This document shows positions 1 through 64,000 of a DNA stretch of 64,000 nt, one piece after another (positions within the stretch are counted from its first letter, which is position 1; the number at the start of each line of letters is the position of its first letter). The notes under the pieces were generated by a model that worked only from the letters and a program-made list of their open reading frames with translations, was not told the DNA's origin and did no database searches. Made by a program: the position numbers and the translations under genes. Source of the DNA: Tessaracoccus oleiagri (GTDB taxonomy: Bacteria; Actinomycetota; Actinomycetes; Propionibacteriales; Propionibacteriaceae); contig NZ_FNGP01000004.1 in the NCBI RefSeq assembly GCF_900103275.1, positions 124,001 through 188,000 of the forward strand. Reading direction: 5' to 3'.

Positions 1-1
1 G

Positions 2-295
2 ATCGCCAACCCCACCATGCCGGAGAAGGGCGAGCGCTACCTGGGCACGGTCGTCAAGACCACGACCTTCGGCGCGTTCGTCTCGCTCCTGCCGGGCAAG
101 GACGGCCTCCTGCACATCTCGAAGCTCCGCGGGCTCGCCGGCGGCAAGCGCGTCGAGAGCGTGGACGACGTCGTGAGCGTCGGGCAGAAGCTGCAGGTGG
201 AGATCTCCGACATCGACGACCGCGGCAAGCTGTCGCTCATCCCGGTCCTCGACGAGGAGCAGGCGCAGGCGGAGGAAGCCTCCGACGAGGAGTGA
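2..295 (+). CDS. pnp: Polyribonucleotide nucleotidyltransferase, C-terminal part (partial)
   Basis: This is the 3' end of a gene that begins before the window; the frame is open from base 2. The 97 visible codons encode an S1 RNA-binding domain ([18 protein letters not shown], then DGLLHISKL and [12 protein letters not shown]) followed by an acidic tail of Glu, Asp, Gln and Ala. This order and the exact S1 sequence type are those of actinobacterial PNPase, which degrades and polymerises RNA 3' to 5' using phosphate; the S1 domain grips the substrate. An isolated S1 protein cannot be excluded from this fragment alone, but dapB lying downstream fits the usual pnp neighbourhood of high-GC Gram-positives. 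A strong hairpin follows the stop. Confidence 0.85.
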
Positions 296-317
296 CCTCC
301 ACGAACGATCGACGGGG

Positions 318-350
318 GAGGGGCGGCGCGGTGCGCCGCCCCTCTTCCGT
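318..350 (+). terminator. Intrinsic terminator of pnp
   Basis: A perfect 12 bp GC-rich stem (arms 318-329 and 333-344) with a GGT loop is followed by a CTTCCGTT stretch. It lies 23 bases after the pnp stop and is a good rho-independent terminator despite the short U run. Confidence 0.75.
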
Positions 351-457
351 TCCCACCGCGGTCCGCTCGCGGTGCTGGTCTGGCGGGATTCCCGCGTTAG
401 CGATACAAAAGGGGTAGAGGCCCGCCCGGGCGCCCGACCCACCACACGGAGGCAACC

Positions 458-1198
458 ATGACCGAGATTCGAGTAGGCGTGTTCGGCGTCAGCGGCAAGA
501 TGGGCAGCCAGGTGGTGCGGGCCGTGGGCGAGGCGCCCGGGATGACCATCGTTGGCGGCTCGGACATCAGGGAGCCCCGGGAGACTATCGCCAACGCGCA
601 GGTCGTGGTGGACTTCACCCACCCCGACGCGGTCATGGACAACATCGAGTGGTGCCTCTCGCGGAACCTGCACATGGTCATCGGCACCACCGGCTTCACC
701 GAGGAGCGACTCGCCCGCGTCCGCGAACTGTGCGAGGAACACCCCCAGGTGGGCGTGGTGGTGGCGGCGAACTTCTCCGTCGGCGCCGTCCTGATGATGA
801 AGTTCGCGGAACTGGCGGCCCCGCACTTCCCGTCGGTCGAGATCGTCGAGCTGCACCATCCCAACAAGGCGGATGCCCCGTCGGGGACCGCGACGACGAC
901 GGCGCAGCGCGTCGCCGCCGCACGGGCCGCCGCCGGCCTCGGCCCGGTGCCCGACGCGACCGTGCAGGACAACGGGGCCCGCGGCGGTGTCGTCGACGGG
1001 ATCCACGTCCACGGCATCCGGCTCCAGGGGCTCGTGGCGCACCAGGAGGTGCTGCTCGGTACGGCCGGGGAGACGCTGACCATCCGCCACGACTCGTTCG
1101 ACCGCGCGTCGTTCATGCCGGGTGTGGTCGCCGGCATCCGGCACGTGGTCCGGAACCCCGGGCTCACCCTCGGCATCGAGTCGATCATCGGCCTGTAG
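458..1198 (+). CDS. dapB: 4-hydroxy-tetrahydrodipicolinate reductase
   Basis: DapB reduces hydroxy-tetrahydrodipicolinate with NAD(P)H in the diaminopimelate/lysine pathway, supplying peptidoglycan precursors in the cytoplasm. The 246-residue protein is of normal length. It opens with the nucleotide-binding motif GVFGVSGKMGSQV, has GTTGF in the Rossmann part, and carries the catalytic and substrate-binding segment ELHHPNKADAPSGTA with the two His and the Lys typical of the family. The C-terminal half contains GLVAHQEVLLG. The ATG follows CGGAGGCAACC, a good ribosome-binding site. The gene is not in an obvious operon: a terminator separates it from pnp and 119 bases separate it from the next gene. 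Confidence 0.97.
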   Translation: MTEIRVGVFGVSGKMGSQVVRAVGEAPGMTIVGGSDIREPRETIANAQVVVDFTHPDAVMDNIEWCLSRNLHMVIGTTGFTEERLARVRELCEEHPQVGVVVAANFSVGAVLMMKFAELAAPHFPSVEIVELHHPNKADAPSGTATTTAQRVAAARAAAGLGPVPDATVQDNGARGGVVDGIHVHGIRLQGLVAHQEVLLGTAGETLTIRHDSFDRASFMPGVVAGIRHVVRNPGLTLGIESIIGL

Positions 1199-1317
1199 GC
1201 GCGGCGGACGGATCGCCGGAAAAAAACTTCGGCGAAGGTGCATCCGAACGGGGGAGTTCCGACGAAGTGCTTGGTGTCGGGGGTGACCAGCACCCCTTCC
1301 ACCGAAAGGACATCGTC

Positions 1318-2121
1318 ATGAAACTCCTTCGACTCCTCGTCGCCGGATCCCTCGCCGTATCCGCTTCGGCAGCGTTGGCCCAGACCGCGGCAGCCGACGA
1401 CCACACCGCCACCGTCTCCGTCCTGCACGGCGTCCCCGGGGCCACCGTCGACGTCTACGCCAACGGCGACGAGCTCCTCAAGGACTTCGCGCCCGGCACC
1501 CTCACCGATCCGCAGCAACTGCCCGCGGGCGAGTACGACCTCAAGGTCGTGGCCGCAGGCGCCGGCGCGGACGGCGAGGCCGTCATCGAGGCCAACGACG
1601 TCACCGTGCCCGCGGGCGCGAACATCACCGTGGTCGCCCACCTGAAGGCCGACGGCACCCCGGTGCTGACGCCGTTCGTCAACGACACCGCCGCCTCCGC
1701 CGAGGGTGCGCGCCTCACTGTTCGCCACGTGGCGGCCGCTCCCGAGGTGGACGTCCGTGCGGGGGGCTCCCCGGTGGTGACGGCCCTCGCCAACCCCGAG
1801 GAGGCCAAGCTGGACATCGCCGCGGGCACCGTCTCGGCAGACGTCGTCGCGGCGGGCACCGACACCGTGGTGCTCGGCCCCGCCGACGTGACCCTCACCG
1901 AGGGCAACAACACCATCGTGTACGCCTGGGGCTCGCTTGACGACGAGAACCTCGCGCTCGCGGTGCAGACGGTCGGCATCGGCGACCACGCTGGGCTCCC
2001 CAGCACCGGCGTCTCCGACGAGCCGCTGCCCACTGCGCCGCTCGCCCTCGCGGTCGGTGTGGTCGCCGTGGTGGCGGCAGTGGCCGGCCGGGTGGTGCTC
2101 CGCAGCAGGGTCCGTGCCTGA
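1318..2121 (+). CDS. Secreted DUF4397 protein with LPXTG cell-wall anchor
   Basis: The 267-residue product begins with an export signal (MKLLRLL, a hydrophobic core, then an Ala-rich cleavage region before ADDHTATV). Two DUF4397 beta-sandwich units follow: the first has SVLHGVPGATVDVYANG and the second has LTVRHVAAAPEVDVRAGG. Residues 227-231 are LPSTG, followed by a hydrophobic helix and the basic tail RSRVRA, a complete sortase sorting signal, so the protein should be bound to peptidoglycan. The start is the ATG after ACCGAAAGGACATCGTC; the frame is open further upstream across dapB but the signal peptide fixes this start. It lies directly before an ECF sigma/anti-sigma pair. DUF4397 proteins have no established biochemical function; no sortase gene is in the window. 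Confidence 0.88.
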   Translation: MKLLRLLVAGSLAVSASAALAQTAAADDHTATVSVLHGVPGATVDVYANGDELLKDFAPGTLTDPQQLPAGEYDLKVVAAGAGADGEAVIEANDVTVPAGANITVVAHLKADGTPVLTPFVNDTAASAEGARLTVRHVAAAPEVDVRAGGSPVVTALANPEEAKLDIAAGTVSADVVAAGTDTVVLGPADVTLTEGNNTIVYAWGSLDDENLALAVQTVGIGDHAGLPSTGVSDEPLPTAPLALAVGVVAVVAAVAGRVVLRSRVRA

Positions 2122-2137
2122 TCACCGTCCCCCCTCA

Positions 2138-2171
2138 GGCCCCCGTGCCGCCCCCCGGCGGCACGGGGGCC
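2138..2171 (+). terminator. Perfect GC hairpin after the DUF4397 gene
   Basis: A 15 bp perfect stem (2138-2152 with 2157-2171) with a CCCC loop begins 16 bases after the stop. It is a likely transcription end, but no U run follows, so its efficiency is uncertain. Confidence 0.55.
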
Positions 2172-2200
2172 GACCCCGTTTCGCTGTGGTACCGAAGGGG

Positions 2201-2213
2201 AGTGTGTCACACT
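2201..2213. promoter_or_regulatory. Palindrome just before the sigma factor start
   Basis: AGTGTGTCACACT is a perfect 13-base palindrome ending 7 bases before the ATG of the ECF sigma gene. The same stretch contains CACACT spaced like a -10 box for a leaderless message. It may be a regulator site or chance; no regulator is identified. Confidence 0.3.
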
Positions 2214-2220
2214 GACTGCC

Positions 2221-2787
2221 ATGATCGTCGAGGACCTCACCCCCGTGGGTGTGCTGGCCGGACGGTTGGCCGCGGGCGATCCGCTCGCGCTGCGCGAGGC
2301 GTTCGACCGCTGGTCGCGCCTCGTCCACACCGTCGCCCGCTCGGCACTGGGTTCGGTGGCCGACGCGGACGACGTGACACAGCAGGTCTTCATCGCCGCG
2401 TGGAACTCGCGGGCCAGCCTGCGGGCCACCGACGAGTCCCTCCCCGCCTGGTTGCTCGGCATCTGCCGGCTCAAGGTGATCGATGCGCTCCGGGCCCGCA
2501 GCCGCGGACTCCGGAACGACGAGGCGATGCACAGCGAGGGGATGCGCTCGGACCAGGGCCAACCAGCCGGTCTCGACTCGGTCGTGGACGCCGTGGTCGT
2601 GCGCGACGCGCTCGATGCGCTCGGCGACCCCCGGGGGCGCGTGCTGAGGATGGTGTACCTGGAGGACCGGACTCACGAGGACGTCGCCGCTGCGCTGCAG
2701 CTTCCGCTGGGTACGGTGAAGAGCCACGTGAGGCGTGGCCTGGAGAAGTTGAGGGGCATCTTCGAGGAGGTGGATTCCGGTGTCTGA
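2221..2787 (+). CDS. ECF-type RNA polymerase sigma factor
   Basis: The 188-residue protein has the two-domain form of extracytoplasmic-function sigma factors. Region 2 spans about residues 20-95 (FDRWSRLVHTVARSAL, DADDVTQQVFIAAW, WLLGICRLKVIDALR) and region 4 lies at about 130-180 (VLRMVYLEDRTHEDVAAAL, LPLGTVKSHVRRGLEKLR, the -35-recognition helix-turn-helix). It should direct RNA polymerase to a small regulon. The anti-sigma gene starts inside its last codons, an arrangement that keeps the two proteins in balance. The DUF4397 surface-protein gene immediately upstream is the obvious candidate target, which is inference from position. Confidence 0.92.
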   Translation: MIVEDLTPVGVLAGRLAAGDPLALREAFDRWSRLVHTVARSALGSVADADDVTQQVFIAAWNSRASLRATDESLPAWLLGICRLKVIDALRARSRGLRNDEAMHSEGMRSDQGQPAGLDSVVDAVVVRDALDALGDPRGRVLRMVYLEDRTHEDVAAALQLPLGTVKSHVRRGLEKLRGIFEEVDSGV

Positions 2788-3394
2788 GGACCGCGAGTAC
2801 TCGCTCGACGAGGTCGCGCAGCGGTTCCGCCGCGCCGCCACGGCGGAACCGGCATGGTCGGAGCCGTCGGCGGGCACGTGGGAGGCGATCGCCGCCGCCA
2901 CGGGCATCGAGGTGGAGCCGCCGCCGTCGCCCGCTCCGGCCCCGGGTGGCGTGGGCCGGAGGGGTCTGCTGCTCGGTGGCGCCGGGATGCTGGCCGGCAT
3001 CGCGCTGGGCGTGGCCGGCGCAGTGGCCCTCGGCGCGCTGGACGACTTGGGGGAGACCATCCTGCGGGCGGTACTGACCCCGCTGGACCGCCCCGACGAG
3101 ACGCTGGGCACCGCCGAGCTGCGCGAGCGGGAGACCGGCTACAGCCTCTCGGTGGAGGTTCCCGACGGCGTCGCGAACCCCGACGGGTACGTCGAGGTGT
3201 GGCTGATCAACTCGGACGGCCAGCGCATGGTGTCGATCGGCGTGTTCCCGGCCGACACCGTCGGCAGGTTCATCGTCGACCCGTCCCTCATCGAGGCCGG
3301 CTACGTGATCGTGGACCTCTCCAACGAGCGCTTCGACGACGAGCCGCGCCACTCCGGCGACACGATCATGCGGGGTCAGCTGGTGCGGGACTGA
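2780..3394 (+). CDS. Membrane anti-sigma factor, RskA-like
   Basis: The GTG start overlaps the sigma-factor stop by 8 bases, so the pair is translationally coupled. The 204-residue protein has a short N-terminal region with an SLDEVAQRF-type helix, a proline-rich linker, one transmembrane helix at about residues 62-86 (Gly/Ala/Leu rich), and an extracytoplasmic domain of about 115 residues resembling the C-terminal domain of anti-sigma-K factors (GYSLSVEVPDG, GYVEVWLINSDGQRMVSIGV). It probably holds the sigma factor at the membrane until a signal releases it. The N-terminus is too short for a classical zinc-binding ASD and has no HxxxCxxC motif, so the binding mode is unclear. Confidence 0.8.
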   Translation: MSEDREYSLDEVAQRFRRAATAEPAWSEPSAGTWEAIAAATGIEVEPPPSPAPAPGGVGRRGLLLGGAGMLAGIALGVAGAVALGALDDLGETILRAVLTPLDRPDETLGTAELRERETGYSLSVEVPDGVANPDGYVEVWLINSDGQRMVSIGVFPADTVGRFIVDPSLIEAGYVIVDLSNERFDDEPRHSGDTIMRGQLVRD

Positions 3395-3905
3395 TGTCGG
3401 TGTGGAGGCGGATGAGCTTGAGGCTCGCCTGACCGCTCTCGGTGGTCGCCTCCTGGTGCGCGCCGTCGGTGGCCCAGCCGCCCGAGACGAGGAAGTCGCG
3501 CAGGTCGTCCGCCTGGGACGGCACCCACATCGTCGCCGTCTCGAAGCCGTCCTGGCGCAGCGTGTCCACGGCCGCGTTCATGAGCCGGGAGCCGTGCCCG
3601 GTGTCGCGGTTCCTCACGTCGACGACGAACTCCTGGACCTGCCCGGTGGCCGGGCCTGCGTCCGGGTCGTCGGAGGGTGCCGTCACCGCGAAGCCGACGA
3701 TGCCGTCCTCGCCGATCGCCACCAGCACCCGCATCTTCGCCAGCGGCGGGCGGGTGATGGCCTGGTGCCAGATGCGGCTCGCCTGGTCGGCCGGCACCTC
3801 GCTCAGCATCACCTTGAGGGCGGGGTCCTCGCCCCACGCGCGGCGCTGGATGCGGGCGATGTCGACGGCCTCGGCGGGCATGGCGAGGCGAACTGTGTTG
3901 ATCAT
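3366..3905 (-). CDS. GNAT family N-acetyltransferase
   Basis: The 179-residue protein has the GNAT fold: an N-terminal strand-helix (TVRLAMPAEAVDIARIQRRAW), a central beta region (IVGFAVTAP, VQEFVVDVRNRDTGHG) and the acetyl-CoA loop RDTGHGSRLMNAAVDTLRQ near residue 105, followed by FLVSGGW. It transfers an acetyl group to an unknown amine. The gene is convergent with the anti-sigma gene and the two 3' ends overlap by 29 bases. It is divergent from RNase J; a TAGACT box six bases before the ATG and the absence of a ribosome-binding site suggest a leaderless transcript. Confidence 0.85.
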   Translation of the reverse strand: MINTVRLAMPAEAVDIARIQRRAWGEDPALKVMLSEVPADQASRIWHQAITRPPLAKMRVLVAIGEDGIVGFAVTAPSDDPDAGPATGQVQEFVVDVRNRDTGHGSRLMNAAVDTLRQDGFETATMWVPSQADDLRDFLVSGGWATDGAHQEATTESGQASLKLIRLHTDISPAPADPA

Positions 3906-3911
3906 GGGGAC

Positions 3912-3931
3912 AGTCTATTGTCGGTTAGCCT
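3912..3931. promoter_or_regulatory. Back-to-back -10 boxes of two leaderless genes
   Basis: The 33-base gap between the GNAT and RNase J start codons holds TAGACT on the minus strand (3912-3917, six bases before the GNAT ATG) and TAGCCT on the plus strand (3926-3931, seven bases before the RNase J ATG). Neither gene has a Shine-Dalgarno sequence. Both transcripts probably start at the A of the initiation codon. Confidence 0.55.
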
Positions 3932-3938
3932 TACCCCT

Positions 3939-5615
3939 ATGAGTGAACTCCGTACCCCACCCAAGTTGAAGCCCGGCACCCTGCGTGTGATCCCGCTCGG
4001 TGGGCTGGGCGACGTGGGGCGCAACTCCACCGCGTTCGAGATCGACGGCGAGATCGCCCTCGTGGACTGCGGCGTGCTGTTCCCGGAGGAGACCCACCCG
4101 GGCGTCGACCTCATCCTGCCCGCCCTCGACCACCTGTCGGACCGCCTCGACGACATCGTGGCGCTCGTCCTCACGCACGGCCACGAGGACCACATCGGCG
4201 CCGTCCCCTACCTCCTGAAGATGCGCCCCGACGTCCCCATCTACGGCTCGAAGCTCACGCTGGCGCTGGTGGCCGGCAAGCTGCGCGAGCACCGGCTCCG
4301 CGACTTCAAGCTCTTCGACGTGGCGGAGGGCGATGTGGTCCGCGCGGGCGGGTACGAGTTCGAGTTCTTCGCGGTCAACCACTCCATCCCCGACGCCCTC
4401 GCGGTGGCGATCCGCACCAAGGCCGGCGTCGCGCTCCACACCGGCGACTTCAAGATGGACCAGCTGCCGCTCGACGGCCGTCTCACGGACCTCCGGGGTT
4501 TCGCGCGGCTCGGCGCCAAGGGCGTGGACCTGTTCCTCGTCGACTCCACCAATGCGGAGACCCCCGGGTTCACGACGCACGAGGTGGACCTCGAGCCGGC
4601 GCTGGACCGCGTGTTCCAGGCGGCGAACGGGAAGCTGATCGTCGCCTGCTTCGCCAGCCACGTGCACCGCGTCCAGCAGGTGCTGGACCAGGCGGTGAAG
4701 CACGGGCGCAAGGCGGTCTACGTCGGCCGCTCGATGGTGCGCAACATGTCCACCGCCCGGGACCTCGGCTACCTCAGGGTGCCCGCCGGCGTCATGATCG
4801 AGCTCAAGGACCTCGGCAAGTACGCCGACGACGAGGTGGTGATCATCTCGACCGGCTCCCAGGGCGAGCCGCTGGCCGCGCTGAGCCGGATCGCCAACCA
4901 GGAGCACCAGCACATCGAGGTCGGCCCCGGCGACACGGTGCTGCTCGCGAGCTCGCTGATCCCCGGCAACGAGAACTCCGTCGGGCGCGTGATCAACGGG
5001 CTCACCCGCCTCGGCGCCAACGTCGTGCACAAGGGCAACGCGCTCGTGCACGTGTCCGGGCACGCCTCCGCGGGGGAGCTGCTCTACTGCTACAACCTCA
5101 TCCAGCCCAAGAACGTGATGCCCGTCCACGGGGAGGTGCGGCACCTCGTCGCCAACGGCAAGCTCGCCGCCCGCACCGGCATCCCGGAGGAGAACATCGT
5201 CATCGCCGAGGACGGTGTGGTGGTCGACCTGGCCAAGGGGCGCGCCCGCATCGTCGGCAGGGTCGACGCCAGCTACATCTTCGTCGACGGGACCACCGTC
5301 GGCGACGTGAGCGAGGCCGTCAACGACCGGCTCATCCTCGGTGAGGAGGGCTTCATCTCGATCGTCACGGTCGTCAGCACGCACAACCGCGAGGTCGTCT
5401 CGGGGCCCGAGATCAGCGCCCGCGGCTTCGCGGAGGACCCCTCGGTCTTCGACGAGGTGCACCGCCAGATCTACGAGGCGCTCGAGCAGGCGCTGCGCGA
5501 CGGGGTCGACGACACCCGCCGCCTGCAGCAGGTGGTCCGCCGCACGATCGGGGCCTGGGTTTCCCGGAAGCTGCGCCGTCGTCCTATGATCGTTCCGGTG
5601 GTCATCACCACCTAG
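3939..5615 (+). CDS. rnj: Ribonuclease J
   Basis: RNase J is a zinc-dependent 5'-3' exonuclease and endonuclease of the beta-CASP metallo-beta-lactamase family that processes rRNA and degrades mRNA. The 558-residue protein is normal for the family. The lactamase core has LGGLGDVGRN near the start, the metal motif LTHGHEDHIGAVPY, HTGDFKMDQ, and beta-CASP elements including VACFASHVHRV and STGSQGEPLAAL; VHVSGHAS and MPVHGEVRHL provide later metal ligands. The C-terminal domain (VRRTIGAWVSRKLRRRP) is complete. The open frame extends 5' to 3402 but that part is antisense to the GNAT gene and has no homology, so the ATG with the TAGCCT box just before it is chosen. Confidence 0.95.
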   Translation: MSELRTPPKLKPGTLRVIPLGGLGDVGRNSTAFEIDGEIALVDCGVLFPEETHPGVDLILPALDHLSDRLDDIVALVLTHGHEDHIGAVPYLLKMRPDVPIYGSKLTLALVAGKLREHRLRDFKLFDVAEGDVVRAGGYEFEFFAVNHSIPDALAVAIRTKAGVALHTGDFKMDQLPLDGRLTDLRGFARLGAKGVDLFLVDSTNAETPGFTTHEVDLEPALDRVFQAANGKLIVACFASHVHRVQQVLDQAVKHGRKAVYVGRSMVRNMSTARDLGYLRVPAGVMIELKDLGKYADDEVVIISTGSQGEPLAALSRIANQEHQHIEVGPGDTVLLASSLIPGNENSVGRVINGLTRLGANVVHKGNALVHVSGHASAGELLYCYNLIQPKNVMPVHGEVRHLVANGKLAARTGIPEENIVIAEDGVVVDLAKGRARIVGRVDASYIFVDGTTVGDVSEAVNDRLILGEEGFISIVTVVSTHNREVVSGPEISARGFAEDPSVFDEVHRQIYEALEQALRDGVDDTRRLQQVVRRTIGAWVSRKLRRRPMIVPVVITT

Positions 5616-5624
5616 CTCCCCGGT

Positions 5625-5653
5625 TTGACCCGTTCGCGGTCAGGACGTAAAGT
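5625..5653 (+). promoter_or_regulatory. Promoter of rplU-rpmA
   Basis: TTGACC (5625-5630) and TAAAGT (5648-5653) are separated by 17 bases, a near-consensus housekeeping promoter 10 bases after the RNase J stop. Transcription should begin near 5660, leaving an 80-base leader before rplU that could carry an L21-type control structure; I cannot show one by eye. Confidence 0.75.
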
Positions 5654-5743
5654 TGTCCCTCGGTGCATTGCTGGCGCAGGATCGTCGATCCGGGCGCGTC
5701 GCACCGATCCAGAGCTTGAAGTTGTTAAGAAGGTAGGTCAGGC

Positions 5744-6052
5744 GTGTACGCGATCGTGCGCAATGGCGGACGCCAGCACAAGGTTGCTGTTGGCGACATC
5801 CTGGACATCGACCTGGTGTCCGAAGAGGTCGGCGGTACCGTCAACCTGCAGCCCCTGCTGGTCGTCGACGGTGACAAGGTCACCTCCGACACCAAGGGTC
5901 TCCAGAAGGTCACCGTGGCAGCCGAGGTCCTCGGCGAGTCCAAGGGTCCCAAGATCCGCATCATGAAGTACAAGAACAAGACCGGTTACAAGAAGCGCCA
6001 GGGTCACCGCCAGCGGTACACCCAGGTCAAGGTCACCGGCATCGAGAGCTGA
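5744..6052 (+). CDS. rplU: 50S ribosomal protein L21
   Basis: The 102-residue protein is a standard bL21, which binds 23S rRNA in the large subunit. [18 protein letters not shown] at the N-terminus and [20 protein letters not shown] at the C-terminus are diagnostic. The start is GTG, preceded by AAGGTAGG. rpmA follows after 12 bases with its own GAGGGAG site, the usual L21-L27 operon, ending at a clear terminator. Confidence 0.98.
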
Positions 6053-6064
6053 GGGAGTACAGAA

Positions 6065-6313
6065 ATGGCATCCAAAAAGGGCGTTTCCTCGACCCGTAAC
6101 GGCCGCGACTCCAACGCCAAGCGTCTCGGGGTCAAGCGCTACGGTGGCCAGGTCGTCGGTGCGGGCGAGATCCTGATCCGCCAGCGCGGCACGCAGTTCC
6201 ACGCGGGCGACAACGTCGGCCGCGGCGGCGACGACACCCTCTTCGCGCTCGCCGAGGGCACCGTCGAGTTCGGCGTCAAGCGTGGCCGCAGGGTCATCAG
6301 CGTCGTCTCCTGA
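6065..6313 (+). CDS. rpmA: 50S ribosomal protein L27
   Basis: The 82-residue bL27 sits near the peptidyl-transferase centre of the large subunit. It has the typical N-terminus [19 protein letters not shown] and the core [20 protein letters not shown] and [17 protein letters not shown]. There is no N-terminal cleavage extension of the Firmicutes type. It is the second gene of the rplU operon and is followed by a terminator 17 bases downstream. Confidence 0.98.
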
Positions 6314-6330
6314 CACCACACACTCACCGA

Positions 6331-6360
6331 AAGCGGCCCCGCGAGGGCCGCTTTTGTTTT
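6331..6360 (+). terminator. Intrinsic terminator of rplU-rpmA
   Basis: A 9 bp perfect stem (6331-6339 with 6345-6353), loop CGCGA, followed by TTGTTTT. This is the most classical rho-independent terminator in the window. Confidence 0.9.
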
Positions 6361-6396
6361 CCGCCGATCACCGGCCCGCGCAGTTAGGCTCATCCC

Positions 6397-7887
6397 ATGG
6401 CAATCCCGTCCTTCGTAGACCGAGTGAAACTGACCGTGGCCGCCGGCAACGGGGGACACGGGTGCGCCTCCGTGAAGCGCGAGAAGTTCAAGCCGCTGGG
6501 CGGCCCCGACGGCGGCAACGGCGGTGACGGCGGCTCGGTCATCTTCCGTGTCGACGGGGGCCTCACCACCCTGGTCGAGTTCCACCGCCAGTCCGTGCGC
6601 CGTGCATCCAACGGTGCGCCGGGCCAGGGCGACTTCCGGCACGGCGCGCGGGGCGAGGACATCGTGCTCAGCGTCCCGAGCGGCACCGTGGTCACCGACC
6701 TCGAGACCGGGGAACAGCTGGCGGACCTCACCGAGGAGGGTCAGGAGTTCGTCGCCGTGCTCGGCGGCAAGGGCGGGCTGGGCAACGCCGCGCTGGCCTC
6801 GTCGGCCCGCAAGGCCCCCGGCTTCGCGCTCCTCGGCGAGGAGGGCGAGGCGCGCGAGATCCAGTTGGAGCTCAAGGTCGTCGCCGACGTGGGTCTGGTG
6901 GGCTTCCCGTCCGCCGGCAAGTCGTCGCTGATCGCCGCCATCTCACGGGCTCGGCCCAAGATCGCCGACTACCCGTTCACCACGCTCGTGCCGAACCTTG
7001 GCGTCGTCGTGGCGGGAGACGTGACCTACACCGTCGCCGACGTCCCCGGCCTGATCGAGGGCGCCTCGCTGGGGAAGGGACTGGGCTTCGACTTCCTGCG
7101 CCACATCGACCGCTGCCAGGCCATCGTGCACGTCATCGACCTCGGGACCTACGAGCCCGGCCGCGACCCGGTGGGCGACCTCGAGATCATCGAGGGCGAG
7201 CTCGCCGCCCACGGGGGTCTCGAGGACCGCCCGCGCCTCGTCGCGCTCAACAAGGTCGACCTCCCGGACGCGCCCGAGATGGCGGAGATCGTCCGCCCCG
7301 ACCTCGAGCGCGCGGGGCACCGCGTCTTCGCGATCTCGACGAAGACCGGTGAGGGCCTGAACGAGCTGAAGTTCGCCATGGCGGAGATCGTCGAGGCCAG
7401 GCGGGCGGCCCTGCCGGCGGCGGAGCCGCGCCCGGTCATCCGGCCCAAGCCCGTGGGTCGCGCGAAGTCCGGGCAGGGCGAGTTCACGATCGTGAAGAAG
7501 GGCGACGGCGAGGGCGGCTTCGTGTGGCGCGTCCGGGGCGAGAAGCCCGAGCGCTGGATCCGGCAGACCGACTTCAACAACGCCGAGGCCGTCGGCTACC
7601 TCGCCGACCGGCTCAACCGCATCGGCATCGAGGCGAAGCTCCTGGAGATGGGGGCCGTCGCGGGCGACGCCGTGGCGATCGGTGGCGAGGACGCAGTAGT
7701 GTTTGATTTCGCACCACAGATCGAGACCGGTGCCGAGCTCCTCAGCCGGCGCGGGGAGGACCAGCGGCTCGAGTCCGAGCGTCCCGCCGCCGCACGGCGT
7801 CGCGAGCGGGACGCGGACTACCACGCGTCGAGGAACGCCGGGATCGACTACGCGCTGGAAGGACTCCCCACCGACGATGAGGACTGA
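6397..7887 (+). CDS. obgE: Obg family GTPase
   Basis: ObgE is an essential GTPase of 50S ribosome maturation and stress control. The 496-residue protein has the glycine-rich Obg fold (residues 1-160, with [17 protein letters not shown] and GGKGGLGN), the G domain with P-loop [10 protein letters not shown], switch [17 protein letters not shown] and NKVD, and the C-terminal OCT domain ([24 protein letters not shown]) found in actinobacterial Obg. An extra tail of about 50 residues rich in Arg and Glu follows. It overlaps proB by 11 bases. TAGGCT lies six bases before the ATG and no ribosome-binding site is seen, so the message is probably leaderless and separate from rpmA. Confidence 0.97.
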
Positions 7888-8968
7888 GGTCTCGGACGCC
7901 AAGCGGATCGTCGTCAAGATCGGTTCGTCGTCGCTGACCCGCCCCGACGGGCACCTCGACGAGGTCCGCGTGACCGAGATCGCCGCCGCCCTGGCCCGAC
8001 TGCACCGCTCGGGCAAGCGGATCGTCCTCGTGTCGTCGGGCGCGATCGCGGCGGGACTCCGTCCGCTGGGGCTGAAGAGGCGGCCGCGCGACCTCGAGAC
8101 CCAGCAGGCGGCGGCCGCCGTCGGGCAGGGCATGCTGATCCGGCACTACAGCGACGCGTTCGCGGAGCACGGCGCCATCATCGCGCAACTGCTGCTGACC
8201 GTCGAGGACGTGCTCCGGCCCACCACGTACCGCAACGCGCTCAACACCTTCTCCAGGCTCTTCCGGCTGGGCGTCATCCCCGTCGTGAACGAGAACGACA
8301 CGACCGCCACCCACGAGATCCGCTTCGGCGACAACGACCGGCTCGCCGCGCTGATCGCCCACCTCGTGCGGGCCGACGCGCTGCTGCTGTTCAGCGACGT
8401 CGACGGCCTGTACACGGCACACCCGGACACGCCGGGAGCGACGAGGCTGGACCGGGTCGACGACATCGCGTCCCTCTCCGTCGACACCTCCCGGGTCGGG
8501 TCGAAGATCGGCACCGGGGGCATGCGGACGAAGCTGCAGGCAGCCGAGATCGCCACCTCCGCGGGCATCTCGGTGGTGCTGACCCACGTGGACCGCTTCG
8601 AGGAGGCGATCGGCGGCGAGGAGGTCGGCACGTTCTTCACGCCCTCGGGCAAGCGCCGGCCGCGACGGCTGTTGTGGCTGGCCCACGCGGCCGAGCCACG
8701 CGGGCGGGTCCACGTCGACGCCGGCGCCGTGCGGGCCATCACGAAGCGCCACGCGTCCCTGCTCCCCGTCGGGGTGACGCAGGTCGAGGGGGCGTTCGCC
8801 GAGGGGGATCCCATCGAGGTGGTGGGGCCGGACGACCTCGTCGTGGCGCGAGGCTTCGCCGGGCACGGGTCGCACGAGCTCCTCGACGCGCTGGCCTCCG
8901 GCGACGCGGACGGTGCGCTCGGCATGCATGGGCCAGTGGTCCACCGGGACCTCCTCATCCTGCTCTGA
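7877..8968 (+). CDS. proB: Glutamate 5-kinase with PUA domain
   Basis: ProB phosphorylates glutamate as the first step of proline synthesis; proA, the next step, lies 2 kb downstream beyond two unrelated genes. The 363-residue protein has the amino-acid kinase domain ([67 protein letters not shown]) and a C-terminal PUA domain from about residue 275. The ATG at 7877 overlaps the obgE stop and its product starts [16 protein letters not shown]; the long upstream open frame inside obgE has no kinase sequence. Confidence 0.97.
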
Positions 8969-8974
8969 GCGGGC

Positions 8975-10171
8975 TCAGCGCGCCCCGCGAGGCAGACGCA
9001 GCGCACGGGCGAACGCGGCGGTCCACGCGGCCCCCGCCCAGGCCATCCAACCGACGGCGCTCATCGCGGCCGGCAGGGATGCGACGAGGAGGAGCCCCGA
9101 GATCAGCAGCGGTCCGCCGAGCTGGCCGCCTTGGGTGAACATGGCCCAGATGCTCAGGAACTTCGCGCGCCCGACGTTGGGGCTGAGGTCCGCCCCGATC
9201 GTCATGTTGATGCCGGCCCCGAGCCCGTTGCCGACGCTCATCACCACGACCGCCACGACGAATCCGGTGGAGGTGGGGGACAGGGGCGCCAGGAGGAACC
9301 CGGCGCCGTAGACCACGAGGCACGCGATGAGGATGAGCGAACGCCCGAGCTGGTCCTTCAGGTAGCCGCCCGGGAACATGAGCACCATCTCCACGGCGGC
9401 CCCGACCGCGACGATGAGGGAGATCTGCGCCTCGCTCCAACCGAGCCGGGTGCCCCACAGCGCGATCAGGATCGGCTGCCCGACGCGGGCGGCCGCGAGC
9501 GTGACGATCGCGACCCCCGCGAGCGTGACGGCGCCCCACCGGATCCCCTGCTCGAGCTCCTGGGGCGTGCGCGACTCGCGGGCTCGGCGGGCCGTGTCGT
9601 CGAAGGAGGCGTTCAGGCGACGGACGAACAGCAGCCCCGTCGCCGCGACGGACGTGAGCACGGAGAAGGCGAACACCGACCACAGCGGGAGCCAGACCAG
9701 CAGGAGCGCGCCCGCCAGCGGCCCGACGAGGTTGCCGGCGCGCATGGTCCCGCCGAGCGCCGTCATGGCCTGCCCCCGCTGGTGCACGGGGAGCGCGTCG
9801 GCGACGACGGCCTGCCGCGCCAGCCCGAAGGCCGTGACGGCGGGGGAGCGCAGCACGAGCGCCAGGATGAACAGCGGCAACGACCAACGGCCCGGCCAGG
9901 CCATCGCCACCACGGTGACGGCCGTCAGGGCGGCGGCACTCGTCGTCGCGATGGCCATGGCGCGGCGGTCGCCCACCCGGTCGATGAACATGCCCACCGG
10001 CACCGTGGAGACGAGCGCGGCCGCGCCGGCGATGGCCACCAGGGCGCTCGCCAGCGCCTCGCCGGCACCGAGCTGCAGCGCCGCGAGGACGAGGATGGGG
10101 AGCACCGCGCCGGTACCCACCGAGAAGAGGAACGACGGCACCAGGACGGGCCAGAGGATCAGGCGGAACAA
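8975..10171 (-). CDS. MFS transporter
   Basis: The 398-residue protein is a 12-helix major facilitator. It contains the loop-2 signature MFIDRVGDRRAM after the second helix and the corresponding GGYLKDQLGRSLIL in the second half. Substrate is unknown; drug or metabolite efflux is usual for this type. The open frame runs far upstream through the PQ-loop gene and proA, which is only a shadow. The start chosen is TTG at 10171 because AAGGAG lies six bases before it and the first helix begins at once (LFRLILWPVLVPSFLF). It converges on proB with six bases between the stops. Confidence 0.85.
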   Translation of the reverse strand: MFRLILWPVLVPSFLFSVGTGAVLPILVLAALQLGAGEALASALVAIAGAAALVSTVPVGMFIDRVGDRRAMAIATTSAAALTAVTVVAMAWPGRWSLPLFILALVLRSPAVTAFGLARQAVVADALPVHQRGQAMTALGGTMRAGNLVGPLAGALLLVWLPLWSVFAFSVLTSVAATGLLFVRRLNASFDDTARRARESRTPQELEQGIRWGAVTLAGVAIVTLAAARVGQPILIALWGTRLGWSEAQISLIVAVGAAVEMVLMFPGGYLKDQLGRSLILIACLVVYGAGFLLAPLSPTSTGFVVAVVVMSVGNGLGAGINMTIGADLSPNVGRAKFLSIWAMFTQGGQLGGPLLISGLLLVASLPAAMSAVGWMAWAGAAWTAAFARALRLPRGAR

Positions 10172-10309
10172 GGCGCTCCTTCCACGCTGCCGGGCCAGCT
10201 TAGTGCCGCGCCGAACCACCCACTGACAGCCCGTTTTGGCGTGGCGTCGACGGGGCCCTATTGTTCTCGCGGCAGGTGCGTTCCTGCCCTTGTTTCGGAA
10301 GCGTGAAAA

Positions 10310-10933
10310 ATGGATATCGTCGGGCTCTTGGCATGGCTTGCGGCAGCAGTGGGAACATCGACGGCGGTGCCCCAACTGGCAAGGATCCTGCGTACCCGGG
10401 TGACCACCGGCGTCTCGACGAAACTGTGGCAACTGAGCCTGCTGAGCGCCGTCGCCTGGACCGCCCACGGCTACCTCACCGAGCAGCACGCCATCACCTG
10501 GCCGACCGCCGCCGTGGGCCTCCTGCAGGCGACGATCCTCGTCGCGGTGGCCCGGTCCGAGGGCGCGGGAATGCTGCGCACGTTCCTGCCGCCCGTCCTC
10601 GGCGGCGTGGCCATGATCGCGCTCAACGTGGCCATGGGCCCGGTCGTCTTCGGCGCCGTCATCACCCTCGCACCGACGATGGGCCAGCTCGCCCAGCTGA
10701 GGGTGATGCATCGCGCCTCGGACCTGTTCGGCGTCTCCCGGGACTACCTGGTCCTGAACCTCGCCGCCCAGGCCCTCTGGCTGGGCTACGGGCTGCTGGC
10801 CGTGGAATGGGCGATGCGCGTCTCCGCCGGCACGATGACGGTGCTCGCGTCGGTCTCGCTGGCGTACTACCTCCACCGCCGGCTGCGGCTGGCGCGGGCG
10901 GCGGAGACGCTGGCCGTCGGGGCCGCGGCCTGA
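10310..10933 (+). CDS. PQ-loop (SWEET-like) membrane protein
   Basis: The 207-residue protein is almost wholly hydrophobic with six or seven predicted helices. The first unit has the PQ-loop consensus VPQLARILRTRVTTGVSTKLW, characteristic of SWEET/SemiSWEET sugar carriers and related amino-acid exporters. The second unit keeps the spacing (APTMGQLAQLRVMHR) but not the PQ pair. Bacterial SemiSWEETs are normally about 90 residues with three helices and work as dimers; this protein looks like two such units fused, with a decayed second loop. Substrate cannot be predicted. It stands alone between the divergent MFS gene and proA. Confidence 0.65.
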   Translation: MDIVGLLAWLAAAVGTSTAVPQLARILRTRVTTGVSTKLWQLSLLSAVAWTAHGYLTEQHAITWPTAAVGLLQATILVAVARSEGAGMLRTFLPPVLGGVAMIALNVAMGPVVFGAVITLAPTMGQLAQLRVMHRASDLFGVSRDYLVLNLAAQALWLGYGLLAVEWAMRVSAGTMTVLASVSLAYYLHRRLRLARAAETLAVGAAA

Positions 10934-10984
10934 GGCCACGGACATCCCGGGCCCGCACGGTCGGTGGCTGTCTAAGCTTGGGGC

Positions 10985-12226
10985 ATGTCGTTCATGGATC
11001 AGGCAGTAGCCGCCCGCAGGGCCGCGCAGGAACTCGCGACGCTCGACCGCGCCACCAAGGACCGCGCCCTCCACGCGATGGCCGACGCCCTGGCCGCGGC
11101 CGAGGCGGAGCTCATCGCGGCCAACGAGGCCGATGTCGCCCGCGCCCGGGAGGCCGGTACGGAGGAGTCGATCGTCGACCGCCTGAAGCTCACGCCCGCG
11201 CGGGTCGCCGCGATGGTGCAGGGCCTGCGGGACCTCGCGGCGCTGCCCGATCCGGTGGGCGACGTGGTGCGTGGCTGGCGACTCCCCAACGGTGTCTCGG
11301 TGCGGCAGGTGCGCGTGCCGCTCGGGGTGCTGGGCATCATCTACGAGGCCCGGCCCAACGTGACTGCCGACGCCGCAGGGATCGCACTGAAGTCGGGCAA
11401 CGCCGCGCTCCTGCGTGGGTCCAGTTCGGCGCTGGAGTCCAACCGGGTCACCGTCCGCGCCCTCCGCAAGGGCCTCGAGGCCGCGGGCGTCACGCCCGAC
11501 GCCGTCCACCTGGTCGAGGGTGGTCGCGAGGTCACCACCGAGATGATGACGGCCCGCGGCTACATCGACGTGCTGATCCCGCGCGGCGGTGCGGGGCTCA
11601 TCAACGCTGTGGTGAACGGATCCACCGTCCCCGTCATCGAGACCGGCACCGGCAACTGCCACGTCTTCGTCGACGCCGGGGCCGACCAGTCCAAGGCGCT
11701 GGACATCCTCCTCAACGCCAAGACCCAGCGGCCGAGCGTGTGCAACGCCGCCGAGACGCTGCTGGTCCACCGGGACATCGCCGACGAGTTCCTCCCGAGG
11801 GCGTTCGAGGCGCTGCGGGGCGCGGGCGTCACCGTCCACGGGGGCGATGACGTGCGGCGCTTCTCCGACGAGGTCGTGCCGGCCACCCCGGACGAGTTCG
11901 ACGGCGAGTACCTCTCGCTCGACCTCGCCGCCAAGGTGGTGGACTCCATCGACGAGGCCATTGACCACATCCGCGCGCACACCACCGGCCACTCCGAGAC
12001 GATCGTCACCGAGTCGCGCGACTCGATCGCCCGCTTCACCGCGGAGATCGACGCCGCCGCCGTGCTCGTCAACGCGTCCAGCCGCTTCGTCGACGGGGGC
12101 GAGTTCGGGTTCGGGGCGGAGATCGGCATCTCCACGCAGAAGCTGCACTCGCGGGGCCCGATGGGGCTCCCGGAGATGACCTCCACCAAGTACATCATCG
12201 AAGGCTCGGGCCAGACGCGCGCGTGA
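10985..12226 (+). CDS. proA: Gamma-glutamyl phosphate reductase
   Basis: ProA reduces glutamyl-5-phosphate to the semialdehyde with NADPH, the second step of proline synthesis. The 413-residue aldehyde-dehydrogenase-like protein has [46 protein letters not shown], the catalytic cysteine in [14 protein letters not shown] and the C-terminal [24 protein letters not shown]. Length and motifs are normal. TAAGCT lies six bases before the ATG and there is no Shine-Dalgarno sequence, so the transcript is probably leaderless. Confidence 0.98.
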
Positions 12227-12244
12227 TTCGCTAGGATCACCCGC

Positions 12245-12382
12245 ATGAATCTTGTGTTGCTCGAAGCCGAGGCCACCGGCGGACTGCCCCCGATCCTGAC
12301 GGGCATCATCTCGCTCGCCGTCCTGCTGACCGCCCTCGGCATCGTCGTCGCCATGGGCATGGGTCGCCCGAACAGCAAGTGA
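12245..12382 (+). CDS. 45-residue single-pass membrane peptide upstream of nadD
   Basis: This short ORF encodes 45 residues: a mildly acidic N-terminus ([13 protein letters not shown]), one transmembrane helix ([20 protein letters not shown]) and the tail MGMGRPNSK. Its stop overlaps the nadD start by four bases (GTGA), so the two genes are co-translated. TAGGAT seven bases before the ATG makes a leaderless start for the whole nadD-rsfS operon. Good codon use, a well-formed helix and the overlap all say it is real. I do not know a family for it. Confidence 0.7.
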
Positions 12383-13047
12383 CCTCCACCGAGCTCGGCA
12401 TAGCCCGCGCCGGGCGCGAGAAGCGCTACCGGCTGGGCGTCATGGGCGGTACCTTCGACCCGATCCACCACGGCCACCTCGTGGCCGCCTCGGAGGTGGC
12501 CGCCAAGTTCGGGCTCGACGAGGTCGTGTTCGTCCCCACCGGCGTGCCCTGGCAGAAGTCGCACCGCGACGTGTCGCTCGCCGAGGACCGCTACCTGATG
12601 ACGGTGATCGCCACCGCGTCGAACCCGCGGTTCTCCGTCTCCCGGGTGGACATCGACCGGCCGGGCAACACGTACACGGTCGACACGCTGAAGGACCTGC
12701 GCCGGGAGCGGGGCGAGGACGTCGACCTCTTCTTCATCACCGGTGCCGACGCCGTCCGGCAGATCCTCACCTGGCGGGGCGCCGACGAACTGTTCGACCT
12801 GGCCCACTTCGTCGGCGTGACGCGCCCGGGCGTGCCCATGACCGCCGACGACCTCAAGCACCTCCCGCCGAAGGCGGTCACCCTCCTCGAGGTGCCCGCG
12901 CTGGCGATCTCCTCGACGAACTGCCGTGAGCGCTCGAGGCAGGGCGAGCCCATCTGGTACCTCGTGCCCGACGGGATCGTGCAGTACATCGCCAAACGAG
13001 GCCTCTACCCCCAAGACCAATCTGGAGTACCGCGTGACCGCAACTGA
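12379..13047 (+). CDS. nadD: Nicotinate-nucleotide adenylyltransferase
   Basis: NadD adenylates nicotinate mononucleotide in NAD synthesis. The 222-residue protein has the nucleotidyltransferase motif [44 protein letters not shown] and the C-terminal ISSTNCRER, a variant of the usual ISSTxIR. The GTG start overlaps the stop of the upstream membrane peptide. About 15 residues precede the first core strand, which is normal in actinobacteria. It is followed with a 14-base overlap by rsfS, a very common pairing. Confidence 0.95.
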
Positions 13048-13402
13048 CGAAGCCCTCGAGACCACCCGGGAGGCGGCCCGCGCCGCCTCGGCGAAGCTGG
13101 CCGAGAACGTGGTGGCGTTCGACGTCAGCGAGCAGCTCAACATCACCGACGTGTTCCTCGTGTGCTCGGCGGGGAACGAACGCCAGGTGAGCGCGATCGT
13201 CGACGCCATCGAGGAGCAGCTCCTGAAGATCGGCCGTAAGCCGGCGCGCCGCGAGGGCGACCGCGAGAATCGCTGGGTGCTGCTCGACTACATCGACGTG
13301 GTGGTCCACGTCCAGCACGACGAGGAGCGCGTCCTCTACAACCTGGAGCGGCTCTGGAAGGACTGCCCGGAGATCGACCTGGAGCTCCCGGAAGCGTCGT
13401 GA
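13034..13402 (+). CDS. rsfS: Ribosomal silencing factor RsfS
   Basis: RsfS (RsfA/YbeB) binds L14 on the 50S subunit and blocks joining with 30S during starvation. The 122-residue protein has the family pattern [28 protein letters not shown] and [21 protein letters not shown]. The GTG at 13034 lies inside the nadD end after CTGGAG; the longer open frame adds residues that are a shadow of nadD. The phosphatase gene starts inside the last codon (GTGA). Confidence 0.95.
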
Positions 13403-14046
13403 CCCGCCTGATCGTCCTGCGGCACGGCGAGACGCTGTGGAACCGCGACCGACGCATGCAGGGCCAGGCCGACGTCGAACTGAACGCCCGCGGAATCTCG
13501 CAGGCGAGGGCAGCGGCCGCGGCGCTGGCCGGTGAGCACTTCGACGCGATCTACTCCTCGCCCCTCAAACGCGCCTCCGTGACCGCCCGCGTCGTCGCCG
13601 AGTCCAAGGGGCTGCCGGTGCGCCTCGACGAGCGACTGGGGGAGATCCACGTCGGGTCGTGGTCGGGCCGCACCGCCGCCGAGATCCACCTCGAGTTCCC
13701 CGGCCAGCAGGAGCTGTACTTCGCCGGCCGGGACTATCGCCGCTCGTCGACGGGGGAGACCGCCGCCGAGGTGGGCGACCGGGCCGAGGCCGTGGTGGGC
13801 GACATCGTCGCGGCGCATCCCGAGGGCACGGTCCTGCTCGTCTCGCACGGCTACTTCACCCAGCTGCTGGTGTCGCGGCTGCTCGGCATCGAGGGTTTCG
13901 GCAACCGCCTCGGGACGCTGCGCAACGCCCACTGGTGCGAACTCCGGCACGATCATGGACGCTGGTACCTGGTGACGTACAACATCGGCCAAGATCGTCC
14001 TGACGACGTGATCGGCACTGCTGATAGTCCTGCCCCGCGCGAATGA
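13399..14046 (+). CDS. Histidine phosphatase family protein (phosphoglycerate-mutase-like)
   Basis: The 215-residue protein has the RHG motif near the N-terminus (LIVLRHGETLWN), the second-half YSSPLKRASVTARVVA, and the catalytic SHGYFTQLLVSRLL. It is coupled to rsfS by a GTGA overlap, the position occupied in many actinobacteria by a phosphatase of this family; some of these act on glucosyl-3-phosphoglycerate or phosphosugars, others have no assigned substrate. The exact substrate here is not shown. Confidence 0.88.
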   Translation: MTRLIVLRHGETLWNRDRRMQGQADVELNARGISQARAAAAALAGEHFDAIYSSPLKRASVTARVVAESKGLPVRLDERLGEIHVGSWSGRTAAEIHLEFPGQQELYFAGRDYRRSSTGETAAEVGDRAEAVVGDIVAAHPEGTVLLVSHGYFTQLLVSRLLGIEGFGNRLGTLRNAHWCELRHDHGRWYLVTYNIGQDRPDDVIGTADSPAPRE

Positions 14047-14099
14047 TCCCGGCGAGGCATGAGAAGGTTTGAACAAGGAACTCGTAAGGAGGATCAGCG

Positions 14100-15767
14100 G
14101 TGAAGCTGAGGCTGGGCACGCGAGGCACTGATCTCGCCAAGGCACGGACCAACCAGGTGGCGGAGGGCCTGCGGGCGTTGGGCCACGACGTCGAGGTGGT
14201 GCCCGTGACGACGGCCGAGCCGGACGCCAACCACATGGACGACGGGCTGTCGTTCCGGGGCCAGTTCGCCGCCGAGCTGCGCCAGGCACTCCGCGACGGA
14301 TCCGTGGACGCCGTGGTCCACTCGACCAAGGACATCCCCATCGGGGAGCAGCGCCAGCCCGACCTGGTGATCGCCGCCGTACCGCTGCGCGACGACTGGC
14401 GCGACGCGCTGGTGTCGCGGAACCGCCTCCGGCTGCGCGCGTTGCCGCGTCAGGCCCGCGTGGGCGTGACGTCGCTCCGGCGCATCGCGCAGATCAGGCG
14501 GATCCGGCCCGACCTCACCTTCGTCGACGTCGGGGGCACGATGGCCGAACGCCTCGCCCGCGTCCAGCCGGGCGACCTCGACGCGGTGGTGCTCTCCGCG
14601 TCGGCGCTGCAGCGCACCGGCATGATCGACCAGGTGGCCGAGTTCCTCGACATCCTCCCCGCGCCCGGGCAGGGGGCGAAGTCCATCGAGTGCCGCGCGG
14701 CCGACAGGGACGTCATGGAGGCGCTCGCCGCGCTCGAGGACCTCGAGACCCGCATCTGCGTCGCCGCCGAGCGTGACTTCCTGTTCCGGCTGGGTGCCGA
14801 CTACCGCATGCCCGTGGGCGCGCTCGTGTCGCGGCGCTCGATCCTGAACCTCAAGGCCGCCGCGACGAGCGTCGACGGAAGCCGCTACATCCAGCTCGAG
14901 ATCGGTATGCCCACGTCGCTCCTGCACGCCAAGCGTGCCGGCGAGCGGATGGCGCAGGCGTTCCTGGAGCGCGGCGTGATGGAGTTCCTCTCGCCCGAGG
15001 CGCTCGCCGACGTCCGGTTCTCCGCCCAGCACGACGAGGAGACCGGCACCCTGGACGAACTGGGGCCCGACGCCCCGCACATCCTTCTGCCCCGGCAGGA
15101 GGGCCGACTCTCCTCCTCGTTCCGGGAGCGGGGGATCAGCATCGACACCGCCCCGCTGCAGATCGCCACGATCCTCGACGGGGCCACGAACCTCATGGAC
15201 GACGCGGACTGGGTGTTGTTCCCGTCGGCGCACACGATCTGGGCGGTGCGCGAGTTCGGCTGGGAGATCCCGAAGGACAAGAAGATCGCCGCCATGGGTT
15301 CCACGACGCGAGAACTGCTCGAGGAACTCGGGCTGGAGGTCCACCTGTCCCCGGAGGGCACGGCCAGTTCGAAGCGCCTCATCGACCTGTTCCCCGAAGG
15401 CTCCGGACGCGTCGTGATCCCGTGCGCCGACGACCTCAGCACCCGGTTGCAGGACGGGCTCAGCGCCAAGGGTTACGACGTCCAGCGCATGCCGGTCTAC
15501 CACATGGTCGACCTCGAGGAGGTGGCCGGTTGGGTCCTCGACGGCTGGGAGAACGCACGCTACGACGCCATCCTGCTGACCTCGCCCTCCGTGGCGCGGA
15601 GCGCGCTCAACCTCCTTCCCCGCAACGGCACGATGGTGCTGGCCTGGGACGAGGACACGGCGAAGGTGCTCCGCGAGGCCGGGGTCGACGTGGCCGCCGT
15701 GGCCTCGACGAAGGACGACTCGGGCGTCGACCAACTCGCCGCCGCGGTCAGGGAACGCAGGAAATAG
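14100..15767 (+). CDS. hemC: HemC-HemD fusion with an unusual HemC domain
   Basis: Residues 1-310 are a porphobilinogen-deaminase fold (LRLGTRGTDLAKARTNQV, VVHSTKDIP with the catalytic Asp 78, SLRRIAQIRRIRPDL, APGQGAKSIECRA). Residues 320-555 resemble uroporphyrinogen-III synthase (WVLFPSAHTIWAV, IPCADDLSTRLQDGLSAKGYDV, AILLTSPSVARSALNLL). In normal HemC a cysteine in RLxGGCxxPxG holds the dipyrromethane cofactor; here that segment is RLGADYRMPVG with Tyr 235 in its place, and the Arg of the RGNxxTR segment is Gly 145. Either another cysteine (Cys 220 lies near) serves, the HemC half is inactive, or it has another job. The GTG follows AAGGAGG, and the rest of the protein is well conserved, so this is not simple decay. 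Confidence 0.8.
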   Translation: MKLRLGTRGTDLAKARTNQVAEGLRALGHDVEVVPVTTAEPDANHMDDGLSFRGQFAAELRQALRDGSVDAVVHSTKDIPIGEQRQPDLVIAAVPLRDDWRDALVSRNRLRLRALPRQARVGVTSLRRIAQIRRIRPDLTFVDVGGTMAERLARVQPGDLDAVVLSASALQRTGMIDQVAEFLDILPAPGQGAKSIECRAADRDVMEALAALEDLETRICVAAERDFLFRLGADYRMPVGALVSRRSILNLKAAATSVDGSRYIQLEIGMPTSLLHAKRAGERMAQAFLERGVMEFLSPEALADVRFSAQHDEETGTLDELGPDAPHILLPRQEGRLSSSFRERGISIDTAPLQIATILDGATNLMDDADWVLFPSAHTIWAVREFGWEIPKDKKIAAMGSTTRELLEELGLEVHLSPEGTASSKRLIDLFPEGSGRVVIPCADDLSTRLQDGLSAKGYDVQRMPVYHMVDLEEVAGWVLDGWENARYDAILLTSPSVARSALNLLPRNGTMVLAWDEDTAKVLREAGVDVAAVASTKDDSGVDQLAAAVRERRK

Positions 15768-15809
15768 TCGGTCCGGAGCGCCCCCGGAAATAAGTCGCGA
15801 AATTCTTTT

Positions 15810-15849
15810 GCCGCCGCTGTTGACTTCTTGTCCGGCGGCGGCTTAAGGT
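15810..15849 (+). promoter_or_regulatory. Promoter with inverted repeat around the -35 box
   Basis: TTGACT (15820-15825) and TAAGGT (15844-15849) with an 18-base spacer form a strong promoter. GCCGCCGC (15810-15817) and its exact inverted copy GCGGCGGC (15835-15842) bracket the -35 box, so a regulator could cover it. The predicted message begins near 15856 and carries the 22-codon ORF with a strong ribosome-binding site. Confidence 0.6.
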
Positions 15850-15882
15850 TGTCCCGGATTCGATGAAGAAAGGAGAGGTCCC

Positions 15883-15951
15883 ATGTTGATTCGCAACAAG
15901 ACGCAGGCGCCGTTCGGCAGCCGCGGGGTCGTCTCCGTCCTCGCCGCGTAG
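15883..15951 (+). CDS. 22-residue leader-like peptide
   Basis: The ORF encodes a basic then hydrophobic peptide, start MLIRNKTQAP and end GVVSVLAA. AAAGGAGAGG lies five to six bases before the ATG, much stronger than most sites in this window, and the promoter is close upstream. It lies 150 bases before the 76-codon gene. Such a position suits an attenuating leader or a coupled small peptide. No Cys, Trp, His or Leu run is present that would point to a known amino-acid attenuator, and I do not recognise the sequence. Confidence 0.5.
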   Translation: MLIRNKTQAPFGSRGVVSVLAA

Positions 15952-16101
15952 CCGCCCAGCGCTCGCCCAGTTCCTTCCAGCACACACCCGCCCGACGGCG
16001 GCACTGCTGGCACGCCTTTTCCAGGTACCCCATTCTTGCTTCGGCATGCCATTTCGTCGCGCCCGAAAAAGCGACGCACTTTTGAAGAAGAGATATTCAT
16101 C

Positions 16102-16332
16102 ATGCACACCCAAATGACCGACCAATTGGTGCACGTCGTTTCCGTGTCGTCGGCCCAGAAGCCTCCGTCGATCCTCGATCGCGTGGCACTGCGTGTCGGG
16201 CTGTGGCTCATCCAATGGGGCACCGGCCGGCCGACGGCGGCCCGCGACGGCCTCGCGAACCGGGAACTCCTCGACCGCGAACTGCGCGAGCGCCGATACC
16301 AGCAGCGCCTCGACCTGCACCGTCCCTACTGA
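16102..16332 (+). CDS. Small uncharacterised protein (76 residues)
   Basis: The ATG at 16102 follows GAAGAAGAGA. The product has a polar N-terminus (MHTQMTDQLVHVVSVSS), a short amphipathic or membrane-touching helix (ILDRVALRVGLWLIQWG) and a strongly charged C-terminal helix (ANRELLDRELRERRYQQRL). It looks like a small membrane-associated or nucleic-acid-related actinobacterial protein without a known role. The frame is open to 16036 but no better start is seen. It lies behind the 22-codon ORF and before a perfect hairpin, so the two small genes form one unit. Confidence 0.6.
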   Translation: MHTQMTDQLVHVVSVSSAQKPPSILDRVALRVGLWLIQWGTGRPTAARDGLANRELLDRELRERRYQQRLDLHRPY

Positions 16333-16342
16333 ACCAGCCACC

Positions 16343-16370
16343 GGGCCCGGCACCACCAGGTGCCGGGCCC
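16343..16370 (+). terminator. Hairpin after the small-protein unit
   Basis: A 12 bp perfect stem (16343-16354 with 16359-16370) with loop ACCA starts 10 bases after the stop codon. No U run follows. Confidence 0.6.
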
Positions 16371-16402
16371 GACCACTTCTCGGGCGGCCCTAGACTGCGG
16401 TC

Positions 16403-17296
16403 ATGAGGATCGCGTTCATCGGGGCGGGTGCCGTGGGTGGCTGGTTCGGCGGGAGGCTCCTCGAAGCGGGCCACGAGGTGGCCTACGTCGCGCGGGGAGC
16501 GACGCTCGAGGCGCTCCGCGACCAGGGCCTAGTCCTGAACGGGGCGGCAGGGCGCCCGGTGTCCGCGGTGCGGTCGGCTGCCGAGCTCGGCGACTGCGAC
16601 GTGATCTTCCTCACCGTCAAGGCGACCCGGGACACCGATTTGCGTGCACTCCTCGCCGGGGCGCCCGATGCCCCCGTCGCCGTCACGCTCAACGCCGTGG
16701 ACGCGCCGGGCCGGGTCGCCGAGGTCGTGGGGCGCCACCGCACCTGGCCCGGAGTGGTCCGGGGCTTCTTCCACCACGTCGGCCCCGGGCGGGTGGACTT
16801 CCGCGGGGGCCCGGCGTCCTACGTGTTCGGGACGTTCGACGGGACGCCCCACCCGCTGGCCGACCGGCTGGCGCGGGAGCTCACGTCGGCCGGTATCGAG
16901 AGCCGGGTCCACCCGCAGGTGTGGCTGGACCTGTGGGAGAAGGCGATGTTCGTGACCTGCTTCGGCGCTCTCGGGGCGCTGACGTCGCAGCCGCTCGGCG
17001 CCCTGCGGACCGCGCACCGCCGCTCCCTGCGCGCCCTGATGGAGGAGGTGTTCGCAGTTGCCGTCGCCGCGGGCGTCGAACTCGACGGGGGGACCGTCGA
17101 CCGGGTGATGGCGTTCGCCGACCGCATGCCGGCCACCGCCACCAGTTCGATGCAGCGCGACCTCGCCGCAGGTACCACCGGGGAGCTCGACGCCCAGGTC
17201 GGCGCCATCTGCCGGCTGGGCGCCGCCCATTCGGTGGACGTGAGGCTGCACGACCTGCTGCTGGACGTCCTGGCGCCCGACCTGGCACGCGGATGA
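16403..17296 (+). CDS. panE: 2-dehydropantoate 2-reductase (ketopantoate reductase)
   Basis: The 297-residue protein has the NADP-binding start MRIAFIGAGAVGGWFGGRL, an FLTVKATRD segment, and a C-terminal domain with LWEKAMFVTCFGALGAL and TSSMQRDLAAG, matching the ApbA/PanE family that makes pantoate for coenzyme A. Family members with this divergence may also act on other 2-oxo acids, so the substrate is probable rather than certain. TAGACT six bases before the ATG indicates a leaderless mRNA. The next gene overlaps its stop by ATGA. Confidence 0.85.
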   Translation: MRIAFIGAGAVGGWFGGRLLEAGHEVAYVARGATLEALRDQGLVLNGAAGRPVSAVRSAAELGDCDVIFLTVKATRDTDLRALLAGAPDAPVAVTLNAVDAPGRVAEVVGRHRTWPGVVRGFFHHVGPGRVDFRGGPASYVFGTFDGTPHPLADRLARELTSAGIESRVHPQVWLDLWEKAMFVTCFGALGALTSQPLGALRTAHRRSLRALMEEVFAVAVAAGVELDGGTVDRVMAFADRMPATATSSMQRDLAAGTTGELDAQVGAICRLGAAHSVDVRLHDLLLDVLAPDLARG

Positions 17297-18288
17297 GCGA
17301 GCGCCGCGCGTTCCCGCTGTTCGTCGCCTGCGTGGGCGTCTGGCTCGTCTGGGCGTCGAGCGCGCTGCTCAGGACCGGCAGCCCGCTGGACCTCGGCTCC
17401 CCGTATCTCCTGTCCCCGCTGCTGCTCGTGGCGGGCGTGGTGGCCGGGCGTGTGGCCGCCGAGCTGCGGCACAGGCTGGTGGTGCTCGCCGCGGTGGCGG
17501 GCGCGGGTCTGTGGCTCCTGGTGGCCGGCTCGATGTACCTGAATGCCCAGGCCGCCGTCGGCGTCCAACTCGTGGCCCTCGCGGGCCTGGTCCTCGTGAC
17601 CGAGCCGCGCGGGACGCGGGGCGCGCCCGGCCGCGCGGGGCTCACGGCCGCCGTCGCCGCCGTCGGGCTGCTGCTGGCCGCTCGGTCGGACGCGGCGGCC
17701 ACCCTGGCCCTGCCGCTCGTGGTGCTGGTCGCCGTCGTCGCCCGACGCGGGGACGGGCCACGCCGTCGCCCGGTGGTCGCGGCGGCGGCCGGGCTGCTGG
17801 CGATCGCAGCGGCCACCGTCACCTGGCTCGGCAGCCTCGACTCGTGGCCCGACGGGCTGGCCGCCAGCAGCAGCCTCAGCGCGGCGCGGCACACCCTGTG
17901 GGGTGACGCGATCGCCCTCTGGCGCACGCAGCCGCTCGTCGGCGCGGGCCCGGGCGCCTTCCGGGAGTACTCGGCCCTGGCGTCGTCGGACCCCGACCTC
18001 GCGACGGTGCACTCGTCCGTCCTCCAGGTCGGGGCCGAGCTGGGGCTGGTCGGCTGCGTCCTGTTCGCGGCCGTGCTCCTCTCGGGCCTGCGGCTGGCCT
18101 GCCTCGGCTCCAGGGCCGGCTCCGTGGTGGCGGTCGTGGCCTGGACCGCGCTGGGGGTGCACTCGGTGATCGACCACCTCTACGAGTTCCCGTCCGTCGT
18201 CCTCTCCGCGGGGGCGGTCCTGGGCTGGGCCGGGGCGACAGGTGGGCGCGGGACGTCGGTGCGACGCGCAGCGGCGCCCGCCGGGTGA
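17293..18288 (+). CDS. O-antigen-ligase-like polytopic membrane protein
   Basis: The 331-residue protein has about ten hydrophobic helices. Between the last groups lies a larger external loop with [27 protein letters not shown] and [19 protein letters not shown], the pattern of the Wzy_C/O-antigen ligase family that transfers or polymerises lipid-linked glycans or, in some members, sugars onto proteins. It is coupled to panE by ATGA, which gives no functional clue. Acceptor and donor are unknown; no glycosyltransferase cluster is nearby. Confidence 0.72.
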
Positions 18289-18317
18289 CTGACCGTCGGC
18301 CGTGGCAGAGTCGCCCC

Positions 18318-19145
18318 ATGGCATCCCTCGATCCGCACCCGCTGACCGGCCAGCGGTTCCCGTCGCCGGTGCCGCCCGGCACGGGCTGGCCCGAGGACCC
18401 CGCCGGGCCGGACACCGAGGCCGCGCACGACGCCGACGACGTCGCCCGCCTCGCCGGCGCCGCGTCCGACCAGCGCGACCTGGACGCTCACGTCTCGGTG
18501 TGCAGGGCCTGCCCGCGGCTCGTCGAGTGGCGTGAGGAGGTGGCCACCACGGGGCGCCGGGCGTCCTTCCGCGACCAGCCGTACTGGGGCAGACCGGTGC
18601 CGTCCTTCGGCGACCCCGACGCCGAGGTGCTGATCGTCGGGCTGGCCCCGGCGGCCAACGGTGCGAACCGGACCGGCCGGATGTTCACGGGGGACCGCTC
18701 CGGCGACTGGCTCTACGCCGCCCTGCACCGGACCGGGTACGCCAACTCGCCAACGGCGACCGCGGCGGGCGACGGCCTGCGGCTCTCGGGGGTGCGCATC
18801 ATCGCGACGGTCCGGTGCGCGCCCCCGGCCAACAAACCCACGCCCGCGGAGAAGGCCACCTGCGCGCCGTGGCTGGACCGGGAGCTCCGGTTCGCCGAGC
18901 AGCGGGTGCGGGCCATCCTGGCGCTCGGCTCGATCGGCTGGGACGCGGCGCTGGGCGCCGCCCGCCGTCTGGGCTGGGAGGTGCCGGTGCCCAAGCCGAG
19001 GTTCGGCCACGGCGCCGAGGCGCTGTTGGGGGCCGGCGATAGGCGCCCCGTGCGCCTCGTCGGCAGCTACCACGTGAGCCAGCAGAACACCTTCACCGGG
19101 AAGCTGACCGAGGCCATGCTCGACGAGGTGCTCACCCGGCTCTGA
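18318..19145 (+). CDS. Family 5 uracil-DNA glycosylase (UdgB-like)
   Basis: The 275-residue protein has the family 5 signature: [13 protein letters not shown] near residue 60, then [20 protein letters not shown] with the active-site Asn/Ala positions of the UDGb type, [16 protein letters not shown], and the C-terminal [16 protein letters not shown]. The paired cysteines suit the iron-sulfur cluster of families 4 and 5. These enzymes remove uracil and other deaminated bases from DNA. ATG 18318 has a -10-like CAGAGT six bases upstream; GTG 18285, which overlaps the previous stop, is the alternative and would add 11 residues. Confidence 0.88.
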
Positions 19146-19165
19146 GCCGGTGCACACTGGGCCTC

Positions 19166-19675
19166 ATGGACGTGCAGCGCATCATCCCCGTGCTCGGGGA
19201 CATCACGAAGCAGGACGTGGACGCCGTGGTCAACGCCGCGAACAACGCCATGCGCGGGGGAGGGGGCGTGGACGGCGCCATCCACCGTGCCGGGGGCCCG
19301 GCGGTGCTCGACGACTGCATCCGGCGCTTCCCGCAGGGGCTGGCCACCGGGGACGCCGGTTGGACCACGGCAGGGAACCTCCCGGCGAAATGGGTCATCC
19401 ACACCGTGGGCCCCAACCATGCGGCGGGACAGCGTGACCGTCGCCTTCTCGAGTCGTGCTACCGCAGGGCGCTCGAGGAGGCCGACGAACTGGGGGCGCG
19501 GAGCATCGCCTTCCCGCTGATCAGCGCCGGCATCTACGGGTGGCCCAAGGAGGACGCCATCCGGGCGGCGGTGGAGACGATCGTTGCCTCGCCGTCACAG
19601 GTTGGTCGCGTGGCGCTCGTCGCGCTCGACGAGGCGACGGTGGCGGCCATCCGCGAAGTGCTTCTAGGATCCTGA
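19166..19675 (+). CDS. Macrodomain protein (O-acetyl-ADP-ribose deacetylase type)
   Basis: The 169-residue protein is a single MacroD-type domain: GDITKQDVDAVVNAANNAM, the ADP-ribose loop RGGGGVDGAIHRAGG, AKWVIHTVGPNH, and FPLISAGIYGWPKEDAIRAA. MacroD enzymes remove ADP-ribose from proteins or nucleic acids and hydrolyse O-acetyl-ADP-ribose. No ADP-ribosyltransferase is adjacent. The gene ends at a strong hairpin shared with the tRNA on the other strand. Confidence 0.93.
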   Translation: MDVQRIIPVLGDITKQDVDAVVNAANNAMRGGGGVDGAIHRAGGPAVLDDCIRRFPQGLATGDAGWTTAGNLPAKWVIHTVGPNHAAGQRDRRLLESCYRRALEEADELGARSIAFPLISAGIYGWPKEDAIRAAVETIVASPSQVGRVALVALDEATVAAIREVLLGS

Positions 19676-19680
19676 ACGGC

Positions 19681-19712
19681 GACGGGGCCCGGCATTCCTG
19701 CCGGGCCCCGTC
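19681..19712. terminator. Bidirectional hairpin between the macrodomain gene and tRNA-Ala
   Basis: A 14 bp perfect stem (19681-19694 with 19699-19712), loop TTCC. It starts six bases after the macrodomain stop and nine bases beyond the 3' end of the opposing tRNA gene, so it can end both transcripts. Confidence 0.75.
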
Positions 19713-19720
19713 GGGAGGGG

Positions 19721-19793
19721 TGGAGCTAAGGGGATTCGAACCCCTGACCTCTTCCATGCCATGGAAGCGCGCTACCAACTGCGCCATAGCCCC
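19721..19793 (-). tRNA. tRNA-Ala, anticodon GGC
   Basis: Read on the minus strand, a full cloverleaf is present: acceptor GGGGCTA with TAGCTCC (one G-U pair), D stem GCGC/GCGC with AGTTGGTA loop, anticodon stem CTTCC/GGAAG with loop ATGGCAT (anticodon GGC, Ala codon GCC), variable AGGTC, T stem AGGGG/CCCCT with TTCGAAT loop, and discriminator A. CCA is not encoded. It is 73 bases long. Confidence 0.97.
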
Positions 19794-19880
19794 AGGTTTG
19801 TGTCGTTTTGTGACCCGATGAACGATAGCGCATGCCGGAGGAAAAGGAAAAATCGGGATGCGGGCGGTACCGTGTGCGAC

Positions 19881-20579
19881 GTGAGGAGTGCGCGGATCTC
19901 GATGCTCGACGTCGACGGGCTCCGCGTCGAGCTTCGCCGGGGCCCGGTGAAGAGCGTGCGGCTGGGAGTGCGCCCCGACGGCAGTGTGCGGCTCAGCGCA
20001 CCGTCGCGGGCCCCGGAGCAGCGGCTCCGCGACTTCGTCCGCGAGCACCGACAGTGGCTCGTCGAGCAGAAGGACCGGCAGGACGCCCGGCGGGCCCCCG
20101 CGGACCACCTGCGCCACGGCGGGCGGGTGCGGCTGTGGGGGCGCTGGCTGGAGGTCGTCCGCGAGCACGGCAGTCGCGCAGGTGCCCAGGTCCGGGAGGG
20201 CCGGGTCCACATCGTCGCGCCCGACGACGCGGCCGCGGAACGTGCGGTGGAGCGCCTCCGCCGTCGCGAGATCGGCGCCAGGGTGGAGGCGATCGCGCCG
20301 GCGCTGGAGCAACGGGTCGGGCGGGCGCCCGTCGCCTACCGCTACCGCATGATGGTCTCCCGCTGGGGCACCTGCAACGTCGTGAGCCGACACATCACCC
20401 TCAACACCTGGCTCGTGCAACGGCCGCCGGACGAACTGGAGTACGTCCTGGTGCACGAACTGGCGCACCTCGTCGAGCGCGGCCATGGCCCGCGCTTCCG
20501 CGCCGTCATGGATGCTGCGCTGCCCGGCTGGCGAGGGATCCGTGAGCGCCTGCAGTCGGAGGCCCCGCCCCAGCCATGA
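19881..20579 (+). CDS. DUF45/YgjP-type zinc metallopeptidase
   Basis: The protein (232 residues from this start) has an N-terminal beta region (VELRRGPVKSVRLGVRPDG), a helical middle, and the zinc site VLVHELAHLVERGHGPRF, where the two His of HELAH and the later His bind metal. YRMMVSRWGTCN precedes it, as in the DUF45/YgjP-like family. The GTG at 19881 is supported by TACCGT seven bases upstream; GTG 19872 and ATG 19902 are alternatives. The frame continues upstream through the tRNA, which cannot be coding. Physiological substrate unknown. It overlaps the next gene by ATGA. Confidence 0.82.
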   Translation: MRSARISMLDVDGLRVELRRGPVKSVRLGVRPDGSVRLSAPSRAPEQRLRDFVREHRQWLVEQKDRQDARRAPADHLRHGGRVRLWGRWLEVVREHGSRAGAQVREGRVHIVAPDDAAAERAVERLRRREIGARVEAIAPALEQRVGRAPVAYRYRMMVSRWGTCNVVSRHITLNTWLVQRPPDELEYVLVHELAHLVERGHGPRFRAVMDAALPGWRGIRERLQSEAPPQP

Positions 20580-21466
20580 GCACACCACCCGCGACACTCC
20601 CCGCCGAGCGGTGGCGTCCACTGGCCGAGGCGCATCGCGAGGAGGTCCGCGCCGAGCTGGCCGACGTGGTGCGGCGCCGTGACCGCGCAGAGAAGCACCC
20701 CGTGGACGACTTCCTCTTCCACTACTACAACCTCCGGCCCTCGCACCTCGCCCAGTGGCACCCCGGCGTGGGGACCGCGGTGGAGGACGACGGCACCTGG
20801 CCGCAGCCCACCTACGTCGTCGAGGTCGGCGCCGCCAGGCTCGACGAGGCGCACCTCCTGTCCCGACGTCGTGGGACGGTCGAGACCGCCGCCAGGCTAC
20901 TGACCGCGGCCGCTGGCAAGGAACCCAGGTTCGGCTGCTTCGGCATGCACGAGTGGGCCATGGTGTACCGGCTCGAGGACGGGCAGGCGCGGCACCCCTA
21001 CCTGCCGCTGCGCTACCCGCGTGAGGAGCTCGCCCGGATCGTCGAGGAGGTCGGCTGCCGCTGCTCGCACTACGACGCGTTCCGGTTCTTCACCCCACCC
21101 GCGAGGCCGCTCAACCTGCTGGCGCCGACGAGGGAGCGGCAGGCGGACCTCGACCAGCCGGGCTGCCTCCACGTCAACATGGACCTCTACAAATGGGCCG
21201 GCAAGCTCTGGCCCGCCGTCTCGTCGTCGCTGCTGCTGGAGACCTTCCGGCTCGCCCGGGACATCCGGGTGGTCGACATGCGCGCATCCGCCTACGACCT
21301 CACCGACTGGGGGTACCCGGCGATCCCCGTGGAGACGGCCGCGGGGCGGGCGGAATACGTGCGCCTGCAGCGGGGTTTCACCGCGCGCGCCGAGCCCCTG
21401 CGCGCCGCGCTGATCACGGTTGTGCAACGACTCGGCGTGGCTGCTCCGAATCCGGAAAATTCTTGA
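20576..21466 (+). CDS. Conserved actinobacterial protein, often labelled 3-methyladenine DNA glycosylase
   Basis: The 296-residue protein matches a family common in actinobacteria: LADVVRRRDRAEKHPVDDF, FLFHYYNLRPSHLAQWHPG, EPRFGCFGMHEWAMVYR, CRCSHYDAFRFFTPPARPLN and PGCLHVNMDLYKWAGKL are its conserved blocks. Many His, Cys and Asp residues in these blocks suggest a metal-binding enzyme. Databases often call it a 3-methyladenine DNA glycosylase, but I see no helix-hairpin-helix or other glycosylase motif and regard that label as unproven. It is translationally coupled to the peptidase gene. Confidence 0.7.
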   Translation: MSTPPATLPAERWRPLAEAHREEVRAELADVVRRRDRAEKHPVDDFLFHYYNLRPSHLAQWHPGVGTAVEDDGTWPQPTYVVEVGAARLDEAHLLSRRRGTVETAARLLTAAAGKEPRFGCFGMHEWAMVYRLEDGQARHPYLPLRYPREELARIVEEVGCRCSHYDAFRFFTPPARPLNLLAPTRERQADLDQPGCLHVNMDLYKWAGKLWPAVSSSLLLETFRLARDIRVVDMRASAYDLTDWGYPAIPVETAAGRAEYVRLQRGFTARAEPLRAALITVVQRLGVAAPNPENS

Positions 21467-21555
21467 CAACCTGACCCCGCACCCCATGCGTAGTAGAGAT
21501 GCAAGGCCACCTGGACCTGCATCCTTCTTCCCCAACCTGCGAGATTGAGGTCGTC

Positions 21556-22734
21556 ATGAGAGTTCGCAATGCGCTCACGAGCATTGTCGTTGCGCTGTTC
21601 GTAGGGATCGGCGCATCCGGGTGCGCCACGCAGCCCGTCACGACGCCCCGCGCGCCGGTGGCGCCGCCGGTCAGCCAGCCGGCCGACCCCGTCCCCACGG
21701 ACACCGCCGCCCCGGAGCCCGCCCCCGCGGCGCCAAGCCCCACCGTCGATCCCACCCCGACGACGCCCGCTCCGACGACGCCGGCCGACCCGACGCCCAC
21801 CCCGTCCGCCCCGGAGAGCCCGACGCCCGAGCCCACCCCGCGGGCGCTCTTCGAACGCGGTGACGAGGGCGACGACATCCGCGCGATCCAGCACCGACTG
21901 CTGCAGCTCCAGTGGTTCGAGGGGCCCGTCACGGGAACGTTCGGACCGGCCACCCAGGCCTCCGTGGAGGGCTTCCAGGCCAAGCGGGGCCTGCCCGTCA
22001 CCGGTGCCATCGATGCCGTCACCCTCGAACGGCTCGAGGCGATGACCGAGACGCCCACCCACGACGAGATGTACAACGTCCTGAAGCCCGGGCCCACCAT
22101 CCTGGGACCCGGCGCCAAGGGTGACGCGGTGAAGGACCTGCAGGCCAGGCTCCGCCAGATCGGCTGGTACGCCGGCAAGGTGGACGGCATCTTCGGCGAC
22201 CAGACCAAGAGCGGCATCTCCGGGTTCCAGGAGAAGCGCGGCTTCCCGGTGACCGGTGCCGTCGACCAGCGCACCCTCGACAAGGTGCACGAGATGACCA
22301 GGAAGCCCACCTCCGACGAGCTGAACAACATCTTCCCGTCCGCCAAGCCGTCCTCGCTGCGTCTCGACGAGCGCTGCACGACCGGTCGCGCCATCTGCAT
22401 CTCCAAGAAGGAGCGCAAGCTGGCCTGGGTGGTCGACGGCGACGTCAAGATGATCGTCGACGTGCGCTTCGGGTCCGAGATGACCCCCACCAGGGAGGGG
22501 ACGTTCTCCGTCCAGTGGAAGTCCCGCGACCACGTCTCGTCGCTGTACGACACGCCGATGCCCTACGCCCTGTTCTTCAGCGGTGGCCAGGCCGTGCACT
22601 ACTCCGCCGACTTCGCCGCCCGCGGCTACAACGGGGCCTCGCACGGTTGCGTGAACGTGCGCGACAAGGCGGCAGTCGCGAGCCTGTTCGACCTGGCGAA
22701 GGTCGGCGACAAGGTCATCGTCTACTCGGACTGA
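21556..22734 (+). CDS. L,D-transpeptidase lipoprotein with two peptidoglycan-binding domains
   Basis: The 392-residue protein starts with a lipoprotein-like signal (VALFVGIGASGCATQ, lipid cysteine near residue 23), then a Pro/Thr-rich spacer of about 70 residues. Two PG_binding_1 domains follow, each with an LQ.W/LRQIGWY...VDGIFGxxT...FQxKRGxPVTGxVD pattern (about residues 105-165 and 180-250). The C-terminal YkuD domain has the catalytic motif SHGCVNVRD. Such enzymes form 3-3 cross-links in, or attach proteins to, the cell wall. The ATG follows GATTGAGGTCGTC; a TTGACA at 21463 lies upstream but I find no well-spaced -10 partner. Confidence 0.9.
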   Translation: MRVRNALTSIVVALFVGIGASGCATQPVTTPRAPVAPPVSQPADPVPTDTAAPEPAPAAPSPTVDPTPTTPAPTTPADPTPTPSAPESPTPEPTPRALFERGDEGDDIRAIQHRLLQLQWFEGPVTGTFGPATQASVEGFQAKRGLPVTGAIDAVTLERLEAMTETPTHDEMYNVLKPGPTILGPGAKGDAVKDLQARLRQIGWYAGKVDGIFGDQTKSGISGFQEKRGFPVTGAVDQRTLDKVHEMTRKPTSDELNNIFPSAKPSSLRLDERCTTGRAICISKKERKLAWVVDGDVKMIVDVRFGSEMTPTREGTFSVQWKSRDHVSSLYDTPMPYALFFSGGQAVHYSADFAARGYNGASHGCVNVRDKAAVASLFDLAKVGDKVIVYSD

Positions 22735-22840
22735 TGGCCGTCGGCGATCGGGATCGCGCCTCGGCGTGTACCCCATCGACCCCACCGGGCGTAGAGTCTT
22801 CCTCGGCCGGTGGGGCCGCCGCACGTCTGAGGAGAGCTAG

Positions 22841-23773
22841 TTGATTCCCGTCGCGATCCTGCTGCAGGTCATCGGCTCGTTCCTCTTCGCGGGCGGGGCC
22901 ATCCTGCAGAGCCTCGGGGTGCGGTCGACCTTCGACCACGGCGGGCACGCCTCCGACAACAGGCTCTCCCTCGCGGGCCTGTTCCGGCTCTTCCTGATCC
23001 CTCGCTGGGCGCTCGGCCTGCTCTGCGTGCTCATCGGGGCGGCCATCAACTTCACGGCCCTGACGCTGGCGCCCGTGGCCGTCGTCCAGCCCGTCGGCAT
23101 CCTGGCGGTGTCCTGGTCCGTGATCCTGTCGTCCTGGGTCCACAAGCACAGGATCCCGCCGAACGTGTGGGTGGCGGTCGTCATCACGCTCGTCGGCCTC
23201 GTGGGGTTCACGCTCATCTCGTCCACGCACGCCACGGGCAACCAGGAGGCGCGGACCGTGCCCCTTGTCATCACGTTCGTCGTGGTCGTCTCCATCTGCC
23301 TGGGCCTCGCAGCGCTCGCTCCCAGGGCCGTCCCGTGGCTGAAGGCGACGCTCTGGTCGTCGATCGGCGCCACGCTCTACGGCATGGCCACGGGGATGTT
23401 GAAGGCCACGGCCGACCTGATCATCCGCTACGACAACCCGCTCCTCGACCCGCAGGTCATCCTGACGGTGGCGATGATGCTGACCGGGTTCGTCGGTGGC
23501 GCCTGGATGATCCAGCAGGGTTACGCGTCAGGGCCGGCGGAGATCACCGTGGCGACCATGACCACGGTGGACCCGTTCGTGGCCGTACTCTTCGGGTTGA
23601 TCGTGCTCGGCGAGGGTTCGCAACTCGGGCTGCTGCCCGGTGTCGGCATGGCGGCGATGGGTGCGGTCGCCATCTACGGCGTCGTCCTGCTCAGCCGGTT
23701 CCACCCCGAGGCCCAGGACGAGCACGAGGCGCGCACCCGGGCCAGCCACACCCCGCCCGTCCACCCGGTCTAG
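22841..23773 (+). CDS. DMT-type (EamA-like) membrane transporter
   Basis: The 310-residue protein has about nine to ten hydrophobic helices arranged as two EamA-like halves (LFAGGAILQSLG, APVAVVQPVGILAVSWSVIL; then AEITVATMTTVDPFVAVLFG near the end), as in drug/metabolite transporter superfamily exporters of actinobacteria. The TTG start is chosen because GAGGAGAG lies six to eight bases upstream and the first helix begins immediately. The substrate is unknown. Its stop overlaps the stop of the convergent gene. Confidence 0.8.
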   Translation: MIPVAILLQVIGSFLFAGGAILQSLGVRSTFDHGGHASDNRLSLAGLFRLFLIPRWALGLLCVLIGAAINFTALTLAPVAVVQPVGILAVSWSVILSSWVHKHRIPPNVWVAVVITLVGLVGFTLISSTHATGNQEARTVPLVITFVVVVSICLGLAALAPRAVPWLKATLWSSIGATLYGMATGMLKATADLIIRYDNPLLDPQVILTVAMMLTGFVGGAWMIQQGYASGPAEITVATMTTVDPFVAVLFGLIVLGEGSQLGLLPGVGMAAMGAVAIYGVVLLSRFHPEAQDEHEARTRASHTPPVHPV

Positions 23774-24387
23774 CCGCTGATCGGCAGTGCCGTGATCGCC
23801 CGCCCCGTCACGGTCGTGAGCACGAACGACGCGTCGCCACGCGGCATGGAGAAGGTCACCGTGCCGGTCGCGGGGGAGCCCTCCGACACCTCGATCACGC
23901 GGTCCACGTCGGGCACGTAGCTCTGGCGTGTCTCGTTGTCGAACATGAAGAACGTGAAGCGCCGCGTGCCCTCGTCGGAGGTGATCCGGTAGTCCACCTC
24001 CACCCCGGTGTCGGTCCACCGGTGGGCGGTCACCTCGAACACGCCGGTGCCGTTGCCCTCGTACGGGAGGGCGTTGCCCGTCAGCGAGGGGCTCGGGAAG
24101 GCGCTCGCCGGGGGTTGCTCCGACGGGACGGCTTCGGGTTGCCCCGGCCGCAGCAGCAGGAAGACCAGCAACGCCGCGATCACGCCGAGGACGCCCAGGA
24201 CCCATGGCCAGACGGGTTTCCTTGGTGGCTGCAGGTCCGGGAGGGAGGGCATGACCGGTCGGTCGCCGAACGGCTGCCGCGGGTCGCGCCCGGTGTGGTC
24301 ACGGAACTGGGTGGGACGCCACTCCGGGTCCTGCTGCGCCCAAGGATTGCGGGGCTCCCCGTTCTGGTTCCACTCCTGGTTGCTCAT
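23770..24387 (-). CDS. Uncharacterised single-pass membrane protein
   Basis: The 205-residue product has a polar Gln/Asn/Pro-rich N-terminus of about 60 residues (MSNQEWNQNGEPRNPW), one transmembrane helix (VWPWVLGVLGVIAALLVFLLL), and an external beta-rich domain with VFEVTAHRWTDTGVEVDYRI and RRFTFFMFDNETRQSYVPD. This layout is common among actinobacterial surface proteins of unknown role. ATG 24387 is preferred; GTG 24393 is two codons upstream. It is convergent with the transporter and divergent from the DUF4192 gene. Confidence 0.72.
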   Translation of the reverse strand: MSNQEWNQNGEPRNPWAQQDPEWRPTQFRDHTGRDPRQPFGDRPVMPSLPDLQPPRKPVWPWVLGVLGVIAALLVFLLLRPGQPEAVPSEQPPASAFPSPSLTGNALPYEGNGTGVFEVTAHRWTDTGVEVDYRITSDEGTRRFTFFMFDNETRQSYVPDVDRVIEVSEGSPATGTVTFSMPRGDASFVLTTVTGRAITALPISG

Positions 24388-24470
24388 GACCACAGAGCGT
24401 ACTTCGTGCGTTTGTCCACAGGCGCCGGATCGCGCGGGAACCGCGCCGCGCTCGTGACCACAGTGCGGGC

Positions 24471-25376
24471 ATGACAGACACCGAACACACCATCCGAGTC
24501 GTCACCCGCAACGACCTCTTGTCCCTGCCCGCCGTGATGCTGGGCTTCGAGCCCGAGGAGTCGCTGGTCATGTTGCACCTGCTGGGCAACGGGGTGGAGT
24601 TCTGCACCCGCGTGGACGCGGACGTGCTCATCGACTCGCCGGAGCACCTGCTCGCCCAGATCCTCAGCGCCGGCGCGTCGCCCGCGCGCGTGGACGGACG
24701 ATGGGTGCTGATGCTGTACTCGCACACCCCGCTGGACTACGTCCGCGCCGTCGAGGAACTCGCGTTCCAGATGGGTGGTGCCCCCATGGTGGTCGCCACC
24801 GACTCGGTCCGATCCTGGGACGTCGTCGCGGGCCTCCTCCTGGACGAGCTCCCCTTCGATCCCAGCGTCTCGCCCGTGACGGCGGACGCCGTCTGGCGGG
24901 CGGTTCCGCTCGGCAGGACGAGGGAGGAGGTCGTCGCAGAGCTGGGCGAGTGGGATCCCTGCCCGGAATGCGTCGAGCACGCCCGCGACGTCGTGCCGGG
25001 GTTGGACCCCGGCTCCCGCCTCGCGCTCCTCGCCACCTTCCTCGAGGAGGACGACCGGGACGAGCCCGAGACCGCGCTGCTGGCCGGGCTGCTGGGGGAG
25101 GAGGAGTGCTTCGCGGAGGTGCTGGCCCGCATGTCCGTGCCCACGGCCCCGGCGCTGCGCGACGTGTTGGTGGAGGCCCGGACGCAGGCGCCGCCGGAGT
25201 GCCTCCCGAACGTCACCGCGTTGCTGGCGCTCGCTTGCTGGCTGTCGGGGGAGGGCGCCCTGACCAGCGAGTGCCTCGTCGAGCTCGACGAGCTGGAGCA
25301 GGGGCACCCGCTCGGCGCCATGATCCGGACGATGCAACAACTCGCGATCCCTCCGTCACGATGGGATGAGGACTGA
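24471..25376 (+). CDS. DUF4192 domain protein
   Basis: The 301-residue protein matches DUF4192, a family almost confined to actinobacteria: RNDLLSLPAVMLGFEPEESLVMLHL at the N-terminus, VLMLYSHTPLDYVRAVEEL, and VTALLALACWLSGEGAL with acidic surroundings toward the C-terminus. It has no signal peptide or membrane helix. The function of the family is not known. A CACAGT hexamer lies six bases before the ATG, so a leaderless start is likely. Confidence 0.85.
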   Translation: MTDTEHTIRVVTRNDLLSLPAVMLGFEPEESLVMLHLLGNGVEFCTRVDADVLIDSPEHLLAQILSAGASPARVDGRWVLMLYSHTPLDYVRAVEELAFQMGGAPMVVATDSVRSWDVVAGLLLDELPFDPSVSPVTADAVWRAVPLGRTREEVVAELGEWDPCPECVEHARDVVPGLDPGSRLALLATFLEEDDRDEPETALLAGLLGEEECFAEVLARMSVPTAPALRDVLVEARTQAPPECLPNVTALLALACWLSGEGALTSECLVELDELEQGHPLGAMIRTMQQLAIPPSRWDED

Positions 25377-25389
25377 CTATCGTGTGCCT

Positions 25390-26304
25390 ATGTCCTTCGT
25401 GGTTCTGGGCGAAGCCCTGATCGATCTCATCCCCGTCGAGCGCAGCTCGTCCTCCGCCAGCACCTGGGTGGCCCGCTCCGGTGGCAGCCCGCTCAACACC
25501 GCCGCCGCGCTCGGCCGGCTCGGCCGGGAGGTGAGCTTCCTCGGACGGCTGGGCGACGACGCCTTCGGCCGGCAGCTGGCGGAGCACCTCGAGGACCACG
25601 GCGTGGGGCTGGAGCTCGCGGTGCGCACCTCGGACCCCACGACGCTGGCCGTCGTGTCGATCGCCGACGACGGCAAGGCGAGCTACGCCTTCCACACCCA
25701 CGCCACCACCAACTGCAACTGGCGGCCGGAGGAGTTCCCCGCCATCCCCGCCGACCGCTGGCTCCACTTCGGCTCCATCGGCACCGTGATGGAGCCTTCC
25801 TTCGAGCCGCTCTACGCCTTCCTGTCGACCATTCCCAACCCGAAGAGCTTCGACCTCAACGTCCGTCCCACCGTCATACCCGACCGCGGGGAGTACCGCA
25901 CCAAGATCGACGCACTGCTCTCGCTGGTCGGCCGCACGGACGGGTTCGCGAAGGCCTCCGACGAGGACCTGGAGTGGCTCAGCGACGACGGGGTCGACCC
26001 GCTGGTCACCGCGAGCGAGTGGACACGGCGCTACGGCCTCGGGTTCTTCATCGTCACCCTGGGCGCGGAGGGGGCGGTCGCCGTCGGTCCCGACGGGGAG
26101 CTGGCCCGGGCCCCGGGTAGGCGGGTGGACGTCGTCGACACCGTCGGCGCAGGCGACACCTTCACGGCCGGCTTCCTTGCGCGCTACGACGGGTCGAACA
26201 CCCAGGAGGCGCTCGAGTACGGGGTCGGTGCGGCGGCGCTCGTCTGCACCCGTGCCGGTGCACAGCCGCCCACAGCCTCGGAGCTGGACGCCTTCCTCGC
26301 CTGA
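25390..26304 (+). CDS. PfkB family carbohydrate kinase (fructokinase-like)
   Basis: The 304-residue protein has the PfkB fold: [16 protein letters not shown] at the start, [36 protein letters not shown], and the ATP/anion-hole motif [13 protein letters not shown] with the catalytic Asp. Among PfkB kinases this N-terminus is closest to bacterial fructokinases, but the sugar is not proven. The ATG at 25390 lies six bases after TATCGT; the preceding ATG in frame (25366) is inside the DUF4192 gene. No transporter or sugar operon is adjacent. Confidence 0.88.
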
Positions 26305-26384
26305 GCCCACGCCCGGCGGGCGGCGGCCACCTCCCGGGCGAGGCGCGGTATATTGACCCGGCAGTACGCATTTGGAGGAGAAGC

Positions 26385-28847
26385 GTGAGTCGAGAGCATT
26401 ACGACCGGGTTGCCGCGCAGGAGAAGTGGCAGGCGTTCTGGGAGAAGGACGAGACCTACAAGCCCCTCGATGACGGCTCCCGGGAGCGGCGCTACGTCCT
26501 CGACATGTTCCCCTACCCCTCGGGCGACCTCCACATGGGGCACGCGGAGGCATACGCGATGGGCGACGTGGTCTCGCGCTTCCTCCGGTTGAAGGGCTTC
26601 GACGTCCTCCACCCGATTGGTTGGGACTCCTTCGGGTTGCCGGCCGAGAACGCGGCGATCCGCAACAACGCCCATCCCGCGGAGTGGACCTACGCCAACA
26701 TCGAGACGCAGGCGTCCTCGTTCAAGCGCTACGGGCTGAGCCTCGACTGGTCCCGCCGACTGCACACCTCCGACGAGGAGTACTACCGCTGGACCCAGTG
26801 GCTGTTCCTCCGCTTCCACGAGCGCGGCCTCGCGTACCGCAAGGAATCCTTCGTCAACTGGTGCCCGAAGGACCAGACCGTCCTGGCCAACGAGCAGGTG
26901 GTCGGCGGCACCTGCGAGCGCTGCGGCACCGAGGTGACCAAGCGCAAGCTCCGCCAGTGGTACTTCAAGATCACCGACTACGCCGACCGGCTGCTCGACG
27001 ACATGTCGGAGCTCGAGGGCGGCTGGCCCGAGCACGTCCTCACCATGCAGCGCAACTGGATCGGGCGCAGCGAGGGGGCCCACGTCGACTTCCGGGTGGA
27101 GGGCCGCGAGACGCCGATCACCGTGTTCACCACCCGACCCGACACCCTGTATGGCGCCACCTACATGGTGGTGGCTCCCGACGGCGACCTCGCCGCGGAG
27201 CTCGTGTCCGACGGGCAGCGCGCCGAGTTCGAGGCCTACGTCGAGAAGGTGAAGAGGACCTCCGAGATCGAGCGCCAGTCCACCGAGCGCGAGAAGACCG
27301 GCGTCTGGCTGGGGGTCGACGCCATCAACCCCGTCAACGGCGAACGCCTCCCGATCTGGGCGGCCGACTACGTCCTGGCGGACTACGGCACCGGCGCCAT
27401 CATGGCGGTACCGGCGCACGACCAGCGTGACCTCGACTTCGCCCGCAAGTTCGACCTGCCGGTCCGCACCGTCCTGGACGTCGACGGCACCGACCCCGCC
27501 GAGACCGGGGTCGCGACCGTCGGCGACGGCGCGTACATGAACTCCGGGATCCTCGACGGGCTCACCGACAAGTCCGCCGGCGTCAGCCGGATGATCGCCC
27601 ACCTCGAGGCCGACAACGGCGGCGTGGGGACCGTCCAGTACCGCCTCCGCGACTGGCTGCTCTCGCGCCAGCGCTTCTGGGGATGCCCCATCCCGATCGT
27701 CCACTGCGAGCAGTGCGGCGAGGTCCCGGTCCCCGACGAGCAGCTGCCCGTCAGGTTGCCCGACCTGCGCGGCGACCAACTCGCGCCCAAGGGCACCTCG
27801 CCGTTGGCGGCGGCGACCGACTGGGTGAACACCACCTGCCCGCGGTGCGGCGGCGCGGCCCAGCGCGACACCGACACGATGGACACGTTCGTCGACTCGT
27901 CCTGGTACTTCTTCCGCTACTGCTCGCCGGGCTACGAGGAGGGCCCGTTCCGTCCCGAGGACGTCGCCCGTTGGATGCCGGTCGCCCAGTACGTCGGCGG
28001 CGTGGAGCACGCGATCCTGCACCTGCTCTACATGCGCTTCTTCTCCAAGGTGCTCCACGACATGGGCATGGTGCCCTTCAAGGAGCCCATGCAGCGCCTG
28101 CTGAACCAGGGTCAGGTCATCAACCACGGCAAGGCGATGAGCAAGTCGCTGGGCAACGGCGTGGACCTGGGCCAGCAGATCGACAACTACGGCGTCGACG
28201 CGGTGCGCGTCACGATGATCTTCGCCGGACCGCCGGAGGACGACATCGACTGGGCCGCCCTGTCCCCGGCCAGTTCGCTGAAGTTCCTGCAGCGCGCCCA
28301 CAGGCTCGCCGCCGACGTGACCAGCGAGCCCGGCGTGGACTTCGCCAACGGCGACCGGTCGCTGCGCAAGTCCACCCACCAGAGCATCGCCGAGATCGAC
28401 ATGCTCGTCGGTGACGGGCGATTCAACGTCGCGGTGGCGCGCATCATGGAGCTCGTCAACGCCACCCGCAAGGCCATCGACTCCGGCTGCGGCCCGGCCG
28501 ATCCCGCGGTGCGCGAGGCCGCGGAATTCGTCGCCCAGGCGCTGTCGCTCGTTGCGCCGTACGTGGCCGAGGAGATGTGGGAGATGCTCGGCAAGGAGCC
28601 CTCGGTGGCCAACAGCCGCTGGCCCGAGTCCGATCCCCAGCTCGCCGCGGAGGACACCGTCACCATGGTCGTGCAGATCCAGGGCAAGATCCGGGCGAAG
28701 CTCGAGGTCCCGGCGGACATCGCGGAGGAGACCGCGGTCGAGCTCGCGCTCGCCGACGCCGGTGTCCAGCGGAGCCTAGCCGGCCGGGAAGTCGTCAAGG
28801 TGATCGCGAAACTCCCCAAGATGGTGAGCCTCGTCCCCGGGAAGTGA
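26385..28847 (+). CDS. leuS: Leucyl-tRNA synthetase
   Basis: LeuRS charges tRNA-Leu. The 820-residue protein is of normal bacterial length. The class I motifs are present as [12 protein letters not shown] (HIGH) and AMSKSLGNG (KMSKS). The editing domain shows [17 protein letters not shown] and [16 protein letters not shown] with the Asp that rejects isoleucine and other wrong products. The zinc region has CERCGTEV and [10 protein letters not shown] cysteine pairs. The C-terminal domain ends [16 protein letters not shown]. The start is GTG, seven bases or fewer after GGAGGAG. A strong hairpin follows. Confidence 0.98.
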
Positions 28848-28857
28848 CCGCTTGACC

Positions 28858-28893
28858 CACTCCGGCCCCGCGCGACGGCGCGGGGCCGGAGTG
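28858..28893 (+). terminator. Hairpin terminator of leuS
   Basis: A 16 bp perfect stem (28858-28873 with 28878-28893) with loop GACG begins 11 bases after the leuS stop. The following bases are GCATTCTC, so there is no real U run. Confidence 0.7.
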
Positions 28894-28955
28894 CATTCTC
28901 CACAGCCGGCTGGCGTCGGCGGACGCGTCGAGGCCTTCGTGGCCATCACTGGGAC

Positions 28956-29726
28956 ATGCGGCAACGAACAACTGCCCACGCAGACCAGCTGGCACGCGCC
29001 CGGCTCGCCTACCTGAGCGCCGGTCAGCCCTCGCTCACCGCTCCCCGTCATGCGCTCGAGGAGCCGGAGCCCGAGGACCTCCCCGCGCAGCCCGATCCGG
29101 TCGCGTCGCGTCCTCGTCGCGAGTTGACGCGGACCCACCTGGTGGCGCTGGCGACGGTGGCGCTCGTGGCCGTGCTGGTCGTCGCTTTCACCTGGAGCCG
29201 CGCCTCCGCAGAGACCGTCACCGCTCCGGCCCCGGCACCCGTCGCCGCGCCGCTGCCGCCCGCTGAGGGCCCGTCACCCGCTCCCTCGATCAGCCCGCTC
29301 CGCGTGCACGTGCTGGGCGGTGTCGTCTCCCCGGGCGTCGTCACGGTGGAGCCGGGCGCCATCGTCGCTGACGTCATCGCCGCCGCAGGAGGACTCGCGC
29401 CGCAAGCGCTCCCCGGCGAACTGAACCTCGCGGCCCCGGTCGCCGACGGGATGCAGGTGGTCGTGGGCAGCGACTCCCAGCCGAGCCGGGTCGAGGGTCA
29501 ACCCGTGAGCGGTTCCGGAGGTGGATCCTCCGGCGGGAAGGTCGACCTCAACACCGCCAGCAGGGAGGAGCTGGAGACCCTGCCGGGCGTCGGGCCGGTC
29601 ATGGCCGAGGCGATCGTCGCCTGGCGCGAGGAACACGGCCAGTTCAGCTCGACGGCGGAGCTGCAGGAAGTCAGCGGCATCGGCCCCAAGACGTTCGCCA
29701 AGCTCGAGCCGCTGGTCACCGTGTGA
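28956..29726 (+). CDS. comEA: ComEA family DNA-binding competence protein
   Basis: ComEA binds incoming DNA outside the membrane and hands it to ComEC. The 256-residue protein has a cytoplasmic basic N-terminus, one membrane helix at about residues 62-80, a Pro/Ala linker, a SLBB-like domain (VHVLGGVVSPGVVTVEPG, ADVIAAAGGL) and a C-terminal double helix-hairpin-helix (VDLNTASREELETLPGVGP, LQEVSGIGPKTFAKLEPLV). comEC starts inside its last codons. Other competence genes are not in the window. Confidence 0.92.
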   Translation: MRQRTTAHADQLARARLAYLSAGQPSLTAPRHALEEPEPEDLPAQPDPVASRPRRELTRTHLVALATVALVAVLVVAFTWSRASAETVTAPAPAPVAAPLPPAEGPSPAPSISPLRVHVLGGVVSPGVVTVEPGAIVADVIAAAGGLAPQALPGELNLAAPVADGMQVVVGSDSQPSRVEGQPVSGSGGGSSGGKVDLNTASREELETLPGVGPVMAEAIVAWREEHGQFSSTAELQEVSGIGPKTFAKLEPLVTV

Positions 29727-32032
29727 CGCTCCACGACTGGCGACTGGTCCCGGTCGCGGCGGGGGCGTGGGGCGGCGCCTTCGCCGGGACGTCCGGCGAC
29801 GGTGTTACCACGGTGCTGGTGGCGGTCGTCTCCGGTGTGGCGGCGGCCGCCCTCCGCCGCCACACGGCGCTCGTCGTGGGGCTGATGGCCTGCGCACTGC
29901 TCGCCGTCTCCTCGGGCCTCCTCGCGGGGCAGCGCGGCGGCTCCTCCCTCGCCGCGCTGGCGGACGACGGGGCGGTGGTGGATGTGGCGTTCCGCGTCGT
30001 GTCCGAGCCCAGACCCCGGCCCGCACGGCCGCCGATGCCTCCCTCGGCCACGGCGCTCGCCGAGACGCGCTGGGTCGAGGGCCGCGGCGAACGCGTGGGT
30101 CAGCGGCTGCCCGTCGTCCTCTCCGCGAGCGGCGAGTTGGCGGCCGAGCTGCTGGAGCTGCAGCCGGGAGCGGTCTACGTGGCGACGGCGAAGCTCGCCG
30201 CCGCCGAGCCGGGGGACAGCGCGGTGGCGTTCGTGCGGATCCGCTCCTCCCCGCGGCTCTCCTCCGGGCCCGGGGCGCTGGACGCCCTGGCGGCCGGCCT
30301 GCGCGAGGGCCTCCGGCAGGCGGTGGCGGGCTCGCCGGCGCCCCAGCGGGCGTTGGTGCCGTCCCTGGTGGTGGGCGACACGTCGAGGGTCACCCAGGCG
30401 ATGGCGGACGAGTTCAAGGCCACCGGTCTCACGCACCTGATGGCGGTCTCCGGCGCCAACCTCGCGCTGATGCTGGGCGTGGTGCTCGCGGTGCTCAGGA
30501 CGGTCGGGGTGCGGGGATGGGCGGTACGGATCGTCGCAGCCGGGTGCGTCGGGATGTTCGTGGTGGTCTGCGGGCCCGAACCGTCCGTGCAGCGGGCCGC
30601 GGTCATGGGACTGGTCGCGGTGGCGGCCACGGGCGCGGGCAAACGGCGACGGAGCGTGCGCGCGCTGAGCGTGGCCGTCTGCGTCCTGATGGTGCTGGAC
30701 CCCTGGCTCAGCCGCGCGCCCGGCTTCTGGCTGTCGGTGGCCGCCTGTTTCGGCATCGTGGTGCTGGGCCCACCGTGGATCGACGCCATGTGCAACTGGG
30801 CGCCGCGTTGGGTCAGCGAGGCGTTCGCCATCGCACTCGCCTCACAGGTCGCCACTCAGCCCATCGTCACGTGGCTGAGCGGTGAGATCTCGCTCGTCGG
30901 GGTCCTGGCGAACGTCCTCGCCGGGCCATTCGTCGGCCCCACCACCGTCCTCGGCTTCGCCGCGGCCTGCCTGACCCCGTTGCCGCCCCTCAGCGCCTTC
31001 GTCGGGTGGGCCGCGGGTTGGGCGTCGCAGCCGATCCTCTGGATCGCCGGGATGGGCGCGGCCCTCCCGAACGCCACGGTCGCCTGGGTTCCGGGTGCGC
31101 TCGGTCTGCTCATGGTGATCGCGCTGTCGGCGGCGCTGCTGCCGCTCGCGGGGCCCGTGCTGCGGCGCGCCGGATCGAGCCTGCTCGCCGTGATCCTGCT
31201 GACGGTCGCCGCATTGCTGCCGGCGACTCCGCCCGGCTGGCCGGGGGAGTGGGACTTCGCCTTCTGCGACGTGGGGCAGGGGGACGCCACCGTCCTGCGC
31301 GCCGAGGGCGATACCGCGGTGCTCGTCGACTCCGGTCCGGAGCCCGCCCCGGTGCTCGACTGTCTCGACGCGCTCGGGGTCCGGCGGTTGTCGATGGTCG
31401 TGCTCACGCACTACCACGCCGACCACATCGGCGGGTTCGAGGCGGTGGTGCGGCGTTACCGGCCACCCCTCGTCCTCGTGAGCCCGCTCGCCTCGCCGCC
31501 GTACGCCGCGGCAGCCGTGGCGGCGGTCGCGGGCGACGCCACGCTCCGCCCGGCGGTCCCGGGGGAGCGGATCGCCGTGGGGTCGCTGGTGTGGACCACC
31601 GTCGCGGCAGCGCAGCCGTCGATGCCGGGACGAAGCGTCACCGAGGGCGAGTCCGCCGCGGAGAACGACGCCTCCGTCGTCGGCCTTGCGGAGCGTGCCG
31701 GGACGAGGCTCCTGCTGCCGGGCGACGCGGAGCCGGACGGCCAACGTCGCGCCCGATCGGAGGCGGATGCTCTCGGTCTGGGGCTGCGCGCGGAGGTCCT
31801 CAAGTTGCCCCACCACGGCTCGTCGCGACAGGATCGCGACTTCCTGGCGCAGACCGGTGCGCGGCTCGCCGTCGTGAGTGCAGGGGAGGGCAACGCCTAC
31901 GGGCACCCGGCACCGGGCGCGCTCGCGCTGGTGCAGGAGCTCGGCATGGTGGTGGCCCGTACGGACACGGAGGGCACGATCACCGTGGAGGTGTCGGCCG
32001 ATGGACTGGCGGTGCGCCGGTCCGGGGGATGA
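29723..32032 (+). CDS. comEC: ComEC/Rec2 DNA-uptake channel
   Basis: ComEC forms the inner-membrane channel for single-stranded DNA in transformation. The 769-residue protein has the expected order: two or three N-terminal helices with an OB-like external domain, the competence domain with many helices (LTHLMAVSGANLALMLGV, ATQPIVTWLSGEISLVGVLA), and a C-terminal metallo-beta-lactamase domain (FAFCDVGQGDATVL, VLTHYHADHIGGFEA, LKLPHHGSSRQD). The GTG start overlaps the comEA stop (GTGA). No frameshift or missing metal ligand is seen, so it is probably functional. holA lies 1.9 kb downstream, as often in bacteria. Confidence 0.93.
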   Translation: MTLHDWRLVPVAAGAWGGAFAGTSGDGVTTVLVAVVSGVAAAALRRHTALVVGLMACALLAVSSGLLAGQRGGSSLAALADDGAVVDVAFRVVSEPRPRPARPPMPPSATALAETRWVEGRGERVGQRLPVVLSASGELAAELLELQPGAVYVATAKLAAAEPGDSAVAFVRIRSSPRLSSGPGALDALAAGLREGLRQAVAGSPAPQRALVPSLVVGDTSRVTQAMADEFKATGLTHLMAVSGANLALMLGVVLAVLRTVGVRGWAVRIVAAGCVGMFVVVCGPEPSVQRAAVMGLVAVAATGAGKRRRSVRALSVAVCVLMVLDPWLSRAPGFWLSVAACFGIVVLGPPWIDAMCNWAPRWVSEAFAIALASQVATQPIVTWLSGEISLVGVLANVLAGPFVGPTTVLGFAAACLTPLPPLSAFVGWAAGWASQPILWIAGMGAALPNATVAWVPGALGLLMVIALSAALLPLAGPVLRRAGSSLLAVILLTVAALLPATPPGWPGEWDFAFCDVGQGDATVLRAEGDTAVLVDSGPEPAPVLDCLDALGVRRLSMVVLTHYHADHIGGFEAVVRRYRPPLVLVSPLASPPYAAAAVAAVAGDATLRPAVPGERIAVGSLVWTTVAAAQPSMPGRSVTEGESAAENDASVVGLAERAGTRLLLPGDAEPDGQRRARSEADALGLGLRAEVLKLPHHGSSRQDRDFLAQTGARLAVVSAGEGNAYGHPAPGALALVQELGMVVARTDTEGTITVEVSADGLAVRRSGG

Positions 32033-32146
32033 CCCACCGCGGCGGGCACGGGCAGGCCCATTGCGATGAACTTCTATCGAAGTAAGCTGGCAGCACGGTT
32101 GGGGGACCTCAGATCGGGGTCCGTTCTTCTATGGGGGGAGAAACCA

Positions 32147-32854
32147 ATGGGGAAATACTTGGCGAGCGCTGCCGCCATCATTGTGGGTCTCGGGGGGGCC
32201 TTCGCGATGAATCAAGCATTCGCGGAGACGGTGCCGTTCGACCCGGACGCGAACAAGCCCGGTTACTGGGAGGACTACTTCGAGGACCGTGGCTACGTCG
32301 ACGTCACCTGCACGAAGGATGACACGGAGCGGGAATCGTTCACGGTGGGAGCGCCACCCGACGGATCGTTCTGGGTCGGAGTGATACTCAAGGCCGGGGC
32401 GGATGACTCCGCCAACGACGTCTACGTCGAACCGTCAGAGGGTGATGTGCTGGAGCACGCCAGCGGGAAGGACATTTCCCACGTGATCGCCTGCTACGCG
32501 GCGGAGGTGGAGGAATCGCCGACGCCCACGCCGTCGATCACCCCGACGCCATCTGAGTCGCCCACGCCGTCGGTGACGCCGTCGGTGTCGGAGTCGCCCA
32601 CGCCGTCGGTGACGCCTTCGGTGTCGGAGTCGCCCACGCCGTCGGAGACGCCTTCGGTGTCGGAGTCGCCCACGCCGTCGGTGACGCCTTCGGTGTCGGA
32701 GTCGCCCACGCCGTCGGTCACGCCGTCCGTGTCGGAGTCACCCACGCCATCGGTGACGCCCACCGTCCTGCCGACGGTGGTCGAACGGCCCACCACGCCG
32801 GGGGTCACGCCGACCCGTCGGCCGGTGGTCCATCTTCCGCAGACCGGCGACTGA
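32147..32854 (+). CDS. Secreted Ser/Pro/Thr-repeat protein ending in LPQTGD
   Basis: The ATG follows GGGGGGAGAAACC. The 235-residue product has a signal peptide (MGKYLASAAAIIVGLGGAFA, cleavage near AFAETV), a folded domain of about 100 residues with two Cys (VDVTCTKDDTE and VIACYAAEVEE, perhaps a disulfide), then a stalk made of 12-residue repeats of the type ESPTPSVTPSVS. It ends LPQTGD. This looks like a sortase motif, but the hydrophobic helix and basic tail that must follow are absent, and no frame after the stop supplies them. It is probably released or was shortened from a wall-anchored ancestor. The fold of the first domain is not recognised. Confidence 0.78.
   Translation: MGKYLASAAAIIVGLGGAFAMNQAFAETVPFDPDANKPGYWEDYFEDRGYVDVTCTKDDTERESFTVGAPPDGSFWVGVILKAGADDSANDVYVEPSEGDVLEHASGKDISHVIACYAAEVEESPTPTPSITPTPSESPTPSVTPSVSESPTPSVTPSVSESPTPSETPSVSESPTPSVTPSVSESPTPSVTPSVSESPTPSVTPTVLPTVVERPTTPGVTPTRRPVVHLPQTGD
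32555..32770 (+). repeat. Six tandem 36-base repeats coding ESPTPSVTPSVS
   Basis: Units begin at 32555, 32591, 32627, 32663, 32699 and 32735. The third carries one codon change (Val to Glu) and the sixth diverges at its 3' end. The near identity of the DNA points to recent expansion by slippage or recombination; copy number probably varies between strains and would change the stalk length. Confidence 0.92.
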
Positions 32855-32875
32855 CCGGCGCTGCTGAAACGAACC

Positions 32876-32916
32876 GGCCGGGGGCCGGCGTCGCCAACCG
32901 ACGCCGGCCCCCGGCC
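32876..32916. terminator. 18 bp perfect hairpin between convergent genes
   Basis: Arms 32876-32893 and 32899-32916 match perfectly around loop CCAAC. It lies between the stops of the repeat protein and the oppositely directed oxidoreductase and can end both transcripts. Confidence 0.75.
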
Positions 32917-32943
32917 CTGTCCGCGCCCTTCCGGGCGGGTGGT

Positions 32944-33921
32944 TCACGCGCCGCGCAGCGGAAGACCGGCGTTCTCATAGATGGCGTCGATGGCGCGCAT
33001 GGTCGCCACCGAGTCCTCGGGGCCGGTGACGACGTCGCCGCCGCCCCGGACGGCCTCGACGAAGACCTGCAGCTGCGCGTCGTAGCTGGTGAAGTCGAGC
33101 GGGAACTGCTTCGACCGTTCCCCCGCCGCCGTGGTCAGGGTGATGGAGTTGCCCTCGTGCGGTTTCACGAAGCCCTCGACGTGCAGCGTCCCCTCCGTCC
33201 CGGTGAACGTCGCAGCCACGACCTCCTGGTCCTCGAGGAGGGAGCAGGCGAGCCGTGCCGGCACGTCGCCGAAGAGAAGCTCCGCCCACAGCGCCTCGTC
33301 GACCCGCGCGTCGGGCGCCGGACGGTAGCCGGCGTCGACGACCTCCGGCTCCGTCCCCAGCAGGCTTCGCAGGAGGTGCAGCGGGTAGCAGCCCAGGTCC
33401 ATGAGGGCGCCGCCCCCGAGCTCGTAGTCATAACGGATGTTGCTGCGGTCGGGGAGGTGGATGTCGAACGTGGCCTCCGCGCGCTGCACATCACCGATCT
33501 CGGCCAGGAGCCGCTTGGTCTCCGCCCACAGCGGGTGGTACCGGTAGTGGAACGCCTCCATACACACGCGGTCGATGCCGGCGGCGACCTCCGCCACCTC
33601 CAGCGCCTGCGCGTGGTTGTTGGCGAACGGCTTCTCGACGAGCACGTGTTTGCCGGCCCGCAATGCCCGGATGGTCCAGGGTGCGTGCAGCGAGTTGGGC
33701 AGCGGGATGTAGACGGCGTCCACGGAGTCGTCGGCGAGGGCGGATTCGTAGTCCGGCAGCACCGTTGGGATTCCGTGCTGCGAGGCGAAGGCCTCCGCCG
33801 TGTCCCGGTTCCGTGCGGCGACGGCGACGATCTCGGCGTCGGGACTCTTGGCGGCGGGCCTGATGATCGCCGTTGGGGCGATCCCGGCTGCGCCGAGGAT
33901 GGCGATGCGTACTGGTTCCAT
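32944..33921 (-). CDS. Gfo/Idh/MocA family oxidoreductase
   Basis: The 325-residue protein has the N-terminal Rossmann domain (RIAILGAAGIAPTAII), the family motif VLVEKPFANNHAQA with the catalytic Lys, and the C-terminal domain with MEAFHYRYHPLWAETKRLL and GGGALMDLGCYPLHLLRSLLG. Family members oxidise or reduce sugars, cyclitols or biliverdin-type substrates with NAD(P); the substrate is unknown here. TAGACT lies six bases before the ATG with no ribosome-binding site, so the transcript is probably leaderless. It is divergent from holA. Confidence 0.9.
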   Translation of the reverse strand: MEPVRIAILGAAGIAPTAIIRPAAKSPDAEIVAVAARNRDTAEAFASQHGIPTVLPDYESALADDSVDAVYIPLPNSLHAPWTIRALRAGKHVLVEKPFANNHAQALEVAEVAAGIDRVCMEAFHYRYHPLWAETKRLLAEIGDVQRAEATFDIHLPDRSNIRYDYELGGGALMDLGCYPLHLLRSLLGTEPEVVDAGYRPAPDARVDEALWAELLFGDVPARLACSLLEDQEVVAATFTGTEGTLHVEGFVKPHEGNSITLTTAAGERSKQFPLDFTSYDAQLQVFVEAVRGGGDVVTGPEDSVATMRAIDAIYENAGLPLRGA

Positions 33922-33973
33922 GCAGGCAGTCTAGGAGTCGAACTTTGTCCGTCGCAGGTGGCAAGCTAAGCGC

Positions 33974-34942
33974 GTGAGTGTTTTCGGCAGGGCGTTGTTG
34001 GTCACCGGACCCGAGTCGATGCTCGCCGAACGGGCGGTCGCCGAACGCAAGGCGCAGGCGCTGGTGCAGCAGCCTGGTGCTGACGTCAACACCGTCAGCG
34101 CCGACCAGCTGGGCGACGCCATCCTCGGTGAGGTCGTCGGCGGGTCGCTGTTCTCCAGCCACATCGTCGCCGTCATCGAGGACGTGGGCGCCACGCCGAC
34201 GGAGGTGGTGGACCAGCTCGTCGCCGTCGCAGCGGATCCCGGCCCGGAGTTGTGCCTCATCCTCGTCCACGGGGGCGGCAACAAGGGCAAGGGCCTGATC
34301 GACAAGCTGAAGAAGGCGAAGGTCGAGACCGTCACGGTGGCGGCGATGAAGCCCTGGGAGGTGTGGAAGTTCGCGGCGGCCGAGGCGAAGCGGCAGCGTC
34401 TCCGCATGACGCAGGAGGCGGCGCAGGCCCTGGTCGACGCCGTGGGCAGCGACCTCCGCACGATCGTCGGCGCGGTGTCCCAGCTCGTCGCCGACGCGGA
34501 GGGCGACGAGATCGACGTGCCCCTGATCCGCCGCTACTTCGCGGGCCGCTCCGAGGTGACGAGCTTCAACGTCGCCGACGCGGTCATGGCCGGCAACCCG
34601 TCGGTGGCGATGGAGCGGCTGCGCTGGGCCCTCGGCACGGGCGCGCCGCACGTCCTGGTCACGTCCGCCATGGGCAGCAACTTCCGGGCGATGGGCAAGT
34701 ACCTGGAGGCGCAGGGGCGTCGGATGTCCGACGCCGACCTGGCGAAGCAGCTCGGCATCCCGTTCTTCAAGGTCAAGGACTACGCGAAGAACGCACGGCT
34801 CTGGTCCACCGGCGGGGTGGCGAGGGCGATCCAGTTGATCGCCAAGGCGGATGCGGAGGTGAAGGGCGCGGCCACGGATCCCGACTACGCGCTGGAGGCC
34901 ATGGTCCTCGGCGTCCTCGCCGAGCGCGAGACGCGGCGCTGA
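33974..34942 (+). CDS. holA: DNA polymerase III subunit delta
   Basis: Delta opens the sliding clamp as part of the clamp loader. The 322-residue protein starts [14 protein letters not shown] (GTG) and has the family features [13 protein letters not shown], the central segment [22 protein letters not shown], the clamp-loader collar helices [11 protein letters not shown] and a C-terminal helix [19 protein letters not shown]. Its position after comEC and before rpsT on the other strand is the normal actinobacterial arrangement, with two extra genes inserted. Confidence 0.93.
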
Positions 34943-34951
34943 GCACGCAAA

Positions 34952-34987
34952 ACAGCGCCTCGGCTACCGAGTACGCCGAGGCGCTGT
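34952..34987. terminator. Bidirectional terminator between holA and rpsT
   Basis: A 13 bp stem (34952-34964 with 34975-34987) encloses a 10-base loop. Read on the minus strand it is followed by TTTTGCG, so it is a good terminator for rpsT; on the plus strand it has no U run. Confidence 0.75.
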
Positions 34988-35003
34988 GAAGCGCGGTGTG
35001 GAA

Positions 35004-35270
35004 CTACTTGGCGAGCGAAGCGGCGGCCGAGGAGAGGGCCGACTTGCGGTTCGCAGCCTGGTTCGAGTGGATGACACCCTTCGAAACGGCCTTGTCGAGG
35101 GCGCGGTTCGCGACGCGGGTGAGCTCCGAGGCCTTCTCTGCGTCGCCCTCGGCGATCGCGAGGCGGGCGTTGCGGACGTGGGTACGGATCTGCGACTTGA
35201 CGGCCTTGTTGCGAAGGCGCGCGACCTCGTTGGTCTTGTTCCGCTTCATCTGCGACTTGATGTTTGCCAC
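35004..35270 (-). CDS. rpsT: 30S ribosomal protein S20
   Basis: The 88-residue bS20 has the typical start [21 protein letters not shown], the lysine/arginine-rich helices that wrap 16S rRNA, and ends [12 protein letters not shown]-like residues. The start is GTG with AAAGGAG about six bases upstream on the minus strand. It is divergent from lepA and ends at a hairpin with a U run. Confidence 0.97.
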
Positions 35271-35426
35271 GAGGGCTCCTTTACGAACTCGGTGTTGGCG
35301 TCAACTGGACGCGACGGTCAACTGTACACTGCTGGGCCGAAGCCCCTCAAATCGGCCGGACTCGCGTACTCGCGGCCGAAGTGGGATGATGGCATGTCAC
35401 TCCCTCCATTTCCCAAGGACTGGTGC

Positions 35427-37253
35427 ATGACCCGACCCGGCAGGACCGATCCGTCGATCATCCGCAACTTCTGCATCATCGCGCACATCGACCACGGCAA
35501 GTCAACACTCGCCGACCGCATGCTGCAACTGACCAAGCTCGTGGACGACCGCTCGATGCGGGCCCAGTACCTGGACCGCATGGACATCGAGCGAGAGCGC
35601 GGCATCACGATCAAGTCGCAGGCGGTCCGGATGCCGTGGGACGTCAACGGCGAGACCCACGTCCTCAACATGATCGACACCCCCGGGCACGTCGACTTCA
35701 CCTACGAGGTGTCCCGCTCGCTCCAGGCGTGCGAGGGAGCCATCCTCCTGGTCGACGCGGCGCAGGGCATCGAGGCCCAGACGCTGGCGAACCTGTACCT
35801 CGCGCTCGCCGCTGACCTCACGATCATCCCGGTGCTCAACAAGATCGACCTGCCCGGCGCGAACCCCGAGAAGTACGCGGCGGAGATCGCCGGCATCATC
35901 GGCTGCGACGAGTCCGAGGTGCTCCGGGTCTCGGGCAAGACCGGCGTCGGGGTCCCGGAACTGCTCGACGCCGTGGTGGAGCGGATCCCCGCACCCACCG
36001 GCCGCGCCGACGCGCCCGCGCGCGCCCTGATCTTCGACTCCGTCTACGACACCTACCGCGGCGTCGTGACCTACGTCCGCGTGGTCGACGGGGAGCTGCG
36101 CAACCGCGACCGGATCCTGATGATGTCGACGACCGCCCAGCACGAACTGCTCGAGGTCGGCGTCATCTCGCCCGAGCCGGTGAAGTCCGACGCGATCGGG
36201 GTCGGCGAGGTCGGCTACCTCATCACCGGCGTGAAGGACGTGCGGCAGTCGCGCGTCGGCGACACCGTCACCACGGCCGCCCGCCCCGCCACCGAGGACC
36301 TGGGCGGCTACCAGCCGCCCAACCCCATGGTGTACGCCGGGCTGTACCCCATCGACGGCGACGATTTCTCCGAGCTGCGCGAGGCCCTCGACAAGCTGCA
36401 ACTCAACGACGCCGCCCTCACCTACGAGCCCGAGACGTCGGGCGCGCTCGGCTTCGGCTTCCGGGTGGGATTCCTCGGGCTGCTGCACATGGAGATCGTC
36501 CGGGAGCGACTCGAGCGCGAGTTCAACCTGGATCTCATCTCGACGGCCCCGAACGTGGTCTACCGGGTCCGGATGGAGGACGGCTCGGAGCACACCGTGA
36601 CGAACCCCTCCGAGTACCCGGCGGGCAAGATCGACGAGGTGTACGAGCCGGTGGTCCGCGCGACCATCCTGGCGCCCTCCGACTACATCGGCACCATCCT
36701 CGAACTCTGCCAGAACCGTCGCGGCATCCAGCTGGGGCTCGACTACCTGTCCGCGGACCGCGTCGAGATCCGCTACACCCTGCCGCTCGCTGAGATCGTG
36801 TTCGACTTCTTCGACCAGCTCAAGTCGCGCACCAAGGGGTATGCCTCGCTGGACTACGAGCCCGACGGCGAGGCCGCGGCGGACCTGGTGAAGGTCGACA
36901 TCCTCCTGCACGGCGACCCGGTCGACGCCTTCTCGGCGATCGTCCACCGGGACAAGGCGTACAACTACGGGCTGGAGATGGCGTCCAAGCTCAAGGAACT
37001 GATCCCCAGGCAGCAGTTCGAGGTGCCCATCCAGGCGGCCATCGGGTCCCGGGTGATCGCCCGCGAGACGATCCGCGCCATGCGCAAGGACGTGCTGTCG
37101 AAGTGCTACGGCGGCGACATCTCCCGAAAGCGCAAGCTGCTCGAGAAGCAGAAGGAGGGCAAGAAGCGGATGAAGATGGTCGGCCGGGTCGAGGTGCCCC
37201 AGGAAGCCTTCGTCGCCGCCCTGTCCACCTCGGAGCCGACGAAGAGGGACTGA
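35427..37253 (+). CDS. lepA: Elongation factor 4 (back-translocating GTPase)
   Basis: LepA is a ribosomal GTPase active under stress and in initiation. The 608-residue protein has [22 protein letters not shown]-type P-loop sequence, the switch [31 protein letters not shown], and the C-terminal LepA-specific domain ([15 protein letters not shown] region). The ATG at 35427 has AAGGA seven bases upstream. ATG 35394 in the same frame would add 11 residues ([11 protein letters not shown]) and cannot be excluded. Confidence 0.97.
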
Positions 37254-37260
37254 GCCCCCG

Positions 37261-38451
37261 GTGCCATCCCAGTTGCCCGACGGCGAACCGGTACCCGCCG
37301 ACGGCGCCCTCCCTGCGGGGGTGCGCCTCGACGGACCCCTGTCGTTGTACGTCCACGTGCCGTTCTGCCGGACGCGGTGCGGCTACTGCGACTTCAACAC
37401 CTACACGCCGTCCGAGCTCGGCGGCATGTCCACCGATGCCTACCTGGAGGCGGCGCTGCGCGAGCTGGACCTCGCCCGCCGTGTGGTGGGGGGAGCCGAC
37501 GTGTCGACGATCTTCTTCGGGGGCGGAACGCCCACCATGCTGCCTGCCAGGCAGTTGGCCGGTTTCCTCGAGGCCATCGCGGACCGCTTCCACCTCGTCG
37601 ACGGCGCAGAGGTCACCACCGAGGCCAACCCCGACTCCGTTGACGCCGACTACTTCCGGACGCTGCGCTCGGCCGGGTTCACGCGCATCTCGCTCGGCTT
37701 CCAGTCGGCCGTCCCGCACGTCCTCGACGTCCTCGAGCGCACCCACACCCCGGACAGGGGCCTCCACGCCGCCCGCTGGGCGGCCGACGCAGGATTCGAG
37801 CACGTGAGCCTCGACCTGATCTACGGCACGCCCGGCGAGAGCCTCGCCGACTGGCAGCGCAGCCTCGACGCGGTGACCAGCACGCCGGTCGACCACGTGA
37901 GCGCCTACTCGCTGATCGTCGAGCCGGGCACGAGGCTCGCGATGCAGGTGCGCAGGGGGCTCGTCGGGATGCCCGACGAGGACGACCTGGCGGACAAGTA
38001 CCTCGTGGCCGACGAGTTCCTCGCCGCCCAGGGCTTCGCCAACTACGAGGTGAGCAACTGGGCGCGTCCCGGGGGCGAGTGCCGCCACAACCTCGCCTAC
38101 TGGCGCGGCGGCGACTGGTGGGGGATCGGTCCCGGCGCGCACTCGCACGTCGACGGCGTCCGCTTCTGGAACCGAAAGCACCCGGCGGCCTACGCCGAGC
38201 GGATCCTCGCCGGGGAGTCGCCGGCGCAGGGCCGTGAGCGGCTCACCCCCGAGGACCGTCGCGTCGAGCGCGTGCTGCTGGAACTGCGGCTCGCCGAGGG
38301 GCTCCCGCTGGACGTCCTCACCGAATCCGAACGCGCCCGGGTCCCCGATGTCGCCGCCGCCGGATGGGGGCTCGTCCGCGACGGGCGCCTGACCCTCACG
38401 CAGGCCGGGCGGCTGATGGCCGACGGCATCGTGCGCGACCTCCTGGACTGA
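37261..38451 (+). CDS. hemW: Radical SAM heme chaperone HemW
   Basis: HemW inserts heme into respiratory proteins and is often mislabelled as oxygen-independent coproporphyrinogen oxidase. The 396-residue protein has the radical SAM cluster motif CRTRCGYCDFNTY, FFGGGTPTMLP, SLGFQSAVPHVLDVLERTH, DLIYGTPGES and the C-terminal HemW domain (GECRHNLAYWRGGDWWGIGPGAHSHV). The start is GTG seven bases after the lepA stop, the usual lepA-hemW operon. Confidence 0.94.
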   Translation: MPSQLPDGEPVPADGALPAGVRLDGPLSLYVHVPFCRTRCGYCDFNTYTPSELGGMSTDAYLEAALRELDLARRVVGGADVSTIFFGGGTPTMLPARQLAGFLEAIADRFHLVDGAEVTTEANPDSVDADYFRTLRSAGFTRISLGFQSAVPHVLDVLERTHTPDRGLHAARWAADAGFEHVSLDLIYGTPGESLADWQRSLDAVTSTPVDHVSAYSLIVEPGTRLAMQVRRGLVGMPDEDDLADKYLVADEFLAAQGFANYEVSNWARPGGECRHNLAYWRGGDWWGIGPGAHSHVDGVRFWNRKHPAAYAERILAGESPAQGRERLTPEDRRVERVLLELRLAEGLPLDVLTESERARVPDVAAAGWGLVRDGRLTLTQAGRLMADGIVRDLLD

Positions 38452-38486
38452 CATCCATCCAACCACCGACAGCGCCCACGCCGGCG

Positions 38487-38533
38487 TTGACGCCGCACGC
38501 GCGTTGTACTACTGTATTAAGTACCTAATACAG
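38487..38533 (+). promoter_or_regulatory. Promoter and operator of the gntR-ABC operon
   Basis: TTGACG (38487-38492) and TACTGT (38510-38515) are 17 bases apart. A perfect inverted repeat, CTGTATTA (38512-38519) and TAATACAG (38526-38533), overlaps the -10 box and start point and lies 20 bases before the regulator gene. It is well placed as the binding site of that GntR/YtrA-type repressor, giving autoregulation of the whole operon. Confidence 0.78.
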
Positions 38534-38553
38534 CAATACAGGAGGTGTGGGCG

Positions 38554-38925
38554 TTGGAATTCAACAGCTCGGCACCGATCTGGCTACAGCTCGTCGACGA
38601 GTGCTCACGACGCATCGTCACGGGCCAGTGGCCGGCGGGCACACGGGTGCCCGGGGTGCGGGACCTCGGAGTGGAGTTGGGAGTGAACCCGAACACGATG
38701 CAGCGGGCGCTGGCCGAGCTCGACCGGCAGGGGATCACCGTCCCCGACCGGACCGTCGGGCGCTTCGTCACCGACGACACCGCCCGGATCGACGAACTCA
38801 GGGACGCCGTCGCGGCCGGCAGCGCCGACGACTTCATCCAACGGGCGCGCGGGCTCGGCATGAGCCTCGAGGGCGCCAGGAAGCTGCTCACCAACCGCTG
38901 GCCAGACCTGGAAGGGAATGCATAG
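38554..38925 (+). CDS. GntR family regulator, YtrA subfamily
   Basis: The 123-residue protein is almost only a winged helix: APIWLQLVDECSRRIVTGQW, GTRVPGVRDLGVELGVNPNTMQRAL, and RQGITVPDRTVGRFV. The short C-terminal helices without a ligand domain are typical of YtrA regulators, which control ABC exporters in the same operon and often respond to cell-wall antibiotics. TTG 38554 is chosen because GGAGG lies eight bases before it; GTG 38545 would sit within that site. The ABC gene follows the stop directly. Confidence 0.9.
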   Translation: MEFNSSAPIWLQLVDECSRRIVTGQWPAGTRVPGVRDLGVELGVNPNTMQRALAELDRQGITVPDRTVGRFVTDDTARIDELRDAVAAGSADDFIQRARGLGMSLEGARKLLTNRWPDLEGNA

Positions 38926-39630
38926 ATGACGGCCATCGAGGTCCAATCACTCACCAAGCGCTACGGGAGGTTCCCCGCGCTCAACAACCTCACCTTCTCG
39001 CTCGGCCAGGGCCAGGTCGTCGGCCTGATGGGCGAGAACGGCTGCGGCAAGACCACGCTGCTGAAGGTGCTCGCGGGCGTGATGCTGCAGTACGACGGCG
39101 AGGTCTCCATCCTCGGCCACCGCCCCGGTCCCGAGTCCAAGGCCCTGGTCAGCTTCCTGCCGGACCAGAGCTTCCTCGCCGACGGGGACCGCATCCGCCG
39201 CTGCGCGGACATGTATGCCGACTTCTTCGGGGACTTCAACCGCGAGAAGTTCGACGACCTGCTGAAGTTCTTCCGCCTCGAACCTGCCATGAAGCTGTCC
39301 CAGCTGAGCAAGGGCATGCGCGAGAAGGCGCAGATCGCGCTCGCCATGTCCCGCGACGCGAGGGTGTTCCTCCTCGACGAGCCCATCTCGGGAGTGGACC
39401 CGGCGGCCCGCGACGTGATCCTCCGCGCCGTCGTGCGCCACCTGGAACCCGACTCGCTGGTGCTGATCTCCACCCACCTGATCAGCGACGTGGAGCCAAT
39501 CCTCGACCGCGTCCTCATGATGCGGTACGGGCAGGTGCTGCTCGAGGGCGGGGTCGACGACCTCCGCGAGCAGCACGGCAAGAGCATGGACCAGCTATTC
39601 AGAGAGGTGTACCGATGGTCGGAAAACTGA
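38926..39630 (+). CDS. ABC transporter ATP-binding protein
   Basis: The 234-residue ATPase has Walker A GENGCGKTTLLK, the Q-loop region VSFLPDQSFL, signature LSKGMREKAQIALAMS (LSKG in place of LSGG), Walker B VFLLDEPISGVDP and the switch His in ISTHL. It belongs to the CcmA/YtrB-type subfamily that pairs with a separate permease, here the next gene, whose start lies inside its end. With the YtrA-type regulator in front, it is probably an exporter or resistance pump induced by an envelope stress; the substrate is unknown. Confidence 0.93.
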   Translation: MTAIEVQSLTKRYGRFPALNNLTFSLGQGQVVGLMGENGCGKTTLLKVLAGVMLQYDGEVSILGHRPGPESKALVSFLPDQSFLADGDRIRRCADMYADFFGDFNREKFDDLLKFFRLEPAMKLSQLSKGMREKAQIALAMSRDARVFLLDEPISGVDPAARDVILRAVVRHLEPDSLVLISTHLISDVEPILDRVLMMRYGQVLLEGGVDDLREQHGKSMDQLFREVYRWSEN

Positions 39631-40409
39631 TGAAGCACGAGTTCCTACGGACTCGTGGACCGCTCGGCCTCGCGGCGCTCATCGCGCTGCTGATCGCCGC
39701 CGTCGCGTACGGGCTGGCGCTCATTTCGCCGGTCGTGGCGATGTTCCCCTTCGGTGTGGCGTTCACGATCGCCCTCGTGTTCGCCTTCGGGGTCCAGATC
39801 TACCTCGCCGTCGACTTCTACCGGTCGTCGTTCGGCCGCCGCGGCTACCTCACCCACACGCTGCCGGTGAGGGGATCCACACTGGTCGGTGCCAAGCTCG
39901 TCTACGCCATGCTGGTGACGGTGGCGGCTGTGCTCTGGGCGATGGTGCTGCTGCTCGTCTGCCTGGCGACCGCGGTCGAGCTGGGCATGATCACCTATGA
40001 ACTGTTCTGGTCGGGGTTCCGGGAACTCTTCGGCAGCGCGCCCTGGTTCGTGTGGTTCCTGGGCCTGAACCTCCTGGCGCTGTTGATCTCCACGATCGTG
40101 CAGTACTACTTCTCCGTGGCGGTCGGGAGCGAGGCCTGGATCAACCGCACCGGCGCCATGGGGCCGGTCATCACCTTCCTGATCGTCTACGCCGCGTTCC
40201 AGGTGATCGCGATCGTCGCGTTCCTGATCCCGCCCAGCTACGCCCCGCTAACCGAGACCTGGAGCTGGTCGCTTCCCCTGGTCGACATGATCAACGACCC
40301 GGACGGGATGGGGATCCCGATGTCCGTCTTCTGGATCTCCTACGTGTTGTCCGCCGTCCTCGTCTGGCGCACCGTCGTGTCGGTGGGCAGGAAACTGGAG
40401 CTGCGATAA
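39615..40409 (+). CDS. ABC transporter permease
   Basis: The 264-residue protein has six hydrophobic helices and starts MVGKLMKHEFLRTRGPLG, a form typical of ABC-2 permeases that follow a YtrB-like ATPase. FYRSSFGRRGYLTHTLPVRGSTLVGAKL is the conserved cytoplasmic coupling region after helix 2. The ATG overlaps the ATPase gene by 16 bases and is preceded by GAGAGG. It is the last gene of the gntR operon. Confidence 0.88.
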   Translation: MVGKLMKHEFLRTRGPLGLAALIALLIAAVAYGLALISPVVAMFPFGVAFTIALVFAFGVQIYLAVDFYRSSFGRRGYLTHTLPVRGSTLVGAKLVYAMLVTVAAVLWAMVLLLVCLATAVELGMITYELFWSGFRELFGSAPWFVWFLGLNLLALLISTIVQYYFSVAVGSEAWINRTGAMGPVITFLIVYAAFQVIAIVAFLIPPSYAPLTETWSWSLPLVDMINDPDGMGIPMSVFWISYVLSAVLVWRTVVSVGRKLELR

Positions 40410-40419
40410 CTTCGTACGA

Positions 40420-41256
40420 ATGGACCGCTATTCCCGCGACGTGCTCGCCCCCGGCTGGCAGAAGGCGCACCTCAAGAAGACCAGGGACGTCCCCGCGGAG
40501 CTGGACATGGTCGTCGAGATCGACGATTACGTCGGCGCCGTCGTCGGTTGGGAGCACGGGGTGGTGCTGCTCGAGGACCGCAGGGGCAAGCGTCGGGGGT
40601 TCCCGTTCGGGCCGGGTTTCCTGCTCGAGGGCGAACCCGTGGCGCTGCGCCCGCCGCTCCGGCAGGGCACGGCCAAGCCGAAGTACACCGCCTCCGGCTC
40701 GAGGGTGGGGGAGACCCCCGAGCGCGCCAAGGTCGCGCTGCCCAGCCGCATCTACGTCGAGGGCCGGCACGACGCCGAGCTGATCGAGAAGATCTGGGGC
40801 GCCGACCTGCGGCACGTCGGGGTCGTGGTCGAGTACCTGGGCGGCATCGACGACCTGCCCGCCATCGTCGAGGAGTTCCGGCCCGAGCCCGGCAGGCGGC
40901 TGGGCGTCCTCGTCGACCACCTGGTCCCGGGCTCCAAGGAGTCCCGGATCACGAAGCAGGTCTACGCCGCCGGGTACGCGGACACCGTGAAGATCCTCGG
41001 GCACGAGTTCATCGACATCTGGCAGGCCGTGAAGCCGGCGCGGATCGGGCGCAAGGCTTGGCCGGACGTGCCGCGCGACGTCGACTTCAAGAAGGGCACG
41101 CTGGCCGCGCTGGGGCTGCCCCACGACGACCAGGCGGACATCGCCCGCGGCTGGCAGGCGATCCTCGGCCGGGTGGAGAGCTGGCGAGACCTCGAGCCGC
41201 AGCTCAACACCATCGTCGAGACGCTCATCGACTTCGTCACCCAGGACCACCTGTGA
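40420..41256 (+). CDS. DUF3097 family protein
   Basis: The 278-residue protein is a clear DUF3097 member, a family restricted to actinobacteria: DRYSRDVLAPGWQKAHLKKT, VVGWEHGVVLLEDRRGKRRGF, RIYVEGRHDAELIEKIWG, LGVLVDHLVPGSKESRI and GHEFIDIWQAVKP. The block VEGRHDAELIE resembles the first acidic motif of TOPRIM domains and LVDHLVPGSKE the second, so a nucleic-acid role is conceivable, but no activity is established. TAACTT seven bases before the ATG suggests a leaderless transcript. Confidence 0.9.
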   Translation: MDRYSRDVLAPGWQKAHLKKTRDVPAELDMVVEIDDYVGAVVGWEHGVVLLEDRRGKRRGFPFGPGFLLEGEPVALRPPLRQGTAKPKYTASGSRVGETPERAKVALPSRIYVEGRHDAELIEKIWGADLRHVGVVVEYLGGIDDLPAIVEEFRPEPGRRLGVLVDHLVPGSKESRITKQVYAAGYADTVKILGHEFIDIWQAVKPARIGRKAWPDVPRDVDFKKGTLAALGLPHDDQADIARGWQAILGRVESWRDLEPQLNTIVETLIDFVTQDHL

Positions 41257-41277
41257 GTCTTGGATAGGGTTGGGGGC

Positions 41278-42051
41278 ATGGACACCCCGGGCATCGCCGA
41301 GCTTCTCAAGGAGACCGCGGACGCGGTCGTCAACCCCCGTTTCCGGGAACTCGCCGGCGGCGACGTGGAGGAGAAGCGGCCCGGCGACCTCGTCACCGTG
41401 GCGGACCGCGAGTCCGAGGAGTACCTGACCAACCTGCTGCTGGGGGTCTACCCGGACGCGCTCGTCGTGGGGGAGGAGGGCGTGTTCCTGGGCAGCTCCG
41501 TCCTGGACTCGCTCGGCGACGCCGAGCACGCCTTCGTCATCGACCCGATCGACGGCACCCGCAACTTCGTCGAGGGCAAGAAGGAGCACGGCGTCATGCT
41601 GGCCGAGCTGCGCCGCGGCGAGACGACGCGCGGCTGGATCTGGCAGCCCCAGGTGGAGCGGCTCTACACTGTCGAGAAGGGGGCGGGCGACGTGCTGCTC
41701 AACGGTGAGTCGTTGGACCGGCGGCGACGCCACGACCTGCCGCAGGGTGCCTCGTCGCAGCGACGCCGCCTCGGCTTCACCGCCGGCGGCAGCCTCAACC
41801 CGGTGGTCCGCAGCTTCGGCGCGGCCTGCTTCGACTACCCGGCCGTGGTGTCGGGGGAGCTCGACTTCATGTACTTCGCGAACGCGCACCCGTGGGACCA
41901 CCTCGCGGGGAGCCTCATGCTTGCCGAGACCGGCGGGGTGGCGCGCATGCTCGACGGCGAGGACTACACCGTGCGCTCCCGCGGGCGCGGGCTGATGATC
42001 GCCCGGACCCCGGAGATCTGGGAGCGCGCCACCGCGGAGTGGGTGTTCTGA
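41278..42051 (+). CDS. Inositol monophosphatase family protein
   Basis: The 257-residue protein has the Mg-dependent phosphatase motifs: GEEG, then FVIDPIDGTRNFVEGKK, and the C-terminal HPWDHLAGSLMLAETGG with the third metal Asp. Possible substrates include myo-inositol phosphate, histidinol phosphate (HisN) and PAP; sequence does not decide. TAGGGT lies seven bases before the ATG. The DUF3097 gene ends 21 bases upstream, a common pairing in actinobacteria. Confidence 0.9.
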   Translation: MDTPGIAELLKETADAVVNPRFRELAGGDVEEKRPGDLVTVADRESEEYLTNLLLGVYPDALVVGEEGVFLGSSVLDSLGDAEHAFVIDPIDGTRNFVEGKKEHGVMLAELRRGETTRGWIWQPQVERLYTVEKGAGDVLLNGESLDRRRRHDLPQGASSQRRRLGFTAGGSLNPVVRSFGAACFDYPAVVSGELDFMYFANAHPWDHLAGSLMLAETGGVARMLDGEDYTVRSRGRGLMIARTPEIWERATAEWVF

Positions 42052-42052
42052 G

Positions 42053-42841
42053 TCAGAAGCTGCTGAGCGGCAGCTGGGTGCGGGGGACGACGCCCTCGGC
42101 CTCCAGCTCGTCGTAGATCATGGGAATCGCGCGGCGCACCGTCTCCTCGGCCAGCGGCCACTCCTCGGCGGCCTCGAAGGCACGATCGCGCCGCACGCCG
42201 GAGCGGATGAGGTTCTCGACCGTCGAGAAGAGGATCGCCATGTCGCCGCTCGCCAGGAGCGCGAACTCGCGGTCGACGGGCTCCCCGTGGCCGGGGACGA
42301 ACGCGGTGTCGCGGCGGGAGGCGCCGACGACGGCGTCCAGCACCTGCGGCCAGCCGCCGATCTTCGAGGTCTCGTCGAACTGCGGGTCACCGGCGCTCTC
42401 GAGCAGGTCGCCGACGACGACCACCCCCGCACTCTGCGCGACGACCACGACGTCGGAACGGGTGTGGGCCTGGCCGTAGTGGACGATCTCGAGGAACCGG
42501 TTGCCCAGGTTGAGCGGCAGGGCGAGGCTGAACGTCCGGCTGGGCTGGAACTCGCCGTCGGTGTCGGTCACGACGTTCTCGTGCGCGATGGACTCGACGC
42601 CCTCCATCCCGACCAGGCCGCGCCAGTGGTCGTCGTGGTGGTGGGTCACGATGACGTGGTCGAGCGGGACGCCGGCCAGCTCGCGGGCGCTCGCGAGCAG
42701 GGAGTCGCCGGACTCCGCCGAACCCCCGGCATCCACGAGGACCGCGCGCTCGTCGCCGGCGATGCAGACGACGTTGGCGTCGTGGGGCTGGGTGACGGTG
42801 TACCAGACCCGGTCGGCGACTGGCTTCCACGAGATGTCCAT
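42053..42841 (-). CDS. Metallo-beta-lactamase fold hydrolase
   Basis: The 262-residue protein has the core motif VIVTHHHDDHWRGLVGM, LVDAGGSAESGD before it, HYGQAHTRSDVVV, and FVPGHGEP as a later metal ligand, so it should bind two metals. It resembles the quinoprotein relay/B3-like MBL hydrolases of unknown substrate. Start is ATG 42841, placed six bases after TATGCT on the minus strand; the longer frame has no homology. It converges with the phosphatase gene, one base apart. Confidence 0.88.
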   Translation of the reverse strand: MDISWKPVADRVWYTVTQPHDANVVCIAGDERAVLVDAGGSAESGDSLLASARELAGVPLDHVIVTHHHDDHWRGLVGMEGVESIAHENVVTDTDGEFQPSRTFSLALPLNLGNRFLEIVHYGQAHTRSDVVVVAQSAGVVVVGDLLESAGDPQFDETSKIGGWPQVLDAVVGASRRDTAFVPGHGEPVDREFALLASGDMAILFSTVENLIRSGVRRDRAFEAAEEWPLAEETVRRAIPMIYDELEAEGVVPRTQLPLSSF

Positions 42842-42922
42842 GGGGTCAGCATAGGGTCGGTGGCCAAGGCCGCGCCCATTGTCGTCGCTCGCCATTTCTG
42901 CCAGCGAGCAGGGAGGGGTAAG

Positions 42923-42949
42923 CTGGCACTCGCCCAATGTGAGTGCCAG
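42923..42949. promoter_or_regulatory. CIRCE operator of hrcA
   Basis: CTGGCACTC (42923-42931), nine bases, then GAGTGCCAG (42941-42949) is a perfect 9-9-9 inverted repeat matching the CIRCE layout (TTAGCACTC-N9-GAGTGCTAA) with CTGG in place of TTAG. It ends 11 bases before the hrcA start and lets HrcA repress its own operon at normal temperature. Confidence 0.92.
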
Positions 42950-42960
42950 AGGAGGTGGCT

Positions 42961-43968
42961 GTGCTCGACGACCGCAAGCTCGAGGTGTTGAAGGCGATCG
43001 TGACCGACTACGTCGCCAGCCGGGAGCCGGTGGGCTCCAAGGCCCTCGTCGAACGGCACCAGCTGAACGTGTCCGCCGCAACGGTGCGCAATGACATGGC
43101 CCTGCTGGAGGAGGAGGGCTACATCACGCAGCCCCACACCAGCGCGGGCCGCATCCCCACCGACAAGGGCTACCGGCTGTTCGTCGACAAGTTGGCCCGC
43201 ATCAAGCCGCTGTCGCCCGCCGAGCGACGGGCCATCTCGGCCTTCCTCGACGGCACGCTCGACATGGACGACCTCATCGCGCGCACGGTGCGGCTCCTCG
43301 CGCAGCTCACGCACCAGGTGGCGATCGTGCAGTACCCGGTCACGCAGCGCGGGCAGATCCGGCACGCCGAACTCGTGACGCTCAGCCCCGAGCGCGTGAT
43401 GGTGATCATCGTCACCGCGTCGGGGCGCGTCGACCAGGGGGTGGTCGAGGTCGGCTACCTCGACCCCGACGCCATCGCGGAACTCCGCTCCCAGATCGTA
43501 GGTGCGGTGATCGGCCGCGCCCCGGACGACGCCGCCGACGCGCTGGCGAACGTGCTGGAGACCATCCGGCCCGAGTACCGCCCGATGGCGGCCAGCATCG
43601 TCGCCACCACCCTGCAGTTGCTCGCCGCGGAGCCGACGTCGCAGGTGGTGGTCGCCGGCGTGCCGAACCTGGCGGGCGCCCGGTTCGAGCGCGACCTCCG
43701 GCCCCTGCTCGAGGCCCTCGAGGAGCAGGTCGTCCTGATGCGGCTCCTCGGCGAGGCGGCGGGCGACGACGTCACGGTCCGGATCGGCGAGGAGAACACC
43801 GCCGACGGGTTCCAGTCGACGAGCCTCGTCGCCAGCGGGTACGGTGCTGCGGGTGAGCGGGCCGCGAGCCTCGGCGTCGTGGGCCCCACCCGGATGGACT
43901 ATCCCGCCACCATCGCTTCCGTACGTGCCGTGGCGCGCTACGTGAGCCGTTTCCTCATGGAAGGTTGA
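42961..43968 (+). CDS. hrcA: Heat-inducible transcription repressor HrcA
   Basis: HrcA binds CIRCE and represses chaperone genes; GroEL helps it fold. The 335-residue protein has the winged-helix start [23 protein letters not shown]-type sequence, [38 protein letters not shown], and the C-terminal GAF-like domain ending with [18 protein letters not shown] 42961 is chosen since GGAGG lies five bases before it; GTG 42943 would lie inside the CIRCE repeat. dnaJ follows after 10 bases. Confidence 0.96.
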
Positions 43969-43978
43969 TTCACACACT

Positions 43979-45157
43979 GTGAGCACGAAGGACTACTACG
44001 CCATCCTCGGCGTCGACCGGGACGCGTCCGCGGAGGCCATCAAGAAGGCCTACCGCCGCCGAGCCATGAAGGTGCACCCCGACGTCGCCCAGGACGATGC
44101 CGGCGCGGCGGACAAGTTCAAGGAACTCAGCGAGGCCTACGAGGTGCTGAGCGACCCGAACAAGCGCGCCATCTTCGACCGCGGCGGCGACCCCAGGCAC
44201 GCCAACGGGGCCGGCGCCGGCTTCTCCGGCTTCGGCGGCGGCTTCGCGGGCGGCTTCGACTTCACCAACCTCGTCGACGCGATGTTCGGCACGCAGAGCG
44301 GCAGGGGCGGCCCCCGGTCGCGGGTCCGCCGGGGCCAGGACGCGCTCGTGCGCGCCGACCTGGAGCTGCACGAGGCGGTCTTCGGCGTCACCAAGCCCAT
44401 CAAGGTCGACACCGCCGTGGTCTGCCCCAAGTGCACGGGCAGCGGCGGCGAGCCGGGCTCCGAGCCGGTCACCTGTCCCACCTGCGACGGGCAGGGCGAG
44501 ATCCTGCAGATCCAGCGCAGCTTCCTCGGCGACATCCGCACTTCGCAGATGTGCCCGAACTGTCGCGGCTACGGCACGATCCTGCCGCGCCCCTGCAGCG
44601 AGTGCTCCGGTGAGGGGCGCGTGCGCTCCCGTCGCAACATCTCGGTCCGCATCCCGGCCGGTGTGGCGACGGGCAACCGGATCCATCTCGAGGCGCAGGG
44701 CGAGGTGGGCCCCGGTGGCGGCCCCGCCGGCGACCTCTATGTCGAGATCAACGTCCTCCCGCACGAGACGTTCCGCAGGGAGGGCGACAACCTCGAGGTG
44801 GTCGTCAAGCTGCCGATGACCGCGGCTGCGCTCGGCACCACGGTGGACCTCGCGACGCTCGAGGCGGAGTGGGAGAACTCGGCGGTCGAGGACCGCACCG
44901 TGGCCGTCGAGGTGCCGGCGGGCACCCAGTCCGGCACCCGCATCTCCATCAAGGAGCGCGGCGTGCCGAAGCTGCGCGGCGGCGGCCGCGGCGACCTCGG
45001 CGTCACCTTCCTCGTGCAGACCCCGACGCGGCTCGACGACCACCAGCGCGACCTGCTGCGCCAGCTGGCCGAGTCCCGGGACGAGATCAACCCCGAGGCC
45101 ATCGCCCACAAGGGCAAGGGCGGCCTGCTCGGCTGGTTGCAGGACCGGCTGTCGTGA
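43979..45157 (+). CDS. dnaJ: Chaperone protein DnaJ
   Basis: DnaJ stimulates DnaK. The 392-residue protein has the J domain ([23 protein letters not shown] within MKVHPDVAQ), a Gly/Phe region ([17 protein letters not shown]), four zinc motifs ([32 protein letters not shown]) and the substrate-binding C-domains. Being next to hrcA rather than grpE-dnaK, it corresponds to the second actinobacterial DnaJ (DnaJ2), which carries most housekeeping function in these bacteria. GTG start; rsmE overlaps its stop. Confidence 0.96.
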
Positions 45158-45867
45158 CGAGCGCGCTGTTCCTGGCCGACTTCGACGCGCTCGAGGTGGG
45201 CCGGGAGCTGCGCGTCGTGGGCGAGGAGGCGCGCCACGCCTCGGTCAAGCGCATCGAGGTCGGGGAGTGCGTGCTGGTCGCCAACGGCCGCGGGCTGGGG
45301 GCCGAGGGGCCCGTCGTCGCCAGCGGCAAGTCCGAACTTGTCGTTCGGGTGGAGCGCATCGTCGAGGGGCCGACGCCCAGGCGACGCACCGTCGCGGTCC
45401 AGGCCTTGGCCAAGGGGGACCGGTCGCTGCTCGCCGTGCAGATGCTCACCGAACTGGGCGCCGCCCGGATCGTCGCCTGGCAGTCCGACCGCTCCATCGT
45501 GCGCTGGGGCGCCGACCGTGCCGACAAGTCGTTGGCCAAGTGGGAGGCCACCGCCCGTGAGGCGGCCAAGCAGTCCCGTCGGCTCACGATCCCGGAGTGC
45601 GCCTTCGTCACCAACAAGACGCTGCTGCGCGAGCTCGCCGACGTCGAGTCGGTCCTCGTCCTGCACGAGGAGGCGGAGGTCCACCTCCGCGACGCCGCAC
45701 CCGACGCCGCCTCCGTCGCGGTGGTGGTCGGTCCCGAGGGCGGCATCTCGCCGGCCGAGCTGGAGATGCTCGTCGCGGCGGGTGCAGTGCCGGTGCGGAT
45801 CAGCGACCACGTGCTGCGCACCTCCACCGCCGGCGCCGTCGCGCTCGGCCAACTGGAGGTGCTGTGA
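45154..45867 (+). CDS. rsmE: 16S rRNA (uracil1498-N3)-methyltransferase
   Basis: RsmE methylates U1498 of 16S rRNA using S-adenosylmethionine. The 237-residue SPOUT protein has the PUA-like N-terminus ([16 protein letters not shown]), a [21 protein letters not shown] helix-strand block, and the knot sequence [17 protein letters not shown] with [21 protein letters not shown] start overlapping dnaJ by four bases; tgt overlaps its end in the same way, so dnaJ-rsmE-tgt is one translationally coupled run. Confidence 0.95.
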
Positions 45868-47093
45868 GCTTCTCCTTCGAGGTGGGAGCCAGGATCGACG
45901 GCGCCCCCGGCCGCACCGGCGTGATCCACACGCCGCACGGGGACATCGAGACCCCGGCGTTCATCGTCGTGGGCACGAAGGCCACGGTGAAGGCGGTCCT
46001 GCCGGAGGCCGTGGCGGATCTCGGGGCGCAGGCCGTCCTCGCCAACGCCTACCACCTCTACCTCCAGCCGGGGTCGGACGTCGTCGACGAGGCCGGCGGC
46101 CTCGGCCGGTTCATGAACTGGCCCGGACCCACCTTCACCGACTCCGGCGGCTTCCAGGTGATGAGCCTGGGCGCCGGCTTCAAGAAGGTGCTGGCCATGG
46201 ACACCGAGGGGCTGCAGGACGACGACGTGATCGCGGACGGCAAGACGCGGCGGGCGCTCGTCGACGAGGACGGCGTGACGTTCAAGTCGCACCTGAACGG
46301 GGATCCCCACAGGTTCACGCCCGAGGTGTCGATGCGGATCCAGCACGAACTGGGCGCAGACATCATGTTCGCCTTCGACGAGCTGACGACGCTGATGAAC
46401 ACCCGCGAGTACCAGGAGGCCTCGGTGGAGCGCACGCACCGCTGGGCGGTCCGGTGTCTCGCCGAGCACCGGAGGCTGACCGAGGAGCGGGTCGGCAAGC
46501 CGTACCAGGCGCTGTTCGGGGTGGTCCAGGGCGCGCAGTACGAGGATTTGCGCCGGCGCGCGGCCCGCGGGCTCGCGGAGTTGGAGGTCGACGGGCAGCG
46601 GTTCGACGGGTTCGGCCTCGGGGGCGCGCTCGAGAAGCAACGGCTCGGCGAGATCACCCGGTGGATGGTGGAGGAGCTTCCCGACGACCGGCCGCGCCAC
46701 ATGTTGGGGCTGTCGGAGCCGGACGACTTCTTCGCCGCGATCGAGATGGGCGGGGACACGTTCGACTGCGTGAACCCGTCGCGCGTGGCCCGCAACGGCG
46801 CCATCTACACCGCGGACGGCCGCTACAACGTCAACACCGCCCGGCACAAGCGCTCGTTCGTTCCCCTGGAGGAGGGCTGCGACTGCTACACGTGCCGCCA
46901 CTACACGCGCGCCTACGTGCACCACCTGTTCAAGGGCAAGGAGATGCTGGCCTCGACGCTGGCCACCATCCACAACGAGCGCTTCACCGTGCGGCTCGTG
47001 GACAACATCCGCGCCGCGATCCGGACCGGCGACTTCCACGCCTACCGCGACGAGTTCCTCGGGCGCTTCTACGCGGGCGCGGCGACCGCCTAG
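45864..47093 (+). CDS. tgt: tRNA-guanine transglycosylase
   Basis: Tgt exchanges the wobble guanine of GUN anticodons for a queuosine precursor. The 409-residue protein has the catalytic TFTDSGGFQVMSLG, FAFDELTT, GGALEKQRLGEI, LGLSEPDDFFAAIEMGGDTFDCV and the zinc site CDCYTCRHYTRAYVHH. GTG 45864 overlaps rsmE (GTGA). Its stop overlaps the stop of the opposing transporter gene by four bases. No queuosine synthesis genes (queC, queD, queE, queF) are in the window. Confidence 0.95.
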   Translation: MSFSFEVGARIDGAPGRTGVIHTPHGDIETPAFIVVGTKATVKAVLPEAVADLGAQAVLANAYHLYLQPGSDVVDEAGGLGRFMNWPGPTFTDSGGFQVMSLGAGFKKVLAMDTEGLQDDDVIADGKTRRALVDEDGVTFKSHLNGDPHRFTPEVSMRIQHELGADIMFAFDELTTLMNTREYQEASVERTHRWAVRCLAEHRRLTEERVGKPYQALFGVVQGAQYEDLRRRAARGLAELEVDGQRFDGFGLGGALEKQRLGEITRWMVEELPDDRPRHMLGLSEPDDFFAAIEMGGDTFDCVNPSRVARNGAIYTADGRYNVNTARHKRSFVPLEEGCDCYTCRHYTRAYVHHLFKGKEMLASTLATIHNERFTVRLVDNIRAAIRTGDFHAYRDEFLGRFYAGAATA

Positions 47094-47806
47094 ACGTCTA
47101 CGTCGTCGGTGACCGGCGCGGAGTCGGCGTAGGTGGGCTCGCGCCGCTTGACGAACTTCACGGCCCGGTAGGTGATCGGCATCACGAGGAGCTCCACGAG
47201 CACCTTGTAGACGAAGCCCACGAGGATGTAGTTGAGCATGCTGCCGCCCGTGAGCACGCCGTAGAAGGCGACGAGGCAGAAGATCGTGGTGTCGGCGGCC
47301 TGCCCGACGAGGGTGGAGCCCAGCAGCCGGGCCCACAGCCCACCGTCGCGACGGCGGGTCTTCATCCACACCAGCACCCAGGCGTTGAGGAACTGGCCGA
47401 CGAAGTAGGCGGCCAGGCTCGCGACGACGATGCGCGGCACGAATCCGAGGATGGCGTCGTAGGCGGTCTGGTTGGGCCAGTCGGCCGCCGCCGGCGCGAT
47501 GCCGACGAGCAGGAACGTCAGCGAGGCGATCGACGCCATGACGAACCCCATGACGATGGCCCGGCGCGCCCCCCGTAGCCCGTAGACCTCGGCGAGCACA
47601 TCCCCGATGACGTAGGTGAGTGGGAACAGGATGAAGCCGCCGTCGGTGATGATCGGCAGCACCGGGAAACCGAGGACCTCCACGTCGGGACCGAACTGGA
47701 TCAGCTTCACGGCGGCCACGTTGGAGATCAGCAGCAGGCCGACGAAAGCCGCCACGATCAGGTCGTATGGTCCTGCGGTGCGCTGGGCGAAGGTCGGGGT
47801 GCTCAC
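47090..47806 (-). CDS. Queuosine precursor transporter (YhhQ/VUT family)
   Basis: The 238-residue protein has six helices and the family blocks FVGLLLISNVAAVKL, GGFILFPLTYVIGDVLAEVYG, and TLVGQAADTTIFCLVAFYG, those of the COG1738 transporters that import queuine or preQ0/preQ1. It is convergent with tgt, sharing four bases at the stops, which supports salvage of the queuosine precursor. GTG 47806 is placed seven bases after TAAGAT on the minus strand and begins VSTPTFAQRTAGPYD; GTG 47839 would add 11 residues. Confidence 0.9.
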   Translation of the reverse strand: MSTPTFAQRTAGPYDLIVAAFVGLLLISNVAAVKLIQFGPDVEVLGFPVLPIITDGGFILFPLTYVIGDVLAEVYGLRGARRAIVMGFVMASIASLTFLLVGIAPAAADWPNQTAYDAILGFVPRIVVASLAAYFVGQFLNAWVLVWMKTRRRDGGLWARLLGSTLVGQAADTTIFCLVAFYGVLTGGSMLNYILVGFVYKVLVELLVMPITYRAVKFVKRREPTYADSAPVTDDVDV

Positions 47807-47862
47807 CCGGAGGATCTTAGCCCTGCGCTCCGATCGCACGGAGTTGGTGGCAAACTTGGGTC

Positions 47863-48267
47863 ATGGAAGGCAACGAAGCAACGGACCGCGACGAGTTCCA
47901 CGTCGAGCAGCTGCAAGCCAGTGAAACGCTCATCGACCGAGGGGTCGACGACGTCCTGGACGAGGGCTATGTTGCGCCGGACGCCTGGAGCCCCGCGCAG
48001 GGATTCGGCAACACGCCGGCCGAGATGCGCCAGGGCGAAACGCTGGAGATGCGCATCAAGCAGGAGCTGCCGGAGCACGACCCGCACAAGCTGGACGGCA
48101 AGTGGAACCCCCTCTACGAGGACCGGCAGGTGGGCGCGAGCCGCGCCGGCCGGCTGGTCCACGGCGACGGGACCGTCGGCCGCGACGTCGGTTTCAGCGG
48201 CGGCGCCGCCTCGGCCGAGGAGGCCGCGATGCACATCATCACCGAGGAGTCCCTGCTGGACGACTAA
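47863..48267 (+). CDS. DUF5709 domain protein
   Basis: The 134-residue acidic protein matches DUF5709, an actinobacterial family of unknown function: LQASETLIDRGVDDVLDEGY near the N-terminus, ETLEMRIKQELPEHDP in the middle, and DVGFSGGAASAEEAAMHII at the end. It has no membrane helix or Cys. No partner gene is evident. CAAACT lies six bases before the ATG. Confidence 0.87.
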   Translation: MEGNEATDRDEFHVEQLQASETLIDRGVDDVLDEGYVAPDAWSPAQGFGNTPAEMRQGETLEMRIKQELPEHDPHKLDGKWNPLYEDRQVGASRAGRLVHGDGTVGRDVGFSGGAASAEEAAMHIITEESLLDD

Positions 48268-48355
48268 GCTGGGAGCGGCCCGGTGAGATCCGCCGCGCGC
48301 CGAGTCGAAAGGCCGACCCCTGAGTCAACTCCATGAGCTGCCCGGCAGCCGGGTA

Positions 48356-49315
48356 GTGAACGTTCCCCCGTCCATCGACATGATCAGCCTGCTCGGGCCG
48401 GGCGACGAGAACCTGCGCATGCTCGAGGCCAAACTCACCGCCGACCTGCACGTGCGGGGACAGCAGATCACGCTCACGGGCCCGACCGAGGCCGTCACGC
48501 AGGCGGCGGAAATCATCTCTGAGCTCGTCGCCATCATCCGGACCGGGCAGGGCCTCACCCCCGAGACCGTGGAGCGGGTGGTGCAGATGTCCGAGGAGCC
48601 CGACGTCGCCGCCTCGGAGGTGCTGACCCAGAACATCGTCAGCTCCCGTGGCCGGACGGTCCGCCCCAAGACCCTGAACCAGAAGCGCTACGTCGACGCG
48701 ATCGACCGGCACACCATCGTGTTCGGCATCGGACCCGCCGGCACCGGCAAGACCTATCTGGCGATGGCCAAGGCGGTCCAGGCGCTGCAGAACAAGGAAG
48801 TCACGCGCATCATCCTCACCCGCCCGGCGATCGAGGCGGGGGAGAAGCTCGGCTTCCTGCCCGGCACGCTGACGGACAAGATCGACCCCTACCTGCGGCC
48901 GCTGTACGACGCGCTGCACGACATGGTGGACTCCGACTCGGTGCCGAAGCTGCTCACCTCGGGCGTGGTGGAGGTGGCCCCGCTGGCGTACATGCGCGGC
49001 CGCACGCTGAACGACGCGTTCATCATCCTCGACGAGGCGCAGAACACGTCGATGGAGCAGATGAAGATGTTCCTCACCCGCCTCGGCTTCGGCTCCAAGG
49101 TGGTCGTGACCGGCGACGTGACGCAGATCGACCTCCCGGGCGGCCACCGTTCCGGGCTCAAGATGGTTCAGGACATCCTCGACGGGGTGGAGGACATCGC
49201 CTTCTGTCACCTGACCGCCCGCGACGTGGTCCGCCACCGCCTGGTGGGGCGCATCGTCGCCGCCTACGACCAGTACGACTCCGCCCAGGAAGCCAGGAAG
49301 GGACGCGCACGGTGA
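48356..49315 (+). CDS. phoH: PhoH family ATPase
   Basis: The protein (319 residues from this GTG) has Walker A GIGPAGTGKTYLAMAKAVQA, RPAIEAGEKLGFLPG, and Walker B AFIILDEAQNTSMEQMKMF, the ring-forming PhoH ATPase that usually acts with YbeY in RNA metabolism. The N-terminal KH-like part runs from VNVPPSIDMISLLGPGDE. Relatives extend further 5', and the frame is open to CTG 48320, which has GAAAGG seven bases upstream; the native start may be that CTG, giving 12 more residues (LSQLHELPGSRV). ybeY overlaps its stop. Confidence 0.93.
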   Translation: MNVPPSIDMISLLGPGDENLRMLEAKLTADLHVRGQQITLTGPTEAVTQAAEIISELVAIIRTGQGLTPETVERVVQMSEEPDVAASEVLTQNIVSSRGRTVRPKTLNQKRYVDAIDRHTIVFGIGPAGTGKTYLAMAKAVQALQNKEVTRIILTRPAIEAGEKLGFLPGTLTDKIDPYLRPLYDALHDMVDSDSVPKLLTSGVVEVAPLAYMRGRTLNDAFIILDEAQNTSMEQMKMFLTRLGFGSKVVVTGDVTQIDLPGGHRSGLKMVQDILDGVEDIAFCHLTARDVVRHRLVGRIVAAYDQYDSAQEARKGRAR

Positions 49316-49767
49316 TCGACCTCAACAACGAGTCCGGGATGGAGGCCGACGAGCAGGGCCTCGTGGCGCTCGCCCGGTTCGCGCTCGACCAGCTCCGCAT
49401 CCACCCGCAGGCGGAGCTCTCCATCGTCCTCGTCGACGAGGAGACCATGGCCGACTACCACGAGCGGTTCATGGACCTCCCCGGGCCCACCGACGTGATG
49501 AGCTTCCCGATGGACGAGCTGCGCGCCCCCGAGGAAGGGGAGGAGCCGCCCCTCGGGCTGCTCGGTGACATCGTCCTCTGCCCGGCGGTGACCGAGCGGC
49601 AGGCCGCCGAGAACGGGCGCGAGCCGAGGGCCGAGGCGGAGTACCTGCTGATCCACGGGCTGCTGCACCTGCTCGGCCACGACCACGCGGAGCCCGAGGA
49701 GAAGGCCGTGATGTTCGGCCTCAACGACAAGATCATCGCCGCCTGGGAAATCGAGCGGGCCAAGTGA
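49312..49767 (+). CDS. ybeY: Endoribonuclease YbeY
   Basis: YbeY is a zinc RNase that matures the 3' end of 16S rRNA. The 151-residue protein has MDLPGPTDVMSFPMDELR, LLGDIVLCPAV and the metal motif LLIHGLLHLLGHDHAEPEEK (three His). GTG start coupled to phoH; the permease gene overlaps its stop. phoH-ybeY-CBS protein-era is the standard order, here with an extra permease between. Confidence 0.96.
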   Translation: MIDLNNESGMEADEQGLVALARFALDQLRIHPQAELSIVLVDEETMADYHERFMDLPGPTDVMSFPMDELRAPEEGEEPPLGLLGDIVLCPAVTERQAAENGREPRAEAEYLLIHGLLHLLGHDHAEPEEKAVMFGLNDKIIAAWEIERAK

Positions 49768-50984
49768 GCCAACTGGCGCGCCGGCTGCGCCTCGGCGACG
49801 CGATCGCCATCGGTGTCGCCTCCATGGTGGGCGCCGGCGTGTTCGCGGTCTGGGGCCCTGCCGCGGAGGCGGCCGGCGGATGGCTGCTCGTCGGCCTGGC
49901 GCTCGCGGCCCTGGTGGCTTGGTGCAACGCGACGAGCTCCGCGCAGCTCGCGGCGCAGTACCCGTCGGCGGGCGGCACCTACGTGTACGGGCGGGAGCGG
50001 TTGGGCCCCTGGCCGGGGTACCTCGCGGGGTGGAGCTTCGTCGTCGGCAAGACCGCGTCCGCGGCCGCGATGGCGATGGTGTTCTCCGCGTACTGGGCGC
50101 CGGAGGGCTGGACCAAGCCCGTCGCCGTCGGCATCATCTGGGTGCTCGTCCTGGTGAACGTGCTTGGCGCCACCCGCACCGCGCAGGTGGCGAAGGTGCT
50201 CGTCGCGATCGCCCTCGTGGGCATCATCACGGCGCTGGGCACCGGCTGGGTGTCGGCGCCAGGGTCCGCGCCGGAGGGGTGGGGCGACGCGTCGCTCTAC
50301 GGCATCCTCCAGTCCGGCGGTCTGCTGTTCTTCGCCTTCGCGGGCTACGCCCGGATCGCGACGATGGGGGAGGAGGTCGTCGACCCGGAGCGCAACATCC
50401 GCCGCGCCATCATCACCGCACTGCTGTTCACGCTGGGGCTGTACGTCCTCGTCGCCGTCTCGTTGCTTGTGCTCGTCGGGCCGGAACAGATCGCCGAGTC
50501 CACCGCGCCGCTCGCCCTGCTCGTCGACGACAACGCCGTGGCCCGCGGTGTGCTCGTCGCCGGTGCCACCGCCGCCAGCGCCGGAGCCCTGCTCGGCCTC
50601 CTGTCGGGCATCGGACGCACGTGGCTCGCCATGGCTCGGACCGGCGACCTGCCGGGCTTCTTCAACCGCACCAGCGAGCGGTTCAAGACCCCGCACCGCA
50701 TCGAGATCACGCTCGGCGTGCTCCTGACGGTCGTGGTCCTCGTGGCCGACCTGCGCGGCGCGATCGGGTTCTCGTCGTTCGGCGTGCTGCTCTACTACTT
50801 CATCGCCAACGTCGCCGCCTACACCCAGGAGCCCGACGCGCGCCGGTACCCGAAGGCGTGGCAGGTGGTGGGCGCGGTGCTGTGCCTGGTGTTGGTGGTG
50901 ACCCTCCCGGTCGTGTCCGTGGCCGGCGGGCTCGTCGTGCTGGCGATCGGCATCGTGTGGCGACTGGCCAAGCCAGCGGGATAA
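49764..50984 (+). CDS. APC family amino acid permease
   Basis: The 406-residue protein has twelve hydrophobic segments and the APC start DAIAIGVASMVGAGVFAVWGPAAEAAGG, followed by YPSAGGTYVYGRERLGPWPGYLAGW and FFAFAGYARIATMGEEVVDPERNI, all conserved in APC superfamily carriers. It probably imports amino acids or amines; no substrate is indicated. GTG start coupled to ybeY. It is not part of the usual phoH-era cluster and looks like a later insertion into it. Confidence 0.87.
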   Translation: MSQLARRLRLGDAIAIGVASMVGAGVFAVWGPAAEAAGGWLLVGLALAALVAWCNATSSAQLAAQYPSAGGTYVYGRERLGPWPGYLAGWSFVVGKTASAAAMAMVFSAYWAPEGWTKPVAVGIIWVLVLVNVLGATRTAQVAKVLVAIALVGIITALGTGWVSAPGSAPEGWGDASLYGILQSGGLLFFAFAGYARIATMGEEVVDPERNIRRAIITALLFTLGLYVLVAVSLLVLVGPEQIAESTAPLALLVDDNAVARGVLVAGATAASAGALLGLLSGIGRTWLAMARTGDLPGFFNRTSERFKTPHRIEITLGVLLTVVVLVADLRGAIGFSSFGVLLYYFIANVAAYTQEPDARRYPKAWQVVGAVLCLVLVVTLPVVSVAGGLVVLAIGIVWRLAKPAG

Positions 50985-51011
50985 ACTGCGAGTTCCTGAC
51001 TGAAATGGGTA

Positions 51012-52325
51012 ATGGTGTCACAGTCCGAATGGATTGAACTGGGCCTGGCGCTGCTGTGCGCCGTGTTCGCGAGCATCCTCGCCGCGATCGAGATGGCGGC
51101 GGCGGTCACGACGAAGGGCCGCGCCGAGCGCCTCGTCGAGGAGGAAGTGCCCGGCAGCGAGCGCATGCTGCTCATCGCTCAGGACCCGGCGCCGACGATC
51201 AACTCGATCATGTTCGCCCGCATGGCGCTCGAGATCACCTCGATCACGATCGTGGCGATGGTGGCGTTCACTTACTTCGACACCGACTGGGTGCGGGTGC
51301 TGATCACCGTCGGGGTGATGCTGTTCATCTCGTTCATCCTCTGGGGTGTCGCGCCGCGCACGCTCGGCCGGCAGCACCCGGTGCGGGTCCTGCAGTTGTT
51401 CGGGCCGCTCACGAGCGTGCTGACCAGCGTCCTCAGCCCCGTGGCGCAGCTCATGATCCTGATCGGCAACGCGCTGACACCCGGCAAGGGGTTCGCCGAC
51501 GGGCCGTTCACCACCGAGGCGGAGCTCCTCGACATGGTCTCCGCGGCGGAGGCCAGTGCGCTGATCGAGGCGGGGGAGTCGCGCATGATCCACTCCGTGT
51601 TCGAGCTCGGCGACACGCTGGTCAAGGAGGTCATGGTCCCGCGCACCGACATGGTGTTCATCAAGCGCGACCGGACCCTGAGGCAACTGCTGAGCCTCGC
51701 GCTCCGCTCGGGCTTCTCCCGGATCCCCGTCGTCGGCGAGGGGCTCGACGACATCCTCGGCATCGTCTACCTCAAGGACGTCACGAAGCGGATCTACGAC
51801 TACCCGGACGCGGAGCGGGGTGAGACGGTCGAGGACATCATGCGTCCGGCGACGTTCTGCCCCGACTCGAAGTCAGCAGCGGAGCTCCTCAAGGAGATGC
51901 AGCGCACCCGCTCGCACCTCGTGGTCGTGGTGGACGAGTTCGGCGGCACGTCGGGGCTGGCCACGATCGAGGACATCCTCGAGGAGATCGTGGGCGAGAT
52001 CGTCGACGAGTACGACACCGAGGTGGACCGCGTCGAGAAGATCGGGAACGACCACTACCGCGTGTCCTCCCGATTGCCGCTCGACGAGGTGGGCGAGCTG
52101 TTCGGGCTCAAGCTGGACGACGAGGACGTCGAGACCGTCTGGGGCCTGATGGCGAAGCAACTCAACCTCGTGCCGATCCCCGGGTCGCGCACGGTGTACC
52201 AAGGCATCGAGATGATCGCCGACCGCGCCGTCGGCCGGCGGCACCAGATCGGCACCGTCCTCGTCCGGCTCCTGCCGGAGGACGAACTGCACGAACACGA
52301 CCAGGAGGACGTGGAAGATGACTGA
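51012..52325 (+). CDS. CNNM/CorC-type hemolysin-family protein with CBS domains
   Basis: The 437-residue protein has a DUF21/CNNM membrane domain with about three to four helices in residues 1-180, a pair of CBS domains (VMVPRTDMVFIKRDRTLRQLL, SRIPVVGEGLDDILGIVYLKDV; VEDIMRPATFCPDSKSAAELL, VVVDEFGGTSGLATIEDILEEI), and a C-terminal CorC/HlyC domain (YRVSSRLPLDEVGELFG). Despite the hemolysin name, relatives act in magnesium or cobalt efflux. ATG 51012 overlaps nothing upstream; era starts inside its last codons. Confidence 0.92.
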   Translation: MVSQSEWIELGLALLCAVFASILAAIEMAAAVTTKGRAERLVEEEVPGSERMLLIAQDPAPTINSIMFARMALEITSITIVAMVAFTYFDTDWVRVLITVGVMLFISFILWGVAPRTLGRQHPVRVLQLFGPLTSVLTSVLSPVAQLMILIGNALTPGKGFADGPFTTEAELLDMVSAAEASALIEAGESRMIHSVFELGDTLVKEVMVPRTDMVFIKRDRTLRQLLSLALRSGFSRIPVVGEGLDDILGIVYLKDVTKRIYDYPDAERGETVEDIMRPATFCPDSKSAAELLKEMQRTRSHLVVVVDEFGGTSGLATIEDILEEIVGEIVDEYDTEVDRVEKIGNDHYRVSSRLPLDEVGELFGLKLDDEDVETVWGLMAKQLNLVPIPGSRTVYQGIEMIADRAVGRRHQIGTVLVRLLPEDELHEHDQEDVEDD

Positions 52326-53244
52326 CCAGACCCACCGCTCGGGCTTCGCCTGCTTCGTCGGGCGCCCGAACGCCGGCAAGTCGACGCTGACCAACGCGCT
52401 CGTCGGGCAGAAGATCGCGATCGCGTCGTCCAAGCCGCAGACCACCCGCCACGCGGTGCGCGGCATCGTCACGCGCCCCGACGGGCAGCTGGTACTCATC
52501 GACACCCCGGGGCTTCACAAGCCGCGGACCCTCCTCGGTGAGCGCCTGAACGCGCTGGTCTACGACACCTGGGCGGAGGTCGACGTGATCGGCGTCTGCC
52601 TGCCGGCCAACGAGAAGATCGGCCCGGGCGACAAGCACATCCTCGGCGAGATCGCCGCGCTGCAGAACCGTCCGAAGCTCGTCGCCCTGGCCACGAAGAT
52701 TGACCTCGTCAAGAAGGACCGGCTGCTGGCCCACATGGCCGCGATCGACGAGGTCGGACGCGAGATGGGCATCGAGTGGGGTGGGATCGTGCCGGTGTCG
52801 GCCACCTCCGGCGAGCAGGTGGACGTCGTCGCCGACGTGCTGCTCTCCCTCCTGCCCGAGGGCCCGGTGTACTACCCCGACGGCGAGATCACCGACGAGC
52901 CGGAGGAGACGCTGATCGCCGAGCTCATCCGCGAGGCAGCACTCGAGGGCGTGCGCGACGAGTTGCCGCACTCCATCGCCGTGCAGATCGACGAGATGAT
53001 CCCGCGCGCCGACCGTCCGGAGAACAAGCCACTCATCGACGTGTTCGCCTCCATCATCGTGGAGCGCGACTCCCAGAAGGGCATCATCATCGGGCACCGC
53101 GGGGAGCGGCTGAAGGAGATCGGCACCGCCGCCCGGCAGCAGATCAACAAGCTGCTCGGCACGCCGGTGCACCTGCAGATCCACGTGAAGGTGCTCAAGG
53201 AGTGGCAGCGCGATCCCAAGCACTTGGGCCGTCTGGGATTCTGA
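52318..53244 (+). CDS. era: GTPase Era
   Basis: Era binds 16S rRNA and checks 30S maturation. The 308-residue protein has GRPNAGKSTLTNAL, the switch SSKPQTTRHAVRGI, DTPGLHKPRTLLGERLN, ATKIDLV, and a C-terminal KH domain (IIIGHRGERLKEIGTAARQQ). It overlaps the CBS gene by eight bases. In related genomes leuA or recO follows era; here an accessory block of about 9.5 kb begins after the stop. Confidence 0.97.
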   Translation: MTDQTHRSGFACFVGRPNAGKSTLTNALVGQKIAIASSKPQTTRHAVRGIVTRPDGQLVLIDTPGLHKPRTLLGERLNALVYDTWAEVDVIGVCLPANEKIGPGDKHILGEIAALQNRPKLVALATKIDLVKKDRLLAHMAAIDEVGREMGIEWGGIVPVSATSGEQVDVVADVLLSLLPEGPVYYPDGEITDEPEETLIAELIREAALEGVRDELPHSIAVQIDEMIPRADRPENKPLIDVFASIIVERDSQKGIIIGHRGERLKEIGTAARQQINKLLGTPVHLQIHVKVLKEWQRDPKHLGRLGF

Positions 53245-53473
53245 CGCCTCGGCGTGATCTCGGAGTCGGGCTCTTTGGTGGCGGTCACTGCATCGGCGCT
53301 TTGTGGAGCCCTGCGGAGCAATGATGCGTCCTGGTGAGGCGTGCCACGGAGCTGCTGCGTTCGTCGTCGTATCGAATGGCCGAGCGCTCGGTCATGCCGA
53401 TGTGCGGGTGCTTGGGGATGCCCAGTACTGACCCCCGGAGACGGGGTTGGGGCCTGTGAGTTATGGTCGCAAG

Positions 53474-54154
53474 GTGAATAATGCAGCCGGGTCGACGACC
53501 AGTCGTGAGGAGGAGATTGCGTTCCGCATCCTGGAGCAGGTCCTTGGCGTCAGCATCTTCCTCGCCGACGCCGGAGCGGGCAACAACAAGCCTGACGGGG
53601 CGTGGACTTATCCTGGTGGAGAACGGCGCCGGGGCATTGTCGAAGTGACTTCACCACCGGACAAGAAGCTCATGAGTAGATGGGCTCAAGCCAAGAGGGA
53701 CGGCCTGTCGCAGTCAGAAAGTGGTTCGATCCCACCACGGATAGGCGAACTGCATCAGGTCTGCGCTGAACTACTCGCAGCCGCCTGGGCTTTGGACAAC
53801 ATCGCGAAGTTGCGAGCCGAGCCCGCGGACGAGAGGCACCTCTTCCTATTTGGCCGCAGCCATCGGGTTCAATCGTATTTCTGCCGACTCTCGGACACCT
53901 ATGAAGATGGGTCCTTCGAGTCTGTCCTAGACCTTGTTCTCCCCGACGGCATTACTGATCTCTGGTGCAGGGGCAGGGCGAGGCGCGAGGAACCCTGGGG
54001 CACAAGGGTTTGGGTAGCAAGGTTTCAGGCTGGCGTCGGCTGGAACCGATACGTCGCTGACATCGACGAACGGCACCTGCCTTCTCCCAATGCTTCCCTC
54101 GCCGACGACCGCCTCGACCCACAGCTCAGAGCGCCTAGGGACCGTTCGATCTGA
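53474..54154 (+). CDS. Uncharacterised accessory protein, possible PD-(D/E)xK-like fold
   Basis: The 226-residue product has no family I recognise. An N-terminal acidic helix (REEEIAFRILEQVLG) is followed by KPDGAW (Asp 41) and GIVEVTSPPDKK (Glu 57, with Thr 59 where a nuclease would have Lys), spacing that recalls PD-(D/E)xK nucleases but is not conclusive. The C-terminal half has WCRGRARREEPWGTRVWVARF and an acidic tail. GTG 53474 is chosen because TATGGT lies exactly six bases before it; TTG 53447 or GTG 53456 in frame are alternatives. It opens the accessory block after era. Confidence 0.6.
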   Translation: MNNAAGSTTSREEEIAFRILEQVLGVSIFLADAGAGNNKPDGAWTYPGGERRRGIVEVTSPPDKKLMSRWAQAKRDGLSQSESGSIPPRIGELHQVCAELLAAAWALDNIAKLRAEPADERHLFLFGRSHRVQSYFCRLSDTYEDGSFESVLDLVLPDGITDLWCRGRARREEPWGTRVWVARFQAGVGWNRYVADIDERHLPSPNASLADDRLDPQLRAPRDRSI

Positions 54155-54241
54155 TCGATCCTCGTGTGGCTGGTAGCGGAGATCGCGAGCGGGCCGCCGT
54201 GATGGGTGGGTCCCACCAGTCGCATGTACGACACTGGGGGA

Positions 54242-55048
54242 ATGATTGCGCTCTCTGACAGCGATCGCCGCGCGCTCGAACGGATGACGGCGACATTCTC
54301 AACCCTCGAAGCTTGGCGTGTGCGGTCACGATGCGTGGAGGAACCTGAGCGGGGAAGTGAAGCAGCTCTAGATGATGCCATCTGGCGATGGATGCCACCA
54401 TCCGAGATCGCCCGACAGTCGCTTGTCGCCGCTACCCAGCACCTGAACTTGGCGAGAACAGCGATCGAGGCGAAGGACATCTACCCGAGTTCTCACTTCA
54501 CCGTTCTCCGCGGCGGTCTGGTCGGCGCTAGCCAAGCGCTGTGGATCCTAGGGCCGGACGACCGCGCTGAGCGACAGCAACGTGCGCTGCGGGTGATCGA
54601 TGAGTGGTATCGCCGCGCGTTGCAGCATGCCGCCGAGTACATGCCGCTCATTAATGATGTAAGTGACCGGCAGCAGATGCAGCGGAGCATGGCCCACATG
54701 CAAAGACGTCGAGACGACGCACGCCAGCTCTGGCGGAAGACGTCAACTCTTACAGAGAGGCAGACCTTGGAGTTGACAGATGTCATCGCGTGGTCGGCAT
54801 CCGAGGTTCTGAATGACCCCGTACGTGCGGCTCTTGTGAGGCCGTTGTGGCAGCAGCTCAGCGGAGATGCGCACGCGTTGGGTTGGGCCGTCATGACCCG
54901 CAGCTCGCTGGTTGAGCGCCAAGCCGGAGGTATGGCGGTGTTCGCCGCGGGCGGTGACTTGCAGCGCGTTGGTCAGGCATTCACCTTAAGTTACAGAATC
55001 CTGAAGACCGGCTGGTCTTTGTTCGACCGCAGGTGTGAGGGGCTCTAG
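54242..55048 (+). CDS. Uncharacterised helical accessory protein
   Basis: The 268-residue product appears mostly alpha-helical, without signal peptide or clear membrane span. Conserved-looking blocks are YPSSHFTVLRGGLVGASQALWILGP-type sequence near residue 95, ERQQRALRVIDEWYRRALQHA, and LSGDAHALGWAVMTRSS. I recall similar unannotated actinobacterial proteins but no function. ATG 54242 lies six bases after GACACT; ATG 54206 and 54224 in frame would be alternatives. It sits 87 bases after the previous accessory gene on the same strand. Confidence 0.6.
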   Translation: MIALSDSDRRALERMTATFSTLEAWRVRSRCVEEPERGSEAALDDAIWRWMPPSEIARQSLVAATQHLNLARTAIEAKDIYPSSHFTVLRGGLVGASQALWILGPDDRAERQQRALRVIDEWYRRALQHAAEYMPLINDVSDRQQMQRSMAHMQRRRDDARQLWRKTSTLTERQTLELTDVIAWSASEVLNDPVRAALVRPLWQQLSGDAHALGWAVMTRSSLVERQAGGMAVFAAGGDLQRVGQAFTLSYRILKTGWSLFDRRCEGL

Positions 55049-55368
55049 CCGCTCAGGAAGAAGGAATAGCTCGCGGTCCGAGTTGGTCGGGGCGGAGGTT
55101 CTGGCTCACTGTCCAGCCGCGATGTGCGGGGGTTGGCCGTAGGGCTGCAGGTTCCCAACACGACCGCCCTCGATTGCCGTTCGTGGTGCACACGCTCGCG
55201 ATGCGAGCAATCCGTGCATGAAGGCCGAGTTGGTTGGTGTCGGCAGCAGTTGGCAGGTGCCGCCTGGTGGTTGGGACGCTCTAGCTGGCCTGTGCACTGA
55301 AGGCATGGCTCTGACGAAGCGGTTGGCCCGCCTCCATGTCTACTCTTCGAGCGCCGTCGACAGCCCGA
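55049..55368. other. Intergenic region without recognised gene
   Basis: About 320 bases between the helical accessory gene and the Shedu promoter. The frame of the Shedu gene stays open from ATG 55218, but this part has poor codon use and no homology and the promoter signal lies after it. I see no tRNA, terminator or repeat. Confidence 0.5.
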
Positions 55369-55374
55369 TAGGGT
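55369..55374 (+). promoter_or_regulatory. -10 box of the Shedu operon
   Basis: TAGGGT is six bases before ATG 55381, the same spacing as the other leaderless starts of this window. No good -35 box is seen 17 bases upstream. Confidence 0.45.
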
Positions 55375-55380
55375 GTGCGA

Positions 55381-55404
55381 ATGATGAACGAAGCGGTTCT
55401 ATGA
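55381..55404 (+). CDS. Seven-codon leaderless ORF overlapping the Shedu start
   Basis: ATGATG opens an ORF encoding MMNEAVL whose TGA stop overlaps the ATG of the Shedu gene (ATGA). The predicted message starts at this ATG. The Shedu ATG itself has no ribosome-binding site, so a ribosome ending this short ORF could re-initiate there. Coding status is inferred only from position. Confidence 0.4.
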   Translation: MMNEAVL

Positions 55405-56690
55405 CGACGGTACCCCGCTGGCAGTTGGTTGCTGACAGCCTCGAACGTCAAGCATCAGGGCCTTCGGCCCAACAGTTGAGCGCCGCGAAGAGCCTCGGAG
55501 TGGACCTCCCTGTCTCGCTGCCAGCCCCCGTGGCGGCAGTGGTGCTGCGCTACCGACTATGCACCGAGTTGAGACTCGCGTTTCGATCCGCTGACGGAAT
55601 CCCCGCGGTGCTCCGGGACATTGAGGACGAGCTGGGTGTTTCACGCACCGAATCACTTCTCACAGATACAAGTGAAGAGGTAAGCGCCTGGTTTGAGTCG
55701 AGGTACATCCTCAAGACAGTTCGCGGCCTGCGGAATCTGAAGCCCGAGGTCGGCGATGTTGTTTCTTGTGCCGGTTGGCGGGAGGGCGAACGGAGGGTCA
55801 TATCGACCATCCAGGACAGTGGCCGGATCTTTATGAAGCTGAAGCCAGTTCGGAGCGCATGGCCGAACCACCTCGAAATGGTGGCGCGCGTCGGGTCTCC
55901 CCAATATGAGGCGGCCGTCAAGAGCGCCGGTGATTCCGTACTCAACTCGACCGTGTCAACCTCAACGAACCTAGACAACTTCGGTCTCCTGTCGCAGTAC
56001 GAACTGAATAGCCACATACCGACGCCGGAGGCGATTCGCGCGCTCGAAGAGTTGCTCGAATCGGGGGAGCGGCGGGAGGAGCCGCTGCAAGTGGTGCTGA
56101 CCCAGTATCCCGAGTTGCTAGCTTCGACCGTTGTCGGAGGATGGAAGACTTTCGTCATTCCGAAGCCGCGCCTTGGTGCGGAGCATGTCCCCGACTTTCT
56201 CATCCTAGGTATCAACAGCGTTGGTCCTCAGTGGCTGACGGTTGAAATTGAGGGTGCGCGGCACCAAATTCTGACCAAGAAAGGCAAACTCGCACAACAG
56301 ACGCGACACGCGATAGAGCAGGTCGAGGACTGGCGGGAATGGCTCACCCGCAATGTGAGCTACACGCAGATTGAGAAGGGGTACCACGGCCTCACTACGC
56401 GCGCTCCAGGCCTGGTCATCATTGGCCGTGATGACCCCTCAGCCGAGCGACAGGCCTCGAGGGCGCGCACTGAGGAGCAGGCCAGAATTGCAGTGCACTC
56501 CTGGGATTGGCTACTCCGCGGGGCGCGGAACTTGAGTGACCACGCTCTGTACAAGACTAAGTTCGCCATTGACAACCTGAATGAGCAGGCTGGACAGCAG
56601 GTAGTTGCGCTCCCAGTGTCACGCGCCTCCACGTTCGATGAGCTGCTCGCTGGGGACGAGGACGCGGAGTACAACCGGTTTCCCTGGTGA
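55401..56690 (+). CDS. sduA: Shedu-type (DUF4263) nuclease, putative phage defence
   Basis: Shedu proteins are single-gene phage-defence nucleases. Here the DUF4263 domain lies at about residues 210-345 of 429: PEAIRALEELLES, LTQYPELLAST, the core TFVIPKPRLGAEHVPDFLIL with Asp 265, WLTVEIEGARHQILTKKGK with Glu 282 and Glu 284 and Lys 293-294, and the helix HAIEQVEDWREWL. These are the PD-(D/E)xK residues of the family (ExE rather than ExK). The N-terminal 200 residues are a separate, mostly helical then beta-rich region I cannot assign; it may sense the trigger. The start is supported by the ATGA overlap with the short leaderless ORF. Codon use is less GC-biased than in neighbouring core genes. 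Confidence 0.82.
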   Translation: MTTVPRWQLVADSLERQASGPSAQQLSAAKSLGVDLPVSLPAPVAAVVLRYRLCTELRLAFRSADGIPAVLRDIEDELGVSRTESLLTDTSEEVSAWFESRYILKTVRGLRNLKPEVGDVVSCAGWREGERRVISTIQDSGRIFMKLKPVRSAWPNHLEMVARVGSPQYEAAVKSAGDSVLNSTVSTSTNLDNFGLLSQYELNSHIPTPEAIRALEELLESGERREEPLQVVLTQYPELLASTVVGGWKTFVIPKPRLGAEHVPDFLILGINSVGPQWLTVEIEGARHQILTKKGKLAQQTRHAIEQVEDWREWLTRNVSYTQIEKGYHGLTTRAPGLVIIGRDDPSAERQASRARTEEQARIAVHSWDWLLRGARNLSDHALYKTKFAIDNLNEQAGQQVVALPVSRASTFDELLAGDEDAEYNRFPW

Positions 56691-56978
56691 GCTGAGAGTG
56701 ACGGAGACGTGTCTGCCGACTGGCATGTCCTAAATCACTGGGCGATGTTCGCCCTGTGAGGCTGAGGGGGAGTCCAACATCCGCGGAGAATTCTGGGTCG
56801 CGGGTGGGTTTCCTTCGGAACTGGAGTGTCCGTCGCGCCAGGCGGGTGGGCGTACGTGCAGGAAGCCGGCCTGGGGCCAGGTCTGGAAGGGTGGGAGGGA
56901 TCGCGGGGTCCTGACTGGGTCGCTCATCCACGTGACCGAGACCGCCACACGGATGCACGCTCATGCCGCTGTGGTGCG

Positions 56979-57239
56979 TCAGCGGTAGACGTCCGCACGG
57001 TGCTCGATCGCGACGATCGTGACCCGATGATCGATCCGGTAAATGACCCGATAATCTCCTCGGCGTGCGCTGTGGAGGCCTTCAAGTTCGAAACGCAGTG
57101 GCTTGCCGACGGGTTGGGGATCATCCGCCACCGGCCCATAAATGAATTCGATGGCTGCGGTGGCCGCCTTCTCCGGTAGCCGCTGCAGCGCCCGCTTGGC
57201 CGTGGGCGTCCAAGCGATCTCGTACTGCTTGGCCATCAT
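56979..57239 (-). CDS. RelE/ParE-type toxin
   Basis: The 86-residue protein has the RelE fold pattern: YEIAWTPTAKRALQRLPEKAA, PVGKPLRFELEGLHSARRGDYRVIYRI and VTIVAIEHRADVYR at the end, with the Arg residues used by ribosome-dependent mRNA interferases. The ATG overlaps the antitoxin stop by ATGA, so toxin is made only after antitoxin. About 290 bases without a gene separate it from the Shedu gene, which points the other way. Confidence 0.9.
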   Translation of the reverse strand: MMAKQYEIAWTPTAKRALQRLPEKAATAAIEFIYGPVADDPQPVGKPLRFELEGLHSARRGDYRVIYRIDHRVTIVAIEHRADVYR

Positions 57240-57517
57240 GCGCGCAGGGATCCGAGGATGTCTTCTTTGCTGAGGACTTCGGCCTCACCGCTGACGAGTT
57301 CGGCCAGACTGTCGCGGACCTGGCCGATGAGCTTTGGCCGGCTCACAACTTCGAGAGTCTCTTCCAGCGAAGCCAGGTCCTCCGTGCTCATGACTACCGC
57401 CGCAGGCTTGCCGTGGCGAGTGATGACGATCCGGTTGTGCTGCCGCTCAACTTGATCGACCACCTCGGAGAGGTGGTTCTTCACATCCCGTAGGGCCATG
57501 GAGTCATCGATGTTCAT
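57236..57517 (-). CDS. Phd/YefM-type antitoxin
   Basis: The 93-residue protein has the Phd/YefM DNA-binding start (MALRDVKNHLSEVVDQVERQ, HNRIVITRHGKPAAVVMSTED) and a C-terminal arm that should wrap the toxin. It represses its own promoter in known systems. The ATG at 57517 lies seven bases after a TACACT box and has no ribosome-binding site; the longer frame to 57649 is not supported. Confidence 0.9.
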   Translation of the reverse strand: MNIDDSMALRDVKNHLSEVVDQVERQHNRIVITRHGKPAAVVMSTEDLASLEETLEVVSRPKLIGQVRDSLAELVSGEAEVLSKEDILGSLRA

Positions 57518-57524
57518 GACTACA

Positions 57525-57552
57525 AGTGTAGCTACATCGGGGCGTGGCTCAA
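57525..57552 (-). promoter_or_regulatory. Antitoxin promoter with palindrome
   Basis: On the minus strand TTGAGC (57552-57547), a 16-base spacer and TACACT (57530-57525) precede the antitoxin ATG by seven bases. CTACACTTGTAG, a palindrome with a two-base centre, covers the -10 box and is a likely antitoxin operator. Confidence 0.6.
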
Positions 57553-57602
57553 CATTCGCATGCTGGCTGCGGGACCATGGCGGTTGGCCATATGGTCGGC
57601 GC

Positions 57603-58025
57603 ATGAGACTCCCAGACGGCCCGGACCTCGGCCTGCTGCTGATCCGCACCGACTATTCCAGCCAGGATGCTTGGCACCGCGCCCTGGACGCAGCAACCGC
57701 GATCTACCCCGGGGACGATTGGCGCAATGGTGCCCTGCTGACGCCCGTGGAGGCACCCGAACTCAGCGCTCTCACGCCCAACGAAATTGTCCGCCTCGCG
57801 CGCGAGGGTTACTTGAGCGCCGTCGCAGTGGCCGATGAGCAGTCCATGAGAGATGGCACTATCCTGTTTTTGGACCTGAACGAGTTCGGCGGGGAAGTCG
57901 GGCGCACCTTCCGCGCCATCCCGCGAGAGATCGAGCCGATCACTGCGAACCTATCCCTGGCGAATATGGACTTCAGCGACTTCGCCGACAACGCGGACGC
58001 TGACGGCATCTTCCGTGGCTTTTAG
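57603..58025 (+). CDS. DUF6924 domain protein
   Basis: The 140-residue protein matches DUF6924: PDLGLLLIRTDYSSQDAWHRAL at the N-terminus, LTPNEIVRLAREG in the middle, and GRTFRAIPREIEPITANLSLA followed by NMDFSDFAD. It is cytosolic and acidic. The family is uncharacterised; members often sit beside toxin-immunity and other accessory genes. TATGGT lies six bases before the ATG, so the transcript is probably leaderless. It is divergent from the antitoxin gene. Confidence 0.78.
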   Translation: MRLPDGPDLGLLLIRTDYSSQDAWHRALDAATAIYPGDDWRNGALLTPVEAPELSALTPNEIVRLAREGYLSAVAVADEQSMRDGTILFLDLNEFGGEVGRTFRAIPREIEPITANLSLANMDFSDFADNADADGIFRGF

Positions 58026-58140
58026 CGCACCCTGCGACATCCGGTTCTACGCTGATCGAGGTTCCTTCCCCCCGGCGGGGGTCGGGCAGGAAGGGGCTAG
58101 GCATCGCACGACATCGGCGAAAGCCGGGCAGACTGAGGGC

Positions 58141-58704
58141 ATGGCTGATCACCGCTCGGCGGTACCGCTGGATAACCCTCGTTGGGCGACGCTCGGGACT
58201 CGTAATGGCCCCGGGGCCCAGCGGGTCCGCGACGCACTCCTAACCTTGCTCGATGCGCCGTCCGAGATGGCAGTGTTCAACGAGATGTGGCCCGAGATCT
58301 GTTCAGACGACACGACATTTGACGCCGCGTACGCAGCGGCTCCCTACTTGGTCTCTATGGCCGAGCTGGCGCCGATGCAGAATGCAGTGGAGTACCTGAT
58401 CGTGCTCGGCCTCATCGAGACTTACGCACAGGTCGTACCTGAGGACCTTGAATCCGCCTACCGTGACGCTCTTCGGGACGCTACGGAGCTTGCCCTTCGA
58501 CGACTCGACGAGTGCTCCATCGACCACACGCTTCGCTATCTATTGGGGGCAGTCGCGGCCTTCCGCGGGCGCCGAGACCTCGCAGGAGCGCTTGTGGACA
58601 TCGATCTCGTTCAGGAGACATGTCCCTCGTGCGGAACTCTCATTTTCCCGAGCGAACTCCAACAGATCACCCACCGCGACAGCCGAGAGGTGAGGGATCA
58701 GTGA
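58141..58704 (+). CDS. Uncharacterised immunity-like protein
   Basis: The 187-residue protein begins VPLDNPRWATLGTRNGPG and contains FNEMWPEICSDDTTFDAAYAAAPYLVSMAEL, a pattern seen in immunity-like proteins of actinobacteria that start with a short P-L-D-x-P-x-W motif. It ends with a CPSCG knuckle. CAGACT lies six bases before the ATG; an upstream in-frame extension has no such support. Function is not known; no matching toxin is visible next to it. Confidence 0.55.
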   Translation: MADHRSAVPLDNPRWATLGTRNGPGAQRVRDALLTLLDAPSEMAVFNEMWPEICSDDTTFDAAYAAAPYLVSMAELAPMQNAVEYLIVLGLIETYAQVVPEDLESAYRDALRDATELALRRLDECSIDHTLRYLLGAVAAFRGRRDLAGALVDIDLVQETCPSCGTLIFPSELQQITHRDSREVRDQ

Positions 58705-58784
58705 TGGGGAGCGCAGAATGCACGGACAGGCCGCCAGTACTTGGTGAAGGGCCAGAGTCGGCAAACGCAGGAGAACGAAGGACG

Positions 58785-59348
58785 ATGCGGTCGGGATTCA
58801 TCGCTGTGTTGGCGACCGCGCTCTTCACACTGTCAGGATGCGCGACGCCCGCTGCCGAAGTCTTCTACAACGCTTCCTACCCCGCGTTCGAGTCGGTCTC
58901 GGAACTGAAGGAGGCGGCTGACCTGGTCATCGAAGGCGAAATCATTTCCTCGGCCGTCAGGGAACTGGACATCGCGAGCGAACCGACCGGCGCGGCCGCT
59001 GACGACCCCGAGTTGAGCCCCAACGGCTCCGAGCGGGACACGCGCTCTGTGATGGTGTTCACCGTTCATGAGGTGCAGGTTCAGCGAGTGCTCAAGGGGT
59101 CCAGCATTGAAAGTGAGAGAGTCCAGGTTAAGGAACTCGGTGGGACGCTCGGGAAGACGGCGTACCTCACTGAAGGGGGCGTTCTCCTACGCGAGGGAGA
59201 GTCGTACGTCATGTTCCTGGAGACCTACGAGTCGACGCCTGCGAGCCTCTTGAATCCCGTCCAGGCCGCGTACCAGAACGTCCACGGCAAATGGACGTCC
59301 ATGGCCGGGAACTCGCTCGCGGTCGAAGACGTCGCCGAACTCTCTTGA
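58785..59348 (+). CDS. Uncharacterised lipoprotein
   Basis: The 187-residue product has a lipoprotein signal (MRSGFIAVLATALFTLSGCA, lipid Cys at the LSGC box) and a domain with ADLVIEGEIISSAVRELDIA and VMVFTVHEVQVQRVLKGSS, VLLREGESYVMFLETYE, which resembles secreted beta-barrel proteins of the kind that carry a VLKG turn. The ATG follows ACGAAGGACG with AAGGA. ATG 58704 in frame would put 27 polar residues before the signal and is rejected. Role unknown. Confidence 0.75.
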   Translation: MRSGFIAVLATALFTLSGCATPAAEVFYNASYPAFESVSELKEAADLVIEGEIISSAVRELDIASEPTGAAADDPELSPNGSERDTRSVMVFTVHEVQVQRVLKGSSIESERVQVKELGGTLGKTAYLTEGGVLLREGESYVMFLETYESTPASLLNPVQAAYQNVHGKWTSMAGNSLAVEDVAELS

Positions 59349-59496
59349 CCGTCTGGGGAGATCGTGAGCCGACTAGGAATCAGAGCGATCATGTTCGGCT
59401 CCGTAGCGGGAGCGGAGACGTTGCTCTCGGAGATTTTTCAGGGAGGGGCGCTCTCCGGCGAGAAGATTGTCAGAGGCGCCTGATCTAATAGTTCAC

Positions 59497-60921
59497 ATGA
59501 GCGAAACGCTGCGGAATCTGAGAGGCGCGATTGATGCCGCGCTGCTGGATCTGCGCGCGCTCAGAATCACCACCGACGAGGACGCCGCCGAAGTGAAGGG
59601 GGTGTTGGCGGAACTGGAGGTCGAGGAGGCGCGGCTCGCGGGCCTGCGGCTGGCGTTGGTGGGGGAGGCACAGCTGGCCGGGGCTGCGGCGGCGGTGGAC
59701 CAGGTGCGGAACTCGCCGCGCAGCACGAGCAGTCAGGCCGCTGGGGTGTTGAAGCTGGGCGCAGATTTGGCGGACCGGTTCTGGATCCTAGCCGAGGCGC
59801 TGGCCGAGGGTTCGATCTCGGTGGCGCAGGCCGAGGCGATCGTCACTGGATTGAAGCGGCTGCCCGTCGCGTTGGGGCGTACCCAGTTGGAGGGGTGTCA
59901 GCGGCAGTTGCTCGGCTACTGCGACGAGCTTGGCCCGGCCGAGCTGCGCCTCGCGGCGCTGCGGATGTGGGAACTCTACGACCCCGACGGCGCGGAAGAC
60001 GTGGAAGCGCAACGGCTCGCCCGTGAGGAGCGGCTCGCAAAAGCCGGCCGCGGGTTGCGGATGACCCCGGACCACCACGGCTCCATGCGGCTCACCGGCC
60101 AACTCCCGACGGCCGACGCCGCGCTCCTGCAGGCGCAGCTCGATGCCCTCATGCCGCCCGCCTCGTCGTACATGGACGAGAGGGAGGTGCCCAGCCCGGA
60201 GGCCAGGCGCGCGGACGCGCTGCTGCGCCTGGCGGCGATCGCCGCCGCCTCGGGCGACGTCCCGGCCCAGGGCGGGGACCGCCCGCATGTGCAGATCACC
60301 ATGCCGCTGTCCATGCTCACCGACGGGCTCGGCGCCGCGGGGGTGTTCGGGTTCGGCGGTGAGACGGTCTCGGCGGGGGAGGCTCGTCGGATGGCTTGCG
60401 ATGCGGGCCTGATCCCGCTTGTCCTGGGCTCGGCGTCGCAGCCGCTGGACGTGGGCCGGGAGTACCGGCTCGTCCCCAAAGCGCTGCGCACCGCGTTGAC
60501 CCACCGTGATCAGGGGTGCGTGTTCCCGCACTGCACCGCCCGGCCCGCCGCGTGCGAGGCGCACCACATCCAGCCGTGGTGGGCGGGCGGCGACACGTCG
60601 CTGCAAAACTTGGTCTTGTTGTGCGCGCACCATCACCGACTCGTGGAGCCGGACCCCGAGCGAGCGCCGGAGTGGCAGTGGCAGATCACGATCGACGAGG
60701 CCACCGGCAGACCGATCTTCGTCCTGCCCAAGCACGTCGACCCGGCCCGGCGGCCACGACAACACCGCCGATTCACGCTCCAAGAGATGACGCCACCACC
60801 ACCGGCGGAGGGACGAGTCTGCCCAGAACCAGAGCCGGACCCGTGGCACCCGTGCGACGACGACCCATGGCACCCCGAACCTGCGGAGCCCGCGACCTCG
60901 GCGGCACCGGCGCTCCGGTGA
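59497..60921 (+). CDS. DUF222 / HNH endonuclease family protein
   Basis: The 474-residue protein belongs to the DUF222-HNH (13E12-like) family that is repeated in many actinobacterial genomes. The N-terminal helical DUF222 region has LAEALAEGSISVAQAEAIV and MRLTGQLPTADAALLQAQLDAL; the C-terminal HNH nuclease has RDQGCVFPHCTARPAACEAHHIQPW and NLVLLCAHHHRLVEP with the metal and catalytic His residues. Relatives move with mobile elements, but their role is unclear. The ATG lies five bases after TAATAG and lacks a ribosome-binding site. Confidence 0.9.
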   Translation: MSETLRNLRGAIDAALLDLRALRITTDEDAAEVKGVLAELEVEEARLAGLRLALVGEAQLAGAAAAVDQVRNSPRSTSSQAAGVLKLGADLADRFWILAEALAEGSISVAQAEAIVTGLKRLPVALGRTQLEGCQRQLLGYCDELGPAELRLAALRMWELYDPDGAEDVEAQRLAREERLAKAGRGLRMTPDHHGSMRLTGQLPTADAALLQAQLDALMPPASSYMDEREVPSPEARRADALLRLAAIAAASGDVPAQGGDRPHVQITMPLSMLTDGLGAAGVFGFGGETVSAGEARRMACDAGLIPLVLGSASQPLDVGREYRLVPKALRTALTHRDQGCVFPHCTARPAACEAHHIQPWWAGGDTSLQNLVLLCAHHHRLVEPDPERAPEWQWQITIDEATGRPIFVLPKHVDPARRPRQHRRFTLQEMTPPPPAEGRVCPEPEPDPWHPCDDDPWHPEPAEPATSAAPALR

Positions 60922-60931
60922 GCCCGATGCA

Positions 60932-62791
60932 TTACTCGCGGAACTGCGTCTCGTAGAGCGAGCGGTAGAGCCCGCCGGCCGCCAGCAGTTCCTCATGCGT
61001 GCCGTGGTGAACCACGCGACCGCGGTCCAGCACGACGATCTGGTCCGCGCCCCGAACGGTGGAGAGTCGGTGCGCGATGACCAACGAGGTGCGGCCGGTG
61101 AGCGCCTCGTCGAGGGCCCGCTGGACCGCCACCTCGGACTCACTGTCCAGGTGCGCAGTGGCCTCGTCGAGCACAACGACCGCAGGAGACTTCAGGAGCA
61201 GCCGGGCCAGTGCCAGCCGTTGCTTCTCGCCGCCCGAGAGCCGGTGACCGCGGTCGCCGACGACGGTGTCCAGGCCGTCGGGCAACGACTCCACCAGCGA
61301 GGCGATCTGGGCGTCCCGCAGCGCGGCCCAGAGCTGCTCGTCGGTGGCTCCCGGGAGGGCGTAGCGCAGGTTGGCGCGGATGGTGTCGTTGAACATGTGC
61401 GCCTCCTGCGTCACCACGCCCACCGCCGCACGGAGCGACTCCGAGGAAGCCTCCCGCAGATCGACCCCGCCGATCCTCACCGTGCCGCTCGTCGGATCGT
61501 GCAACCGGGCCACCAGGGACGTCAGAGTCGTCTTGCCCGCGCCGGAGGGACCGACCAGCGCCGTCACGGAGCCCACGGGGATCTCGAAGCTCACGCCCGA
61601 CAGGACCGTCTGCCCCTCGGGGACCGTGGTTTCGGGACGCGTCTCCAGCGAGGCCAGCGAGACCTGGTCGGCGGCGGGGTAGCTGAACGTCACGTCCTCG
61701 ACGCGCACCCCCACCGGACCGCGCGGGATGTCCGTCGGCCGTTCGGCCTCGGCGACCAACGGCTCCAGGTCCAGCACCTCGAAGATCCGCTCGAACGACA
61801 CGAGCGCGGTCATGATGTCGACGCGCACGTTCGACAACGCGGTGAGCGGAGCGTAGAGCCGGCCCAGCAGCGCGGCCATCGCCACGAGCGTGCCCACCGA
61901 CAGCTGCCCGGCCACCGCCATGAGCCCGCCCAAACCGTAGACGAGCGCCGTCGCGAGGGAGGCGACGAGCCCGAGCCCGGCCATGAAGATCACGCGGTTG
62001 ACCGCGATTGCGACCCCCGCGTCGCGCACTCCTCGAGCGCTGGCGACGTACTCCGCGTTCTCCACCGCCGGTCGGCCGAACAGCCGGACGAGCAGCGCGC
62101 CGCCGACGTTGAAGCGCTCGGTCGTGCGGGTCTGCATGCTGGCGTTGAGGTTCATCTGGCGACGCGTGAGCGCGGACAACCTCGGCCCCATCAGCCGCGC
62201 GGGGACCAGGAACAGCGGGACGAGCAGCAGCGCCAGGATGGTGATCTGCCAACTCATCGAGAGCAGCGCCGCCAGGACCAGCACCAGCAGCACCAGGTTG
62301 CCGACGAACCCGGACAGCACCGAGGTGAAGGCCGCCTGCGCCCCGATCACGTCGTTGTTGAGCCGGCTGACGAGGGCGCCGGTCTGCGACCGAGTGAAGA
62401 AGGCGATCGGCTGGCGCAGCACGTGCGCGAAGACCTCCGACCGCAGGTTGAGGATGAGCCCTTCGCCGATCCGTGCGCTGACCCACCGGGTGACGATCGT
62501 CAGTGCCGAGTCGGCGATTGCCAGGGCGGCCACCACCAGTCCGAGCGTCACGACGACGTCGCGTCGGCCGGGGGTCACGCCGTCGTCGATGATCCGCTGC
62601 AACAGCACCGGCACCGCCACGACGACGACGCTCCCCAGGACGGCGAGCACCAGGTAGGCGATGATGTCCCGCACGAAGGGGGCCCCGTAGGAGGCGACGC
62701 GCCGGGCCGTGCCGCGGGCCACCTTGTGCGAACGGACGGACGCGTCCTTGGCGAAGCTGCTGACGCTCGCGCGCCCACCCTGGCCGTACAT
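60932..62791 (-). CDS. ABC exporter, fused permease and ATPase
   Basis: The 619-residue protein is a half-transporter that works as a dimer. Six helices lie in residues 35-330; the ATPase has Walker A VGPSGAGKTTLTSLV, the Q-loop VTQEAHMFNDTI, signature LSGGEKQRLALARLLL, Walker B VVVLDEATAHLD and switch His in IAHRLSTVRGAD. It resembles MsbA/multidrug-type exporters; no substrate is indicated. ATG 62791 is preferred; TTG 62797 lies two codons upstream. It follows leuA on the same strand, 25 bases away, and may share its transcript. Confidence 0.9.
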   Translation of the reverse strand: MYGQGGRASVSSFAKDASVRSHKVARGTARRVASYGAPFVRDIIAYLVLAVLGSVVVVAVPVLLQRIIDDGVTPGRRDVVVTLGLVVAALAIADSALTIVTRWVSARIGEGLILNLRSEVFAHVLRQPIAFFTRSQTGALVSRLNNDVIGAQAAFTSVLSGFVGNLVLLVLVLAALLSMSWQITILALLLVPLFLVPARLMGPRLSALTRRQMNLNASMQTRTTERFNVGGALLVRLFGRPAVENAEYVASARGVRDAGVAIAVNRVIFMAGLGLVASLATALVYGLGGLMAVAGQLSVGTLVAMAALLGRLYAPLTALSNVRVDIMTALVSFERIFEVLDLEPLVAEAERPTDIPRGPVGVRVEDVTFSYPAADQVSLASLETRPETTVPEGQTVLSGVSFEIPVGSVTALVGPSGAGKTTLTSLVARLHDPTSGTVRIGGVDLREASSESLRAAVGVVTQEAHMFNDTIRANLRYALPGATDEQLWAALRDAQIASLVESLPDGLDTVVGDRGHRLSGGEKQRLALARLLLKSPAVVVLDEATAHLDSESEVAVQRALDEALTGRTSLVIAHRLSTVRGADQIVVLDRGRVVHHGTHEELLAAGGLYRSLYETQFRE

Positions 62792-62816
62792 CGTCAAGCC
62801 CGGCGGCCGGGGCCGC

Positions 62817-64000
<1,184 letters not shown>

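Follow-up and report, generated by a model that had tools for sequence, protein, structure and literature searches.

Hydroxymethylbilane synthase (porphobilinogen deaminase, HemC) is a textbook enzyme that is usually encoded by a single-copy gene. The 64,000-nucleotide stretch of the Tessaracoccus oleiagri genome analyzed here (hereafter, the window) encodes a fusion of HemC with HemD, the uroporphyrinogen III synthase, that lacks the cysteine known to carry the dipyrromethane cofactor in HemC proteins, which raises the question of what such a protein does and whether its host depends on it for heme. This gene, denoted CD2, turned out to be a genus-wide second copy without the cofactor cysteine that mostly resides in the heme gene cluster and evolves under purifying selection. 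The conservation of the altered twin suggests that an enzyme domain that looks dead nevertheless contributes to heme synthesis, and it opens a possible pseudoenzyme role in tetrapyrrole flux to direct testing. The HemC and HemD domains themselves are known, and what is new, within the literature searched, is a conserved cysteine-less twin with links to the heme cluster. In the open-access literature, covered through titles and the beginnings of abstracts and with subscription journals mostly outside, no cysteine-less HemC paralog or pseudoenzyme at this step of the pathway was described, and the term 'paralog' is absent from the accessible part of a review of pathway regulation (PMC10991733).

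The cysteine-less fusion and its canonical counterpart

The reading frame of CD2 is open over all 555 codons, and AAGGAGG precedes its GTG start (Table 1), in agreement with the original prediction, made from the letters of the window, of an intact gene with a strong ribosome-binding site. The protein matches the Pfam families PF01379 (HemC domain, 163.5 bits) and PF02602 (HemD, 110.7 bits), and its match to the C-terminal HemC domain PF03900 (22.5 bits) falls under the cut-off of 26. With 213 bits against the NCBIfam hemC equivalog TIGR00212, CD2 passes the cut-off of 164, so that automatic annotation would name it an active enzyme, a warning that database rules of this kind would mislabel cysteine-less proteins. 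Both the HemC and the HemD folds are recovered in an AlphaFold model of CD2 (mean pLDDT 85.0, pTM 0.68, from a 20-sequence alignment), with TM scores by target of 0.79-0.93 against porphobilinogen deaminases and weaker ones, up to 0.68, against uroporphyrinogen III synthases (0.43-0.67 for the HemD chains of T. thermophilus and Pseudomonas, which share PF02602 and the fold).

Table 1. Features of the CD2 gene and its upstream neighbors, in window positions
Feature	Position	Strand	Basis
nadD-like and histidine-phosphatase/phosphoglycerate-mutase-like genes upstream of CD2; a gene among these neighbors is presumably RsfS-like	12379..14046	+	neighbor reading
Strong Shine-Dalgarno-like stretch TAAGGAGG ahead of the GTG	14085..14092	+	read from sequence
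CD2, cysteine-less HemC-HemD fusion, 555 aa, GTG start	14100..15767	+	ORF, Pfam, NCBIfam
HemC-like half, residues 1-300	14100..14999	+	Pfam, AlphaFold model vs solved porphobilinogen deaminases
Cofactor turn LFRLGADYRMPVG, Tyr235 codon (14802-14804) replacing Cys242	14781..14819	+	alignment
CD2-specific motif GMPTSLLHAKR, residues 269-279	14904..14936	+	alignment of 31 CD2 proteins
HemD-like half, from about residue 327; contains Tyr467	15078..15764	+	Pfam, alignment, structure match

Residues of the HemC half were compared with E. coli K-12 HemC (sequence from NC_000913), with residue roles taken from the accessible part of PMC3945110, and the cofactor chemistry and the HemD tyrosine from that of PMC7242693. 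The cofactor segment of the window protein, FRLGADYRMPVGAL, carries Tyr235 in place of E. coli Cys242, and Gly145 stands for Arg149 (the arginine of the RGNxxTR motif); both substitutions had been predicted and are borne out by the alignment. So is the retention of Asp84 (Asp78 in the window protein), Arg131 and Arg132 (Arg127 and Arg128), Arg155 (Arg151) and Arg176 (Arg172), and Arg11, Lys83, Gln198 and Arg232 (E. coli numbering) are retained as well. The earlier reading had missed the replacement of Gln19 by Arg16, of Thr127 by Val123 and of Asn151 by Thr147. Thus, CD2 shares with E. coli HemC (PDB 1pda) and human hydroxymethylbilane synthase (HMBS) the HemC fold and PF01379 but, unlike them, has no cysteine to carry dipyrromethane.

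The original prediction called for a search for a canonical hemC elsewhere in the genome, and the whole-genome search found one: the genome contains two HemC domains, those of CD2 and of a second HemC-HemD fusion, CD1 (G000:C1:109636-111252, locus L033). CD1 has the same two-domain order and length as CD2, with 41% identity, and retains the cysteine in its cofactor turn, GLGGGCAAP. It is located in a full coproporphyrin-type cluster with chdC, cpfC, hemA, hemE, cgoX, hemB and hemL (gene names from NCBIfam matches to the equivalent genes of locus L040). Given this separate canonical copy, heme synthesis does not depend on CD2 for hydroxymethylbilane, which CD1 would make using the dipyrromethane cofactor. 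Across the genus, R11, Q19, K83, D84, R131, R132, R149, R155, R176, R232 and C242 are retained in 33 of 33 CD1 proteins, and the cofactor cysteine is present in all 17 HemC proteins from other genera of the family. CD2, in contrast to CD1, is missing Cys242 and Gln19 in all cases, Arg149 in nearly all and Arg176 in most, and has gained a PTSxxHAxR motif.

Distribution, origin and gene neighborhood of CD2

A protein match was detected in 38 of the 39 genus genomes searched, and each of the 34 genomes that are at least 90% complete contains two or more HemC matches. When 343 genomes of the order are searched with a CD2 profile and the matches ranked by score, all 34 good genomes of the GTDB genus (named members: Tessaracoccus) score 757-917 bits, the next-best score, 548 bits, belongs to a CD1, and none of the other 309 genomes reaches a CD2-level score among the matches listed. 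Since scores of this level end at the genus, CD2 is a genus-specific paralog within the genomes searched. The patterns used found no viral relatives of CD2. From 33 genomes, both CD1 and CD2 sequences were extracted, CD2 being accompanied by CD1 in every one of them, and the CD2 sequences divide into two lineages: A (19 extracted sequences including the window, with Tessaracoccus massiliensis, T. bendigoensis, T. lapidicaptus and T. sp. OH4464_COT-324 among the named carriers) and B (14 extracted).

The two lineages form one clade in the tree of the HemC half (SH-aLRT 99) as well as in the tree of the HemD half (86), the latter rooted on methylase-HemD fusions. In the HemD-half tree, CD1 and CD2 together also form a single clade (99), apart from the other HemC-HemD fusions of the family, which points to a duplication in the genus ancestor followed by fast change of the HemC half; by this tree, CD1 is the parent of the duplication from which CD2 would have arisen. 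In the HemC-half tree, CD2 is not placed inside CD1, probably due to a long-branch effect.

Most CD2 genes (25 of 33 loci) lie within the heme cluster, following hemL at 14 of the 19 lineage-A and 3 of the 14 lineage-B loci and on its opposite flank at 8 of the 14 lineage-B loci. At the remaining 8 of 33 loci (5 in lineage A and 3 in lineage B), CD2 is found apart from the cluster. In the clade of the window (the window, L067, L069 and L071), CD2 follows nadD and pgm, the phosphoglycerate-mutase-like gene being its last upstream neighbor. The latter gene borders the heme cluster in several relatives, and in six other loci (L037-L040, L044 and L047) the bordering cluster is complete, suggesting that the cluster was once located beside nadD-pgm and later moved; the simplest inference is that, in the clade of the window, the cluster probably moved off and left CD2 behind. 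At locus L065, all that remains beside pgm is CD2 and a cgoX-like stretch, and the full cluster is located elsewhere (L066). This stretch, between pgm and CD2 at about 4778-6139 (genome G006), is either a remnant or a second cgoX.

Selective constraint and the fate of the HemC pocket

Both halves of CD2 are subject to purifying selection: in 10 close pairs, the dN/dS values are in the range of 0.05 to 0.24 for the HemC half and 0.08 to 0.21 for the HemD half, compared to 0.09 to 0.28 and 0.13 to 0.29, respectively, in 10 CD1 pairs. Thus, the HemC half experiences similar constraint in CD2, where it is non-canonical, and in CD1, where it is catalytic, and the original impression that selection maintains the gene holds. 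It is scarcely credible, then, that CD2 is a duplicate on its way to becoming a pseudogene, as the loss of the cysteine and other catalytic residues might indicate; this explanation was rejected given the intact frame, the low dN/dS in both halves, the invariant new residues and the presence of the gene in 34 of 34 good genomes. Broken CD2 frames were seen only in a low-quality genome (G005, locus L136).

In matched, non-independent genome pairs (91 for lineage B and 171 for lineage A), the HemD half is closer in CD2 than in CD1 in 82 and 99 pairs, respectively, and the HemC half in only 13 and 67. These identities fit a division of labor in which CD1 has taken over the HemC function and CD2, at least in lineage B, that of HemD. 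As the CD1 set covers both lineages, counts of invariant columns across groups were given no weight.

In lineage A, the anchor position is occupied by Tyr in 23 of 23 genomes (the 19 aligned sequences plus L124, L129, L133 and L136, the last with a frameshift), so that close relatives do not carry the cysteine and a sequencing error is excluded. Gln19 is replaced by Arg and Thr127 is changed in all 19 aligned proteins, 18 of which also lack Arg149 and 14 Arg176. Other pocket residues are kept: Arg11, His80, Lys83, Asp84, Arg131, Arg132, Arg155, Gln198, Gly199 and Arg232 are present in 19 of 19, that is, lineage-A CD2 retains most of the active-site arginines of E. coli HemC and human HMBS along with the aspartate. 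In lineage B, 8 of the 14 proteins have Glu at the anchor position and 6 have Asp, and all 14 have Arg in place of Asp84 and Ser81 and are devoid of Lys83 and Arg131; the active-site loop is deleted, and Arg132 and Arg232 are retained. Common to both lineages and absent from CD1 is the (L/M)PTSxxHAxR motif, located where the final helix of HemC domain 3 begins; of the GMPTSLLHAKR stretch of the window protein, the G, P-T-S, H-A and R positions are invariant in all 31 aligned CD2 proteins.

In human HMBS, according to the accessible part of PMC9934555, Cys261, Lys98, Asp99, Thr145, Arg149, Arg150 and Arg195 do not tolerate change, Arg167 (equivalent to E. coli Arg149) tolerates substitution in the yeast complementation map, and the counterpart of Gln19 is somewhat more tolerant than those of Cys, Thr127 and Arg176; the equivalences for Thr127 (Thr145), Gln19 and Arg176 (Arg195) are our own mapping. 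By analogy, these data support the reading of the CD2 HemC half as inactive, with the Arg149-to-Gly change alone being weak evidence of inactivity. That lineage-A CD2 is still a hydroxymethylbilane synthase, working via Tyr235, Cys220 or a non-covalent primer, appears very improbable, despite the invariance of Tyr235, the retention of most pocket residues and the passing of the equivalog cut-off. The residues changed or lost in this lineage include counterparts of the intolerant human ones, lineage B manages without most of the site, the activity would be redundant given CD1, and in human HMBS the substrate attaches exclusively to the cysteine, as stated in the accessible part of PMC7907807. 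Cys220, originally put forward as another anchor, was rejected: it is found in 15 of the 19 lineage-A orthologs, with Ala or Ile in the other 4, and its counterpart in the alignment lies in the preceding helix, off the cofactor turn. No cysteine column is invariant across these 19 orthologs.

From the sequence changes, conservation, distribution, synteny and selection, we give about even chances to CD2 being a neofunctionalized paralog of the uroporphyrinogen-III-synthase type, with a non-catalytic HemC half that docks with CD1 or holds the bilane. With the anchoring cysteine and several other needed residues gone, CD2 would be unable to make hydroxymethylbilane; it would act in the heme pathway through its HemD half, and its HemC half might dock with CD1 or hold a substrate, the bilane or a partner. 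The shared HemC fold, the domain-3 motif, the HemD half with its invariant tyrosine and the link to the heme cluster are best explained in this manner. The evidence thereby favors the direction of the original suggestion that the protein acts only as HemD or does something new. The main weakness of the synthase-type reading is that the lineage-A HemD half has itself drifted; moreover, the lineage-A HemC half is as well conserved as the HemD half, and its invariant pocket (R11, K83, D84, R131, R132, R155, Q198, R232) is more than pure docking requires. With its arginines and Asp84 retained, this pocket may still bind a pyrrole ligand non-covalently.

These same features would accommodate a regulatory pseudoenzyme, or 'prozyme', whose pocket binds porphobilinogen or oligopyrroles and which, in a mixed complex, tunes CD1, with the HemD half being enzymatically dispensable. 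This is possible, if doubtful: the cofactor-binding arginines and Asp84 persist in lineage A even though Tyr occupies the anchor position in all 19 proteins, the HemD motifs of this lineage have drifted, and CD2 always accompanies CD1, but lineage B has no such pocket, so that pocket sensing cannot be the function common to both lineages, and human HMBS is described as mostly monomeric in the accessible part of PMC7907807. For lineage A, CD2 might be a ligand-sensing pseudo-hydroxymethylbilane synthase in which a pyrrole or bilane, bound in the Tyr235 pocket non-covalently or via the tyrosine, is passed to the HemD half or used to control CD1; we consider this version rather unlikely.

The HemD half and a cysteine-less fusion in the sister genus

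The HEM4 domain is present in all 31 CD2 members. A conserved tyrosine of HemD is thought to act in catalysis. It is shared by CD2, in which Tyr467 is invariant (31 of 31 proteins) and aligns with a tyrosine of E. coli HemD, presumably the one mutated by Roessner 2002 (cited in PMC7242693). Unlike HemD, CD2 is fused to a non-canonical HemC, and in lineage A its loop motifs have drifted (PGSA to CAD and SGS to QPS), whereas CD1 and lineage-B CD2 retain them. Among the three HEM4 matches in the genome of the window, that of CD2 scores lowest (104.8 vs 149.8 and 186.6 bits); given this score and the drift, the other two HEM4 proteins could be the source of uroporphyrinogen III synthase.

A cysteine-less HemC-HemD fusion is also encoded in the sister genus (G071-G073, loci L104, L106 and L107; for example, L107 8614-10398). 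As in CD2, the anchor cysteine is replaced (by Thr in 3 of 3), but unlike CD2, these proteins form a separate group in both trees and have Leu in place of Arg131, so that they are apparently independent of CD2. A LemA gene is located upstream of this fusion, and a methylase-HemD fusion downstream. In G073 (97% complete), canonical hemC and hemB were not found and the URO-D match is only weak, which reflects either an assembly gap or retention of a cysteine-less HemC without heme synthesis. The latter, together with the 8 CD2 loci away from the cluster, would be in line with recruitment of the HemC and HemD folds outside heme synthesis, for instance, for binding another tetrapyrrole such as a corrinoid or siroheme precursor; for CD2, this appears improbable considering that 25 of 33 loci are within the heme cluster and that the G073 case may come from a gap.

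The third HemD domain of the window genome (G000:C2:38985-39677, locus L123) is part of a 520-aa frame, the front half of which, by eye, looks similar to a tetrapyrrole methylase. In L107, Pfam detects TP_methylase and HEM4 domains in a comparable gene, and a HEM4 match of this kind ranks at the top in all 33 genus genomes searched.

Follow-up and report, generated by a model that had tools for sequence, protein, structure and literature searches.

Shedu systems consist of a single protein in which a DUF4263 nuclease is placed under one of a diverse range of N-terminal regulators, some of which sense DNA ends (PMC12137116, PMC12409362, PMC12904381). These papers describe the N-terminal regulatory domains as diverse, with reference to Gu et al. 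2025 and to Loeff et al. 2025. In VcSduA, the type I-D protein of V. cholerae, the N-terminal domain is a GHKL ATPase with a regulatory role (PMC12137116), and replacement of the nuclease motif lysine by alanine (K557A) abolished defence (PMC12137116, PMC12409362, PMC12904381).

Here we describe a protein of this known Shedu kind from Tessaracoccus oleiagri, encoded in a 64,000-nucleotide stretch of contig NZ_FNGP01000004.1 (the window) and set apart by a change in its catalytic motif and by a sensor-like front half of an undescribed type. Like type I Shedu proteins (SduA; DUF4263, PF14082) it has a C-terminal SduA_C domain with an additional N-terminal domain, forms a single-protein unit, retains a conserved Glu/Asp/Glu/Gln core and belongs to a group found in defence-island company. 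It differs from them in having ExE rather than ExK, tryptophan rather than tyrosine at position 311, and an N-terminal domain that is absent from Pfam, PADLOC, NCBIfam and PHROGs. The arrangement of a DUF4263 nuclease under an N-terminal domain is shared with VcSduA, whereas the GHKL ATPase and the essential motif lysine of that protein are both missing.

The sduA-like gene and its family

The sduA-like gene is an intact open reading frame of 429 codons on the forward strand (55401-56690). In a Pfam search SduA_C (PF14082) was matched at residues 226-372 (56076-56516, forward strand) with a score of 34.9 bits, above the curated cut-off of 27 bits, and an E-value of 2.1e-8. Ten SduA models from PADLOC also matched the protein, the best of them with an E-value of 5e-19. 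The original prediction, which had placed a DUF4263 domain in the C-terminal half and assigned the protein to the Shedu family, is borne out by both searches and we regard the assignment as near certain. No second DUF4263 gene was found in the host genome, and a sequence search of solved structures with the protein matched nothing.

A longer product starting at an in-frame ATG at 55218 is not favoured. A 1-bp indel in a 97%-identical copy of the gene disrupts the frame ahead of 55401, which makes 55401 the better start. A phage origin was also rejected, with 0 matches in 50,697 phage records and none among viral contigs, part of this viral search having used relatives of the protein as queries.

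Active site of the nuclease

An alignment was made of the nuclease portions of 15 DUF4263 proteins, namely the window protein, five sharing its N- and C-terminal layout, four from its nuclease subgroup in which no N-terminal domain of the window type was detected, and five canonical proteins including one of the GHKL type. The acidic residues of the PD-(D/E)xK motif, Asp265 (56193-56195) and Glu282, align with all 14 other proteins, as does Glu226 (56076-56078), which lies in the first helix and is predicted to belong to the catalytic site. The lysine of the canonical (D/E)xK motif is absent from the window protein, which reads Glu282-Ile-Glu284 (56244-56252). Position 284 is lysine in all five canonical proteins and glutamate in the window protein and nine relatives, so that ten of the 15 proteins sampled are ExE; the motif lysine is a hallmark of the canonical active site and not a trait by which the profile delimits the DUF4263 family. 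Further along, Gln307 (14 of 15) and Trp311 belong to a Q-x3-W helix (56319-56333, like the preceding features on the forward strand), with tryptophan in all ten ExE members and tyrosine (Q-x3-Y) in four of the five ExK members.

Asp265, Glu282, Glu284 and the QVEDW helix (307-311) do lie at the positions originally assigned to them, and the ExE and QVEDW motifs are genuine and conserved. They had been taken as the pattern that defines Shedu, and this part of the claim did not stand, canonical members being ExK. Since positions 284 and 311 divide the aligned set, ExE and Q-x3-W, on this sequence comparison, mark a variant subgroup. The ExE pattern recurs in further motif lines, those of L033, L038 and L040, and two of the ten ExE proteins, both plasmid-borne, are annotated in RefSeq as SduA-domain proteins. 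The same ExE, Q-x3-W nuclease subgroup includes a Rhodococcus plasmid protein (WP_051649728.1, L032), an SduA-domain protein of 251 aa in which a profile of the window-type N-terminal domain gave no match.

Lys293 had been proposed to complete a catalytic site with Asp265 and Glu282. The residue is variable in the 15-protein alignment, being lysine in about half of the ExE subgroup and glutamine, asparagine or glutamate in the others (glutamine in two relatives about 52% identical overall to the window protein, asparagine in another), and this lack of conservation rules it out as a strict catalytic residue. In the full-length AlphaFold model the pLDDT of the C-terminal domain is mostly below 50, too low for the active site to be judged in three dimensions.

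N-terminal domain and genomic company of the relatives

That the first 200 or so residues match no known domain was confirmed, residues 1-204 giving no Pfam match even at an E-value of 10 and residues 1-205 lying outside every PADLOC, NCBIfam and PHROGs match. The observation that this half is unmatched, and could carry a different trigger, is therefore upheld. An unmatched N-terminus is usual for Shedu, a family known for the diversity of its N-terminal regulatory domains. Gu et al. 2025 reportedly list dozens of Shedu N-terminal types, and the domain described here may already be among them.

An AlphaFold2 model built on five sequences predicts that residues 1-162 (55401-55886, forward strand) form a domain of helices (6-19, 23-32, 42-58, 69-78 and 91-113) followed by five strands (120-162), with a pLDDT of about 79-94 across most of the core and below 50 at residues 59-84. 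For the strand region Foldseek gave numerous barrels of SH3/Tudor type, all of them weak matches with E-values above 0.01, and the predicted SH3-like small barrel is accordingly a lead rather than proof. Among the papers searched, none joined Shedu with SH3.

A profile of the N-terminal domain matched five other full-length proteins and three stand-alone proteins of 170-178 aa that have no nuclease half (L015, L016 and L022). The latter match the window domain over its full length with HMM E-values of 1e-57 or better, having themselves been members of the profile. The existence of these proteins is the strongest sign that the N-terminal domain forms a module of its own. A domain predicted to fold and occurring separately precedes the nuclease, where it may take the place of the Shedu type I regulator. 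One stand-alone protein is encoded near an OLD/GajA-like gene (L015/L017), one near a PD-Lambda-1 gene (L016/L018) and one near a PLD-like gene with no strong defence match in that neighbourhood (L022/L077). None was found on plasmids.

Besides the near-identical copy there are five full-length relatives, from Nocardioides (L009), Leifsonia aquatica (L010), PROP1 (L011), G207 (L014) and G589 (L020), and an apparently broken copy of the gene is present on a Streptomyces plasmid. By raw count, four of the five independent relatives with the same layout lie in defence neighbourhoods. The neighbours are type I restriction-modification (R-M) genes with GajA, GajB and RmrA in Nocardioides; type I R-M genes hsdMSR in PROP1, where hsdR ends 2 bp before the sduA-like gene; a CBASS cyclase, HORMA, TRIP13 and TIR-SAVED in L. 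aquatica; and a GmrSD_N/NsnA protein, an N6/N4 methylase and an AAA ATPase in G207 (L014/L019). No recognised defence gene was found near the relative in G589 (L020/L076). These neighbourhoods argue for the defence role that had been inferred from context. The neighbours differ in every independent locus, and no obligate partner conserved with the gene, whether a toxin-antitoxin or an R-M component, was found.

Two of these loci are arranged in ways worth recording. In Nocardioides (L009:6148-9266) the sduA-like gene follows gajB by about 65-100 bp on the same strand, which may represent a Gabija and Shedu operon. In PROP1 (L011:7240-8730), downstream of hsdMSR, a gene for an unmatched 496-aa protein starts 3 bp past the sduA-like stop codon.

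Transfer, the era-leuA junction and a possible mechanism

The gene lies downstream of era within an accessory block, as originally predicted. The block extends from era to the next conserved gene, which is leuA-like (53245-62852), and is missing from G030, a close relative and the one whose Era is most similar, where the era-side and leuA-side alignments are 56 bp apart compared with 9.6 kb in the window. This junction is variable in the genus, holding pyrG in G028, PKD-like proteins in G046 and a sugar ABC transporter in G014 (gene names read from the ORFs). No tRNA that would indicate tRNA-linked integration was found at the locus, nor any convincing terminal repeats of the block or of the cassette within it.

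This cassette, 1.85 kb on the forward strand (55116-56969), shows 96.3% nucleotide identity with a contig of Propionibacteriaceae UBA6238, a member of the same family but of another genus, and the two copies have unrelated flanks. The shared unit contains the sduA-like gene alone, so that by sequence comparison the mobile unit is a single gene, and a recently transferred one. The GC content is 60%, compared with 70% in the window, and GC3 is 0.70 compared with about 0.95 in host genes. Between the window gene and the 97%-identical copy there are 14 synonymous and 13 non-synonymous changes, a dN/dS of 0.30 that fits mild purifying selection.

The toxin-antitoxin pair noted in the original prediction is present beside the gene but is not part of the mobile unit. 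It comprises a ParE-type toxin (56979-57239; PF05016, E 1.8e-11) and a Phd/YefM antitoxin (57236-57649; PF02604, E 6.3e-18), both on the reverse strand, begins 10 bp past the end of the cassette and is missing from the L006/L008 copy. As it lies beyond the cassette shared with UBA6238, it was ruled out as part of the system.

Other genes of the block, all on the forward strand, include two orphans upstream. The first (53447-54154, 235 aa) has no family match and no plasmid match, although by eye its DGAW...GIVEV resembles a PD-(D/E)xK nuclease; the second (54206-55048, 280 aa) has distant relatives on actinobacterial plasmids and its best match in Cutibacterium modestum (47% over 61%). Downstream is a DUF6924 gene (57498-58025, E 1.3e-34). 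At its 5' end it runs into the antitoxin ORF of the opposite strand, so that its true start is probably further in. A DUF222-HNH gene (59467-60921) is followed by an ABC exporter gene; as the former has a host-like GC content of 71%, the foreign low-GC part of the block stops near 59348.

Taken with the published work on Shedu, these features make it quite probable that the gene encodes a self-contained anti-phage nuclease of type I layout that arrived as a 1.85-kb cassette. The likeliest reading is a Shedu nuclease resembling type I, in which cleavage of phage DNA would be gated by the N-terminal domain. The C-terminal domain, of PD-(D/E)xK fold, would cut DNA at a variant centre of Glu226, Asp265, Glu282, Glu284 and Gln307, while the helical and SH3-like N-terminal domain would act as the sensor and hold the nuclease inactive until a signal linked to phage frees it. 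This signal would most likely be a feature of nucleic acid, for example a DNA end or a replication intermediate. The gene would have entered the variable era-leuA spot as a single-gene cassette.

A different role, which we consider unlikely although it is compatible with gated defence and both may hold, is that of an R-M helper that degrades or blocks DNA ends left by type I R-M or similar cutting rather than sensing phage itself. The close coupling to hsdR in PROP1, where the gene comes next after a 2-bp gap, allows for such action on restriction-made ends; type I R-M and Gabija genes surround the Nocardioides gene, an HsdR is encoded elsewhere in the genome of the window, and for EcSduA both binding and cleavage occur close to DNA ends (PMC12904381). 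No R-M gene, however, adjoins the gene in the window, in L008 or in L010 (where it lies beside CBASS), and the transferred unit contains sduA alone. It is more improbable still that the subgroup has lost DNA cleavage and works instead through binding to DNA or to a phage protein. All ten of its members have glutamate at position 284 where the equivalent lysine is required in V. cholerae SduA (PMC12137116), and the effect of K557A makes this change a real question for activity. Against a loss of cutting, Glu226, Asp265, Glu282 and Gln307 are invariant within the subgroup across several N-terminal architectures, which suggests selection for a metal site. Active restriction enzymes with an ExE centre exist, BamHI being one.

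There is very little likelihood that the protein is an accessory nuclease without a part in defence, serving for instance the housekeeping of its carrier element. On the contig of the L006/L008 copy the ORFs do include what read as a MobF-type relaxase and a tyrosine recombinase, but the window gene sits outside any recognisable element core and the defence neighbourhoods of four of the five independent same-layout relatives are of differing kinds. Beyond the reading of a gated anti-phage nuclease, we put forward more tentatively that the N-terminal domain is a sensor module new to Shedu, either fused to an ExE nuclease or free near other defence genes, and that the ExE subgroup cuts by means of a BamHI-like rather than an ExK centre. 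As both fused and free forms circulate, the module might read a signal common to several defence systems.

The ExE/Q-x3-W subgroup corrects the assumption that every DUF4263 nuclease uses ExK, which bears on the design of mutants and on annotation. Shedu appears as one nuclease core under many sensors, and a sensor that also exists alone would offer a tractable route to its ligand.
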